Source: a virus
Strand: one strand, 5' to 3'
Length of the DNA: 35,270 nucleotides
IMG/VR virus record: IMGVR_UViG_3300044825_001053
Coordinates: 1-35,270 of that record
Numbering within the stretch: position 1 is the stretch's first letter; every line of letters starts with the position of its first letter. Below the pieces are notes generated by a model. It did no database searches, was not told the origin of the DNA, and saw only the letters and a list, made by a program, of their open reading frames with translations. Shown in pieces: positions 1-35,270 of the stretch. The position numbers and the translations under genes were made by a program.

Positions 1-586
1 TCTCCTTGCGGAGGTCGTAGGACACGTCAGGGTGGATGAAGCCCATGTACAGGCCGTTGAACGTGGCGGCGTTCGCCTTACGCAACTGGGCGGTCACCTT
101 GCGAACGTCGTTCGCTTCGATGATGTCCTCGGCCTGGACGGTGGTGCGGCTCGACGGGGTGGTGCTTCCACCACCGGCGTAGATCACGTTGTCGCCACCA
201 GCGAGAACGTCACGAACCACCTGGTCGATGGAGTCACCAGCGTTGTAACCGACGACGTTTGCAGCAACGCTGTCCACGTCGAGGAACGAGGTGCCACGCA
301 ACTTGGCGGTGGTGATCACGGCGTTGCCGTACTCGTTGAGGGTGACGGTCACCTGGCTGTCGCTGAGAGCAACAGCGGTCACGTCAGTCGTTTCCGACAG
401 GGTTCCGGTAGCAGCCGACAGATCGTTGAAGATCGTGAAGGTCACACCGCTTCCCGGCATCGCCTGGGCGGTGGGCTGCACGTCGGCAGCCTGGTCGAAC
501 AGAAGTTCCGAACGGAGCGCGAAATACGCGATCCGGTCAAATGCTACCTGATCGACATCAACAGAAGATTGCTGTGTGTATGCCAT
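1..586 (-). CDS. Major capsid protein, N4-gp56 family (C-terminus cut by window edge)
   Basis: The first 195 codons are present and open to the left edge. Translation starts MAYTQQSSVDVDQVAFDRIA and continues with the family pattern in which a 'VTVTLNEYGNAVITTAKLR' segment is followed by 'VVRDVLAGGDNVIYAGG' and 'AATFNGLYMGFIHPDVSYDL'. This matches N4-gp56 family major capsid proteins (HK97-type fold), which form the icosahedral shell. The ATG at 586 is preceded by AAGGAGTG at good spacing, which fixes the start. It lies 45 bp downstream of the scaffold-like gene in the same leftward operon. The usual family length is about 300 residues or more, so at least a third of the protein is missing. 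The family call is from recognised sequence features, not a search. Confidence 0.88.
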   Translation of the reverse strand, partial: MAYTQQSSVDVDQVAFDRIAYFALRSELLFDQAADVQPTAQAMPGSGVTFTIFNDLSAATGTLSETTDVTAVALSDSQVTVTLNEYGNAVITTAKLRGTSFLDVDSVAANVVGYNAGDSIDQVVRDVLAGGDNVIYAGGGSTTPSSRTTVQAEDIIEANDVRKVTAQLRKANAATFNGLYMGFIHPDVSYDLRKE

Positions 587-631
587 TGGGGTTCACTCCT
601 TAGTGAAGGTTTGTCCCCCGAACCGAAGCGG

Positions 632-1075
632 TTAGAGGGAGGTTTGGGCTTGTCGTGCTTCGGCCAACAACATTTCCACCTCAGCCTGCGTTTTGGCTTG
701 GCTGATGCGTGTCACCAGATCAACAGGGGCTTCACCGGTCTGGTTCCCTGCTGCCGCCTGAGTCGTGCGACTCCATGCTGCGGCTTCCTGGGCGACCTGT
801 GCGGCCTTCTGATCTTGGATGATTTGAGCCTCGATTGCAGCCTGTCTGATCGCTTCGGCTGAAAGTTCCCCGTCGTAACCCTTCATAAAGTATTTGGCGA
901 CCGGGAGGCTGGGATCAATCCCTGCTTCCACGAAAGCCAACTTGCGGGCTGCGGCTGAGGCTTCCTCTGCCTTCGCTTTCAACGCTGCGTTTTCGGCTTC
1001 CAGTTGCTTCATCCTCTCGCGCAGAGGGTTGCGACCAGAATCCTGAGTTTCATCGAACTCAACGTCGTTGTCCAC
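632..1075 (-). CDS. Putative capsid scaffolding protein
   Basis: A 147-aa, highly charged, Ala/Gln/Glu-rich protein predicted to be mostly helical. A coiled coil lies near residues 20-50 (RERMKQLEAENAALKAKAEE), with a second Ala-rich helix later. Size, composition and position directly upstream of the capsid gene are typical of phage scaffolding proteins, which template procapsid assembly and then leave. I chose the GTG at 1075 because AAAGGAG (1090-1084) sits 8 nt upstream. The longer TTG-initiated frame to 1096 would place the start inside or before that ribosome site. A small AACCG-AAG-CGGTT hairpin (621-633) overlaps its stop. Function is inferred from context. Confidence 0.7.
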   Translation of the reverse strand: MDNDVEFDETQDSGRNPLRERMKQLEAENAALKAKAEEASAAARKLAFVEAGIDPSLPVAKYFMKGYDGELSAEAIRQAAIEAQIIQDQKAAQVAQEAAAWSRTTQAAAGNQTGEAPVDLVTRISQAKTQAEVEMLLAEARQAQTSL

Positions 1076-1131
1076 TATGTACACTCCTTTGCCCAAACCG
1101 AACCCGGAGGCAGGTGCGGTTGCTGCTTGCT

Positions 1132-1198
1132 CCCCGTTGCGGGGGTTCCTCCCTATTGGGATCGCTATTGAGTGTATCAGACGTTTGCTGGTAGCAAA
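1132..1198 (-). promoter_or_regulatory. Candidate promoter and hairpins upstream of scaffold-capsid genes
   Basis: This lies in the 126-bp gap between the virion gene ending at 1202 and the scaffold gene, the widest gap in the head operon. Read on the minus strand it shows TTTGCT (1198-1193), a 16-nt spacer and TGA-TACACT (extended -10 at 1176-1171). The -35 lies inside a perfect inverted repeat, TTTGCT-ACC-AGCAAA (1184-1198). A second stem, CCCCG-CAA-CGGGG, spans 1132-1144. An extra promoter or processing site here would raise scaffold and capsid expression over the upstream genes. Only motif matching supports this. Confidence 0.3.
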
Positions 1199-1201
1199 GG
1201 A

Positions 1202-2413
1202 TTATTGGAGGCCGGTGACGGTGGTTCCCTGGCCGGCGAACCTACCGCCTGCCTCGAACGCGGCGGCACGTTCCCGTGACCGTTGGCGAAGCCTCTGCTG
1301 TGCGGCAGCCGATGTCCCGAATACGCCAGCCATCTGTTCCTCTTGCGTGATCGCTTGCTCGGTGGTGCCGGGCAGCGGGACGAACAGTTCTTCGGCGGCG
1401 GCAATCGTTTGGAACCCAGCGCGAGCCTGTTCCTGGGTGACGCCGGCAACCGCAAGTGTTTCGGCTTGGGCGGCAGTCAGTTCCCGTTGGGCCTGTTCCT
1501 GCGCTGCGGCCCCAATCTGGGCGGCTCGTGCCTGACGAAGCAGAATCGGGGTAGCGCGTTGCGGATCAAGGAAATAGGCGGCCAGGTCTTGATCGCCGAT
1601 GGTTGGGTACAGGCGTCGGATTTCTGACATAACGGTGGGTGATGCTTGGGCGACCGCCTGGTAACCCTCGTTGATTCGAGACGATAGTTCGGCTACGGAA
1701 ACGTCGCCTCCGATCAATGCTCCGAAGTCGGTGGCGTCGTTGTAGAAGTCGGTGGGTAGGCCGGCTGCTCGAAGCACCTGACGGTATGATCGTTCTAGAC
1801 CGATGTATTCGGATTCGCTTAGTGCGTTGAACCCTGCTTTGCGGCGTACATCTACTCCTGGGAATCGTTGGGCGTATTCCTTAGTGCCGCGAATCTGGGT
1901 GACTAACTCGGCTGTGTTGGTGAGGCCACCTTCAATGAGGCCATACACCATGCCGGTCAGCGAGTCCAGGCCGAAGTCTTTGAGCATTGCTGCGAGGATT
2001 CCGCGAGCCGATTCTTTCTTCTCTTGGAGGGCAGCCGCTTTCTGCTGTTCGCTGAACAGTTTTTGCTGTTCCAACAACTTCTGTTGCTGGGTAAGCATTT
2101 CTTGCTGTCGAGCAGAACGATCACGTTCAGCCTGTCGTGCCGCAATTGTTCCGGCAGGAACACAGGCTTTTGTTTCCGGATCGTATTCCTGACCTGGGGG
2201 GCATTGGGTTGTTTCCTCTCCCGTTGTCCCACCAGCGGTGCCGCCAGCAGCAGGGGCAGCCGTAGATGTTGGGTTGTAAAACTCAAACTGGTTAGTCCCT
2301 GTTTGAACATAGGTGCCAAGTTGAGTTTGAAACACCGGCAAATAGCCACCACCAGGAGCAGCCACCCACGTGCCGAACTTTCCTGCATCAATGATTTCAC
2401 CGAAGTTAGACAT
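1202..2413 (-). CDS. Virion-associated protein of unknown function
   Basis: A 403-aa protein. The N-terminal 60 residues are Gly/aromatic-rich. A short Cys-containing segment (QCPPGQEYDPETKACVP) resembles small disulphide motifs. A long Gln/Lys/Glu coiled coil follows (about residues 95-135: QQQKLLEQQKLFSEQQKAAA). The C-terminal half is helical and Ala/Gln-rich. It lies between the large internal protein and the scaffold in the leftward head operon. Its ATG shares one base with the stop of the upstream gene (TGATG), so it is translationally coupled. I do not recognise a named family. A structural or internal virion role is inferred from position and composition. Confidence 0.7.
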   Translation of the reverse strand: MSNFGEIIDAGKFGTWVAAPGGGYLPVFQTQLGTYVQTGTNQFEFYNPTSTAAPAAGGTAGGTTGEETTQCPPGQEYDPETKACVPAGTIAARQAERDRSARQQEMLTQQQKLLEQQKLFSEQQKAAALQEKKESARGILAAMLKDFGLDSLTGMVYGLIEGGLTNTAELVTQIRGTKEYAQRFPGVDVRRKAGFNALSESEYIGLERSYRQVLRAAGLPTDFYNDATDFGALIGGDVSVAELSSRINEGYQAVAQASPTVMSEIRRLYPTIGDQDLAAYFLDPQRATPILLRQARAAQIGAAAQEQAQRELTAAQAETLAVAGVTQEQARAGFQTIAAAEELFVPLPGTTEQAITQEEQMAGVFGTSAAAQQRLRQRSRERAAAFEAGGRFAGQGTTVTGLQ

Positions 2414-4200
2414 CAGCCTGCCCTCCCGAACATACGACCAATCTGCAACGCGATGTCATACACCTGCGACTTTGCATTATCTGTGTACTCCCAACCGAAC
2501 TGTGGGTCTTTCCTCAAATAGTCAGCCCACTCACTAAACGACATCTGAGACAGATTGCCCTTATCGTCCCGCGTATTGAACGCAGCCGACCACTTCGGAT
2601 CGGTGAAATCAATCTGTTCCTCAGGAATCTCCAAAATGCTTGACGCATAACGGGCATACGGCGAAGCCATGTCCTGAAACGACAACCCTCGATCAAGGCC
2701 ACCAGCCAACGACGGATACATGACCTTCGCCTGTTCACGGAACTGCGCTTCCAACGAAGCCAATGTCTGCTGACCCGTCGCAACCTGCCCAGCATTATTC
2801 GTAATTGCAGAATCGGACATAGAAATGCCGTACTTGTTAGCCAGTTGACGGACACTCTGACCGTAGAAACCCTGACGCAGTTCAGAAGCACCAGTAGATG
2901 TCTGCAACATTCCCGACGCCAGGTTGTTGAGTGCGACATCAGGGCTGAACCCAAACTTAGCGATGTCAAGACCTGCTTTACGTAGCAAGCCTTCGTCGGT
3001 GGACAGGCCGCGATCCAACGCTAGTTTTTTTAGATTTTTGATAATCCCTTCAAGAGTTGACTTTGCGGTTGCTGGATCAGATGCTTCAAGTTCTGTCCAT
3101 TGACGTACATTTTTGTCTGTACTTTTCCACCAGTTCGTCTTTCGCAACGCAAGATCAAACGCTTCACCAAACGGATCGGCACCCGGCACCATCGGCCGTG
3201 CCATCCAATCGGCAATAAACTTTCGCATTTCTTCGTTGTCTTTGAAGATGTCCCACCATGCGCCGGCTTCAAGGCGGGCGGCTTCTTCCCATGACGGGGG
3301 GATCAATGCGACCTGTCCGTTTGACCCAACGAGTTGTGTGCCTGCGGCAGGGGGGACGGTACCGGCGGGTGTGCCTCCAACAGCCTGCCCACCGGCACCG
3401 CCAGCAGGAACCATAGGAGGTGTACCCGGCTGCTGTCCAGCCGGAGGTGCCGACACATTGGGTACTTCTTGACCGGTTGTCGGATCAACAACTCGACCGT
3501 TCCGAACGACCAACGCCCGCAAACCTTGTGCGATGCGCTGCTTGTTTACTTCGTCCAATGTGGGCATCCGACTTGTGGTTGTCGGAACTGTTGGTGCCAT
3601 CTGTTCGCGTTGACCGACTGGAACGGGGCCGGTCTGAGCAACCTGGCCGGGAACAACAGTAGGTTGTGGAACTGCCCCAGGCTCAGGTGCAGTAGGCCCG
3701 ATAGGAGTAGATTTTTTCATCTGCTCAACAGCAACCAGTTGGATTGGCTGTGGAACATTTTGTGGGCGACGCCCAGACTCGTACTGGTCTAAGGCTGTTT
3801 TCAGACGAAGTTCATTTTCGTTGAACAGCGCAAGCCACGCTTGAAGATTAGTTTGTTCTTCAACGGTAGTAGCGCGAGAAATCGCTTTCTCAATGTCTTT
3901 GCGCCGCGCCTGAACGCTGTTGTAATCCAAACGAACTTTTTGTGTTTCTTGGGTAATCTCGCGTTTTGACTTTGCTTCGGCTTGTGTCGTTTCAAAGACA
4001 GTTGGGCTAAGTTCTTTTTCAACCTGTGCGATGTCGGCTTCGACCTTCTTCAACAGTTCGTCGTAGCCACGCTTGGTGTATTTAGTTCCCTCAAACGTGT
4101 ACTGATTACGAACTGGTGTAACAGCCAGGATCGCATCGCGGCGGCGGCGAAGTTCTTGTAGGCGTTCATTCGTCGCTGGTGTGCGCTTTACTGATGCCAT
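2413..4200 (-). CDS. Virion-associated protein, coiled coil plus Pro/Gly-rich linker
   Basis: A 595-aa protein in three parts. An N-terminal charged coiled coil (about 1-155) includes an 'RLQELRRRRDAILAVTP' segment. A low-complexity Pro/Gly/Val/Thr linker (about 165-300) has many PVPVG, PGTPP and PAGGAGG stretches. A globular C-terminal domain (about 310-595) contains 'WWDIFKDNEEMRKFIADWM' and 'QFGWEYTDNAKSQVYDIA'. The start is the ATG at 4200, with GGAGG 6 nt upstream; the GTG three bases earlier is too close to that site. It overlaps the preceding stop by one base. A long flexible linker suits an internal or ejected virion protein. No family was recognised, so function is inferred. Confidence 0.7.
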   Translation of the reverse strand: MASVKRTPATNERLQELRRRRDAILAVTPVRNQYTFEGTKYTKRGYDELLKKVEADIAQVEKELSPTVFETTQAEAKSKREITQETQKVRLDYNSVQARRKDIEKAISRATTVEEQTNLQAWLALFNENELRLKTALDQYESGRRPQNVPQPIQLVAVEQMKKSTPIGPTAPEPGAVPQPTVVPGQVAQTGPVPVGQREQMAPTVPTTTSRMPTLDEVNKQRIAQGLRALVVRNGRVVDPTTGQEVPNVSAPPAGQQPGTPPMVPAGGAGGQAVGGTPAGTVPPAAGTQLVGSNGQVALIPPSWEEAARLEAGAWWDIFKDNEEMRKFIADWMARPMVPGADPFGEAFDLALRKTNWWKSTDKNVRQWTELEASDPATAKSTLEGIIKNLKKLALDRGLSTDEGLLRKAGLDIAKFGFSPDVALNNLASGMLQTSTGASELRQGFYGQSVRQLANKYGISMSDSAITNNAGQVATGQQTLASLEAQFREQAKVMYPSLAGGLDRGLSFQDMASPYARYASSILEIPEEQIDFTDPKWSAAFNTRDDKGNLSQMSFSEWADYLRKDPQFGWEYTDNAKSQVYDIALQIGRMFGRAG

Positions 4201-4943
4201 CACATTCCTCCGGTGGCGTTGAAGATACGGTTCATAATCCGCATGAACTTGAAGCCATTGGCTTCGGTCGGCGCAAGAAACTGCGCGGCAGCCTGACCGA
4301 ACGCCTGCGTAGACGGAGCCTCAGCAGAAACACCGCCACCATAATACGCCTGTTGCGACTTCAACTCGGCTTGCTGGAAACCGGGAACAACCAATGCGAG
4401 TTCCTGTTCGGTGAACGCTCGACCGATGGTGTCCAATGCAGCCTTGTTTACGGCGTTCTTGATGTCGTCGGGGTTTGAGACACGGTAACGACGGACACCG
4501 CCACCGGTACCTTCACGATCAGGGATGAACCGATCCATGTCAAACAAGGCGCGGTCACGTGTAACGCCCTGATCATTTGAGAACGCAATCCAGTTTCCGA
4601 TTGCCTGCAAATCGTTTTCAAAGTTAGACGAACCGGTGTAGAAACCTTTGCGGCGCAGAATGTCAAAGGTTCGCGCTTTGTCCTGAGGCGACATTGACGA
4701 ATACACGTTTCGGAAGAACTGTTCATCTTCGGGGTACGGCTCAGGGAGAGCAACCGTGTTATTGCGGCCAACAAGTCCTGTTCCCGTGTAGTAGCCCTGA
4801 CCGCCACCACCACCAGGCGATGCGCCAGTAATGAAACGCGGAGGTGGCTGTCGAGGTGTACGACCAGTCTGCCCACCAGTAGGCATACCGCCCGCGTAGC
4901 CAGCAGACGGAGAAACGCCACCCTGATTCTGATTGTTACTCAT
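4200..4943 (-). CDS. Virion-associated protein, Gly/Pro-rich N-terminus
   Basis: A 247-aa protein. The first 65 residues are disordered-looking, Gly/Pro/Gln-rich (GGMPTGGQTGRTPRQPPPRF, then a GGGGGQG run). A compact helical domain follows (about 70-247) with 'YSSMSPQDKARTFDILRRKG' and 'AFTEQELALVVPGFQQAELK'. The ATG at 4943 has GGTGA 6 nt upstream. A GTG at 4949 forming GTGA with the previous stop is the alternative start and adds only two residues. It sits just downstream of the giant internal virion protein. The N-terminal style resembles the small Gly/Pro/Gln-rich protein at 9373-9777. A virion role is inferred. Confidence 0.65.
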   Translation of the reverse strand: MSNNQNQGGVSPSAGYAGGMPTGGQTGRTPRQPPPRFITGASPGGGGGQGYYTGTGLVGRNNTVALPEPYPEDEQFFRNVYSSMSPQDKARTFDILRRKGFYTGSSNFENDLQAIGNWIAFSNDQGVTRDRALFDMDRFIPDREGTGGGVRRYRVSNPDDIKNAVNKAALDTIGRAFTEQELALVVPGFQQAELKSQQAYYGGGVSAEAPSTQAFGQAAAQFLAPTEANGFKFMRIMNRIFNATGGM

Positions 4944-4945
4944 AG

Positions 4946-7900
4946 TCACTCACCTGTATCCAAGTCGATTTCGTTGAACAACACTCGATCATAAATACGT
5001 TCAAACTGCGGGTACGACACAATGATCCCATCTGCGACGTTCCGCAACCATGCACGCAGATCAGCAACCTGCTTCCCGCCCAACGACCTGAACCCACGGT
5101 TCAACGCTTCTTGTAACGCTTGGTCACGAGCATCCATGTAGATACGGGTGGCTTCGGCAACAGGGTTACCGTCCAGAATGTCGTCACCGACTGCCGCAAG
5201 AATCTGTGTGATCTGGCTTTCTAGACGGTTGAACACCATCGGCTGATAGGCGTAACCGGGGAACCGTTGCTGCAAATCTTGACGTACCATACGCAGATAG
5301 TCGCGTTGTTCTGTCGTGGGGTACGGCCCTGCCATGCGAACCACGTTGCGGTAGATCGAGCGACCTACTAATGCTTGTGCTTCTTCAACCAGTTCGGACG
5401 GTTTCAGTTTCTCACGTTGGCCGGTCGCCAACTGACGGAGATACACCTGGTAGTCAAAGTTTGAGCCGGTCGGAGCGAAGTATCCGGCCACATCCTTGTA
5501 TCGGGCAAATAGGCTACGGTTGTCTCGTTCAAAGTTGCCGAACTCTTTGGAAGCGTCAAGACCGCCAACGGTTGATCGCGTCTTTCCTGCCATGTACAAG
5601 AAAGCGTCATCGCCGAAAACCTGCATGAATGTTTCTACGGCGGTGTCGTAGTTGGCTGATTGGAAGTCACGGAACGCTTTGGATAGTTCTGATCCGTAAA
5701 CGTCGCCGGCGTAGGTTTCTACTTTGAACTCGACGGATGGGCGGGTGGGGCCGACGAACTGGCCGAGCGCACGCAACATGAGTAGGGTGCGGGCGCGACT
5801 ATCGGCGTCATCTTCAAGGCGTTGCTTGTCGGCTTCGTTAGACAGGTCGTATTCGCCGGTCATGGCGAGGACACGCATTGTCTCAATCTTCATGTCGCCC
5901 AACATTCGATTGGATTCTGGGCTTTGAACGGCGTCTTGAACTTTCTGCATCCACGATGGAATAACAGTTAGTTCTGGTTCGCCGTAGGGGGTGAGGAACC
6001 GACGTACATCGTCGGCGGCAGGGAGTTTGCCGAGGATGCGTGACGCTGCGATCTGTGCTAGCGGGCCAAGACCCGGCACAATGTTCAAACCCATGTTGAG
6101 TGTGCGGGCTGGTGCTTGAAGTTCAACACCAGGAACACCAAACATTGATTGTGCGACACCGCCAGCCGCCAAACCAGCGGCACCACCAGCCAACGCTCCA
6201 CCAGCACCAAATACGGCTGCACCACCCAACGCACCAATTCCACCGAAATACGATGTGAGGGGGCCGAGTTGCTTGGAGAACGGATAGTTGAATACGTATT
6301 CGCCGGTTTGCGGGTCTTTCCAGAAGAAGCCTCGCCCGTCGTTATCGGGATCGGCGTCGCGTAGACCTTCGACTGAGACGCCGAGACGCTTCAATGCTTC
6401 GGGGTTAGACGCAGCGATTTTTGTCCACGACGAGATCACTTCTGCCCATGCGGAACCGAACGGCACTACGACGCGGAGGATGTCTGCAAAGTTGGATTTT
6501 TCGGCTGCGTTGTAGAACAGTTCTTTGGTGGAGTCAAGTGCGAAACCTTTGGCATAGGCATCGAGTTCAGACAGTTCTAGTTTTCCTGTTGCGGAGGCAG
6601 GGTTTTTCAGTTTTTCCGTGATGCGTTTAGCCAAACCTGAATCGCCAACATACTGCGCCAGCCAGCGATCTGTTAGTTGTTTGCCTTCTGCTTTGGCGGC
6701 TTTCTGCAACGAATCACGAACCATCGTCAGCCCGTTTTCGTTCAGTTCGTCTACCAGGTTGCTTACTTTCTGGTAGTAATACTGCCGGAACACCGGGCTT
6801 TGCATCAAATAAGCCGACCGCTTGGGATACTGCGACCCAAAGAAACGGTCTACAACCTTATCCCAACCCTTGAACACATTATTTCGCTGGCGTCCACTCG
6901 GCGTCAAATCTCCTGGTGTTGTTTCGATACCAACCTTGAACCACGGCGACAACTCAACATTCGGATCAGCGATCACACGTTCCGCAGCACGAGTCCACTC
7001 GTCTGAATAGTCATACCTCGCGCCCTTCGGCGTCGTCTTGAAAATAGATAACTCTGTACCGTCATCGAGAACAACCTTGCCATCAGCGATTGCCCGACGC
7101 AATACTTCATTGCCACGCGCAACATGATGAACACGGGCGGTCGCATAGTCATTGACATAACTCAATAGGTTCGTATCGTTTGTCATGTCGGCAGTCACAA
7201 CATCCCGTTGACCCGAAGTGGTATCCACCATTTCTTTATTGCGCCAACGGTTCTGCAACTTCTCAACGTATTCCTTGCCCCACGCTTCGGTTTTCAGAAC
7301 ACGCACTATTTCTTCGGATGTCATGTCGCCACGTGCAACCATTTGCATTACGGGGTCGTCATGCAACAAAGAAATCTCGTCTTGCAAACCTTTTCTGTAC
7401 CGTGAACTATCGGCTCGTGTTACAGCCGCCCAGACGCGATCTTTGACGCCACGGTATTCAAGATTGATTGAATCCATCGCTTCACGCATCGTTTGATTGG
7501 TGGCGAGAGAGTATTCCTGCATCCCGCCACGTGCAATACTTTCAGCATCATCAAACATTTCGCCGGTCAAAGTGCCGCGAAACCGTTTGTGTTGCGCCAT
7601 CATAATCCATTGAATCGGGTGGTAAATGCCACCCTTCAAACCTGGTGTGAACGACAGTCGGAACGCCGAGTCGGTCATGTTGCGAAGCACATAACCGGGG
7701 GTCATCAGAGTCAACGGTCGCCACAGTTCATTCTGATAGAACTCCAACGCCGATGCCGGCATCCGAAGTTCCCGATAGTTTTCTGGGTTAGACAGTTTTT
7801 TGCCTTTGCCCATCACCCATCCAAGATCGCCAACCATGCGGCGAACTCGACGTGGGTCGGGGAGAACGGCCGTGATCTGGTTCAGCATTTCTGATTGTGT

Positions 7901-9376
7901 CCCAGCCGTTGAAGTTGGAGCGAACATTACTCGACCGTCTGGAAGAACAACTTTCGCGCCGAAACTGGTTGGCTGCCCAAACTCATCCAATGATCCATAA
8001 ACGGAAAGTTGGCGGTATTCCTTTGTTTTAGCAAGAAGGGTCGTGATCGCTTCGTCGGGGACGCCCTGCGCTTTCAGAACAAGTTTGGTGATCGTGTCGA
8101 TTTCTTCCATCGTGGAATACACGTCACCGTTGTTAGTGGTCAAAGCGCGAGCAAAACGTGTCACTATCCCGTTTCTAACTTGATCTGCCGTTTCTGTTTC
8201 TGTTGCAATTTCTTTCCCGTAAAGACGCAGATAGTTGTCTACATTCTTGACGGACTGCGCGACATCGCGTGCGTTACCACCCTGCAACACGACGTGTTCA
8301 CCTGGGACGGATGCCATAAGTTTCGCTACACGTGAACTCTTACCAGCGATACGGGCAACGAAGTTACGGTCGCCTAAATCAAACTCATCTACACCGTAAC
8401 CGAGGTTGTCTAGAAGAAGTGTGCGGGCTTTGCCAGCGTCGTCGGCGTCAATGACATCTAGCCAGAACTTTGCGTCTTGAACCTTCGGGAACATTTGCAT
8501 CGCTTCGTCAATAGTTTTGACATCAGCGACCTTCTGGACAGCCTGCGCCCCACCGCGGGAATCAATCCACGCACGAACTTTTTTCGGATCAATGGCCGCA
8601 CGTTCAGCGTCAAGCAAACCGGCCGCCGACTTCGTGAACAGTCCGACACCAGCAACTTCTCCGGCTCGCGCCCCCGCCGCAGCAACACCAGCCTTCGCGG
8701 CCTGGAAACCAGGAACAGCGGGGATAGCGACCGCCGAAACAGCATCAACCAATCCGGACAGGATGTTGTATTCGCGGGAACCAGGCTGACTGATCACCGA
8801 CGCGAAACCACGTCCGATAGTCCATGCTTTACCGTCAATCTCGCCTCGATAACGGCGGGCGCGTTCAGCCTGCAACTGTGCGGCACGTCCACCCAAGAAG
8901 TATCCGTCGCCAGCGACTTCATCGTTAGCGATCAAGGTTCCGAGGTCGGTTGAAATGAACCAACCGTTTACATCGTCGTTTGTATCAAACAGTTGCGCGG
9001 CAGCACCAGTCACCGTCTGCGGCACAAAGTTCAATGTTGCCATCGTCCACCGTGAAGCAGTACGAACTTTTGACGCGACGTTGCGTTCCCACCACGACTT
9101 CTTCTTCTTCTCCTGTTTAGACGCTTCAAGTTCGCGTTGCTGTGTGTCAGCCAACAGTTTCGCTGCCTGCTCAGGTGTCATGCGGCCAGCGGTAACAGCC
9201 TGCGCCGCAGGGAGCAAAACACCAGGATTCGCATCCCGATTGTTTGCGTACAACTGGCCGACAGTTGAAGCCAACTGTGGCGACGCTGAGGCACGGAAAC
9301 GCAACGCCCTTTGGTCAGCCTCCGCAAACTCGCGGTACATCTGATCTTCTTCTTCGGGTGTGAAATCCAAACTCAT
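4946..9376 (-). CDS. Very large internal virion / DNA-ejection protein
   Basis: At 1,476 aa this is the largest gene in the window. It is mostly helical and charged, with two hydrophobic Ala/Gly-rich stretches that could insert in a membrane: about residues 208-245 (AVAIPAVPGFQAAKAGVAAA) and about 1034-1076 (GGIGALGGAAVFGAGGALAG). Between them, around 960, lies 'SNFADILRVVVPFGSAWAEV'. Podoviruses commonly encode one or a few very large internal core proteins near the portal and capsid genes that leave the head and form a trans-envelope channel. Position between portal and capsid, size and hydrophobic stretches fit that role. No lytic transglycosylase motif was seen. It starts with ATGA overlapping the previous stop. 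Confidence 0.7.
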   Translation of the reverse strand: MSLDFTPEEEDQMYREFAEADQRALRFRASASPQLASTVGQLYANNRDANPGVLLPAAQAVTAGRMTPEQAAKLLADTQQRELEASKQEKKKKSWWERNVASKVRTASRWTMATLNFVPQTVTGAAAQLFDTNDDVNGWFISTDLGTLIANDEVAGDGYFLGGRAAQLQAERARRYRGEIDGKAWTIGRGFASVISQPGSREYNILSGLVDAVSAVAIPAVPGFQAAKAGVAAAGARAGEVAGVGLFTKSAAGLLDAERAAIDPKKVRAWIDSRGGAQAVQKVADVKTIDEAMQMFPKVQDAKFWLDVIDADDAGKARTLLLDNLGYGVDEFDLGDRNFVARIAGKSSRVAKLMASVPGEHVVLQGGNARDVAQSVKNVDNYLRLYGKEIATETETADQVRNGIVTRFARALTTNNGDVYSTMEEIDTITKLVLKAQGVPDEAITTLLAKTKEYRQLSVYGSLDEFGQPTSFGAKVVLPDGRVMFAPTSTAGTQSEMLNQITAVLPDPRRVRRMVGDLGWVMGKGKKLSNPENYRELRMPASALEFYQNELWRPLTLMTPGYVLRNMTDSAFRLSFTPGLKGGIYHPIQWIMMAQHKRFRGTLTGEMFDDAESIARGGMQEYSLATNQTMREAMDSINLEYRGVKDRVWAAVTRADSSRYRKGLQDEISLLHDDPVMQMVARGDMTSEEIVRVLKTEAWGKEYVEKLQNRWRNKEMVDTTSGQRDVVTADMTNDTNLLSYVNDYATARVHHVARGNEVLRRAIADGKVVLDDGTELSIFKTTPKGARYDYSDEWTRAAERVIADPNVELSPWFKVGIETTPGDLTPSGRQRNNVFKGWDKVVDRFFGSQYPKRSAYLMQSPVFRQYYYQKVSNLVDELNENGLTMVRDSLQKAAKAEGKQLTDRWLAQYVGDSGLAKRITEKLKNPASATGKLELSELDAYAKGFALDSTKELFYNAAEKSNFADILRVVVPFGSAWAEVISSWTKIAASNPEALKRLGVSVEGLRDADPDNDGRGFFWKDPQTGEYVFNYPFSKQLGPLTSYFGGIGALGGAAVFGAGGALAGGAAGLAAGGVAQSMFGVPGVELQAPARTLNMGLNIVPGLGPLAQIAASRILGKLPAADDVRRFLTPYGEPELTVIPSWMQKVQDAVQSPESNRMLGDMKIETMRVLAMTGEYDLSNEADKQRLEDDADSRARTLLMLRALGQFVGPTRPSVEFKVETYAGDVYGSELSKAFRDFQSANYDTAVETFMQVFGDDAFLYMAGKTRSTVGGLDASKEFGNFERDNRSLFARYKDVAGYFAPTGSNFDYQVYLRQLATGQREKLKPSELVEEAQALVGRSIYRNVVRMAGPYPTTEQRDYLRMVRQDLQQRFPGYAYQPMVFNRLESQITQILAAVGDDILDGNPVAEATRIYMDARDQALQEALNRGFRSLGGKQVADLRAWLRNVADGIIVSYPQFERIYDRVLFNEIDLDTGE

Positions 9377-9777
9377 TGGTACTGGGATTCCGTGTACTTA
9401 GAAATCATGTCAGCCAAATCAGGATTAGGAAACATCTGATACAACACTCGCAACTGTTCCAAAGTTTCATCAACCGGAACAATGCGTGGCATGATTCCTG
9501 CCTGGGCAGAGTTGGGGCCGGCACCGAAATCTGCGCCTGCGGTGATCGGTTCAGCAGGTCGTTCAGTTGGCCGGCTCAACGGTTTTGCGCCAGGGCGCGG
9601 AGCAGGAGCCTGCTGTGCAGCCATCTGCTGTGCAGCCACAGTCCCAGGTGCGGTGCCAGGAGCGACAGCCTGCTGAGCCTGCGCCTGCTGAGTAGCAGTT
9701 CCGTAGGTTTGTCCCGTAAACGCAACTTGACGTGTAGCAGGGTTACGAAGATCGGAACGATTCGAGTAGTCGGTCAT
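9373..9777 (-). CDS. Small Gln/Ala/Pro-rich head-module protein
   Basis: A 134-aa protein. Residues about 25-75 are low-complexity Gln/Ala/Pro (TATQQAQAQQAVAPGTAPGT). The C-terminus is a short helical tail (VDETLEQLRVLYQMFPNPDL). It begins one base after the portal stop, with GGGAGG five bases upstream inside the portal end. It ends in a 4-nt ATGA overlap with the giant internal protein. It could be a linker or accessory subunit bridging portal and internal core. No family was recognised. Confidence 0.6.
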   Translation of the reverse strand: MTDYSNRSDLRNPATRQVAFTGQTYGTATQQAQAQQAVAPGTAPGTVAAQQMAAQQAPAPRPGAKPLSRPTERPAEPITAGADFGAGPNSAQAGIMPRIVPVDETLEQLRVLYQMFPNPDLADMISKYTESQYQ

Positions 9778-9778
9778 G

Positions 9779-11533
9779 TCAGCCTCCCAACTGGGCTAGC
9801 AACGCTTCAATACCGCCACCAGGTGGGCCGGTCATCGGAGCCTCAGCCCCCATACCAGGCATCGCCAAACCAGGCATACCCATCGGTGAACCCTGCGGAA
9901 CCTCAGCAGCCTGACGTTCACGAGCCACCTCATCAACTTCCTTCACCGCATCAAACAGGCTCTTGTTCTCAACCATCACCTTCTTGACCAGCAAAGCAAG
10001 ATCAGCGGGCTGATACGGGCCATCAGGGTTCGCGGCCTGCTGCTGAATAGACGACAACAACGCCGCCTCGACACCTTCGGACACGATGCGATCATGTTCC
10101 ATGTCAGGATCAGAAATGAGCGGATCCGCTTCGCGGGCTGACTCTTTCGACATCAAACCGGTGCCGACACGCTGACCCAACCCAATAATCAGGTTGTTCA
10201 CATCGGTACCAGCAGCCGAGTATGCGACATAGTGGAAGTCGGTTTCCCACACCTTGTTCGGCGTGTAATCCACCTTGCCATCCGATGCGCGGCCAGACAT
10301 GAAGAACATCTTGGGGCTGTCGCCCCAATACGCCTTCTCCACCGCAATCGCCACCTTATCTTCTTCGAGCATGGATGCTGCGAACACTTCCTGTGCTTCC
10401 TGCACACGGAAGTCTACGGTGGCCGCCAAAACGGATTCGCCACGGCGACCGGTACGAATGTTCGTTGCGGATTCGCCACCGAACTCGGCGGGGATCGCAC
10501 CTTCCAATCGTTCCTGCCGTTCAAGACGATCCAACGCCTGCTCAGTCTTGTAACCAGGGTTCACCTGTTGGGTGCGAAGATCGCCACCCTTTACCACGCC
10601 AAGCAAACCTTCCTTGCCGTTCGCCAACTGGATGATCTCCGGGTTCTCACCAGGGCGAGCAACCAGGTATTCGTCGGGGAAGATGCCACGTTCAATGGCG
10701 ATTTCGGTGAGAGCCTGCAACCTGGCTCGCGTGTAGTACATACCGAGCAACCCGTCGAACTGGCCGTGCGGTCGGTCCAGGGTGATGCGGTTGGGGACGA
10801 TAACGAGTGGGCGGCCGGCACGATTCACGAGGCGTTCCAACTCGATTGCTTCGGCTCCCATTCGTTCAAACGGGGTGAGCATCGGATCGTCCTCGGCACC
10901 CATCACGAGCAGAACGATTTCGTTTGCGTCGATGTATTCAAGCAGGGTGAACATGGTGTCGTGTTCAACTTTGCCGAGCCGCAAACGACCGTCGATCAGG
11001 CCGCCATAGTTCATCGCTAGCCACGAATACGGTTTACGGTAGGTGAAGATGCAGTCGTAGGGAACCGGATCGTCCGGATCGTCTGACGGACACGGGTAGG
11101 TGTCCAACGGGTTTCGGACGTGCCAACGCGGAACCAGGTTCTTGAAGTCGGGTTTGATGACAACCGGACTGGACGAGTAGGCGAGCAGGTGGCGGGCGCG
11201 GCGACGCAACTTCATGTTCATTCGGTTCTGATCCCAAATGGACAGCATCGCCTTCTTGCGGAGGCCAGCCAACTCTTTTGAGCGTTCGGAACCTTCCTTG
11301 ATTGCCGGGAAGAACGGTGAAGGCATCGTGGATGCCACCCGCATTGATGTCTGATCCAAGCCTTGTACCAGCAGGTTTGCTACCGATGACCTGGCGTTTC
11401 TGTCCAGTTCGTTCAACGGGATGATCACGTCAGAGTTAGCCAACTCTTTGACGCGCTGCATCTGATCAAGGACTGGGCCTTGCTCCCGACGCCGGTGCCG
11501 GTAGATACCTACGATTTCTTCGATAGTTCGCAC
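9779..11533 (-). CDS. Portal protein (head-tail connector)
   Basis: A 584-aa protein directly downstream of the terminase gene, as in most tailed phages. It has an acidic, helical N-terminus (MQRVKELANSDVIIPLNELD) and a central region with 'PRWHVRNPLDTYPCPSDDPD'. The 'IPNRITLDRPHGQFDGLLGM'-like core is followed by a helical stem (ALTEIAIERGIFPDEYLVAR). The C-terminal tail is Pro/Gly/Met-rich. Portals form the dodecameric DNA gate and dock the terminase. Length fits podovirus/siphovirus portals. I chose GTG 11533, with AGGAG five bases upstream; the GTG at 11539 overlaps that ribosome site. Portal identity rests on context plus general sequence character. Confidence 0.82.
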   Translation of the reverse strand: MRTIEEIVGIYRHRRREQGPVLDQMQRVKELANSDVIIPLNELDRNARSSVANLLVQGLDQTSMRVASTMPSPFFPAIKEGSERSKELAGLRKKAMLSIWDQNRMNMKLRRRARHLLAYSSSPVVIKPDFKNLVPRWHVRNPLDTYPCPSDDPDDPVPYDCIFTYRKPYSWLAMNYGGLIDGRLRLGKVEHDTMFTLLEYIDANEIVLLVMGAEDDPMLTPFERMGAEAIELERLVNRAGRPLVIVPNRITLDRPHGQFDGLLGMYYTRARLQALTEIAIERGIFPDEYLVARPGENPEIIQLANGKEGLLGVVKGGDLRTQQVNPGYKTEQALDRLERQERLEGAIPAEFGGESATNIRTGRRGESVLAATVDFRVQEAQEVFAASMLEEDKVAIAVEKAYWGDSPKMFFMSGRASDGKVDYTPNKVWETDFHYVAYSAAGTDVNNLIIGLGQRVGTGLMSKESAREADPLISDPDMEHDRIVSEGVEAALLSSIQQQAANPDGPYQPADLALLVKKVMVENKSLFDAVKEVDEVARERQAAEVPQGSPMGMPGLAMPGMGAEAPMTGPPGGGIEALLAQLGG

Positions 11534-11574
11534 AGACACTCCTGGTGGGCAGACTTGCTACCAGGATACATGAT

Positions 11575-13572
11575 TTACCCTGCTAGGAAGGAAGGACGCC
11601 ACATTCGGGGTGGCAGTTTGGGTTCAGCAAGTTTCGGGGCGTGAAGCAACATGAACCATAAACTCATCGTCAGGTCGGTGCCACGCTTCTTATCTTTCGT
11701 CCAGGTGGTGAGTTCATCGATGAGGGCGAGTGTTTTCCAGTTGGCTGTCAGCGTTGGTAGACGGATTGAACCTGATCGGACAGCCGGGGGGATCAACGCT
11801 TCCACACCCAGGTTCTCGTCAATCTTGTTGCGATGCGTCTGATGGGGAACGATCAGCACTTGTCGGAGGGCTGACCAGCGGCGCACGAAGTCGTGGGCCA
11901 ACAGGAATCGTTGGGCGGCGTTCACCTCAACAACAATGTGGGAAACCGGATACCCCAAATCTTCGGATCGGGCCACCCAATCTTCCAAAATGCCGTGGTA
12001 GCGGCCGGTGGACAGGTCGTATCCCAACAAATCTTCGGCTGTCAGTTTGATGCGTTCCAAATCAACGACGTGATACAACCCCAGGTCAGGTTGCACAACT
12101 GTCCAGATCACACCCCAAAAGTTGCTGGGGGACGGATCAACAGAAATGATCGACACCCACGGTTGGGCGAGGTCGCGGCGCAGATTCCCCGGTTGACGAT
12201 CCCGATCAATGCACCCTTCGTACAGAACCCCATCGTTCCCTAAACCGCCTGTGAGCATGGTGCGTTCAACCAACTGGTAGTCGGTATCAATGTTCTCCTG
12301 CTGGTAGACAACCCGAAACTTGGTGGGTTGGTTGTGTCGGATGAACGACAGGTCTTTCCAGGGGAGACGCACCGGATCAAGCAGCGGGCCGTTCGGCCAT
12401 GCCGGGGAATCTTTGCGGCGAGACTTCGGGCCGGTATCCAGTTCCTCGTAGTACGCCTTGAACGTGATGTGATGGTACTTCTGTTTCTTTACCGGGTCAT
12501 GCAGGTGTTCTTCAACGGTGGCATCGTCGCCTGAACCTTCGAAGTCGTCAATGTCGTCGTAGGTGACTTTGTTCAGACAATGGGCGTACAGGTCGCCGGG
12601 GCCGAGCCTCTGGCCGATCACCGCCACCAAACCGCCTGGATCGCAGCGGGCTTCGGCCATCGAATCCCACCGTTCCAACAGGCGGTCACGGGCCACCGAC
12701 TCTTTCGCGTTCTCAGGCGAAGCCACGTCGTCAAACAAGCAGAGGTCGGCGCGGTGGCCGATGAACTCGGAGTCAATACCGTACGCCGACACGGTAGGTT
12801 CCTTGTTGTCCAACGCACGGAACCCCTCTTGCTCGACGATGAACTCCTCAGCCCGCCACAGAGAGCCGGAGGCAGTCGGTTTGAACCGGCCGTAGTCCTG
12901 CGCGAGGCACCCTTCGGCGTCCACCGCCAACCCTTTCCGTACCAGTTCGGGGTCAACGATCAAACGGGTGGGCCGTTCGAGCGTTTCGCGGATACGGCGG
13001 CTGTACATCTTCGCCAACGTCTGCGAGATTGACCCGTACAAGACGCGGATGCCACGGTTTCGGACGATACACCACACCGCAACATCGTGGAACAGGGTGG
13101 ATTTGCCTGCACCGGGGGGACAGTTCAGGACAAGGAACTCTTTTTCTTCTGATTCGAGGTATTGGGCGATCTTGTAGGCGGCTTCGACCTGCCACGGCGA
13201 CGGGACACGCCCCAAATAAACACGCCGAAAGTAGTCGAAGTCGTCCCATCCGCGTTTCGCACGTTCCGAAAGACGCGCATACGGGATCACCGGAGGTAGA
13301 TCGGCGGCTTGATCCAGGTCGGAACGCAACTCGTCCAGGTTTTTCGCACCACGGTTCACCTTGTACACCGCAGTTTTGACTGCGAAATCGGCAACCTTCT
13401 GCTCGACTTCTAGTTTGCGGCGTTTCGCATCCCACTTCTGACCGGTGTTGTAGTGGATACCAGCGATCTTGCAGGCTTCTTTGATCGAGATGCCGGCTGC
13501 GCGGGCTTCCCAGAACCGTACTTTGTCCTCGGTGGGGACATCGCGGCGACCAGAGTTTTCGTTACCTGTCAT
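11575..13572 (-). CDS. terL: Terminase large subunit (packaging ATPase and nuclease)
   Basis: A 665-aa protein. The N-terminal helix-turn-helix-like segment (about 15-55, AAGISIKEACKIAGIHYNTG) resembles a small-subunit DNA-recognition domain. The ATPase domain has Walker A CPPGAGKST at 151-159 and a Walker B-like ADLCLFDDV near 275-283. The RNase H-like nuclease domain has candidate metal ligands D479 (SVDPSPSN), E549 (VVEVNAAQ) and D633 (GTDLTMS). It cuts and pumps DNA into the head through the portal encoded next. No separate small subunit is visible, and the HTH segment may replace it. The ATG at 13572 overlaps the end of a 55-aa ORF upstream. Confidence 0.93.
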   Translation of the reverse strand: MTGNENSGRRDVPTEDKVRFWEARAAGISIKEACKIAGIHYNTGQKWDAKRRKLEVEQKVADFAVKTAVYKVNRGAKNLDELRSDLDQAADLPPVIPYARLSERAKRGWDDFDYFRRVYLGRVPSPWQVEAAYKIAQYLESEEKEFLVLNCPPGAGKSTLFHDVAVWCIVRNRGIRVLYGSISQTLAKMYSRRIRETLERPTRLIVDPELVRKGLAVDAEGCLAQDYGRFKPTASGSLWRAEEFIVEQEGFRALDNKEPTVSAYGIDSEFIGHRADLCLFDDVASPENAKESVARDRLLERWDSMAEARCDPGGLVAVIGQRLGPGDLYAHCLNKVTYDDIDDFEGSGDDATVEEHLHDPVKKQKYHHITFKAYYEELDTGPKSRRKDSPAWPNGPLLDPVRLPWKDLSFIRHNQPTKFRVVYQQENIDTDYQLVERTMLTGGLGNDGVLYEGCIDRDRQPGNLRRDLAQPWVSIISVDPSPSNFWGVIWTVVQPDLGLYHVVDLERIKLTAEDLLGYDLSTGRYHGILEDWVARSEDLGYPVSHIVVEVNAAQRFLLAHDFVRRWSALRQVLIVPHQTHRNKIDENLGVEALIPPAVRSGSIRLPTLTANWKTLALIDELTTWTKDKKRGTDLTMSLWFMLLHAPKLAEPKLPPRMWRPSFLAG

Positions 13573-13729
13573 CGGATACCTGTTTCAACGCTTCCCAAAT
13601 GTTGCACGATACAACAACAGGTTGTCTAGGTTGGTCAAGAAACGTGTACTCAAATCGTCCTGGTTGATCGTGAAGCGTGTAACGCACCTTACCGTACGGT
13701 GTGTAGCGGTAGATGACTGGTGGTTTCAC
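13562..13729 (-). CDS. Small 55-aa protein upstream of terminase
   Basis: A GTG-initiated frame encoding a basic, aromatic-rich protein that starts MKPPVIYRYTPYGKVRYTLH and ends KQVSDDR. Its stop overlaps the first codons of the terminase gene by 11 nt, the kind of coupling seen throughout this genome. No convincing ribosome site precedes the GTG. A TATCAT -10-like box ends 6 bp upstream of it, which would suit a leaderless transcript, common in actinobacteria. It is the first gene of the leftward late operon if real. Function is unknown; a packaging accessory role is only a guess from position. Confidence 0.5.
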   Translation of the reverse strand: MKPPVIYRYTPYGKVRYTLHDQPGRFEYTFLDQPRQPVVVSCNIWEALKQVSDDR

Positions 13730-13730
13730 C

Positions 13731-13741
13731 TATCAATGATA
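13731..13741 (-). promoter_or_regulatory. Candidate -10 box / palindrome of the leftward operon
   Basis: The palindrome TATCA-A-TGATA contains TATCAT on the minus strand (13741-13736), five of six matches to the -10 consensus. The GTG of the 55-aa ORF begins 7 nt downstream, where transcription would start, so the message would be leaderless. No good -35 is seen 17 bp upstream. The symmetry could also be an operator. Confidence 0.3.
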
Positions 13742-13748
13742 AACGGAA

Positions 13749-13801
13749 GCGGCCCCAGCCGGGAGCGTTTGCTCGACCGACTGAGGCCGCCCCGTGTGGG
13801 G
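13749..13801. other. Tiered hairpin in the divergent intergenic region
   Basis: A three-storey stem can be drawn. GCGGCC (13749-13754) pairs with GGCCGC (13785-13790). Inside, CGG (13760-13762) pairs with CCG (13777-13779), and GAGC (63-66) pairs with GCTC (71-74) around a GTTT loop. A second stem, CCCC-GTGT-GGGG, abuts it at 13790-13801. The element lies between the divergent late and early operons, beside the terminase module. It could be a packaging or replication site, or a block to read-through between operons. No U-tract follows on either side. Confidence 0.4.
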
Positions 13802-13869
13802 GTAGATGTAGCGCATGAGCCGGGAGAGAGAGAACCAAGCAGAGCAACGCTACGCCACCAGTCTATCAC

Positions 13870-13879
13870 CTGCTATGAT
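13870..13879 (+). promoter_or_regulatory. Candidate extended -10 promoter for the rightward operon
   Basis: CTGCTATGAT contains TGC-TATGAT, an extended -10 with five of six -10 matches (13874-13879), about 48 bp before the replication gene. No clear -35 is present, as is usual with extended -10 promoters. A GAGAGAGAACCA motif occurs on both sides (near 13828 and 13888). The leader is A/G-rich, with GAGAAAG upstream of the ATG at 13927. Confidence 0.35.
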
Positions 13880-13926
13880 TGCCAACGAGAGAGAACCAGT
13901 AATACCAGCAGAGAAAGTAAAAGAAA

Positions 13927-14679
13927 ATGAGCATCAAAGTTATGGCGTGGGCCTGGGAACAGGCAACCACATCATCAGGCGAAAAACTTGTGTTACTCGC
14001 TCTCGCAGACCACGCGAACGACGACGGACAATGTTGGCCTGGTATGGAACGGATCGGCCAGAAATGCGGCATGGGGAAACGGCAAGTTTCTAATCATGTG
14101 CAACGGTTGATCGAGGCAGGTCTACTCGGAACAACCCGCCGTTGCCGCGACGATCACAAGTATTCCACCTACCTGTACCAGTTGAACCTGAGTTCCAGCG
14201 GTAATGGAGTTCCTCTGGGCCAGGAGAAGCCGAGTTCCGCTGGCCCAGCGGAAGTGGAGTTCCGCACAGAACCATCAGTAAAGAACCGTAAGAAAGAACC
14301 ATCACTATCTTCATCATCTGTCGATGATGGGTTCGCAGAGTTCTGGAAGATCTACCCACGCAAGGTAGGCAAAGGGGCCGCCCTCAAAGCGTTCCGCAAA
14401 CACCGCAAAAAGACGGCCCTCGACCTTATTCTCAACGCTTGCAGTTTGTATGCCATCGAAAGGAAAGGCAAAGACGTGGAATACACCGCCCACCCCGCCA
14501 CCTGGCTGAACCAGGAACGCTGGCACGATGACCAAGATCCTGCCCATAATCCTGACCACCAGGAGCCTGAAATAGAAATCCCCAGGTGGGAACCCTGCGG
14601 AGACTGCAACAACGGCTGGATCACCGAATACGACGACAAAGGCTACGAATACGCCCGACCCTGCATCTGCCGCCCATGA
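13927..14679 (+). CDS. Replication initiation / replisome organiser-like protein
   Basis: A 250-aa protein. The N-terminal winged-helix region (about 1-90) begins MSIKVMAWAWEQ and contains LVLLALADHANDDGQCWPG and a recognition-helix-like GMGKRQVSNHVQRLIEAGLL. This is the arrangement of phage replication proteins that carry a RepA/DnaD-like helix-turn-helix. A Ser-rich linker leads to a second domain (about 133-215: FWKIYPRKVGKGAALKAFRK ... HPATWLNQERW). The C-terminus has a zinc-binding-like CGDC ... CIC set (C224, C227, C246, C248). It opens the rightward early operon and would recruit the host helicase to the origin. ATGA overlap couples it to the next gene. No polymerase or helicase is seen in the window. 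Confidence 0.72.
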   Translation: MSIKVMAWAWEQATTSSGEKLVLLALADHANDDGQCWPGMERIGQKCGMGKRQVSNHVQRLIEAGLLGTTRRCRDDHKYSTYLYQLNLSSSGNGVPLGQEKPSSAGPAEVEFRTEPSVKNRKKEPSLSSSSVDDGFAEFWKIYPRKVGKGAALKAFRKHRKKTALDLILNACSLYAIERKGKDVEYTAHPATWLNQERWHDDQDPAHNPDHQEPEIEIPRWEPCGDCNNGWITEYDDKGYEYARPCICRP

Positions 14680-14963
14680 ACCATCGCACCGACCTGCTCC
14701 GCCAAGCAGAACAGTTGATCAACGGTGATCGCAACAACCAATACGGCGAACCCACCCAAGACTTCACCCGCACCGCCCGAATGTGGACCGCATACCTCAA
14801 CCACCCCATCCACCCACACGACGTCGCCGCACTCATGGCCCTACTCAAACTGTCCCGCATCGCATGGCAACCCGACAAACAAGACTCATGGATCGACCTT
14901 GCCGGATATGCCGCCTGCGGATACGAAGCCCACAAACTCACCAAAGGAAACCAAAATGACTGA
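14676..14963 (+). CDS. DUF6378-type phage protein
   Basis: A 95-aa protein with the pattern of the DUF6378 family: 'AEQLINGDRNNQYGEPTQDF' near the N-terminus, then a 'DVAALMALLKLSRIAW' helix and a 'DSWIDLAGYAACGYEA' helix. Small all-helical proteins of this family are widespread in phages next to replication and nucleotide-metabolism genes; the biochemical role is unknown. The helical bundle with conserved acidic residues recalls MazG-like nucleotide pyrophosphohydrolases, which is an inference only. The ATG sits in an ATGA overlap with the preceding gene. Its stop lies inside the start motif of the next gene. Confidence 0.7.
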   Translation: MNHRTDLLRQAEQLINGDRNNQYGEPTQDFTRTARMWTAYLNHPIHPHDVAALMALLKLSRIAWQPDKQDSWIDLAGYAACGYEAHKLTKGNQND

Positions 14964-15273
14964 CGACATTCTGAAACAACTGCAGTTCGAACTCGCGTTC
15001 ATTGAAAAACACGGCACAAAAGCATTGAATGATTTAGACCATGCCGCTTTGCTGGTTGCGTTGCGTGCCGAGATTGAACGGCTACGAGCCGAGAACCAGC
15101 GTCTGAAGGAAGCACGGTTTGACCTTCAAGCCGCCGACCACATTGCTGAGTCTGTGCGTGATGTTCTACATACCGCACGGCGACTGACCGACATCTACCG
15201 ACTCAAAGAGGAAGAGAAGTCTGTACCCGAGGAGTATGAGGTGTTTGAACACAAGGAAGGCGGTGCGTCGTGA
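14956..15273 (+). CDS. Coiled-coil protein, first of four tandem paralogues
   Basis: A 105-aa acidic helical protein starting MTDDILKQLQFELAF with a coiled coil around residues 35-60 (RAEIERLRAENQRLKEA). It shares an M-x-D-D start and an EIERLR helix with the three genes that follow. The start ATGACTGACGAC contains the stop of the upstream gene. Small phage proteins with a DD(I/L)-LR start and an AADEIERL helix are common but uncharacterised. It is the longest and most divergent copy, with an extra C-terminal helix and an acidic tail. Confidence 0.65.
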   Translation: MTDDILKQLQFELAFIEKHGTKALNDLDHAALLVALRAEIERLRAENQRLKEARFDLQAADHIAESVRDVLHTARRLTDIYRLKEEEKSVPEEYEVFEHKEGGAS

Positions 15274-15452
15274 GTGACGACCTAGATGTCCTTGGACTAC
15301 TGCGTAAGTATGAGCATATGGATAAGTTGAAGAAGCAAGCCGCCGACGAGATTGAACGACTACGGGAAGCAGGAGATGCCCTAGCCCAAGGCATCCGTAC
15401 TGGACATTGGGATGATGCGCTAGACGCTTGGACGGGGTTGCGTGGTGACTGA
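15270..15452 (+). CDS. Coiled-coil protein, tandem paralogue 2
   Basis: A 60-aa protein: MSDDLDVLGLLRKYEHMDKL, then KKQAADEIERLREAGDALAQ and a short C-terminus. The AADEIERLR helix is shared with paralogues 3 and 4. It starts at GTG in a GTGA overlap with the previous stop; the first bases, GTGAGTGACGAC, are the same module found at the other junctions. Its stop lies inside the start of the next copy. Function unknown. Confidence 0.6.
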   Translation: MSDDLDVLGLLRKYEHMDKLKKQAADEIERLREAGDALAQGIRTGHWDDALDAWTGLRGD

Positions 15453-15633
15453 CGACATCGTTACCCGACTGCGCGGCTGGTCTAATCGCATGATCCCGAC
15501 GCCACTAATCTTTGACGAAGCCGCCAACGAGATTGAACGCCTACAAGACTCGGTGGCGGAAGTAGACAAACTGCGGCAACGTATTTCTGAACTGGAAGAC
15601 CGCGTTTCAGACTTGGAGCAGAGCCATGGCTGA
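15445..15633 (+). CDS. Coiled-coil protein, tandem paralogue 3
   Basis: A 62-aa protein: MTDDIVTRLRGWSNRMIPTP, a FDEAANEIERLQ helix, then a heptad-rich C-terminus (LRQRISELEDRVSDLEQ). The GTG at 15445 is preferred over the GTG three bases upstream because it gives the same M-T-D-D-I start as the other copies. The stop of copy 2 lies within GTGACTGACGAC. It probably forms a parallel coiled-coil oligomer. Function unknown. Confidence 0.6.
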   Translation: MTDDIVTRLRGWSNRMIPTPLIFDEAANEIERLQDSVAEVDKLRQRISELEDRVSDLEQSHG

Positions 15634-15865
15634 CGACATTGTAAACCGACTACGGGCAGAGTTTGACGGCTGCACTTGCTCTGGTTTCAGTGACTGCGAC
15701 TGCGAGCAGTGCCATAAACGCCTGAAGTGCGACCTGTACGACCTCGTGGGGCAGGCTGCCGATGAAATCGAACGACTCCGAACCGAAATCACCGAACTAC
15801 AAACACGACTACGCGACACCTACAAAGAACGCGACTACTGGGAATGGGCATCACGTGGCCAATAA
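15626..15865 (+). CDS. Coiled-coil protein with Cys cluster, tandem paralogue 4
   Basis: A 79-aa protein: MADDIVNRLRAEF, then a Cys-rich insert (CTCSGFSDCDCEQCHKRLKC), then the shared AADEIERLRTEITELQ helix and an aromatic C-terminus (ERDYWEWASRGQ). The insert, absent from the other copies, could bind zinc. It starts at ATGGCTGACGAC, which encloses the stop of copy 3 in an 8-nt overlap. It has the same N-terminal and helix signature as copies 2 and 3. Function unknown. Confidence 0.62.
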   Translation: MADDIVNRLRAEFDGCTCSGFSDCDCEQCHKRLKCDLYDLVGQAADEIERLRTEITELQTRLRDTYKERDYWEWASRGQ

Positions 15866-16064
15866 CGACAACTTCGACCAAATGCTCGACGCAATCATCA
15901 AAGCCCGCCAAGACTCCAAACGCTGGGAACAAACATCCCACCTACTCGCCCAAGCCCTCCTCGACCTCTCACGCCACAACAACTTCCAAGCCACCGAACA
16001 GTTCACCGACGCCGTACTCGCATACAACCGAACCGTCCGCATGAAATACCGGAACCAAAAATGA
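15855..16064 (+). CDS. Small helical protein upstream of methyltransferase
   Basis: A 69-aa protein starting MANNDNFDQMLDAIIKARQD. Predicted all-helical, it ends in a basic tail (NRTVRMKYRNQK). The start is a GTG overlapping the previous stop by 11 nt; no in-frame ATG is available. It ends in an ATGA overlap with the methyltransferase gene. It does not carry the MxDD start of the preceding paralogues, although the length and helical character are similar. No family recognised. Confidence 0.55.
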   Translation: MANNDNFDQMLDAIIKARQDSKRWEQTSHLLAQALLDLSRHNNFQATEQFTDAVLAYNRTVRMKYRNQK

Positions 16065-16555
16065 GCAGCAACTTCAACACAAACATCACAGAAACAACCA
16101 AAGACGAATGGCTGACCCCCCCCTGGATCACCGACACCCTCGGCCCATTCGATCTAGACCCATGCTCACCAATCAATCGGCCCTGGCCAACAGCCCAAAA
16201 CCACCTCACCATCAACGACAACGGACTCAACACCGACTGGCCTACAAACCACCTGATCTGGTGCAACCCACCCTACGGACGCGAAACATTCAAATGGCTC
16301 AACAAACTCGCCAAACACCCAGCCGGAGGAATCGCCCTTATTTTCGCCAGAACCGAAACCAAAGGATTTCATCAGGAAGTCTGGAACAAAGCAACCAGCA
16401 TCCTATTCCTACAAGGACGACTTCGATTCCACCACGTAACCGGCCAACAAGGAGGCACAGCAAACGCGCCGTCATGCCTCATCGCTTACGGCCAAGAAGC
16501 CAACAATCGTCTCCACAGGATCACAACCAAAGGCAAACTCGTCCTGCTAAACTAG
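16061..16555 (+). CDS. DNA N6-adenine methyltransferase (Dam-type, phage family)
   Basis: A 164-aa protein matching the short phage DNA N-6-adenine-methyltransferase family (PF05869-like). It has DEWLTPPWI near the N-terminus, then 'LGPFDLDPCSP' (about 27-37), the catalytic NPPYG at 69-73, 'GGIALIFARTETKGFH' and 'ILFLQGRLRFHH'. It transfers a methyl group from S-adenosylmethionine to adenine in DNA, in phages often for protection from host nucleases. It is the last gene before the long non-coding stretch. Third positions are strongly C-rich, in contrast to the genes beyond 17,000. Confidence 0.9.
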   Translation: MSSNFNTNITETTKDEWLTPPWITDTLGPFDLDPCSPINRPWPTAQNHLTINDNGLNTDWPTNHLIWCNPPYGRETFKWLNKLAKHPAGGIALIFARTETKGFHQEVWNKATSILFLQGRLRFHHVTGQQGGTANAPSCLIAYGQEANNRLHRITTKGKLVLLN

Positions 16556-17004
16556 AACCACAACCGCAGAAGAACTCTGGTTGGCGTACACCCCTTGCAA
16601 GGTGCGGGCCTCACACACGGAAACGTGGGTAGACCCTCCATGTCCCCCGCATAGACCCCCCGAACGGCTCAGACAGTCAGCGAGGGAGCAGGCAAGCGCA
16701 AGCACCAACACAACACTCGACGTGAACCGCGTCACAAAACAACGGTCGGGACTCTCAAAGTGGCAACGAGAGGGGTGGGCATTTAGAACTCTCTCTCCCC
16801 TCCGATGCAGCACCAAACCCACCCCACGAAACACACGCACCAAACACACCCCCAACCCCCCAAACACGACCGCAACAAAACCACACATCTCGCTACTCGA
16901 TAATACCTATCTCCCGTGCCGGGCGCGTCGGCACACCCCCGGTTAGCGGTTCGACACGCTGCCGGCCGATCCTCTGACCAGGGGAAACAGCCGAAACTGA
17001 CATA
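16556..17004. other. 449-bp non-coding region, C/A-rich; candidate replication origin
   Basis: No supported gene lies here. The plus strand is extremely C/A-rich: 16801-16860 has 32 C, 5 G, 21 A and 2 T. Imperfect CACCAAAC repeats occur near 16810 and 16839. GAGGGG near 16771 can pair with CCCCTC near 16797. A stem with an AGCG-GTTCGACA-CGCT core lies around 16945-16960. An exact 10-bp inverted repeat (16898-16907 with 17008-17017) spans the right end. Strand composition inverts just beyond, as expected at a bidirectional origin. An extended -10-like TGA-CATAAT (16998-17006) could start the next operon. Confidence 0.45.
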
Positions 17005-17017
17005 ATGGGTATTATCG
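16898..17017. repeat. Separated 10-bp inverted repeat
   Basis: CGATAATACC at 16898-16907 is the exact reverse complement of GGTATTATCG at 17008-17017, with arms 100 bp apart. The right arm overlaps the start of the ORF at 17005 and a possible -10 box. The arms could be paired operator half-sites, origin-binding sites, or the base of a long stem. Confidence 0.4.
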
Positions 17018-17235
17018 GCGAGCCGAAACCGGCCCCGGTGTGCAGTAAACCCTGCACGAAACCCGGCGGCTGTTGTGTTCGTCGCGTGATCCGCGCCTAT
17101 CGGCCGGGTGATCTGTTGGCTGTTGGGTTGGGTGATCTTCGTGGCGGTTCCGCGCCTCGCGGCGGTTTCGGTTTGGCCGCGTTGATGGTGGCGGGTGATC
17201 TTGGCCGGCGTAAAGCTCGCTGGTTTGGTTGTTGA
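17005..17235 (+). CDS. Hypothetical Cys-rich protein (doubtful)
   Basis: A 76-aa frame: MGIIGEPKPAPVCSKPCTKP, then GGCCVRR, a Gly/Arg/Leu-rich middle and a Cys terminus. Codon choice resembles the genuine genes that follow. Four clustered Cys near residues 13-24 echo the Cys-rich proteins of this block. Against it, no ribosome site precedes the ATG, the start overlaps a possible promoter -10, and there is no coupling to a neighbour. It may be a leader peptide or not a gene. Confidence 0.38.
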   Translation: MGIIGEPKPAPVCSKPCTKPGGCCVRRVIRAYRPGDLLAVGLGDLRGGSAPRGGFGLAALMVAGDLGRRKARWFGC

Positions 17236-17303
17236 CGTGGTGGCGGTTGGTTGGTAGTTTCAGGGTTACCGGTAGTGGTTACCGGGGAACGGAGAGATGA
17301 GAG
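17233..17303 (+). promoter_or_regulatory. Leader with hairpin before gene 17304; possible degenerate copy of the tRNA-like leader
   Basis: It begins with GACGTGGTGGCGGTTGG, close to the GACGTGGTGGCCGGTTGG that opens the tRNA-like element at 18035. It has no TTCGA T-loop. Instead CCGGTA-GTGGT-TACCGG forms a 6-bp stem (17269-17285), followed by GGAACGGAGAG as the ribosome site. Order (GGTT-rich segment, stem, AACGGA, start codon) matches the leaders at 18.0, 19.3 and 20.1 kb. Confidence 0.4.
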
Positions 17304-17603
17304 ATGGCTAGTTATTCAGAAACCCGACAGGGGATTGGTTTCCCCGATTGGGTGATTGTGCGCGGTTCGGCGCGTTTGTTTGATTGGTATCCGGAAGATT
17401 CCGTGACCGAATTGGGTTTCGTCGATGATGGTGGCCGCGAGATTCGGTTGGCGGTTTCGGATCGTGATCGTCGGGTGATTCGTTCCGAATACGTGGGTGG
17501 CGGTTCGGTTCACTTGTTCGACGTGGCGGGTTTGGTTCGTCGGTTCTATGGGTCGGCGGCGTTTGGTCATACCGAGTATTTCGTGGCGGGTGGCTGGTCA
17601 TGA
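17304..17603 (+). CDS. Hypothetical protein
   Basis: A 99-aa protein beginning MASYSETRQGIGFPDWVIVR with a beta-rich pattern (TELGFVDDGGREIRLAVSDR) that could be a small barrel or PH-like fold. The start is supported by GGAACGGAGAG upstream. It heads a run of overlapping genes (next start in an ATGA overlap). G/T-rich third positions differ from genes left of 16.9 kb. No family recognised. Confidence 0.6.
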   Translation: MASYSETRQGIGFPDWVIVRGSARLFDWYPEDSVTELGFVDDGGREIRLAVSDRDRRVIRSEYVGGGSVHLFDVAGLVRRFYGSAAFGHTEYFVAGGWS

Positions 17604-17767
17604 GCGTTCGGGCGGGTGTTCCGTTTAAGCCGACTGTTTCCGGTTGTGACTACTGCTACCGGTTGTCTCGCGTGTTGGTTCCGGTTCCGGTTGTGCCGCA
17701 CATCGGTAGGCCGGGTCACGTGTGCGCGGCGTGTCGCGTGTTGATTGGTTCGGCGGGTCGGTCGTGA
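17600..17767 (+). CDS. Small zinc-finger-like protein (55 aa)
   Basis: A short frame in ATGA overlap with the previous gene and GTGA overlap with the next, encoding two Cys pairs: GCDYCYRL near residue 16 and HVCAACRV near residue 42, i.e. CxxC-x22-CxxC. This is the layout of a minimal zinc ribbon. The N-terminus is MSVRAGVPFKPTVSG. It probably binds zinc and perhaps nucleic acid or a host protein. Overlaps at both ends argue that it is translated. Confidence 0.6.
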   Translation: MSVRAGVPFKPTVSGCDYCYRLSRVLVPVPVVPHIGRPGHVCAACRVLIGSAGRS

Positions 17768-18027
17768 GCGCGCGCGGCCAGAGGTTCTATTCGGCCATCA
17801 TGCTTTGCGCGGCTGATCCTGATGACGTGGTGATTCAGGAGACCGCCGGCGTGTTTCCGCGTGACGTGGTGCAGGGTTGGGCGCGTGACGTGTTGGTGGG
17901 CGCGTCGTCGGCGTATCGCGTGTTTGTGATGGAATACGCGCTAGATCGTGGCGGCGAGATGGTGCCTACCGGTGGCACCGGCGAGATGTGCGCGGGTGAG
18001 AGCCGCGTGCGCTGGTTCCGCGGTTAG
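17764..18027 (+). CDS. Hypothetical protein
   Basis: An 87-aa protein with the GTG start taken from the GTGA overlap with the zinc-ribbon gene. It begins MSARGQRFYSAIMLCAADPD and contains a central helix (FPRDVVQGWARDVLVG). A longer frame beginning at 17722 would lie almost wholly within the preceding gene and is not needed. The gene ends just before the first tRNA-like element. No family recognised. Confidence 0.52.
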   Translation: MSARGQRFYSAIMLCAADPDDVVIQETAGVFPRDVVQGWARDVLVGASSAYRVFVMEYALDRGGEMVPTGGTGEMCAGESRVRWFRG

Positions 18028-18035
18028 TGTTGGTG

Positions 18036-18084
18036 ACGTGGTGGCCGGTTGGCGGTCTGTCGCGGTTCGATCCCGCGGCCACGT
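18036..18084 (+). ncRNA. tRNA-like element 1 (acceptor stem, D-like hairpin, T-arm; no anticodon arm)
   Basis: ACGTGGT (18036-18042) pairs with GCCACGT (18078-18084), giving a 7-bp acceptor-like stem with one T-G wobble. Directly abutting it, as in tRNA, is a T-arm: CGCGG-TTCGATC-CCGCG (18061-18077), with a 5-bp stem and a 7-nt loop fitting TTCRANY. The 18-nt linker GGCCGGTTGGCGGTCTGT contains GCC-GGTT-GGC, a D-arm-like hairpin with GG in the loop. There is no room for an anticodon arm and no encoded CCA. It lies between genes ending at 18027 and starting at 18132. Confidence 0.65.
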
Positions 18085-18086
18085 GC

Positions 18087-18115
18087 TAGGCGTATCGGCG
18101 GCCTACAACAGCCGA
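18087..18115 (+). ncRNA. H-type pseudoknot 1, upstream of gene 18132
   Basis: Stem 1 is TAGGC (18087-18091) with GCCTA (18101-18105). Stem 2 is TCGGC (18095-18099) with GCCGA (18111-18115). Interleaved order and loops GTA, G and CAACA make a classic H-type knot. The ribosome-site-like AACGGAAAC follows, then the ATG at 18132. The same element before the clamp gene changes stem 2 by a compensating pair. Confidence 0.6.
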
Positions 18116-18131
18116 AGAACGGAAACATGAC

Positions 18132-18701
18132 ATGACTAGGGTTCTCGCGGCGCGGCGGTTCACGCGCATAGTGACGTTGGATAGTTTGGGCCGGCCGTGG
18201 CACGTGTCCGGTAGTGGCCGTGTTTGGCCGGTTCGGTTCGATGTGAACGCTGATTTAGTGCATCGGGACGGTAATGCGCGGCCGTATTTCTCTATTACGG
18301 CCGACGTTATGCGGCGGATCGGCGGCGGTGATCGGTTCCTAGCGGGTGGCGCGATGCATGGCGAGATTCTTGCGCTGTTTCCGAATGTGCAGCCGCTAGT
18401 GGCGGTTCACCTATCCGATGATCGTGGTGTGCCTATGCACGCGGCCGCTAATGCGTCCTACTTTGCGGGTGAATCTCAGTATCACGGGGCCGATGTTCCG
18501 AATCTCGCTAAGCATCTTCGCGTTTCTGTTGAGACCGCTAGTGAGATGATGGCGGCGGCGGCGGCTGATAGTGGCGCGGATCGTTCGGCGGTTTGGGCGG
18601 TGTTGTTCGAACGGTTCGGTTTGTTTGATCGTTGGGCGGGCGATGCTGCTGCTGCTCGCGGTTTGTTGCATGAGAACGCGGCCGTGGTTGGTGCAGCATG
18701 A
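18132..18701 (+). CDS. Conserved phage protein of unknown function
   Basis: A 189-aa protein. 'ARPYFSITADVMRRIGGGDR' is followed by 'GGAMHGEILALFPNVQPLVA' and 'VHLSDDRGVPMHAAANASYF'. I associate this His/Asp pattern with a family found in actinophages and other aquatic phages, but I know of no assigned function. The C-terminal half is Ala-rich helical. The start is set by AACGGAAACATGAC upstream and by homology of the leader with that of the clamp gene. It is the first gene after tRNA-like element 1 and the pseudoknot, so it may be the regulated cistron. Confidence 0.65.
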   Translation: MTRVLAARRFTRIVTLDSLGRPWHVSGSGRVWPVRFDVNADLVHRDGNARPYFSITADVMRRIGGGDRFLAGGAMHGEILALFPNVQPLVAVHLSDDRGVPMHAAANASYFAGESQYHGADVPNLAKHLRVSVETASEMMAAAAADSGADRSAVWAVLFERFGLFDRWAGDAAAARGLLHENAAVVGAA

Positions 18702-18913
18702 CCGCGCGACGAGAGTGGCACGCGGCCGGCGTGTCATGGCGGGTTATCCCACATAGCGGCGCGTTGCAGGCGACGTGGTGGCCGAATGACGCCTACATTG
18801 TCACGCGCACGTTCTACGGGTACACGCGGCGCGACGCGGCGCGATTGGTGGCAGCCGAACGGCGCGAATCTAATGCGCGGCGTGAACCGTTCGCGGCGGT
18901 GATGGTTCGATGA
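18698..18913 (+). CDS. Hypothetical small basic protein
   Basis: A 71-aa Arg-rich protein (MTARREWHAAGVSWRVIPHS ... YTRRDAARLVAAERRESNAR) starting in ATGA overlap with the previous gene. A beta-hairpin-like aromatic N-terminus leads to a basic helix. This could bind nucleic acid, although nothing specific is recognised. It ends in ATGA overlap with the next gene. Confidence 0.55.
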   Translation: MTARREWHAAGVSWRVIPHSGALQATWWPNDAYIVTRTFYGYTRRDAARLVAAERRESNARREPFAAVMVR

Positions 18914-19137
18914 TGGCGGCGAATCTTCCGGCCGAATGTGAACTACCGGGCATGACATGTAGCGACAGCGGCGGCACGTGGTGGATTCTGGTTCCGTTAG
19001 GTCTGCTCGCTATCGTGGCGGTGTACCGGTGGCAGGTCTCGCGGTTCCGGCCGTGCGGGTTATGCGGCGCGGGCCGGTTTGATCGGTGCCGGCCAGACTG
19101 TTTCTGTCCGGTTTGTGTTGATTCGGAACGGGGGTGA
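18910..19137 (+). CDS. Small membrane protein with Cys-rich tail
   Basis: A 75-aa protein. A short N-terminus with two Cys is followed by one transmembrane helix (about 24-41, WWILVPLGLLAIVAVYRW). A cytoplasmic-type basic tail follows with CGLC ... CRPDCFCPVCV (seven Cys/His-type ligands close together). Topology is likely N-out, C-in. A membrane-anchored zinc or thiol module is an unusual design. Starts in an ATGA overlap. Function unknown. Confidence 0.55.
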   Translation: MMAANLPAECELPGMTCSDSGGTWWILVPLGLLAIVAVYRWQVSRFRPCGLCGAGRFDRCRPDCFCPVCVDSERG

Positions 19138-19338
19138 ATGATGATTAGAGATTCGAACGTTGCGAAGATTGATCGGCGGGCGCGTGAATGGGCGCGTGCA
19201 AACGCGGTTGATTCGTACCGTTATTCGGCGGCGTCATCGTGGTATCGGTCGGCGTTTGACGCTGGTGTGATCACGCGAGACGAATACGATTCGGCGCGGT
19301 TGTATTACGGCGCGTCTTGGGATTACGCGGGAGACTAA
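19138..19338 (+). CDS. Hypothetical small protein
   Basis: A 66-aa protein starting directly after the previous stop (TGA-ATG), rich in Arg, Tyr and Ser (KIDRRAREWARANAVDSYRY ... DEYDSARLYYGASWDYAGD). Predicted two helices. It is the last gene before tRNA-like element 2. No family recognised. Confidence 0.5.
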   Translation: MMIRDSNVAKIDRRAREWARANAVDSYRYSAASSWYRSAFDAGVITRDEYDSARLYYGASWDYAGD

Positions 19339-19347
19339 CGGCGTTCA

Positions 19348-19392
19348 CCGGTGGCCGGTTGGCGGCGTACCACGTTCGAATCGTGGCACCGG
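19348..19392 (+). ncRNA. tRNA-like element 2 (acceptor stem, D-like hairpin, T-arm; no anticodon arm)
   Basis: CCGGTG (19348-19353) pairs with CACCGG (19387-19392), a perfect 6-bp stem. It abuts a perfect T-arm, CCACG-TTCGAAT-CGTGG (19370-19386). The 16-nt linker GCCGGTTGGCGGCGTA again holds GCC-GGTT-GGC. Both paired regions differ in sequence from element 1 while the pairing is kept; the linker core is identical. It sits between genes ending at 19338 and starting at 19439. Confidence 0.65.
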
Positions 19393-19394
19393 GC

Positions 19395-19423
19395 TAGGCG
19401 TATCCGCGGCCTACAACAGCGGA
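19395..19423 (+). ncRNA. H-type pseudoknot 2, upstream of the clamp gene
   Basis: Stem 1 is TAGGC (19395-19399) with GCCTA (19409-19413). Stem 2 is TCCGC (19403-19407) with GCGGA (19419-19423). Loops are GTA, G and CAACA, as in pseudoknot 1. The middle pair of stem 2 is C-G here and G-C at 18097/18113, a double change that preserves pairing. AATGGAAAC and the ATG at 19439 follow. Confidence 0.6.
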
Positions 19424-19438
19424 AGAATGGAAACAGTA

Positions 19439-20104
19439 ATGACCACGGAAACTATTAGCGGGACACGGTTGGCCGTGTTCGGCGGGCAGCACCCGGTGCC
19501 ACCGAAACAGGCGGCCGGGATTATTGGCGCGGTGGCTGCCATCGCGTCACGGGACATGGTTCGGTTGGCCGGCGTTCATGTGGAACATGATCCGGATACA
19601 CGCGGAATTATTCTTACTGCCACCGATTCGTACCGGCTGCTGTCGGTCACGGTGCCTAGTGTCGTGTTAGACGGTGCCACGTTTGATCCGGTGACGGTGT
19701 ACGCGGTCGATCTAGCGCGTGCCGCTAAGAATGTGGCTAAGGGTTCGGACATGCTCTCAATCTCACACGTGGCGGGTGCTACTAACTACGTGACGGTGGC
19801 CGGTGATTCTGGCAGCGTGACGGTTCCGGTTGACGTGACGACATTCCCTAACTACCGGAAACTATTCGACGTGGCCGGTGATGTGTGGCCGGCTGCTACT
19901 GATTCGGTGCGCGTGAACCCGGAACTATTCGCGGGTCTGTTTGATTCGTGCGCGACGATTAGCGGCTATGCGGATCGGCCGAAAGACGCGCCGCTGCCAG
20001 AGGTAGACATTCTGCGAATGTCGGCTACGAAAGTAACGATGATCACCGGCACCGCTACTAACGGTGTGTCGTATCGCGGTTTGATCATGCCGGTACGTAA
20101 GTAG
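19439..20104 (+). CDS. DNA polymerase sliding clamp (beta-clamp, DnaN-like)
   Basis: A 221-aa protein with clamp signatures: 'GIILTATDSYRLLSVTV' corresponds to the ATDRYRL segment of DnaN; 'VTTFPNYRKLF' corresponds to FPDYR; and a 'GLIMPVRK' end corresponds to MPxR. At roughly 60 percent of the length of bacterial DnaN it probably has two domains per subunit. It would tether the host polymerase to phage DNA, since no phage polymerase is seen. I chose ATG 19439 over 19427 because GGAAAC sits upstream and the leader aligns with that of gene 18132. It is preceded by tRNA-like element 2 and a pseudoknot. Confidence 0.8.
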   Translation: MTTETISGTRLAVFGGQHPVPPKQAAGIIGAVAAIASRDMVRLAGVHVEHDPDTRGIILTATDSYRLLSVTVPSVVLDGATFDPVTVYAVDLARAAKNVAKGSDMLSISHVAGATNYVTVAGDSGSVTVPVDVTTFPNYRKLFDVAGDVWPAATDSVRVNPELFAGLFDSCATISGYADRPKDAPLPEVDILRMSATKVTMITGTATNGVSYRGLIMPVRK

Positions 20105-20110
20105 TGTGCA

Positions 20111-20156
20111 GCCGCGACCGGTTCGGCGGTTCTCCGGGTTCGATTCCCGGCGCGGC
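20111..20156 (+). ncRNA. tRNA-like element 3 (acceptor stem, D-like hairpin, T-arm; no anticodon arm)
   Basis: GCCGCG (20111-20116) pairs with CGCGGC (20151-20156). It abuts a T-arm, CCGGG-TTCGATT-CCCGG (20134-20150). The 17-nt linker ACCGGTTCGGCGGTTCT keeps the GGTT core, with CCG/CGG able to pair. It lies just after the clamp stop codon. A 7-bp hairpin replaces the pseudoknot of the other two copies. Confidence 0.65.
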
Positions 20157-20159
20157 ACG

Positions 20160-20176
20160 GTGTCCACGGTGGACAC
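20160..20176 (+). promoter_or_regulatory. Hairpin between tRNA-like element 3 and gene 20193
   Basis: GTGTCCA-CGG-TGGACAC is a perfect 7-bp stem with a 3-nt loop. AGAACGGAGAAACAG, the ribosome-site region, and the ATG at 20193 follow. It occupies the place of the pseudoknots in the other two leaders. With no U-tract it is unlikely to be a simple terminator. Confidence 0.5.
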
Positions 20177-20192
20177 AGAACGGAGAAACAGA

Positions 20193-20348
20193 ATGAGAAC
20201 AGTTATGTATTTCGTGCGGGCGTTGCGCGCCCGGTGGCATTACCGCGGGCCGGGCGCGCCATGTCTCGCGTGTGTTTGGGAGACCGGCGACGACGACACC
20301 CCGTACCATTGGATTTATTGCGAGCGTTGCGATTGGGGGAATCAATGA
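20193..20348 (+). CDS. Small zinc-ribbon-like protein (51 aa)
   Basis: Begins MRTVMYFVRALRARWHYRGP and has CLAC near residue 28 and CERC near residue 44, a CxxC-x14-CxxC zinc-ribbon layout with aromatic residues between (YHWIY). The start is chosen at the ATG after AACGGAGAAACAG; an upstream frame extension would run through the tRNA-like element. ATGA overlap with the next gene. Probable nucleic-acid or protein-binding adaptor; exact role unknown. Confidence 0.58.
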   Translation: MRTVMYFVRALRARWHYRGPGAPCLACVWETGDDDTPYHWIYCERCDWGNQ

Positions 20349-20644
20349 ATACAGCAACACACCTACCTACGGGCGTGATGTGTGCCGCGTGCAATCTTGC
20401 AGGGATCACCCGCGAGATAGTCGGCTACGTGAACGATACGGTGCCGTATGCAACGGTACGGTGGGACGTGATGGGCGATCCGCGTAAGCGTGTCCCGGTA
20501 TGCGAGACCTGCGCGGATTGGAGAGAGACGGTTGGCCGCGAGGATCAAACATTTGACAATCTGCACCGCTGCACCGATTGCGGTGTGACGGGCGGCGGCG
20601 TTGAGAATGGCCTATGCCAGGATTGCGCGGCGGTGCCGGCATGA
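20345..20644 (+). CDS. Cys-rich protein with two zinc-ribbon-like pairs
   Basis: A 99-aa protein with four CxxC pairs: CAAC (about 13-16), CETC (about 53-56), CTDC (about 76-79) and CQDC (about 91-94). It could form two zinc sites. The segment between the first two pairs is beta-rich (EIVGYVNDTVPYATVRWDVM). Starts in ATGA overlap with the smaller zinc-ribbon protein upstream. No named family. Confidence 0.58.
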   Translation: MNTATHLPTGVMCAACNLAGITREIVGYVNDTVPYATVRWDVMGDPRKRVPVCETCADWRETVGREDQTFDNLHRCTDCGVTGGGVENGLCQDCAAVPA

Positions 20645-20868
20645 CTAGCGAACACGTAACCCGGATCGGCGGCTACCTAATCAGCGACGAGGACGTAACC
20701 CGCTACCTCGCCTACTACCGCTACAAGACGGTCGAAGAATGGGCTGCCGATTCTGACTACCGTTACAACAAGGACAGCGGCGTGTGGTCAAATGATGACG
20801 GGCAGCCGGTAGACATTCACGCGCAACTATTGGCAGCGATTGAGACACGGTTAGACGAAATCGAATGA
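20641..20868 (+). CDS. Hypothetical small acidic protein
   Basis: A 75-aa protein (MTSEHVTRIGGYLISDEDVT ... WSNDDGQPVDIHAQLLAAIE), acidic, mixed alpha/beta. Starts in an ATGA overlap and ends in an ATGA overlap, so it belongs to the same coupled chain. No family recognised. Confidence 0.55.
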   Translation: MTSEHVTRIGGYLISDEDVTRYLAYYRYKTVEEWAADSDYRYNKDSGVWSNDDGQPVDIHAQLLAAIETRLDEIE

Positions 20869-21143
20869 ATGCAGACCGCCTACGTTTGTGGGCGGCGTGT
20901 CGGCCGGTTCTCGGATTATTCGTCCGGGGCCGGCCGATTCCATTCCCGCCCCGCTACTACTACGTGATCCGGCACGGCCGGTTCGCGCTCTATCTTGCTC
21001 GCCCCTACGATCCGACCGGTGATCCTCGCCGCGATTGGCAGCCGCTAGATCGAGCGTGGCGGTTCGCCACCCGCGCCCCGGCTGACGACATCGCTACGGA
21101 ACACGCTGGCCATGTCGAACAGCACCTACTACACGGCGACTAG
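20865..21143 (+). CDS. Hypothetical basic protein, last gene of the rightward operon
   Basis: A 92-aa Arg/Pro/aromatic-rich protein (RGRPIPFPPRYYYVIRHGRF ... RRDWQPLDRAWRFATRAPAD). It starts in ATGA overlap. Its last 15 nt overlap the 3' end of the convergent WhiB gene. No family recognised. Confidence 0.52.
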   Translation: MNADRLRLWAACRPVLGLFVRGRPIPFPPRYYYVIRHGRFALYLARPYDPTGDPRRDWQPLDRAWRFATRAPADDIATEHAGHVEQHLLHGD

Positions 21144-21578
21144 ACCGCCATCACACCGGCACGGGAATAGGAATCCGCGTGCCGTAGTGTTCCACCGCGC
21201 CCCGTCACACGTGCCGCACACCGCCACACCATCACACCCGCCTATCGGTTGCGCGCAATCCTGCTTCGGTTCGGGCTGCGGATCGGGTTCGCGCACAATC
21301 CTGGTTCGCTTGCGTTCAATCCTGCTGTGTTGGCGGCGTAGTTCGAGTCGTGCTGATGGTGTGAGGCCGCCCCAAACACCGTGGTTGTCGCCGTAGGGGT
21401 CGTTGTTGGCGTACCAGTTTGCTTGGTCTAAGCATTGTTGTTTGATGGGGCAGGCTGGTGTGTCTCGTGTGCCGTTGCAGACTTCCATAGCGGTGATGAG
21501 TGTTTTGTGGTCACCACGCTCGGAGAAGAATAGTTCGGGGGCCATGCCTCGGCAGGCTGCTTGTTGTTGCCAGGTCAT
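21129..21578 (-). CDS. WhiB-like transcription regulator with extra Cys-rich tail
   Basis: A 149-aa protein. The N-terminal half is a WhiB (Wbl) domain: ACRGMAPELFF (C9), then C34, C43 and C49 (ACPIKQQCLDQA) as 4Fe-4S ligands, and the G(V/I)WGG turn GVWGGLTPSAR at 67-77. Wbl proteins occur only in actinobacteria and their phages and act with the primary sigma factor. Spacing C34-x8-C43 is wider than the usual CxxC. A basic linker (RRQHSRIERKRTR) leads to a second Cys cluster (C108, C115, C121, C124, C140, C142), possibly a zinc ribbon. ATGA overlap links it to a 27-aa membrane ORF. Confidence 0.88.
   Translation of the reverse strand: MTWQQQAACRGMAPELFFSERGDHKTLITAMEVCNGTRDTPACPIKQQCLDQANWYANNDPYGDNHGVWGGLTPSARLELRRQHSRIERKRTRIVREPDPQPEPKQDCAQPIGGCDGVAVCGTCDGARWNTTARGFLFPCRCDGGLVAV
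21157..21184. other. Hairpin at the convergent operon junction
   Basis: CGGCACG (21157-21163) pairs with CGTGCCG (21178-21184). GGA/TCC extends the stem past a bulged G. It lies 14 bp beyond the end of the rightward operon and inside the last codons of WhiB. It may slow or stop transcripts meeting here. There is no U-tract, so a classical terminator is unlikely. Confidence 0.28.
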
Positions 21579-21658
21579 CGTTTGAAGGCGTGGTAGAAGG
21601 CGAATGTGATGGCTGCACCGTAGATGGTGAGCAGGATCGTGAAGATGATTTCACCCAC
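21575..21658 (-). CDS. 27-aa single-pass membrane micro-protein
   Basis: A GTG-initiated frame encoding GEIIFTILLTIYGAAITFAF after the initiator, then YHAFKR: almost entirely one transmembrane helix with a basic end. It overlaps the previous stop by 8 nt and ends in ATGA overlap with the WhiB gene. It therefore fills exactly the gap between two coupled genes. No separate ribosome site is seen, and re-initiation would be needed. Unproven because of its size. Confidence 0.42.
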   Translation of the reverse strand: MGEIIFTILLTIYGAAITFAFYHAFKR

Positions 21659-21860
21659 GGCTGTTCGCAATCTGCTTGTAGTAGTCGCGTTGCTGTTCAA
21701 CACGGACGATTTCAGCGGCGTGCGTTTCTTGCCGTTCGTAGATCAGCCGACCCAATGTTTCCAGGCGTTCGTGAATGTCACGAAAGACGATTCTTTCGTA
21801 CACGCAACGACCCACATAGCCGACACCGATACCGATAGTAAGCACAATCAGTTCAGTCAC
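21651..21860 (-). CDS. Small membrane-anchored coiled-coil protein
   Basis: A 69-aa protein. An N-terminal transmembrane helix (about 4-20, LIVLTIGIGVGYVGRCV) is followed by a charged helical coiled coil (ERLETLGRLIYERQETHAAE). The layout resembles small phage spanin- or holin-accessory proteins. GTG start with AAGGAG 7 nt upstream. It overlaps the preceding gene by 8 nt. Membrane partner of the muralytic lipoprotein encoded nearby is a possibility, by position only. Confidence 0.6.
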   Translation of the reverse strand: MTELIVLTIGIGVGYVGRCVYERIVFRDIHERLETLGRLIYERQETHAAEIVRVEQQRDYYKQIANSRG

Positions 21861-22032
21861 GGCCGAACTCCTTGATGATCAGTTGTAGAAACCGAAGATC
21901 AGTTTCCAACTGTTGCATCTCGGCAACAAGATCAGCCATCACCACTTCGGTTTCGTGTAGCACCTCGAACAAGGTTGGTTGGTTCGGCAGATTCGATGAG
22001 TCTTTGCCGAAGAATCGGTTGTAGTTCCCCAC
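21853..22032 (-). CDS. Small helical protein (59 aa)
   Basis: A GTG-initiated frame starting MGNYNRFFGKDSSNLPNQPT, with a C-terminal amphipathic helix (EMQQLETDLRFLQLIIKEFG). A purine-rich ribosome site (AAGAAAGAGAGAACCT) precedes it. It overlaps the next gene by 8 nt. Coiled-coil character suggests pairing with the neighbouring coiled-coil membrane protein. Function unknown. Confidence 0.55.
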   Translation of the reverse strand: MGNYNRFFGKDSSNLPNQPTLFEVLHETEVVMADLVAEMQQLETDLRFLQLIIKEFGRD

Positions 22033-22046
22033 AGGTTCTCTCTTTC

Positions 22047-22598
22047 TTAGTGTGATGTTTTACGCCACGGCCACCACCCCATGCCGGGGCCGTTCTTCTG
22101 TTCAGAATACTGATACATGGCGAGGGCTGCTGTCATGTTGGTGGCAGGATCAAACAGGTCGCCGCATTCGGTGATGATTCCGAGGTTGCCGAGCCAGCCG
22201 GCCGGATGCTGGTTGTATTTGTTTGGTTTGCACCATGAGGCGGCGTTGATTTGCCACAGTCCGATGTCATGAGACCGTTCGTTGTATGCCCCCGGCCCGC
22301 ACCTCGATTCGCGCCACAGCACCTTGCTTGCCCACTCCCACAGGGCAGGGTCGAACCCGGTCTCCACGAACAGCGGATACCATTCGGCGCACTTGGTCGC
22401 CGGAAGGGTAGTTGTCGTCGTCGGGGTGGTCGGGATTACCTGCCCCAAATCTGGCCGGATTACCCCCTCAGAGGCCGTCTGAGCCACGCTAGACGGGGGC
22501 GGGGTGTCAGGTACTAGGGGTGGCAGGGTCGGCTCGACACGGGAACCGCCCGAACAGGAGACGACAACGAACACCATGATACCGGAAAACCATTTCAT
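22047..22598 (-). CDS. Lipoprotein with lysozyme-like / transglycosylase-like domain
   Basis: A 183-aa protein. The signal sequence MKWFSGIMVFVVVSC ends in a lipobox-like VVSC (C15), suggesting lipid anchoring outside the cell. A Pro/Thr-rich spacer (about 20-68, with PTTPTTTTTLP) follows. The SLT/lysozyme-like domain (about 70-165) has candidate catalytic E97 in LWRESRC and the GLWQIN motif at 113-118. Such domains cleave the glycan of peptidoglycan. Four or more Cys in the domain suggest disulphides. ATG 22598 has AAAGG 7 nt upstream. It is far from the lysis cassette, so a role in wall remodelling or superinfection exclusion is possible. Confidence 0.72.
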   Translation of the reverse strand: MKWFSGIMVFVVVSCSGGSRVEPTLPPLVPDTPPPSSVAQTASEGVIRPDLGQVIPTTPTTTTTLPATKCAEWYPLFVETGFDPALWEWASKVLWRESRCGPGAYNERSHDIGLWQINAASWCKPNKYNQHPAGWLGNLGIITECGDLFDPATNMTAALAMYQYSEQKNGPGMGWWPWRKTSH

Positions 22599-22612
22599 GT
22601 GAGAACCTTTCG

Positions 22613-22861
22613 TCAAACGAACCGTATGAAATGACGACGCTTGCTGTGATAGCCAGCCAAGAAGGGCCAGCCGTAGTCATCGACATAAACGATGCCCCAA
22701 CCGTCAATATGATGCCAGCCAAGAATCATCCGATGACGCCTTTTCCCACCGGCAGTACGAACTAACGCTTTCTGAGGAGTCGCAAATGCGTGGAATCCAG
22801 GATGGCCTGTCCCGCCATACGGGTAGTAGTCGCCAAGCAATTCCGAAACGTCTTGATCCAT
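22613..22861 (-). CDS. Hypothetical protein
   Basis: An 82-aa His/Tyr/Trp-rich protein (YYPYGGTGHPGFHAFATPQK ... ILGWHHIDGWGIVYVDDYGW). The second ATG (22861) is chosen, with AAAGG at good spacing. The first, at 22867, abuts that site. It follows the resolvase by a few bases in the same orientation. The beta-rich pattern has no recognised family. Confidence 0.55.
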   Translation of the reverse strand: MDQDVSELLGDYYPYGGTGHPGFHAFATPQKALVRTAGGKRRHRMILGWHHIDGWGIVYVDDYGWPFLAGYHSKRRHFIRFV

Positions 22862-22871
22862 TTCCATCCTT

Positions 22872-23207
22872 TCAGTAGCCTGCTTGTTTCAGCAGTCGAG
22901 CCATCGCCTCCAACGGCATCACGGCATACGACTGACCTGGATCCCAAATGCCACGCCGCTTGACCACCAACACCCCATACTCGGCATCAGCGTTGGCCCG
23001 CTCCTGCTCCGTCTCGCCGATCCACTCGGACAACGCAAGCGTCTTATGATTCTTGCACTCGACAACTATCGGACCGAGGCCCGTTAGATCACCCTTGTCG
23101 TACTGACCGTTCAACGCACGGCGTTCGACATACGGGAAGCCATGCTCCCGCAGGAAGTTTGCTACCGCTGTCTCAAACAGCGTTCCCTTCGCTCGTTGCT
23201 TGCTCAT
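22872..23207 (-). CDS. Holliday junction resolvase-like PD-(D/E)xK nuclease
   Basis: A 111-aa protein of the type annotated as Holliday junction resolvase in actinophages. It has an N-terminal basic helix (SKQRAKGTLFETAVANFLRE), E22-like and D37-like residues in 'ALNGQYDKGDLTGLGP', and the signature VVECKNHK (ExK), followed by a conserved helix after ALSEWIGETEQERAN. It would resolve branched intermediates made by the exonuclease/annealing pair upstream, before packaging. GGAG lies 7 nt before the ATG, inside the 3' end of the upstream small gene. Confidence 0.8.
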   Translation of the reverse strand: MSKQRAKGTLFETAVANFLREHGFPYVERRALNGQYDKGDLTGLGPIVVECKNHKTLALSEWIGETEQERANADAEYGVLVVKRRGIWDPGQSYAVMPLEAMARLLKQAGY

Positions 23208-23358
23208 GTCTCAACTCCAATGGGAACCTCGCATTACGACGAGGCTTACAACTGTGGTAAGGCACACCGACAAGCGGGACGTGCGTGGTCAAAGTCATGC
23301 GACAGGTGGAACACCACCATTCTACACGAGGTAGTTCAGAAGGGTTCTTCCGTGTCAT
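23173..23358 (-). CDS. Small zinc-binding-like protein (61 aa)
   Basis: Begins MTRKNPSELPRVEWWCSTCR and has CSTC followed by a YHSC segment, a CxxC-x-HxxC zinc site layout, then a basic tail. The start lies 22 nt inside SSB and the end lies 35 nt inside the resolvase gene, so it fills the gap between them. The ribosome site is weak. Similar tiny Cys-His proteins occur in phage recombination operons. Moderate confidence because of both overlaps. Confidence 0.5.
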   Translation of the reverse strand: MTRKNPSELPRVEWWCSTCRMTLTTHVPLVGVPYHSCKPRRNARFPLELRHEQATSEGNAV

Positions 23359-23701
23359 CTTCCACAACCGGGCGCGGCGCATCTTTCTTGTATCCGCGAA
23401 TCACATCAGCAATCGTATCGGCGATCAGTTCAACCCTCTTAGCAGGGGTTCCGTCCTTCTTCGTGTAATCCTCGATTTGAAGACGACCGATCACGACCAG
23501 CCGATCACCCTTACGGATCTCTTCGGCGACAGCCTCAGCCAACTCGTTGAACGTTACAACGTCATACCAGATGGTCTTCTGGTCTTCGCCTTTCTTGCCA
23601 CGAGTGTCGGCCAACGGAACCTTGCAGACCGGCACACCGGACCCGGTGTAACGAAGTTCGGGGTCGCGGCCCACATTTCCAATAGCGGTGATCGTGTTCA
23701 T
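23336..23701 (-). CDS. ssb: Single-stranded DNA-binding protein
   Basis: A 121-aa OB-fold SSB: MNTITAIGNVGRDPELRYT at the start, 'IWYDVVTFNELAEAVAEEIR', 'KGDRLVVIGRLQIEDYTKKD', and an acidic tail ending DDTEEPF, close to the usual DDxIPF protein-interaction tip. The linker is very short compared with bacterial SSB. It coats single strands made by the exonuclease and recruits partners. ATGA overlap with the annealing protein supports joint function. Confidence 0.92.
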   Translation of the reverse strand: MNTITAIGNVGRDPELRYTGSGVPVCKVPLADTRGKKGEDQKTIWYDVVTFNELAEAVAEEIRKGDRLVVIGRLQIEDYTKKDGTPAKRVELIADTIADVIRGYKKDAPRPVVEDDTEEPF

Positions 23702-24315
23702 GCTTCTACTTTCAATGCGTTGTACGCCTCACGAAGTTTCGTCAGGTCGCTGGTTGTTAGAGACTTGCTGAGATCGATGCCTGCTAGGTCGGCCACTTTG
23801 TCGTGGTCGAGGTTGTTGTCGGCACACGCTTTGATGAACTTCTCGATCACATCTTTTGCGACTGGCTTGTTCACGACGGTTTCGGTGACCGCTTTGATTT
23901 GACGCACAGCAGGCTTAGTGGGGACAGCACCGAGGTCTTCCCATTCTGCTTTCGTCCACAGCGACAATGCCACACCGAACCGCATCGCCCCGTTACGAAT
24001 GGCATCAGACACCAACTCCTTGCCAATGTCCTGCTTGCGTTCCTCCACCGAGCCGACACAGTAACGCCGCTGACCCAGCACAGTCATCCAGAACCCTGCC
24101 TGAATCATGTTGCCGATCTTCGTGCGGGCCGGTAGCCCAGCCTCGTCGAACGCGACAGGCTCGATGCTCCAATGTGGATCGATCTCAATGAGGATGCGCG
24201 TAATGTCAGCATGGCCTACGAAGTCAAGGGTGATGCCACCCTTCGGAAGTTTGCTGACGATCTTTGGGTCGGGAACCGCATAGTCGGTCAGGATCTTTTT
24301 CAGTTGCTCTGTCAT
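23698..24315 (-). CDS. Rad52-like single-strand annealing protein
   Basis: A 205-aa protein. 'LDFVGHADITRILIEIDPHW' (about 31-50) and a helix containing DAIRNGAMRFGVALSLW (about 104-120) are the pattern of phage Rad52/Sak/ERF-type annealing proteins, which form rings on ssDNA. The C-terminal third (about 140-205) is a Lys-rich linker plus a small helical domain (IKACADNNLDHDKVADLAG). I start at ATG 24315, with GGAGGA 5 nt upstream; the longer frame runs into the previous gene. It works with the YqaJ exonuclease and SSB encoded on either side. Confidence 0.75.
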   Translation of the reverse strand: MTEQLKKILTDYAVPDPKIVSKLPKGGITLDFVGHADITRILIEIDPHWSIEPVAFDEAGLPARTKIGNMIQAGFWMTVLGQRRYCVGSVEERKQDIGKELVSDAIRNGAMRFGVALSLWTKAEWEDLGAVPTKPAVRQIKAVTETVVNKPVAKDVIEKFIKACADNNLDHDKVADLAGIDLSKSLTTSDLTKLREAYNALKVEA

Positions 24316-24316
24316 T

Positions 24317-24655
24317 TCAGTCCTCCACAATCCGGCTTTGCCATACACGCACCGGGCGGCGATGACACCGAGGGCGTTCCGAGTTGATCACCCTATCGGT
24401 CGGTCGAATCCAACCGGCGGCCTGTGCTCGCTTCATCGCACCACCCAACGAACGGGTCTCGTCCGGCACGGTGATCTCTGCTGTCTCGAAATAATCCCAA
24501 ATGTCATCTGTTGTGAACTCGGGAAGGATGCTGGCCGTGTAACGGATCGCATCATCAAGATGCTTCTGCCACCGTGCGCTCGCGGCATCATAGCCACGCT
24601 TGATTGCGTCATCGCGAAGGCGTGTCGCCTCCACCACGTTTGTACCGATAAACAT
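24317..24655 (-). CDS. Conserved phage protein with winged-helix-like domain
   Basis: A 112-aa protein. An N-terminal helical part (LRDDAIKRGYDAASARWQKH) leads to a compact domain 'PEFTTDDIWDYFETAEITVP ... RSLGGAMKRAQAAGWIRPTD' and a basic end 'RPRCHRRPVRVWQS'. This order resembles a winged helix and occurs in many actinophage and marine phage genomes without assigned function. ATG 24655 has GGAG 7 nt upstream and shares one base with the exonuclease stop. Lying between exonuclease and annealing protein, it may be a DNA-binding accessory. Confidence 0.68.
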   Translation of the reverse strand: MFIGTNVVEATRLRDDAIKRGYDAASARWQKHLDDAIRYTASILPEFTTDDIWDYFETAEITVPDETRSLGGAMKRAQAAGWIRPTDRVINSERPRCHRRPVRVWQSRIVED

Positions 24656-25605
24656 TACTTGTCTCCTTTCACCCGCATCACGCGGTAACTGTTCTGCTTT
24701 GTGTACTTGGCTACCAGATCGGGATGATCGGCGGCCAAACCTTTCGTGTCCAACGACGACCGTGACTGGTTCTTCCATGTCACCGCCGTAGCACCGTTTA
24801 CCGTACCAACATTTGCGTCGCCAAGCAAACTGGCGATCTTGCCTTTCAACTCCGATTCGATAGACGACAGTTCTTTGATCTGGAACTGGACGTCTGCCAA
24901 CTCGGTGAACAGATGCGAATAGTCGGATAGGTCGGCGGCACGATCCGATGCTTCGGGATACACCGACGACACATCCTCATACGAGGCAGGCCACTCCGGG
25001 TTCGGTTCACCAATCGACCACCAGAACCGAAAGTCGGTGACCGCACCCCAATGCTCGGCACGTTCCTCATCAGAGACGTGCTGTTCATAGATATGTAACT
25101 GTTGGTTGCCGTCAAAGATCGCCCACGTGATGACCGGCGACAGGGTACAGATTGACTGGTGAACACCCTGCCAATACCAGGTGCGAGGCAACCGGCCATT
25201 CCAATAGTCCGTAGTCGTCTTGATCTCCACAACACGCCGAGGCGGGGTGATCTGGTTCTCGTACGAGTGTTCGTCTACCGCATCAATCGTCGCCAACAGG
25301 CACGGCGTACCTTCAATCAGATACAGATAGCGCGGTTCGACAAGTCGTTCGTCCAGCCGGTCGCCTGCCCATTGACGGATCGTCGGCTCCAAACGGTTGC
25401 CTCGTTCCATCGCCTCGGATTCCTCGGTGACGACAGGTTCCGATGCGCTTTTCTCTTGGAAAAGTTGGATGCGGGTCTTGTACCGATGCTCACCGTGGAG
25501 AGCCGCCGCATCCGAAGCGGTCAGTACGAGTTCGCCATCGTCGGAACGGTGACGGCCACGCAACCAAGTAATACGGTCAGTTGATTTAGGAATGAGATTC
25601 GGCAT
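24655..25605 (-). CDS. YqaJ-family (lambda-exonuclease-like) recombination nuclease
   Basis: A 316-aa protein. 'VLTASDAAALHGEHRYKTRI' near the start and 'MERGNRLEPTIRQWA' (E73) are typical. D108 in LLATIDAVDEH and the ExK pair E127/K129 in VVEIKTTTD form the metal site; Q146/Q150 follow in WYWQGVHQ. It would digest the 5' strand of duplex ends to feed the annealing protein. The C-terminal 95 residues are an extra helical coiled-coil part (FQIKELSSIESELKGKIASL). AAAGGA lies 6 nt before the ATG. First gene after a candidate promoter. Confidence 0.88.
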   Translation of the reverse strand: MPNLIPKSTDRITWLRGRHRSDDGELVLTASDAAALHGEHRYKTRIQLFQEKSASEPVVTEESEAMERGNRLEPTIRQWAGDRLDERLVEPRYLYLIEGTPCLLATIDAVDEHSYENQITPPRRVVEIKTTTDYWNGRLPRTWYWQGVHQSICTLSPVITWAIFDGNQQLHIYEQHVSDEERAEHWGAVTDFRFWWSIGEPNPEWPASYEDVSSVYPEASDRAADLSDYSHLFTELADVQFQIKELSSIESELKGKIASLLGDANVGTVNGATAVTWKNQSRSSLDTKGLAADHPDLVAKYTKQNSYRVMRVKGDK

Positions 25606-25649
25606 ACGCCGTCCTTTCTCTCTCTTGTATTTCCGGGCTAACAGGTTTC

Positions 25650-25678
25650 AGACTACGGCACTATCGCCGTGCTGTCAA
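25650..25678 (-). promoter_or_regulatory. Candidate promoter with hairpin operator before the recombination genes
   Basis: On the minus strand a perfect TTGACA (25678-25673) is followed by a 17-nt spacer and TAGTCT (25655-25650), a weak -10. The spacer carries ACGGC-GATAGT-GCCGT, an inverted repeat suited to repressor binding. It lies in the 69-bp gap before the exonuclease gene and overlaps the stop of the upstream gene. Confidence 0.4.
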
Positions 25679-26049
25679 GCCAATCCTTCTTGATGCCAGT
25701 TCACCGGCAAATGAATCGCCAACGAATACATCGTCACCACGTTCTCCCACGGAATATGGTTCACGTCGCCAACCCAGTCCGGTTCGTCAGCAGTATTCAT
25801 CACAGTCGAAACAATCGTGCAATAGCCAGACTTCGCCTGAGGCCACAGCCAGCCAACCGTAATCGGCATAACCACCTCAGGCTCGTAGCCCTCAACCTCA
25901 GTCCACGACCCGTCGTTGCCACCCTGATGAGCGTCACGCCATTGAACAACAACCAGCGGCCAAGTGCTATCGCTCTTGTCCCAAATTTTTTCGTCGCCGT
26001 CGCTCCACATCGGATCGTCGGACGCATCGGTGTCGTTCTCGTGGGTCAT
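25675..26049 (-). CDS. Conserved phage hypothetical protein
   Basis: A 124-aa acidic protein. The first 30 residues are Asp/Glu/Ser-rich (THENDTDASDDPMWSDGDEK). 'WPLVVVQWRDAHQGGNDGSW' and 'VVMPITVGWLWPQAKSGYCT' form a small beta domain. I recognise this VVVxWxD-x(n)-TVGW layout from many phage genomes, where function is unknown. GGAG is 6 nt before the ATG. It lies between the phosphoesterase and exonuclease genes. Confidence 0.65.
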   Translation of the reverse strand: MTHENDTDASDDPMWSDGDEKIWDKSDSTWPLVVVQWRDAHQGGNDGSWTEVEGYEPEVVMPITVGWLWPQAKSGYCTIVSTVMNTADEPDWVGDVNHIPWENVVTMYSLAIHLPVNWHQEGLA

Positions 26050-26073
26050 ATTCTGCTCCGCATCGTGGACATT

Positions 26074-27237
26074 CTAGGAACTCGGCTGGCACGAATAAAG
26101 TTTACCCCGCCACCAGGCACGGCCTGAATGGATCGGAATCTGCTCATACCAGAACTCGCCATCACCAGGCTTGTAGGTGACCACAGCCAACCCCTGTTGC
26201 CAGTCCTCCACTACCGGAAGGGGCCGCCCGTCCAAGTCGAGTCCGCCTTTCGTAGACGGCACAACGCCATCAACTCGCGCAAGGCAACCAGGTGTCGCCG
26301 CCAGGATTGTCTTGGGTCCGTCGAAATCTTCGCGGCTACGTTCGGCCCATTCGCGACGGTGAATGTGTCCGTAGATGACTGACGTTTTAGAAGTGTTGAG
26401 GTAGGCGTGAGCGGTTGAACCTCCGCTCCGTACTTTGTCACCGTGAATGACTCGCAACCGCTCGTTGATCCAGACCGCACCAGCCGGATACCCCGCCTTG
26501 TAATCAATCTGTGTTTCGTCCATTCGTAACAGGAACGGCACAGAAAGAACGGGGTAAGAAGCAGGATCCAAACCTCGCTTGATGCCATACGCCGCTTTGA
26601 GATTGTCCAACGTCGCATTGGAGATACGCTCCTCATGGTTCCCTGCGATCCAACTGATCTTCGCGTTCGGTGCCACCGCCCGCAACTCGAAACACAACTT
26701 CGTAGCACGATCAATACTGGCCTGCGTCGTCAACGCATACGCCGGGGACAGGCGGTACTTGCCGAACTCCGGGGCATCAAGGTTGTCGCCAACCAACACC
26801 ACATGATCCGGGTTCGCCGCCGCCGTCACAGACAGGGCGACAGCCAACGCTTCCTCATCATGCGTCGGTTGCAACACCCCTTCGCTATCACGGTAATAAC
26901 CGATCTGCATATCAGGCAGAATCACCGCAGTCTCAAACCCATCCGGTTTCGGCTCCGCCTTCGGCAACTTCAAGCCGACCTTTACCACCGGTCCCTGAGA
27001 CACCGTTGACCAAGCCGGTCCACTCTCCCACGAAGGGGATAGTTGGACTCCAAGCAGGTCGTGAACTTCGGCCTCACCGTCCTGATTTTTCGTGAGTGAC
27101 TGATAGATGGACAGCCTGTTGATCTGTCCGATTTCGTCAACGGATATACCTTGACGGTCAAGTAGGTCGGCGATACGCCCAAGAACTTCTTTACGCGGTA
27201 GCGGAACATCCTTGTTGAGCGTCTCAGCCAAGCCCAC
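26074..27237 (-). CDS. Calcineurin-like metallophosphoesterase
   Basis: A 387-aa protein. Residues 1-100 are an N-terminal helical extension without recognised domain. The phosphoesterase core follows: motif I PDMQ (D109, Q111 where many members have H), VGDNLD (D151), GNHEER (N200, H201), IHGDK (H265) and YGHIH (H291, H293). It probably acts on nucleic-acid phosphates, since phage members sit in replication operons. The C-terminus is aromatic-rich (EFWYEQIPIHSGRAWWRGKL). GTG start with AAGGAG 7 nt upstream. It overlaps the preceding small gene by 14 nt, and both proteins begin MGLAE. Confidence 0.85.
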   Translation of the reverse strand: MGLAETLNKDVPLPRKEVLGRIADLLDRQGISVDEIGQINRLSIYQSLTKNQDGEAEVHDLLGVQLSPSWESGPAWSTVSQGPVVKVGLKLPKAEPKPDGFETAVILPDMQIGYYRDSEGVLQPTHDEEALAVALSVTAAANPDHVVLVGDNLDAPEFGKYRLSPAYALTTQASIDRATKLCFELRAVAPNAKISWIAGNHEERISNATLDNLKAAYGIKRGLDPASYPVLSVPFLLRMDETQIDYKAGYPAGAVWINERLRVIHGDKVRSGGSTAHAYLNTSKTSVIYGHIHRREWAERSREDFDGPKTILAATPGCLARVDGVVPSTKGGLDLDGRPLPVVEDWQQGLAVVTYKPGDGEFWYEQIPIHSGRAWWRGKLYSCQPSS

Positions 27238-27502
27238 AACGGCACTCCTTATTCAAATGCGTTCGCAAAGAATCTTTGCCGAGGTTGTAACCATTCTCCC
27301 GCAACGAACGCTGAATCCATGCCAACGTGTACTTGACCTGCCCACCCAATCTGTCTGTTGACGAGTATTGGCGGACAAGATCGAACGCCTTTTCTAACTC
27401 AATTGCGTCTTCTTCGCCGAGCATTTGTTTCAATGTCCAAATGCGGCAACGATAACTAAACGGGTCTGTTGGCCCTTGCCGCAGACTTTCTGCTAACCCC
27501 AT
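27224..27502 (-). CDS. Small helical, HTH-like phage protein
   Basis: A 92-aa protein. After MGLAESLRQGPTDPF comes a Cys-containing segment, an 'EEDAIELEKAFDLV' helix and 'IQRSLRENGYNLGKDSLRTH', ending CRCGLG. The final part (helix-turn-'SLRTHLNKEC') follows the pattern of small actinophage HTH proteins whose last helix ends in an R-H-x(2-3)-C signature. It is located directly before the phosphoesterase. GGAG is 7 nt before the ATG. DNA binding is likely but not shown. Confidence 0.6.
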   Translation of the reverse strand: MGLAESLRQGPTDPFSYRCRIWTLKQMLGEEDAIELEKAFDLVRQYSSTDRLGGQVKYTLAWIQRSLRENGYNLGKDSLRTHLNKECRCGLG

Positions 27503-27623
27503 GATGTTTCTCCAATCGCATAATCAACTGATGCAGGTTGTCTGCATCCTGCTGGCCTCGCGGGTTTACTCTACTGAGATACCCCACGATTTCAGGGATA
27601 AGTTGACTAACACTCTCGCTCAT
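27456..27623 (-). CDS. Possible 55-aa protein overlapping the next gene
   Basis: The ATG frame encodes MSESVSQLIPEIVGYLSRVN, then a helix (QQDADNLHQLIMRLEKHHGV) and a basic tail. It fills the gap after the lysis terminator and overlaps the start of gene 27224-27502 by 47 nt in another frame. GAGGG lies about 10 nt upstream. The protein-like amphipathic helix supports it; the long overlap argues for caution. Confidence 0.35.
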   Translation of the reverse strand: MSESVSQLIPEIVGYLSRVNPRGQQDADNLHQLIMRLEKHHGVSRKSAARANRPV

Positions 27624-27639
27624 TGTCAAGCACCCTCAC

Positions 27640-27657
27640 AAAACCCCAGGTCAGGGG
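27640..27657 (-). terminator. Candidate intrinsic terminator of the lysis cassette
   Basis: Read on the minus strand, CCCC-TGACCT-GGGG is followed by TTTTGT, six bases after the stop of the DUF2746-like gene. The stem is short but fully G-C and ends in a T-run, and it lies between two operons. A weak or partial terminator is likely. Confidence 0.42.
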
Positions 27658-27663
27658 ATAAAT

Positions 27664-27882
27664 CTACTTACCGTTTTCGATATGCCAGGTGATGTGGCCG
27701 TCCAACCGGTCGTCCACCTTGTCCACCTTCGCATCAACCCGATCAACCTTGTCTTCGATACGCAACAAGACAGCCTGATTCTCGCCATGCTGTGCCGTGT
27801 TACGACGATCAAACCGGGACAGGAACCACATGACCGGCCCCCCAATCAGGGCGACAGCCAACGGAACCCATACCGCTTCCAC
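27664..27882 (-). CDS. DUF2746-like membrane protein, lysis cassette
   Basis: A 72-aa protein. One transmembrane helix (about 4-21, VWVPLAVALIGGPVMWFL) is followed by 'SRFDRRNTAQHGENQAVLLR', the conserved DUF2746 segment of actinophages. Heptads follow (IEDKVDRVDAKVDKVDDRLD). Members lie beside endolysin genes and are considered holin-associated. GTG start, with AGGAAAG 8 nt upstream inside the end of the holin gene. Last gene before a terminator. Confidence 0.72.
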   Translation of the reverse strand: MEAVWVPLAVALIGGPVMWFLSRFDRRNTAQHGENQAVLLRIEDKVDRVDAKVDKVDDRLDGHITWHIENGK

Positions 27883-27887
27883 ATCAA

Positions 27888-28106
27888 CTACTTTCCTGCG
27901 CCGAAAGCGATATCTTCTTCGGACTTCGTGATCTTTCCGTCCGTATAGTACGCCTTAGCGAGCATCGCCACGACCGGCAAAGTGTTGGCCCCAGCGACAG
28001 CAACAGCCTTCCACAATTCTGCCCCGCCAAGCAAGGCGGACGCACCAACAATCGTGGTCAGGTTGTAGACGGCAAGGGCGGTGAGGCGGGCGGCAAGCGA
28101 CTTCAT
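27888..28106 (-). CDS. Holin-like protein
   Basis: A 72-aa protein with two hydrophobic helices (about 7-28, RLTALAVYNLTTIVGASALL, and about 33-52, AVAVAGANTLPVVAMLAKAY) and a charged C-terminus (TDGKITKSEEDIAFGAGK). Size, two-helix topology and position right after the endolysin gene fit a phage holin, which opens the membrane to release the endolysin. The ribosome site is weak. An inverted repeat overlaps the gap before it. Confidence 0.72.
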   Translation of the reverse strand: MKSLAARLTALAVYNLTTIVGASALLGGAELWKAVAVAGANTLPVVAMLAKAYYTDGKITKSEEDIAFGAGK

Positions 28107-28114
28107 GACACTAT

Positions 28115-28129
28115 TGTAGACTATCTACA
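28115..28129. promoter_or_regulatory. Perfect inverted repeat between endolysin and holin genes
   Basis: TGTAGA-CTA-TCTACA is a 6-bp palindrome with a 3-nt centre. It covers the endolysin stop codon and ends 9 bp before the holin start. As RNA it would form a small stem just upstream of a poor ribosome site, and could set holin timing. It may also be chance. Confidence 0.35.
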
Positions 28130-28580
28130 CCGTCAACGAACGCTTGATCGCCTCGGTCATAGCCTCCGGATTGTCGGCCATAGCGGGGCTGATCTCAATA
28201 TGAATCCATCGGCCACCGGGCGCACCCGCAATCCGGCCTTTCGGGTAGGTCAGCCAGCCAGCCCGATCACACCGCCAGCCCCGTCCGCCAGGACGAGGGA
28301 AATAGTCGGCGACATACTCGACACCGAACTGATCAGCGTTTTTGACCAGCCAATCAATAACCGGTTCAATCACAGCACGGTCACGCCATCCGAGATCGGC
28401 GGCCCGCCCAGTCCCATGAACCGACTGCTTGCCCGGTTTGCCTTTCATGTCACGCACCATCCACGTCCCCAGGTTCGTGACCTTGCCACCATTCAGGAAC
28501 AAGATGGTGTCTACCAATACTTTGAGTCCGGGTTTGGTTCCGGTTCCTCGTTTGTCGAATCCGGTGTAGGGGCGGGTCAT
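28125..28580 (-). CDS. Endolysin, peptidase M15-like
   Basis: A 151-aa single-domain protein. Zinc ligands of the M15/VanY type are visible: SVHGTGRAADLGW (H55, D62) and RWIHIEIS (H127). Such enzymes cut peptide cross-links of peptidoglycan (D-Ala-D-Ala or endopeptidase). No signal peptide, so release would need the holin encoded next. The ATG is in ATGA overlap with the 32-aa membrane ORF upstream. No cell-wall-binding domain is present. Confidence 0.82.
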   Translation of the reverse strand: MTRPYTGFDKRGTGTKPGLKVLVDTILFLNGGKVTNLGTWMVRDMKGKPGKQSVHGTGRAADLGWRDRAVIEPVIDWLVKNADQFGVEYVADYFPRPGGRGWRCDRAGWLTYPKGRIAGAPGGRWIHIEISPAMADNPEAMTEAIKRSLTV

Positions 28581-28675
28581 AGGGCATCCATTTCTTTCAG
28601 CAGACTGTACGAGTTGTAGGCGATCAGGCCGACGAGCGCGAGGAGCGCGAGTGCCAGCCAGCCGAGATACTTCAC
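28577..28675 (-). CDS. 32-aa single-pass membrane protein upstream of endolysin
   Basis: A GTG frame encoding MKYLGWLALALLALVGLIAY, then NSYSLLKEMDAL: one transmembrane helix after a short basic start, with an acidic tail. It starts 9 nt after the oxygenase stop and ends in ATGA overlap with the endolysin gene. It may be a small holin, antiholin or signal-arrest partner. No clear ribosome site. Size keeps confidence moderate. Confidence 0.5.
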   Translation of the reverse strand: MKYLGWLALALLALVGLIAYNSYSLLKEMDAL

Positions 28676-28684
28676 CCGTCTAGT

Positions 28685-29323
28685 TTACTTGAACGGAGGG
28701 CCGCTAATCCAAGCGACCAGGCTGTACCTGGTTCCCTGGGTAACCGGCTTGACTCGATGCAGGGTGTACGACGGAAAGAAGGTGACCATTCCTCGTTCGC
28801 GGGGGACGATGGTATCGGTACGCCCAAACTTCATTTGGAGGTCGCCGCCCTTGTAGTCCTTCGGGTCGGACAGTTGGATAGATACCGACAGTTTGCGGGT
28901 CGCAGTCCCGAATCCAGAGTCTTTATGCCAGTCATAGTGTTGGCCGGGTGCGGTGTAACGGGTGAACTGTAACCCTTGATCCATGCCGTGAAGATCAAAC
29001 TGGAAGAACGTGTTGTTGATTTCGGTGATTGCTCCGGCAAGCCGCTGAAAAATCCAGTTGGTTGTGCCGTGCGGGAACAGGAAACTGACGAATGAGTTGC
29101 GGTTCTTGTCGTCCTGTGGGCCGAATGTGGACGCTTTCACCAGTTCGGTTTGCTTGCCCAACTCAATGATCGCATCCAATTCGGCTTCGTTGAACACGCC
29201 TTTACGCCACGCCCATTCTTCAACATGGTCAACGAACAGCGGCCAACCACCAGCACCTCGCGTCGGGTCAGGCGTCTCAATCTTGGGGAGTTCGATCTTT
29301 GGTTTGTCAGTTGAGCGAGCCAT
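28685..29323 (-). CDS. 2-oxoglutarate/Fe(II) oxygenase, prolyl-hydroxylase-like
   Basis: A 212-aa protein. A short basic tail leads to a double-stranded beta-helix fold with the full cofactor set: H133 and D135 (HYDWHKDSG), H189 (FPSYTLHRV) and R199 (QGTRYSLVAW) for 2-oxoglutarate. 'LQFTRYTAPGQHYDWHKD' is the PKHD/P4Hc pattern. It would hydroxylate a protein side chain or other substrate using oxygen. I start at ATG 29323, with GGAG 7 nt upstream; the frame running on to 29509 lies inside the neighbouring gene. The next gene upstream is a second oxygenase of a different subtype. Confidence 0.87.
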   Translation of the reverse strand: MARSTDKPKIELPKIETPDPTRGAGGWPLFVDHVEEWAWRKGVFNEAELDAIIELGKQTELVKASTFGPQDDKNRNSFVSFLFPHGTTNWIFQRLAGAITEINNTFFQFDLHGMDQGLQFTRYTAPGQHYDWHKDSGFGTATRKLSVSIQLSDPKDYKGGDLQMKFGRTDTIVPRERGMVTFFPSYTLHRVKPVTQGTRYSLVAWISGPPFK

Positions 29324-29897
29324 TGAATTTCTCCGGTACGAAGTGAAAGAACACGAGGTCGGCTTTACCTTTTGATTTGGTGGGCCGATAATGCCATGCG
29401 TTTGTGCCTGAGTAGCATACGGCATCGTTTGGATTGAGATGCGCCTCGGTCCAATCGACGGTCTTGATGACCTCTTTGATCTGGACACCTTCGGGATGAG
29501 GATGTTCAATGGCGTCGCGTTCTGTGTCGGTCATTGACGGTCCGATAGCGATAGGCCACGGCGTCTTCTGTTCCTGCCGGATCAGATAATCGATCGTGTA
29601 TCGGCATTGGGGGCGGTCGATGTGGAGTGGGCATTGGCCGCCCTTGTTGTACATGGACAGGAAAACGTAGGACGGTTTTACTTTCTCGCCGAATAGGTCG
29701 GAAGCGTAGTCCGTCAGTTGGTGGTGGATATTCTGAAAGAACGGAACATTGTGTGCGTAAGTACGATTGAACCCTGTCGGGTCAACGTCTTTCGGCATGA
29801 TCGGAACGATCTGTTCCATAAAATCAAGAATGGTTCGATACGTTGCTGTGTCAAACAGTTCTTTGATGACGACCGGTCGGGTCGTGTAGCGGGCCAC
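29307..29897 (-). CDS. 2-oxoglutarate/Fe(II) oxygenase-like protein
   Basis: A 196-aa protein. Candidate iron ligands are H92 and D94 (CPLHIDRPQ) and H169 (GTNAWHYRP), with R171 or a nearby Lys for the co-substrate. 'FLSMYNKGGQCPLHIDRPQC' resembles cupin/JmjC-like oxygenases carried by aquatic phages. It overlaps the second oxygenase by 17 nt. GTG start with a strong CAGGAGG site. That site is partly held in a hairpin (29905-29924). Substrate unknown; virion or host protein modification is possible given the tail-gene neighbours. Confidence 0.75.
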   Translation of the reverse strand: MARYTTRPVVIKELFDTATYRTILDFMEQIVPIMPKDVDPTGFNRTYAHNVPFFQNIHHQLTDYASDLFGEKVKPSYVFLSMYNKGGQCPLHIDRPQCRYTIDYLIRQEQKTPWPIAIGPSMTDTERDAIEHPHPEGVQIKEVIKTVDWTEAHLNPNDAVCYSGTNAWHYRPTKSKGKADLVFFHFVPEKFNGSLN

Positions 29898-29904
29898 GGT
29901 TCCT

Positions 29905-29924
29905 CCTGAGGTTTATTCCTCAGG
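29905..29924 (-). promoter_or_regulatory. Hairpin over the ribosome site of the first oxygenase gene
   Basis: CCTGAGG-TTTATT-CCTCAGG is a perfect 7-bp stem with a 6-nt loop. On the minus-strand transcript its 3' arm contains the CAGG of the CAGGAGG ribosome site, and its loop holds the stop codon of the upstream gene. Ribosomes ending the upstream gene would melt it, giving translational coupling. Confidence 0.45.
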
Positions 29925-30290
29925 TAACACTACCTCAACCCATGCGAGGGTTGTTTCATCCCATTCGTAAAGTTTGCCGTCTGCTGGTTTCGGTGTCGGT
30001 GGTTGCCAGTCATAGTTGGCATCCAATGTCCACGACGGATACGGACTGTTCGGACTGTAAAACAAATCGGCAGTTGGCTCATACTTGTCGCCGGTACCGG
30101 CGTACTTCTTACGAAAGTTGCTGTTATATGACGTTTGAACCCAGGTTGTTTCTGGGCCGAAGATGTTGTGGCAGACGGTAACACCGAGGGCTTCGATCTC
30201 GTTGCCGTTGTCGTCTTTGAGATCGTCGTTGCTAATGACTATTACTCGGGTAACAATGTTGTTTACGTCTAGTTCTGCGAAGTGCGCCAT
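29913..30290 (-). CDS. Conserved aquatic-phage virion-module protein
   Basis: A 125-aa protein starting MAHFAELDVNNIVTRVIVIS, with 'NDDLKDDNGNE', 'TTWVQTSYNSNFRKKYAGTG' and 'SPYPSWTLDANYDWQPPTPK'. I recognise this as a family common in cyanophages and other marine phages, usually near tail-fibre genes, without a proven role. It is beta-rich and possibly a fibre-tip or structural adaptor. ATG 30290 shares one base with the stop of the glycine-rich gene (TAATG), with AGGTGG upstream. A longer frame from 30302 is unsupported. Confidence 0.75.
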   Translation of the reverse strand: MAHFAELDVNNIVTRVIVISNDDLKDDNGNEIEALGVTVCHNIFGPETTWVQTSYNSNFRKKYAGTGDKYEPTADLFYSPNSPYPSWTLDANYDWQPPTPKPADGKLYEWDETTLAWVEVVLPEE

Positions 30291-31204
30291 TACGTCAACC
30301 ACCTAATAATTACTCGGCCAGAACCACCAAGAGTGTCTACCGATGGGACTGAAGTGTTATCATTCGCGCCTGCGCCACCACCGGTATTTGCTGACCCATT
30401 TGCATTTACCGCGCCACCGCCGCCCGGACCAGATGATCCGTTGCTTCCACTCAAAGCCCTGCTACCGGCACCTCCACCAGCAAGCGTTATGGGTGTCCCA
30501 GTTATTGTGGTTGTGATTCCGCTTCCCCCGTTCCCGCCTGCACCGCCTGGCCCATTCCCGCCCGCTGTGCCTGCCGCGCCTGCACCACCACCACCGCCAC
30601 CACCACCTTGTCTGGGTATTCCGCCACCCGGGATTGGACCCCTAGAACCATTCCCTCCACCCCCACCGCTGTTCCCCTGCGACGGAGATGTTGGGGGCGT
30701 ATTGCCAGCCCCCCCAGTTCCGTTTTGAACTCCGCTGATATGCCCGCCACAACCTCCACCGGACCCACCTGAATCTCCCGAGGTGTTGCTACTAGCAACA
30801 TTCCCCCCCTTGCCACCAGCAGTAGATGTAATTGTTGAAAACACAGAGTTTGACCCGCCGCCGCCAACTGTTACAGTGTAAGGTCCGGGTGCAACGGATG
30901 TGAGAGTTCCGTCTCGGTAACCTCCTGCGCCGCCACCGCCACCGCCGGACCATTGGGGTGTTGATTCCCCATTACCGTAACCACCTTTACCACCACCAGC
31001 AACAACAACATACTCAATGTCTTTATTGCCGCCAGTAATGGTCACCGTCGCAGACGCCGTGAAATCAACACCCGTATACGAACCAGTAGTGAACGACGAA
31101 CCGGCAGGACCGGGACTCCACGTCAAACTAAATGAAGGCCCGCCAACACTCGTCAAACCGTAACCGCGAGCCGAACCACCACCACGAGTACCCAAAACAG
31201 GCAT
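30290..31204 (-). CDS. Glycine-rich tail fibre / adhesin-like protein
   Basis: A 304-aa protein starting MPVLGTRGGGSARGYG. After a beta-sandwich-like N-terminus (VTITGGNKDIEYVVVAGGGK) most of the chain is Gly/Ser/Asn-rich, with many GGGGG blocks such as GGGGGGGGAGAAG. It ends in VDTLGGSGRVIIRWLT, the ending of glycine-rich-domain proteins. Polyglycine sandwich adhesins of phage tails have this composition and contact the host surface. ATG 31204 has GAGG 8 nt upstream; the frame to 31240 runs into the previous gene. The repeated GGN codons make it prone to recombination. Confidence 0.75.
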   Translation of the reverse strand: MPVLGTRGGGSARGYGLTSVGGPSFSLTWSPGPAGSSFTTGSYTGVDFTASATVTITGGNKDIEYVVVAGGGKGGYGNGESTPQWSGGGGGGAGGYRDGTLTSVAPGPYTVTVGGGGSNSVFSTITSTAGGKGGNVASSNTSGDSGGSGGGCGGHISGVQNGTGGAGNTPPTSPSQGNSGGGGGNGSRGPIPGGGIPRQGGGGGGGGAGAAGTAGGNGPGGAGGNGGSGITTTITGTPITLAGGGAGSRALSGSNGSSGPGGGGAVNANGSANTGGGAGANDNTSVPSVDTLGGSGRVIIRWLT

Positions 31205-31214
31205 CAGCCAAACC

Positions 31215-32222
31215 TCACTTGAACTGAGTCTGAGAAGCAAACACCGTATACGTCGGAGTTGCCGCAGTCTTCACAATCACATACGAATACACGTCAATAG
31301 CCGAAGCATTACCAGCAGTCGGAGCCGTGCCGCCCTGCCACTTTGGGGTAACCGCCGAACCATCAACCTGAAACGCCGACGGGTAGTAGGCGGTCGTGCC
31401 GTTCGTGTTGGCCCACACTACCGTAATCGAATCACCCACAGCCAACAACGACGACAGGGTTGTAGACCCGTCGCCACGCACATTGATCGTATGGTTCGCC
31501 GTAGCGTTACTGGTGTAATACCAGATACTTGCCGTCAACACATCAAAGTTGATCGTGCCAGTCGCGGCTGATGCGACAATGTTCCAGTTTTCCTCGGTAC
31601 GATCAAGAATCGCCCCATTGATATTCGGGCTGGTCAACGTCTTATTCGTCAACGTATCAGTCGTCGCCCGACCAACCAACGTGTCCGTCGAAGTCGGCAA
31701 CGTCACCGTACCCGTATTCGAAATCGTAGAAATCACCGGGGAGGTCAACGTCAAACCAGACAGGGTGGCCGACCACTTGATGCCATTCGTCTGAGCCGAA
31801 TCAGCAACCAATAACGTATTGTTCGCGCCGACACCAGTACGAGCGTGAGCCGACCCGGTATGCGTCAGCAAATCACCCTTCGTCGTCAACGTCGAAGCAA
31901 CCGTATTCGCCTCATCTGCGTCGGTAGCAGTGAACACCGGATAGATGGCGGCACCGGACGAGTGGCTGGCGGCGGTGGTCCCGTCCACGCCACGACCCGA
32001 CGCCACCACATTCAGCGTCGTATCAGTAGACCCCGTGCGGGTAACCAGCACCTTTTCCTCGGCGGCGGTACCCGGATCAATGACCACATAGAACGGGTCG
32101 GAACCGTTCGGCCAACCCGTATAGGCGGCAATCGTAATTGATGTAGCCGAGGCGTTGATCGTCCCGGTGATGGTCGTAGCGACCGCACCACCAGCATATT
32201 TTCTGCGTGTAAAACCGGGCAT
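31215..32222 (-). CDS. Tail fibre-type protein
   Basis: A 335-aa beta-rich protein. The N-terminal module (about 1-95) contains TSITIAAYTGWP and GVDGTTAASHSSGAA. The middle has classic fibre repeats, TTKGDLLTHTGSAHARTGVG, 'NTLLVADSAQTNGIKWS' and 'DTLTNKTLTSPNI'. The C-terminus is a beta domain with Thr/Asn/Tyr-rich strands. Such proteins form trimeric fibres or appendages. AAAGGA precedes the ATG. It lies between the nozzle-like protein and the glycine-rich adhesin. The N-terminal module is shared with the adaptor gene at 34080. Confidence 0.78.
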   Translation of the reverse strand: MPGFTRRKYAGGAVATTITGTINASATSITIAAYTGWPNGSDPFYVVIDPGTAAEEKVLVTRTGSTDTTLNVVASGRGVDGTTAASHSSGAAIYPVFTATDADEANTVASTLTTKGDLLTHTGSAHARTGVGANNTLLVADSAQTNGIKWSATLSGLTLTSPVISTISNTGTVTLPTSTDTLVGRATTDTLTNKTLTSPNINGAILDRTEENWNIVASAATGTINFDVLTASIWYYTSNATANHTINVRGDGSTTLSSLLAVGDSITVVWANTNGTTAYYPSAFQVDGSAVTPKWQGGTAPTAGNASAIDVYSYVIVKTAATPTYTVFASQTQFK

Positions 32223-32231
32223 CTCAGTCCT

Positions 32232-34076
32232 TTAGTCTGCGATCGAACGAAGGGTAACCACCGCCGTACCCTCCCATTCCCAGTTGGAATTGGTTGAGTC
32301 TAGCGGTATCCATTCTACATTTTCCACAACCACGTTGTAGGAGTCATGGCCTTCCTGGTAGGAGACGATGCTGGCGTCGTTGACCAGCCCTTCCAGAAAC
32401 GCCAACTCCATCGGCACATCCATCGGTAGTTCGCGGTTGTGGACACGAATCTTCTTATGTAGCAACACCGGCACAGAGAACACCCTGGCACGGATTGGGG
32501 CGGCATAGGCGCGGGCCTGCCACCTGGTCAAAGTCGGTCCGCTGGTCGCTGTCGTAGCCGACCGGGTGAACGTCAACTTGATAGCCAGATCAGAGAAACC
32601 TGTCTCAGGGCCGACCGTCGTAACATCCGTAGTCCCAGACTTGTCAACCGCAGGTAGGCTGGTGTAAGAGCCGCCATCGAAAGCGAACGCTGAGGTGATT
32701 GTCCCGGCGAGAGGCTTGGTTCGGGTGTCAAACCTGGGGACAAACTTGCGGTCAGGGATACCCCACCGCCATGTCCCTGTCTCCATATAGCCGTCAGCAC
32801 ACAGATCCGATGACTGGTAATACAACCCCTGGCCTGAGACGGAGAATAGGCGTTTGCCGTCCCAGTTCACGATCCCCAGTACGTCGCCCTGGGCGGTTGC
32901 CATCAGGTCCGAGGCATAAGCGGGTTCGTTGACGCCGTTCAGTTCGGAGATATCCATGCGGCCAAGACCGGTGGAGGTGCCATCAAAGTTTGACCAGCCG
33001 TACCAGATGTACCGTCCGTCGCCACACGCCGCGTAAACCGATGTGGTGGTTTCGAGGACTGGTCCGACAACCAGGTTTCCGTCACCGTCCGAGGTGCAGA
33101 ACCGGATGCCTTTGCTGGTGCCAGCAACAATGTACGACAGGTAGCCGTAGAGGGCGTGAAGCACCTCACCTTGCGGAAGTTCAGCGGCCTGGGTCGGAAT
33201 ATCAAGCGACGTGCCATCAGCCTTGATAGCGGTGCGGTAGATCAGGGAGACACCACCGGCATAGCCGCCGACATAGATGTGTTGCTGGCCGCCTGCGGCA
33301 CCCACCCAGTTGAACTTGGTGTTCGGATGCGTATACAGGACAGCCGGGTTGTTGCCGGATGCGGTGATATTCCACAGTTTGTAACTGTCGGTGCCGGTAC
33401 CGAACGCCATCAATCGACCCTTGACATACTGTAACTGGTTCCAGTCGTGACCCGTGTTATAGGACGCCGCCGCCGACGTTGAAGTATCGGTCTTGTAGAT
33501 GCCGTTACCGGAGAACGAAATCCACACGTTGAACCCGTCGGTCGTCAAGCCGTTGATCGTTGCCGCAGGCGTACCCGTCACCGTCGTATAAGTAGACAGA
33601 TCGGTGGTGTACTTCAACGTCTGCCCATCCGACAGATACAGGCGGCCATCAGCGGCACAAATACGCACATTCGTATTCGTTGAGTTGTACACCTTGCTGA
33701 CCGTAGGAAGAAGTTTCAGTTCACCTTTTGTCCACGGATCAAGATTCTTCGACGTATAAAACCGGTAATCCAACGCATCAGCAGTATCGGCATACTGTTG
33801 GCTGGAACCCTTATGCCATGACGATTGGGCGCGACGCCACAAACCCTGAGGGTTGATTGTCGCCTCACCCGGCAGATTGTTCTGGTCAACCGATTCGCGG
33901 ACACGCGCCTCAAACGCCCGACCGAACCGACCCGACTTCTGATCCACCATGTAGGGGCGACCGGCGATAGCGAGCGGATAGACGTGCGGAACAAGCGACG
34001 ACGAACCGGTACCCGTATAAAACGACGGACCGCCCGTGTATTGGGTGGTGAAATCAATCAGGCCAGTAGTAGCCAT
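32232..34076 (-). CDS. Tail nozzle / tubular-like beta-propeller protein
   Basis: A 614-aa beta-rich protein. Repeating blade-like segments run from about 130 to 430: 'ICAADGRLYLSDGQTLKYTT', 'LTTDGFNVWISFSGNGIYKT', 'QYVKGRLMAFGTGTDSYKLW' and 'ACGDGRYIWYGWSNFDGTST'. A C-terminal sandwich (about 460-614) ends in a WEWEGTAVVTLRSIAD strand. In podoviruses the gene after the adaptor usually encodes the nozzle (gp12/gp10-like), and this fits by position and fold style. AGGAAG is 6 nt before the ATG. Alternative: a siphovirus-like minor tail protein. Confidence 0.65.
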   Translation of the reverse strand: MATTGLIDFTTQYTGGPSFYTGTGSSSLVPHVYPLAIAGRPYMVDQKSGRFGRAFEARVRESVDQNNLPGEATINPQGLWRRAQSSWHKGSSQQYADTADALDYRFYTSKNLDPWTKGELKLLPTVSKVYNSTNTNVRICAADGRLYLSDGQTLKYTTDLSTYTTVTGTPAATINGLTTDGFNVWISFSGNGIYKTDTSTSAAASYNTGHDWNQLQYVKGRLMAFGTGTDSYKLWNITASGNNPAVLYTHPNTKFNWVGAAGGQQHIYVGGYAGGVSLIYRTAIKADGTSLDIPTQAAELPQGEVLHALYGYLSYIVAGTSKGIRFCTSDGDGNLVVGPVLETTTSVYAACGDGRYIWYGWSNFDGTSTGLGRMDISELNGVNEPAYASDLMATAQGDVLGIVNWDGKRLFSVSGQGLYYQSSDLCADGYMETGTWRWGIPDRKFVPRFDTRTKPLAGTITSAFAFDGGSYTSLPAVDKSGTTDVTTVGPETGFSDLAIKLTFTRSATTATSGPTLTRWQARAYAAPIRARVFSVPVLLHKKIRVHNRELPMDVPMELAFLEGLVNDASIVSYQEGHDSYNVVVENVEWIPLDSTNSNWEWEGTAVVTLRSIAD

Positions 34077-34079
34077 CTG

Positions 34080-34961
34080 CTACTTCCTGATACGAAGCGG
34101 ATACTGTCTCGCCAAACGTGCGGCCTCAGCCTGAATACGGTCACGCCGCATCCGCAACAGGTTTGTGATCGAAGCGTTGACCGCACCAGCCGGAACCTCA
34201 TCAGCGCGGCGAGTGTCGCCCTGAGCCTCCGTAAAGTTACGCTTGATTTCACGCGGAGCCATCAAACGAATCTGTGCGCCCAACACAAGAAGATCAGCAA
34301 GTTGTGTGCCAGCCCCAGTAGACGCAAGCGTGGACGCCTCAGACGTGAACGCCGAATACGCATCCTTGTAGATGACACGAACATCGCCAGACAGAAGCGA
34401 CTCGTCAAACACGAGCGCATAGCCAGACGGGAAATCTGTGGTCGGCATATTCCGCATCAAACGGAAACCACGCACCGACGGATAATCGTCAGACTGGAAC
34501 CGCCAACGCACGTCATACAAATCAATCAGAGTGGTAACGCCAGCAAGATCGATGGAGCGGTCGGAACCGTTGTACGACAGGTCAACTGTCTTGACCTGAT
34601 ATAGGCCGTTCATCGGCGACGACAGATCGGCGAGTTCGTCGTTCAACGCTTGAAGAACCTGCCAGCGGGGGAACTTCGGGGAGACAGTCACGATTGCGCC
34701 TGCGCTGTGGGATGCGGCGGTTGTTCCGCCGAATCCACGCTCGACGGTCAACGTCTTGTTGGCGACGTCTACTGCCCATACATACATGAGTTCTGACTCG
34801 CACTCAAACACGGTCTGCTCGGCAAGCGAGTTGAGTGAATATGTGACGGGGATGGATGTAACGGAGGCGTTGACGGACGACGCAAGTTTGTTGCGTTCCT
34901 CTACCGTTCCCGCCAGAAGGTTCTGTACGGTACGGTCAACAAGCGTTCCTGCTGTCGTCAC
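34080..34961 (-). CDS. Head-tail adaptor (gp11-like) with an inserted beta module
   Basis: A 293-aa protein. N-terminal region about 1-100: TVQNLLAGTVEERNKLASSV, then a beta module ending ERGFGGTTAASHSAGAIVTV. The helical/beta core (about 100-215) has 'FPRWQVLQALNDELADLSSP' and 'RLMRNMPTTDFPSGYALVFD'. The C-terminal helices (about 225-293) are basic (AARLARQYPLRIRK). The core resembles podovirus adaptors that sit below the portal. GTG start in a GTGA overlap. The beta module is shared with the fibre gene at 31215. Confidence 0.65.
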   Translation of the reverse strand: MTTAGTLVDRTVQNLLAGTVEERNKLASSVNASVTSIPVTYSLNSLAEQTVFECESELMYVWAVDVANKTLTVERGFGGTTAASHSAGAIVTVSPKFPRWQVLQALNDELADLSSPMNGLYQVKTVDLSYNGSDRSIDLAGVTTLIDLYDVRWRFQSDDYPSVRGFRLMRNMPTTDFPSGYALVFDESLLSGDVRVIYKDAYSAFTSEASTLASTGAGTQLADLLVLGAQIRLMAPREIKRNFTEAQGDTRRADEVPAGAVNASITNLLRMRRDRIQAEAARLARQYPLRIRK

Positions 34962-35110
34962 TTGCGCTTTTTGTCAGTAGCAAGAATCTGCGAAAGCGTG
35001 GTAGACGGACCGGCGCAACCGTACTCACGGTACTTCTCGCCCTCGTCTTCCGACTCCTCATGCTTCTTCTCGTGCTTGTCCTTCTTCATATACTCGCCGC
35101 CGTACATCAT
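34958..35110 (-). CDS. Small charged protein (50 aa)
   Basis: Begins MMYGGEYMKKDKHEKKHEES, continues with an acidic/Lys stretch and ends GCAGPSTTLSQILATDKKRK. ATGA overlap with the DUF6496 gene and GTGA overlap with the adaptor gene place it firmly in the operon. Charged low-complexity sequence without recognised family. Likely a minor virion or assembly factor. Confidence 0.6.
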   Translation of the reverse strand: MMYGGEYMKKDKHEKKHEESEDEGEKYREYGCAGPSTTLSQILATDKKRK

Positions 35111-35262
35111 CGCTTCTTGCCTCGCTTTGCTCGTTGAGTTTCAGACATACCGATAGCAATAGCCTGCTTACGGGACGTCACCTTCTTACCGGACGACGAC
35201 TTCAAAGTGCCGCGCTTATATTCGCCCATCACCTTTTCCATCTTCGATTTCTTCGCCGCCAT
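35107..35262 (-). CDS. DUF6496-type small basic protein
   Basis: A 51-aa protein: MAAKKSKMEKVMGEYKRGTL, KSSSGKKVTSRKQAIAIGMS, ETQRAKRGKKR. This KVMxEYKxGxLKSSSGKKVTxRKQAIAIAxSE pattern is the DUF6496 family, found in many phages and bacteria. Very basic, it probably binds nucleic acid. The ATG is preceded by a TA that would give a TAATG overlap with a gene lying outside the window. Further upstream sequence is missing. Confidence 0.8.
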   Translation of the reverse strand: MAAKKSKMEKVMGEYKRGTLKSSSGKKVTSRKQAIAIGMSETQRAKRGKKR

Positions 35263-35270
35263 TACCGCCC

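Follow-up and report, generated by a model that had tools for sequence, protein, structure and literature searches.

RNase P and RNase Z release the RNAs mascRNA and menRNA by cutting a long RNA. In its substrates, bacterial RNase P measures a 12-bp stack, stacks on the G1-C72 pair and pairs with R73-C74-C75, the RCC of the substrate being matched by GGU of the RNase P RNA (PMC11143913). For human RNase Z, C74 acts as an antideterminant when C or U comes next (PMC11649783). Hammerhead ribozymes flank prophage genes, and Perreault et al. 2011 inferred that long phage transcripts are perhaps cut to gene-length mRNAs (PMC3088659).

We have analysed a 35,270-nt stretch of viral DNA (IMG/VR record IMGVR_UViG_3300044825_001053, referred to as the window), in which the terminase and one other gene distantly resemble those of Beephvirinae, which are Streptomyces phages. 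An initial annotation had drawn one fold at 18036-18084, 19348-19392 and 20111-20156, and all three copies are present at those coordinates. We refer to such a structure as a tRNA-like element (TLE), a name coined for this class. The 3 elements (E1 to E3) and their surroundings are as follows, the hairpins being read from sequence alone.

17722..18027, + strand: gene upstream of E1, with stop codon TAG, 8 nt before E1
18036..18084, + strand: TLE E1, acceptor stem 18036-18042/18078-18084 (7 bp), tail GCTA
18044-18047/18053-18056, + strand: D-arm of E1, loop GTTGG
18061-18065/18073-18077, + strand: T-arm of E1, loop TTCGATC
18095..18115, + strand: hairpin after E1, TCGGC-GGCCTACAACA-GCCGA, upstream of the start codon
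18132..18701, + strand: gene downstream of E1, phrog_17696, unknown function
19348..19392, + strand: TLE E2, acceptor stem 19348-19353/19387-19392 (6 bp), tail GCTA
19354-19357/19363-19366, + strand: D-arm of E2, loop GTTGG
19370-19374/19382-19386, + strand: T-arm of E2, loop TTCGAAT
19403..19423, + strand: hairpin after E2, TCCGC-GGCCTACAACA-GCGGA
19427..20104, + strand: DNA-polymerase sliding-clamp-like gene, between E2 and E3
20111..20156, + strand: TLE E3, acceptor stem 20111-20116/20151-20156 (6 bp), tail ACGG
20117-20120/20127-20130, + strand: D-arm of E3, loop GTTCGG
20134-20138/20146-20150, + strand: T-arm of E3, loop TTCGATT
20160..20176, + strand: hairpin after E3, GTGTCCA-CGG-TGGACAC
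20193..20348, + strand: short gene downstream of E3

A descriptor consisting of a TTCRANY loop, a 5-bp T-stem, an abutting 6-7 bp acceptor stem and an 8-30 nt linker matched exactly E1, E2 and E3 when both strands of the window were searched, where third-order Markov sequences gave a chance expectation of 0.2 matches. We observed that the 16-18 nt linker of each element is best drawn as a D-arm with a 3-4 bp stem and GG in its loop (GCCG-GTTGG-CGGT in E1, GCCG-GTTGG-CGGC in E2 and ACCG-GTTCGG-CGGT in E3). With an acceptor stem, a D-arm with its D-loop GG, and a T-arm with a TTCRANY loop, the 3 elements are therefore tRNAs that lack only the anticodon arm. A linker of this length, already forming a D-arm, has no room for an anticodon arm with a 7-nt loop, and ARAGORN called no tRNA in the window; we thus exclude that E1 to E3 are decoding tRNAs. 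Nor can the linker hairpin be the anticodon arm of a D-armless tRNA, since its loops, of 4-6 nt with GG, resemble D-loops, and GG persists in the type II elements described below, whose linkers form no stem. In Rfam 15, no family reached its gathering threshold over the elements. The best match to E3 was mascRNA-menRNA at 23.9 bits (gathering cut-off 42.5), and a search of the whole window at E values up to 5 returned only this match and one chance miRNA match.

The close relative IMGVR_UViG_3300010370_003292 keeps all 3 elements, with a G-U pair replacing G-C in the acceptor stem of E1, the loop ATAGG in place of GTTGG in the D-arm of E2, and a C-G pair where the window has A-U in the D-stem of E3, of which one T-stem end pair is lost. 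The initial annotation had described a linker with a conserved GGTT core and a D-arm-like hairpin. The D-arm is real, but GGTT is dispensable, having become GATA in the relative, and what stays constant between the 2 phages is GG at the 3' end of the D-loop. The hairpins that follow the elements vary as well. The stem after E1 covaries with that after E2, and the relative has, after E3, a strong hairpin of wholly different sequence (CCGGCC-ACCC-GGCCGG, 6 bp).

Each of the 3 elements begins 6-9 nt past a stop codon; the hairpin comes next, and then a ribosome-binding site. Together they occupy 3 of the 4 long gaps of the early operon, the genes between the gaps overlapping or being tightly packed; the gene at 18132..18701, for example, is the first of 4 tightly packed genes, the last of which ends at 19338. 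The spacing of 6-8 nt and an enrichment of TAG led us to consider structure-stimulated readthrough of the stop codon, which is ruled out for E1 by an in-frame stop two codons on.

Searches beyond the window showed that the elements belong to a wider class, of which we tabulated 42 copies in 11 phage contigs, with up to about 10 per genome. A pattern scan of IMG/VR, which used only D-loop and T-loop letters and demanded no pairing, gave 20 stretches, and the whole fold was present in the relative and in 5 further phage contigs, usually in 2-4 copies each. A shorter form, type II, occurs in two larger phage genomes (about 10 copies in the 61-kb genome G018 and 9 in the 111-kb genome G005); its linker of 8-12 nt retains GG but forms no D-stem. 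A later scan added G021, with 3 TLEs, and some single copies elsewhere. When the sliding-clamp protein was used for a profile search, 6 contigs were found, and in all 6 the clamp gene lies between two elements. Most carriers are metagenomic contigs. The same kind of pattern in 84,980 cellular genomes of GTDB gave 25 matches, none with the fold; a class search of 297 cellular genomes was limited to 20 scored candidates for each and is weakly informative. Most isolate phages searched lack an element, as do the named phages Bipper, DrYang, Immanuel3, VWB, Min1, Colucci, RiverRaider, Jeon and ct2KA10. The clamp proteins had no match in INPHARED, a protein-based search of IMG/VR for relatives of G018 and G005 returned only those genomes themselves, and the isolate host of G021 (IMG 2681812969) had no match among phages or plasmids. 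Two calls were set aside: a match in Dennebes falls in a tRNA gene, and an ARAGORN tRNA-Arg at L005:1912-1984 is a mis-call overlapping a TLE. The initial annotation, which knew of no described class, would have been refuted by a lack of further covarying copies, and many such copies exist in related and unrelated phages. Neither Rfam nor the literature we found describes the class, although our coverage of the literature was partial and older phiC31 papers may mention a tRNA-like sequence between genes 13 and 14.

Pairing is maintained while the stem sequences change, as had been claimed from the 3 copies of the window. In the alignment of type I elements, both partners vary at 11 of 15 pairs, and the paired fraction of cells is 98%, compared with 36-53% in slid controls; for type II the former count is 10 of 11. 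Because pairing was a requirement of the descriptor by which many of these copies were chosen, their covariation counts are partly circular, and a fairer test comes from elements located by gene homology. Downstream of the clamp gene, such elements have 88 of 90 cells paired, and upstream of it 72 of 73 (the irregular copy of G008 omitted), with compensatory changes in 10 of 15 columns in either set. The acceptor and T-stems stack to 11-13 bp, and G-U pairs occur in the stems. Minimum-free-energy folding with 25-nt flanks gave only modest support, both helices appearing in 18 of 42 elements (mean z -1.55).

These observations bear on whether the elements act as DNA, for instance as protein-binding palindromes or as recombination or replication sites. 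They are indeed inverted repeats in intergenic DNA; yet the coding strand carries all 42 tabulated copies, the loop consensus is asymmetric and tRNA-specific, and G-U pairs are present, so that we regard a DNA-level role as barely tenable.

The position of the elements relative to genes is also highly regular. The distance from the stop codon (measured from open reading frames of at least 50 codons) has a median of 7 nt, and 39 of 42 elements lie within -1 to 16 nt, vs 10% of random positions; about 30 of the 42 begin 5-9 nt past the stop codon. The stop codon itself is TAG in 23 of 39 cases, compared with 37 of 170 predicted genes of 2 carriers. The next start codon, with a Shine-Dalgarno-like sequence, is typically 27-50 nt downstream. 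A hairpin after the element cannot be a universal part of the TLE, as it is missing after several elements of G005 and G018. The location of most copies 16-50 nt before a start codon, and of hairpins near the ribosome-binding site, would suit a leader regulator, ie, a protein-bound tRNA mimic that controls translation of the downstream gene in the manner of the thrS operator. Against this, the distance to the upstream stop codon is far tighter than that to the downstream start codon, and the downstream genes are unrelated across phages, so that one ligand would have to serve very different genes; we consider this possibility quite improbable. With a comparably slim chance, the product might be the excised RNAs of ~45 nt, acting in trans to decoy host tRNA enzymes or defences that target tRNA. 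Many copies per genome, as in G018 and G005, and retention of the elbow and acceptor without the decoding part could be so explained, but decoys need no close tie to gene junctions and stop codons, and, G021 excepted, the copies do not cluster but are scattered among genes.

Outside G018, the tabulated copies also share a 3' tail, with a purine at position 73 in most, C74 in all (using adjusted ends for elements G005.d and G006.a) and C75 in none, which means that no CCA is encoded in those copies. None of the 42 elements encodes a 3' CCA, although one might be added enzymatically. Most copies start with the G+1/C72 pair. The elements of G018 lack the R73-C74 pattern, and an element in the phage Shawty has C75.

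Additional information came from the phiC31/TG1 family of Streptomyces phages. Model R1 matched phage TG1 at 29628, between gp33 and gp34, and when this gap was located by gene homology in 8 relatives, a tRNA-like element was present in all 8. Those of phiC31, Vash, Euratis, Samora, Heather and Lilbooboo have a full D-arm, a T-arm and an expanded, odd anticodon arm, that of phiBT1 is tRNA-sized with a simpler anticodon arm, and TG1 and Shawty have a minimal TLE in the gap. The phiC31 element was recognised only via TG1; the descriptor and model R2 missed it because a tRNA-sized linker was disallowed. Five of the 9 elements begin 7 nt after TAG and the others 9-23 nt after a stop codon; the tails are ACTC, ACGC, GCTC or GCCC; and 107 of 108 cells of the acceptor and T-stems are paired, with double changes present. 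Retention of the acceptor/T part, set against an anticodon part that varies or is lost, argues against decoding and suggests that these elements descend from a tRNA.

The series from tRNA-sized to minimal forms might also be read as decay, the TLEs being functionless remnants of tRNA genes or scars of attachment sites; tRNA fragments are common in prokaryote genomes (PMC9897764). This explanation, already disfavoured, appears highly improbable, as compensatory changes keep all stems paired and the same position, strand and tail rule recur in unrelated phages.

Contig L018 has TLEs in 3 successive gaps, and in the preceding gap a type II hammerhead ribozyme with an intact core (45.5 bits, threshold 37). 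This ribozyme starts within the stop codon, and downstream of it comes a CTACTGAAGGGGTAG ribosome-binding-site hairpin, as after a TLE. The hammerhead core CUGANGA/GAAA/NUH was not found at the TLEs. From the equivalent gaps that they occupy in L018, the 2 kinds of structure look interchangeable in position.

The ribozyme weighs on a further explanation, namely that a TLE is an uncut stability element which blocks 3'-5' exonucleases, provides no landing site for RNase E or caps ends made by other nucleases. The short, fixed distance from the stop codon and the compact GC-rich fold would be consistent with such a role, and avoidance of CCA would prevent charging of the 3' end. However, any strong hairpin would suffice, the T-loop, D-loop GG and R73-C74 being unneeded, and a self-cleaving ribozyme stands in an equivalent slot. 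We consider this explanation unlikely, without being able to dismiss it.

We favour, at a probability of roughly 0.55, the interpretation that the TLEs are cis-acting processing marks at which polycistronic phage mRNA is cut. The fold, its covariation, the position, the strand, the tail rule, the exchange with tRNA-sized forms and the hammerhead slot are observed; what we infer is that cleavage occurs, which enzyme performs it and how stability is affected. The earlier suggestion of processing or regulatory tRNA mimics is borne out to this extent, as stop-codon placement, the phiC31-family exchange and the hammerhead slot favour processing. We give about even odds to a more specific proposal, that the TLEs form a new class of tRNA-derived, anticodon-less punctuation modules at which host RNase P, and perhaps RNase Z, would cut behind stop codons in diverse phages, each gene block receiving a capped message.

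In this proposed sequence of events, the TLE would fold once the ribosome departs from the upstream stop codon, presenting what end-processing enzymes are expected to read: a coaxial helix of ~12 bp, an elbow of T-loop and D-loop GG, G+1/C72 and R73-C74. Host RNase P, possibly with RNase Z, would recognise the element and cut at the acceptor end, usually 5-9 nt past the stop codon, so converting polycistronic RNA into mRNAs of single genes or small blocks. Each downstream mRNA would then start with a base-paired tRNA-like cap, often with a second hairpin, and such a cap should resist 5'-end-dependent decay. Cutting by RNase Z, with excision of the TLE, is not excluded.

As substrates for RNase P, the TLEs offer a stack of ~12 bp, a T-loop, R73-C74 (outside G018) and mostly G+1/C72, and they lack C75 and A76 of RCCA, which aid RNase P and whose absence counts against processing. 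On the RNase Z side, they are without CCA, and part of the copies have C74 with U75; that C74 with C or U hinders the human enzyme also counts against processing, and makes the tail lean to RNase P. Of the recognisers named in the initial annotation, RNase P is favoured over RNase Z by the R73-C74-not-C75 pattern. Further points against processing are the tail exceptions of G018 and Shawty, the recovery of both helices in fewer than half of the folds and the absence of a universal hairpin. Avoidance of CCA may keep the TLE from being charged.

If our interpretation is correct, DNA phages would have a general route to shape their transcripts with borrowed tRNA-processing enzymes, one that can be tested in the laboratory phages phiC31, phiBT1 and TG1. 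TLEs would offer a path from a tRNA gene to a non-decoding mRNA element and explain odd tRNA calls in phages, and as compact natural processing tags they could be useful in actinobacterial genetics.

Among known systems, phage tRNA genes share with TLEs the acceptor, D-arm and T-arm, and a tRNA-sized homologue occupies the phiC31-family gap; they differ in that TLEs have no anticodon arm or CCA and are not called by ARAGORN in the window. Like TLEs, mascRNA and menRNA (RF01684) are small tRNA-like RNAs, and they are the best Rfam match of one G018 element (24.3 bits, below the cut-off of 42.5) as well as of E3, but they come from vertebrate lncRNA, have a small anticodon-like arm and are single-copy. 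The same intercistronic role was proposed for the prophage hammerheads (PMC3088659), and a hammerhead lies in a TLE operon, in an equivalent slot. Hammerheads are self-cleaving, whereas TLEs, being without a ribozyme core, would depend on a host enzyme. C4 antisense RNA, phage M3 RNA and intergenic sites of E. coli operons are likewise non-tRNA substrates of RNase P, but are isolated cases, not described as a repeated tRNA-like module behind stop codons (PMC11143913). The model RNase P substrate AT1 resembles a TLE in its coaxial acceptor and T-stem, T-loop, 5' leader and R73-C74 (PMC11143913); AT1 is synthetic and carries CCA, whereas TLEs are natural, reside in phage mRNA without CCA and often have a D-arm. 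Mitochondrial tRNA punctuation has a cutting role similar to that proposed here, although TLEs are not usable tRNAs. If cut as we propose, TLEs would be a natural counterpart both of the RNase P minimal substrate and of mitochondrial tRNA punctuation.

The stop codon ahead of a tRNA-like element (TLE; an acceptor stem and T-arm without an anticodon arm) was TAG in 23 of 39 cases, compared with 37 of 170 predicted genes, an enrichment for which the comparison set comprised the predicted genes of two TLE-carrying phage contigs only. The context TAGCAC or TAGCAA recurred at several of these stop codons. In L018, a phage contig with three TLEs in successive gaps, we observed a ribozyme:

L018:3170-3235 (IMGVR_UViG_3300044858_005453), type II hammerhead ribozyme, score exceeding the Rfam threshold

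The ribozyme starts within the TAG that terminates one gene and stops short of the next gene's ribosome-binding site. A hairpin, CTACTGAAGGGGTAG (variant CTACAGAAGGGTAG), common to L018 (2893, 3235, 3648 and 4483) and a second phage contig, L012, displays the ribosome-binding site ahead of several genes of these phages, and was found to the 3' side of TLEs as well as of the hammerhead.

A single intergenic stretch of phage contig L107 (IMGVR_UViG_2681812969_000001, 6884-7218), whose record comes from an isolate genome, holds three consecutive TLEs separated by GGC-rich repeats. The linker of an L012 copy (9187-9242, minus strand) is lengthened by an insert, ATCTTCAAGGAT, possibly an anticodon-arm remnant. 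The TLE-like element at 458-500 of contig L134, which has an 8-bp acceptor stem followed by CCA, differs from the tabulated TLEs and may be of a different kind.

The window operon carrying three TLEs has a fourth long gap, 17236-17303, whose start resembles the TLE at 18036-18084 (GACGTGGTGGCGGTTGG); the T-arm is absent and a different hairpin is found there, and the gap possibly represents a lost TLE. Also in the window is the following gene:

19427-20104, plus strand, sliding-clamp-like gene, DNA_pol3_beta central domain (Pfam, weak match)

Its 225-aa product belongs to a short sliding-clamp-like family, to which no match was found among isolate phages (INPHARED).

In two phages of the phiC31/TG1 family, a tRNA-sized element is called or annotated as tRNA-Gly:

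phiC31 NC_001978 31424-31511, tRNA-Gly called by ARAGORN
Lilbooboo MK450431 30716-30803, tRNA-Gly in the record annotation

Both have an anticodon arm with an inserted hairpin, lack CCA, and are probably not decoding tRNAs.
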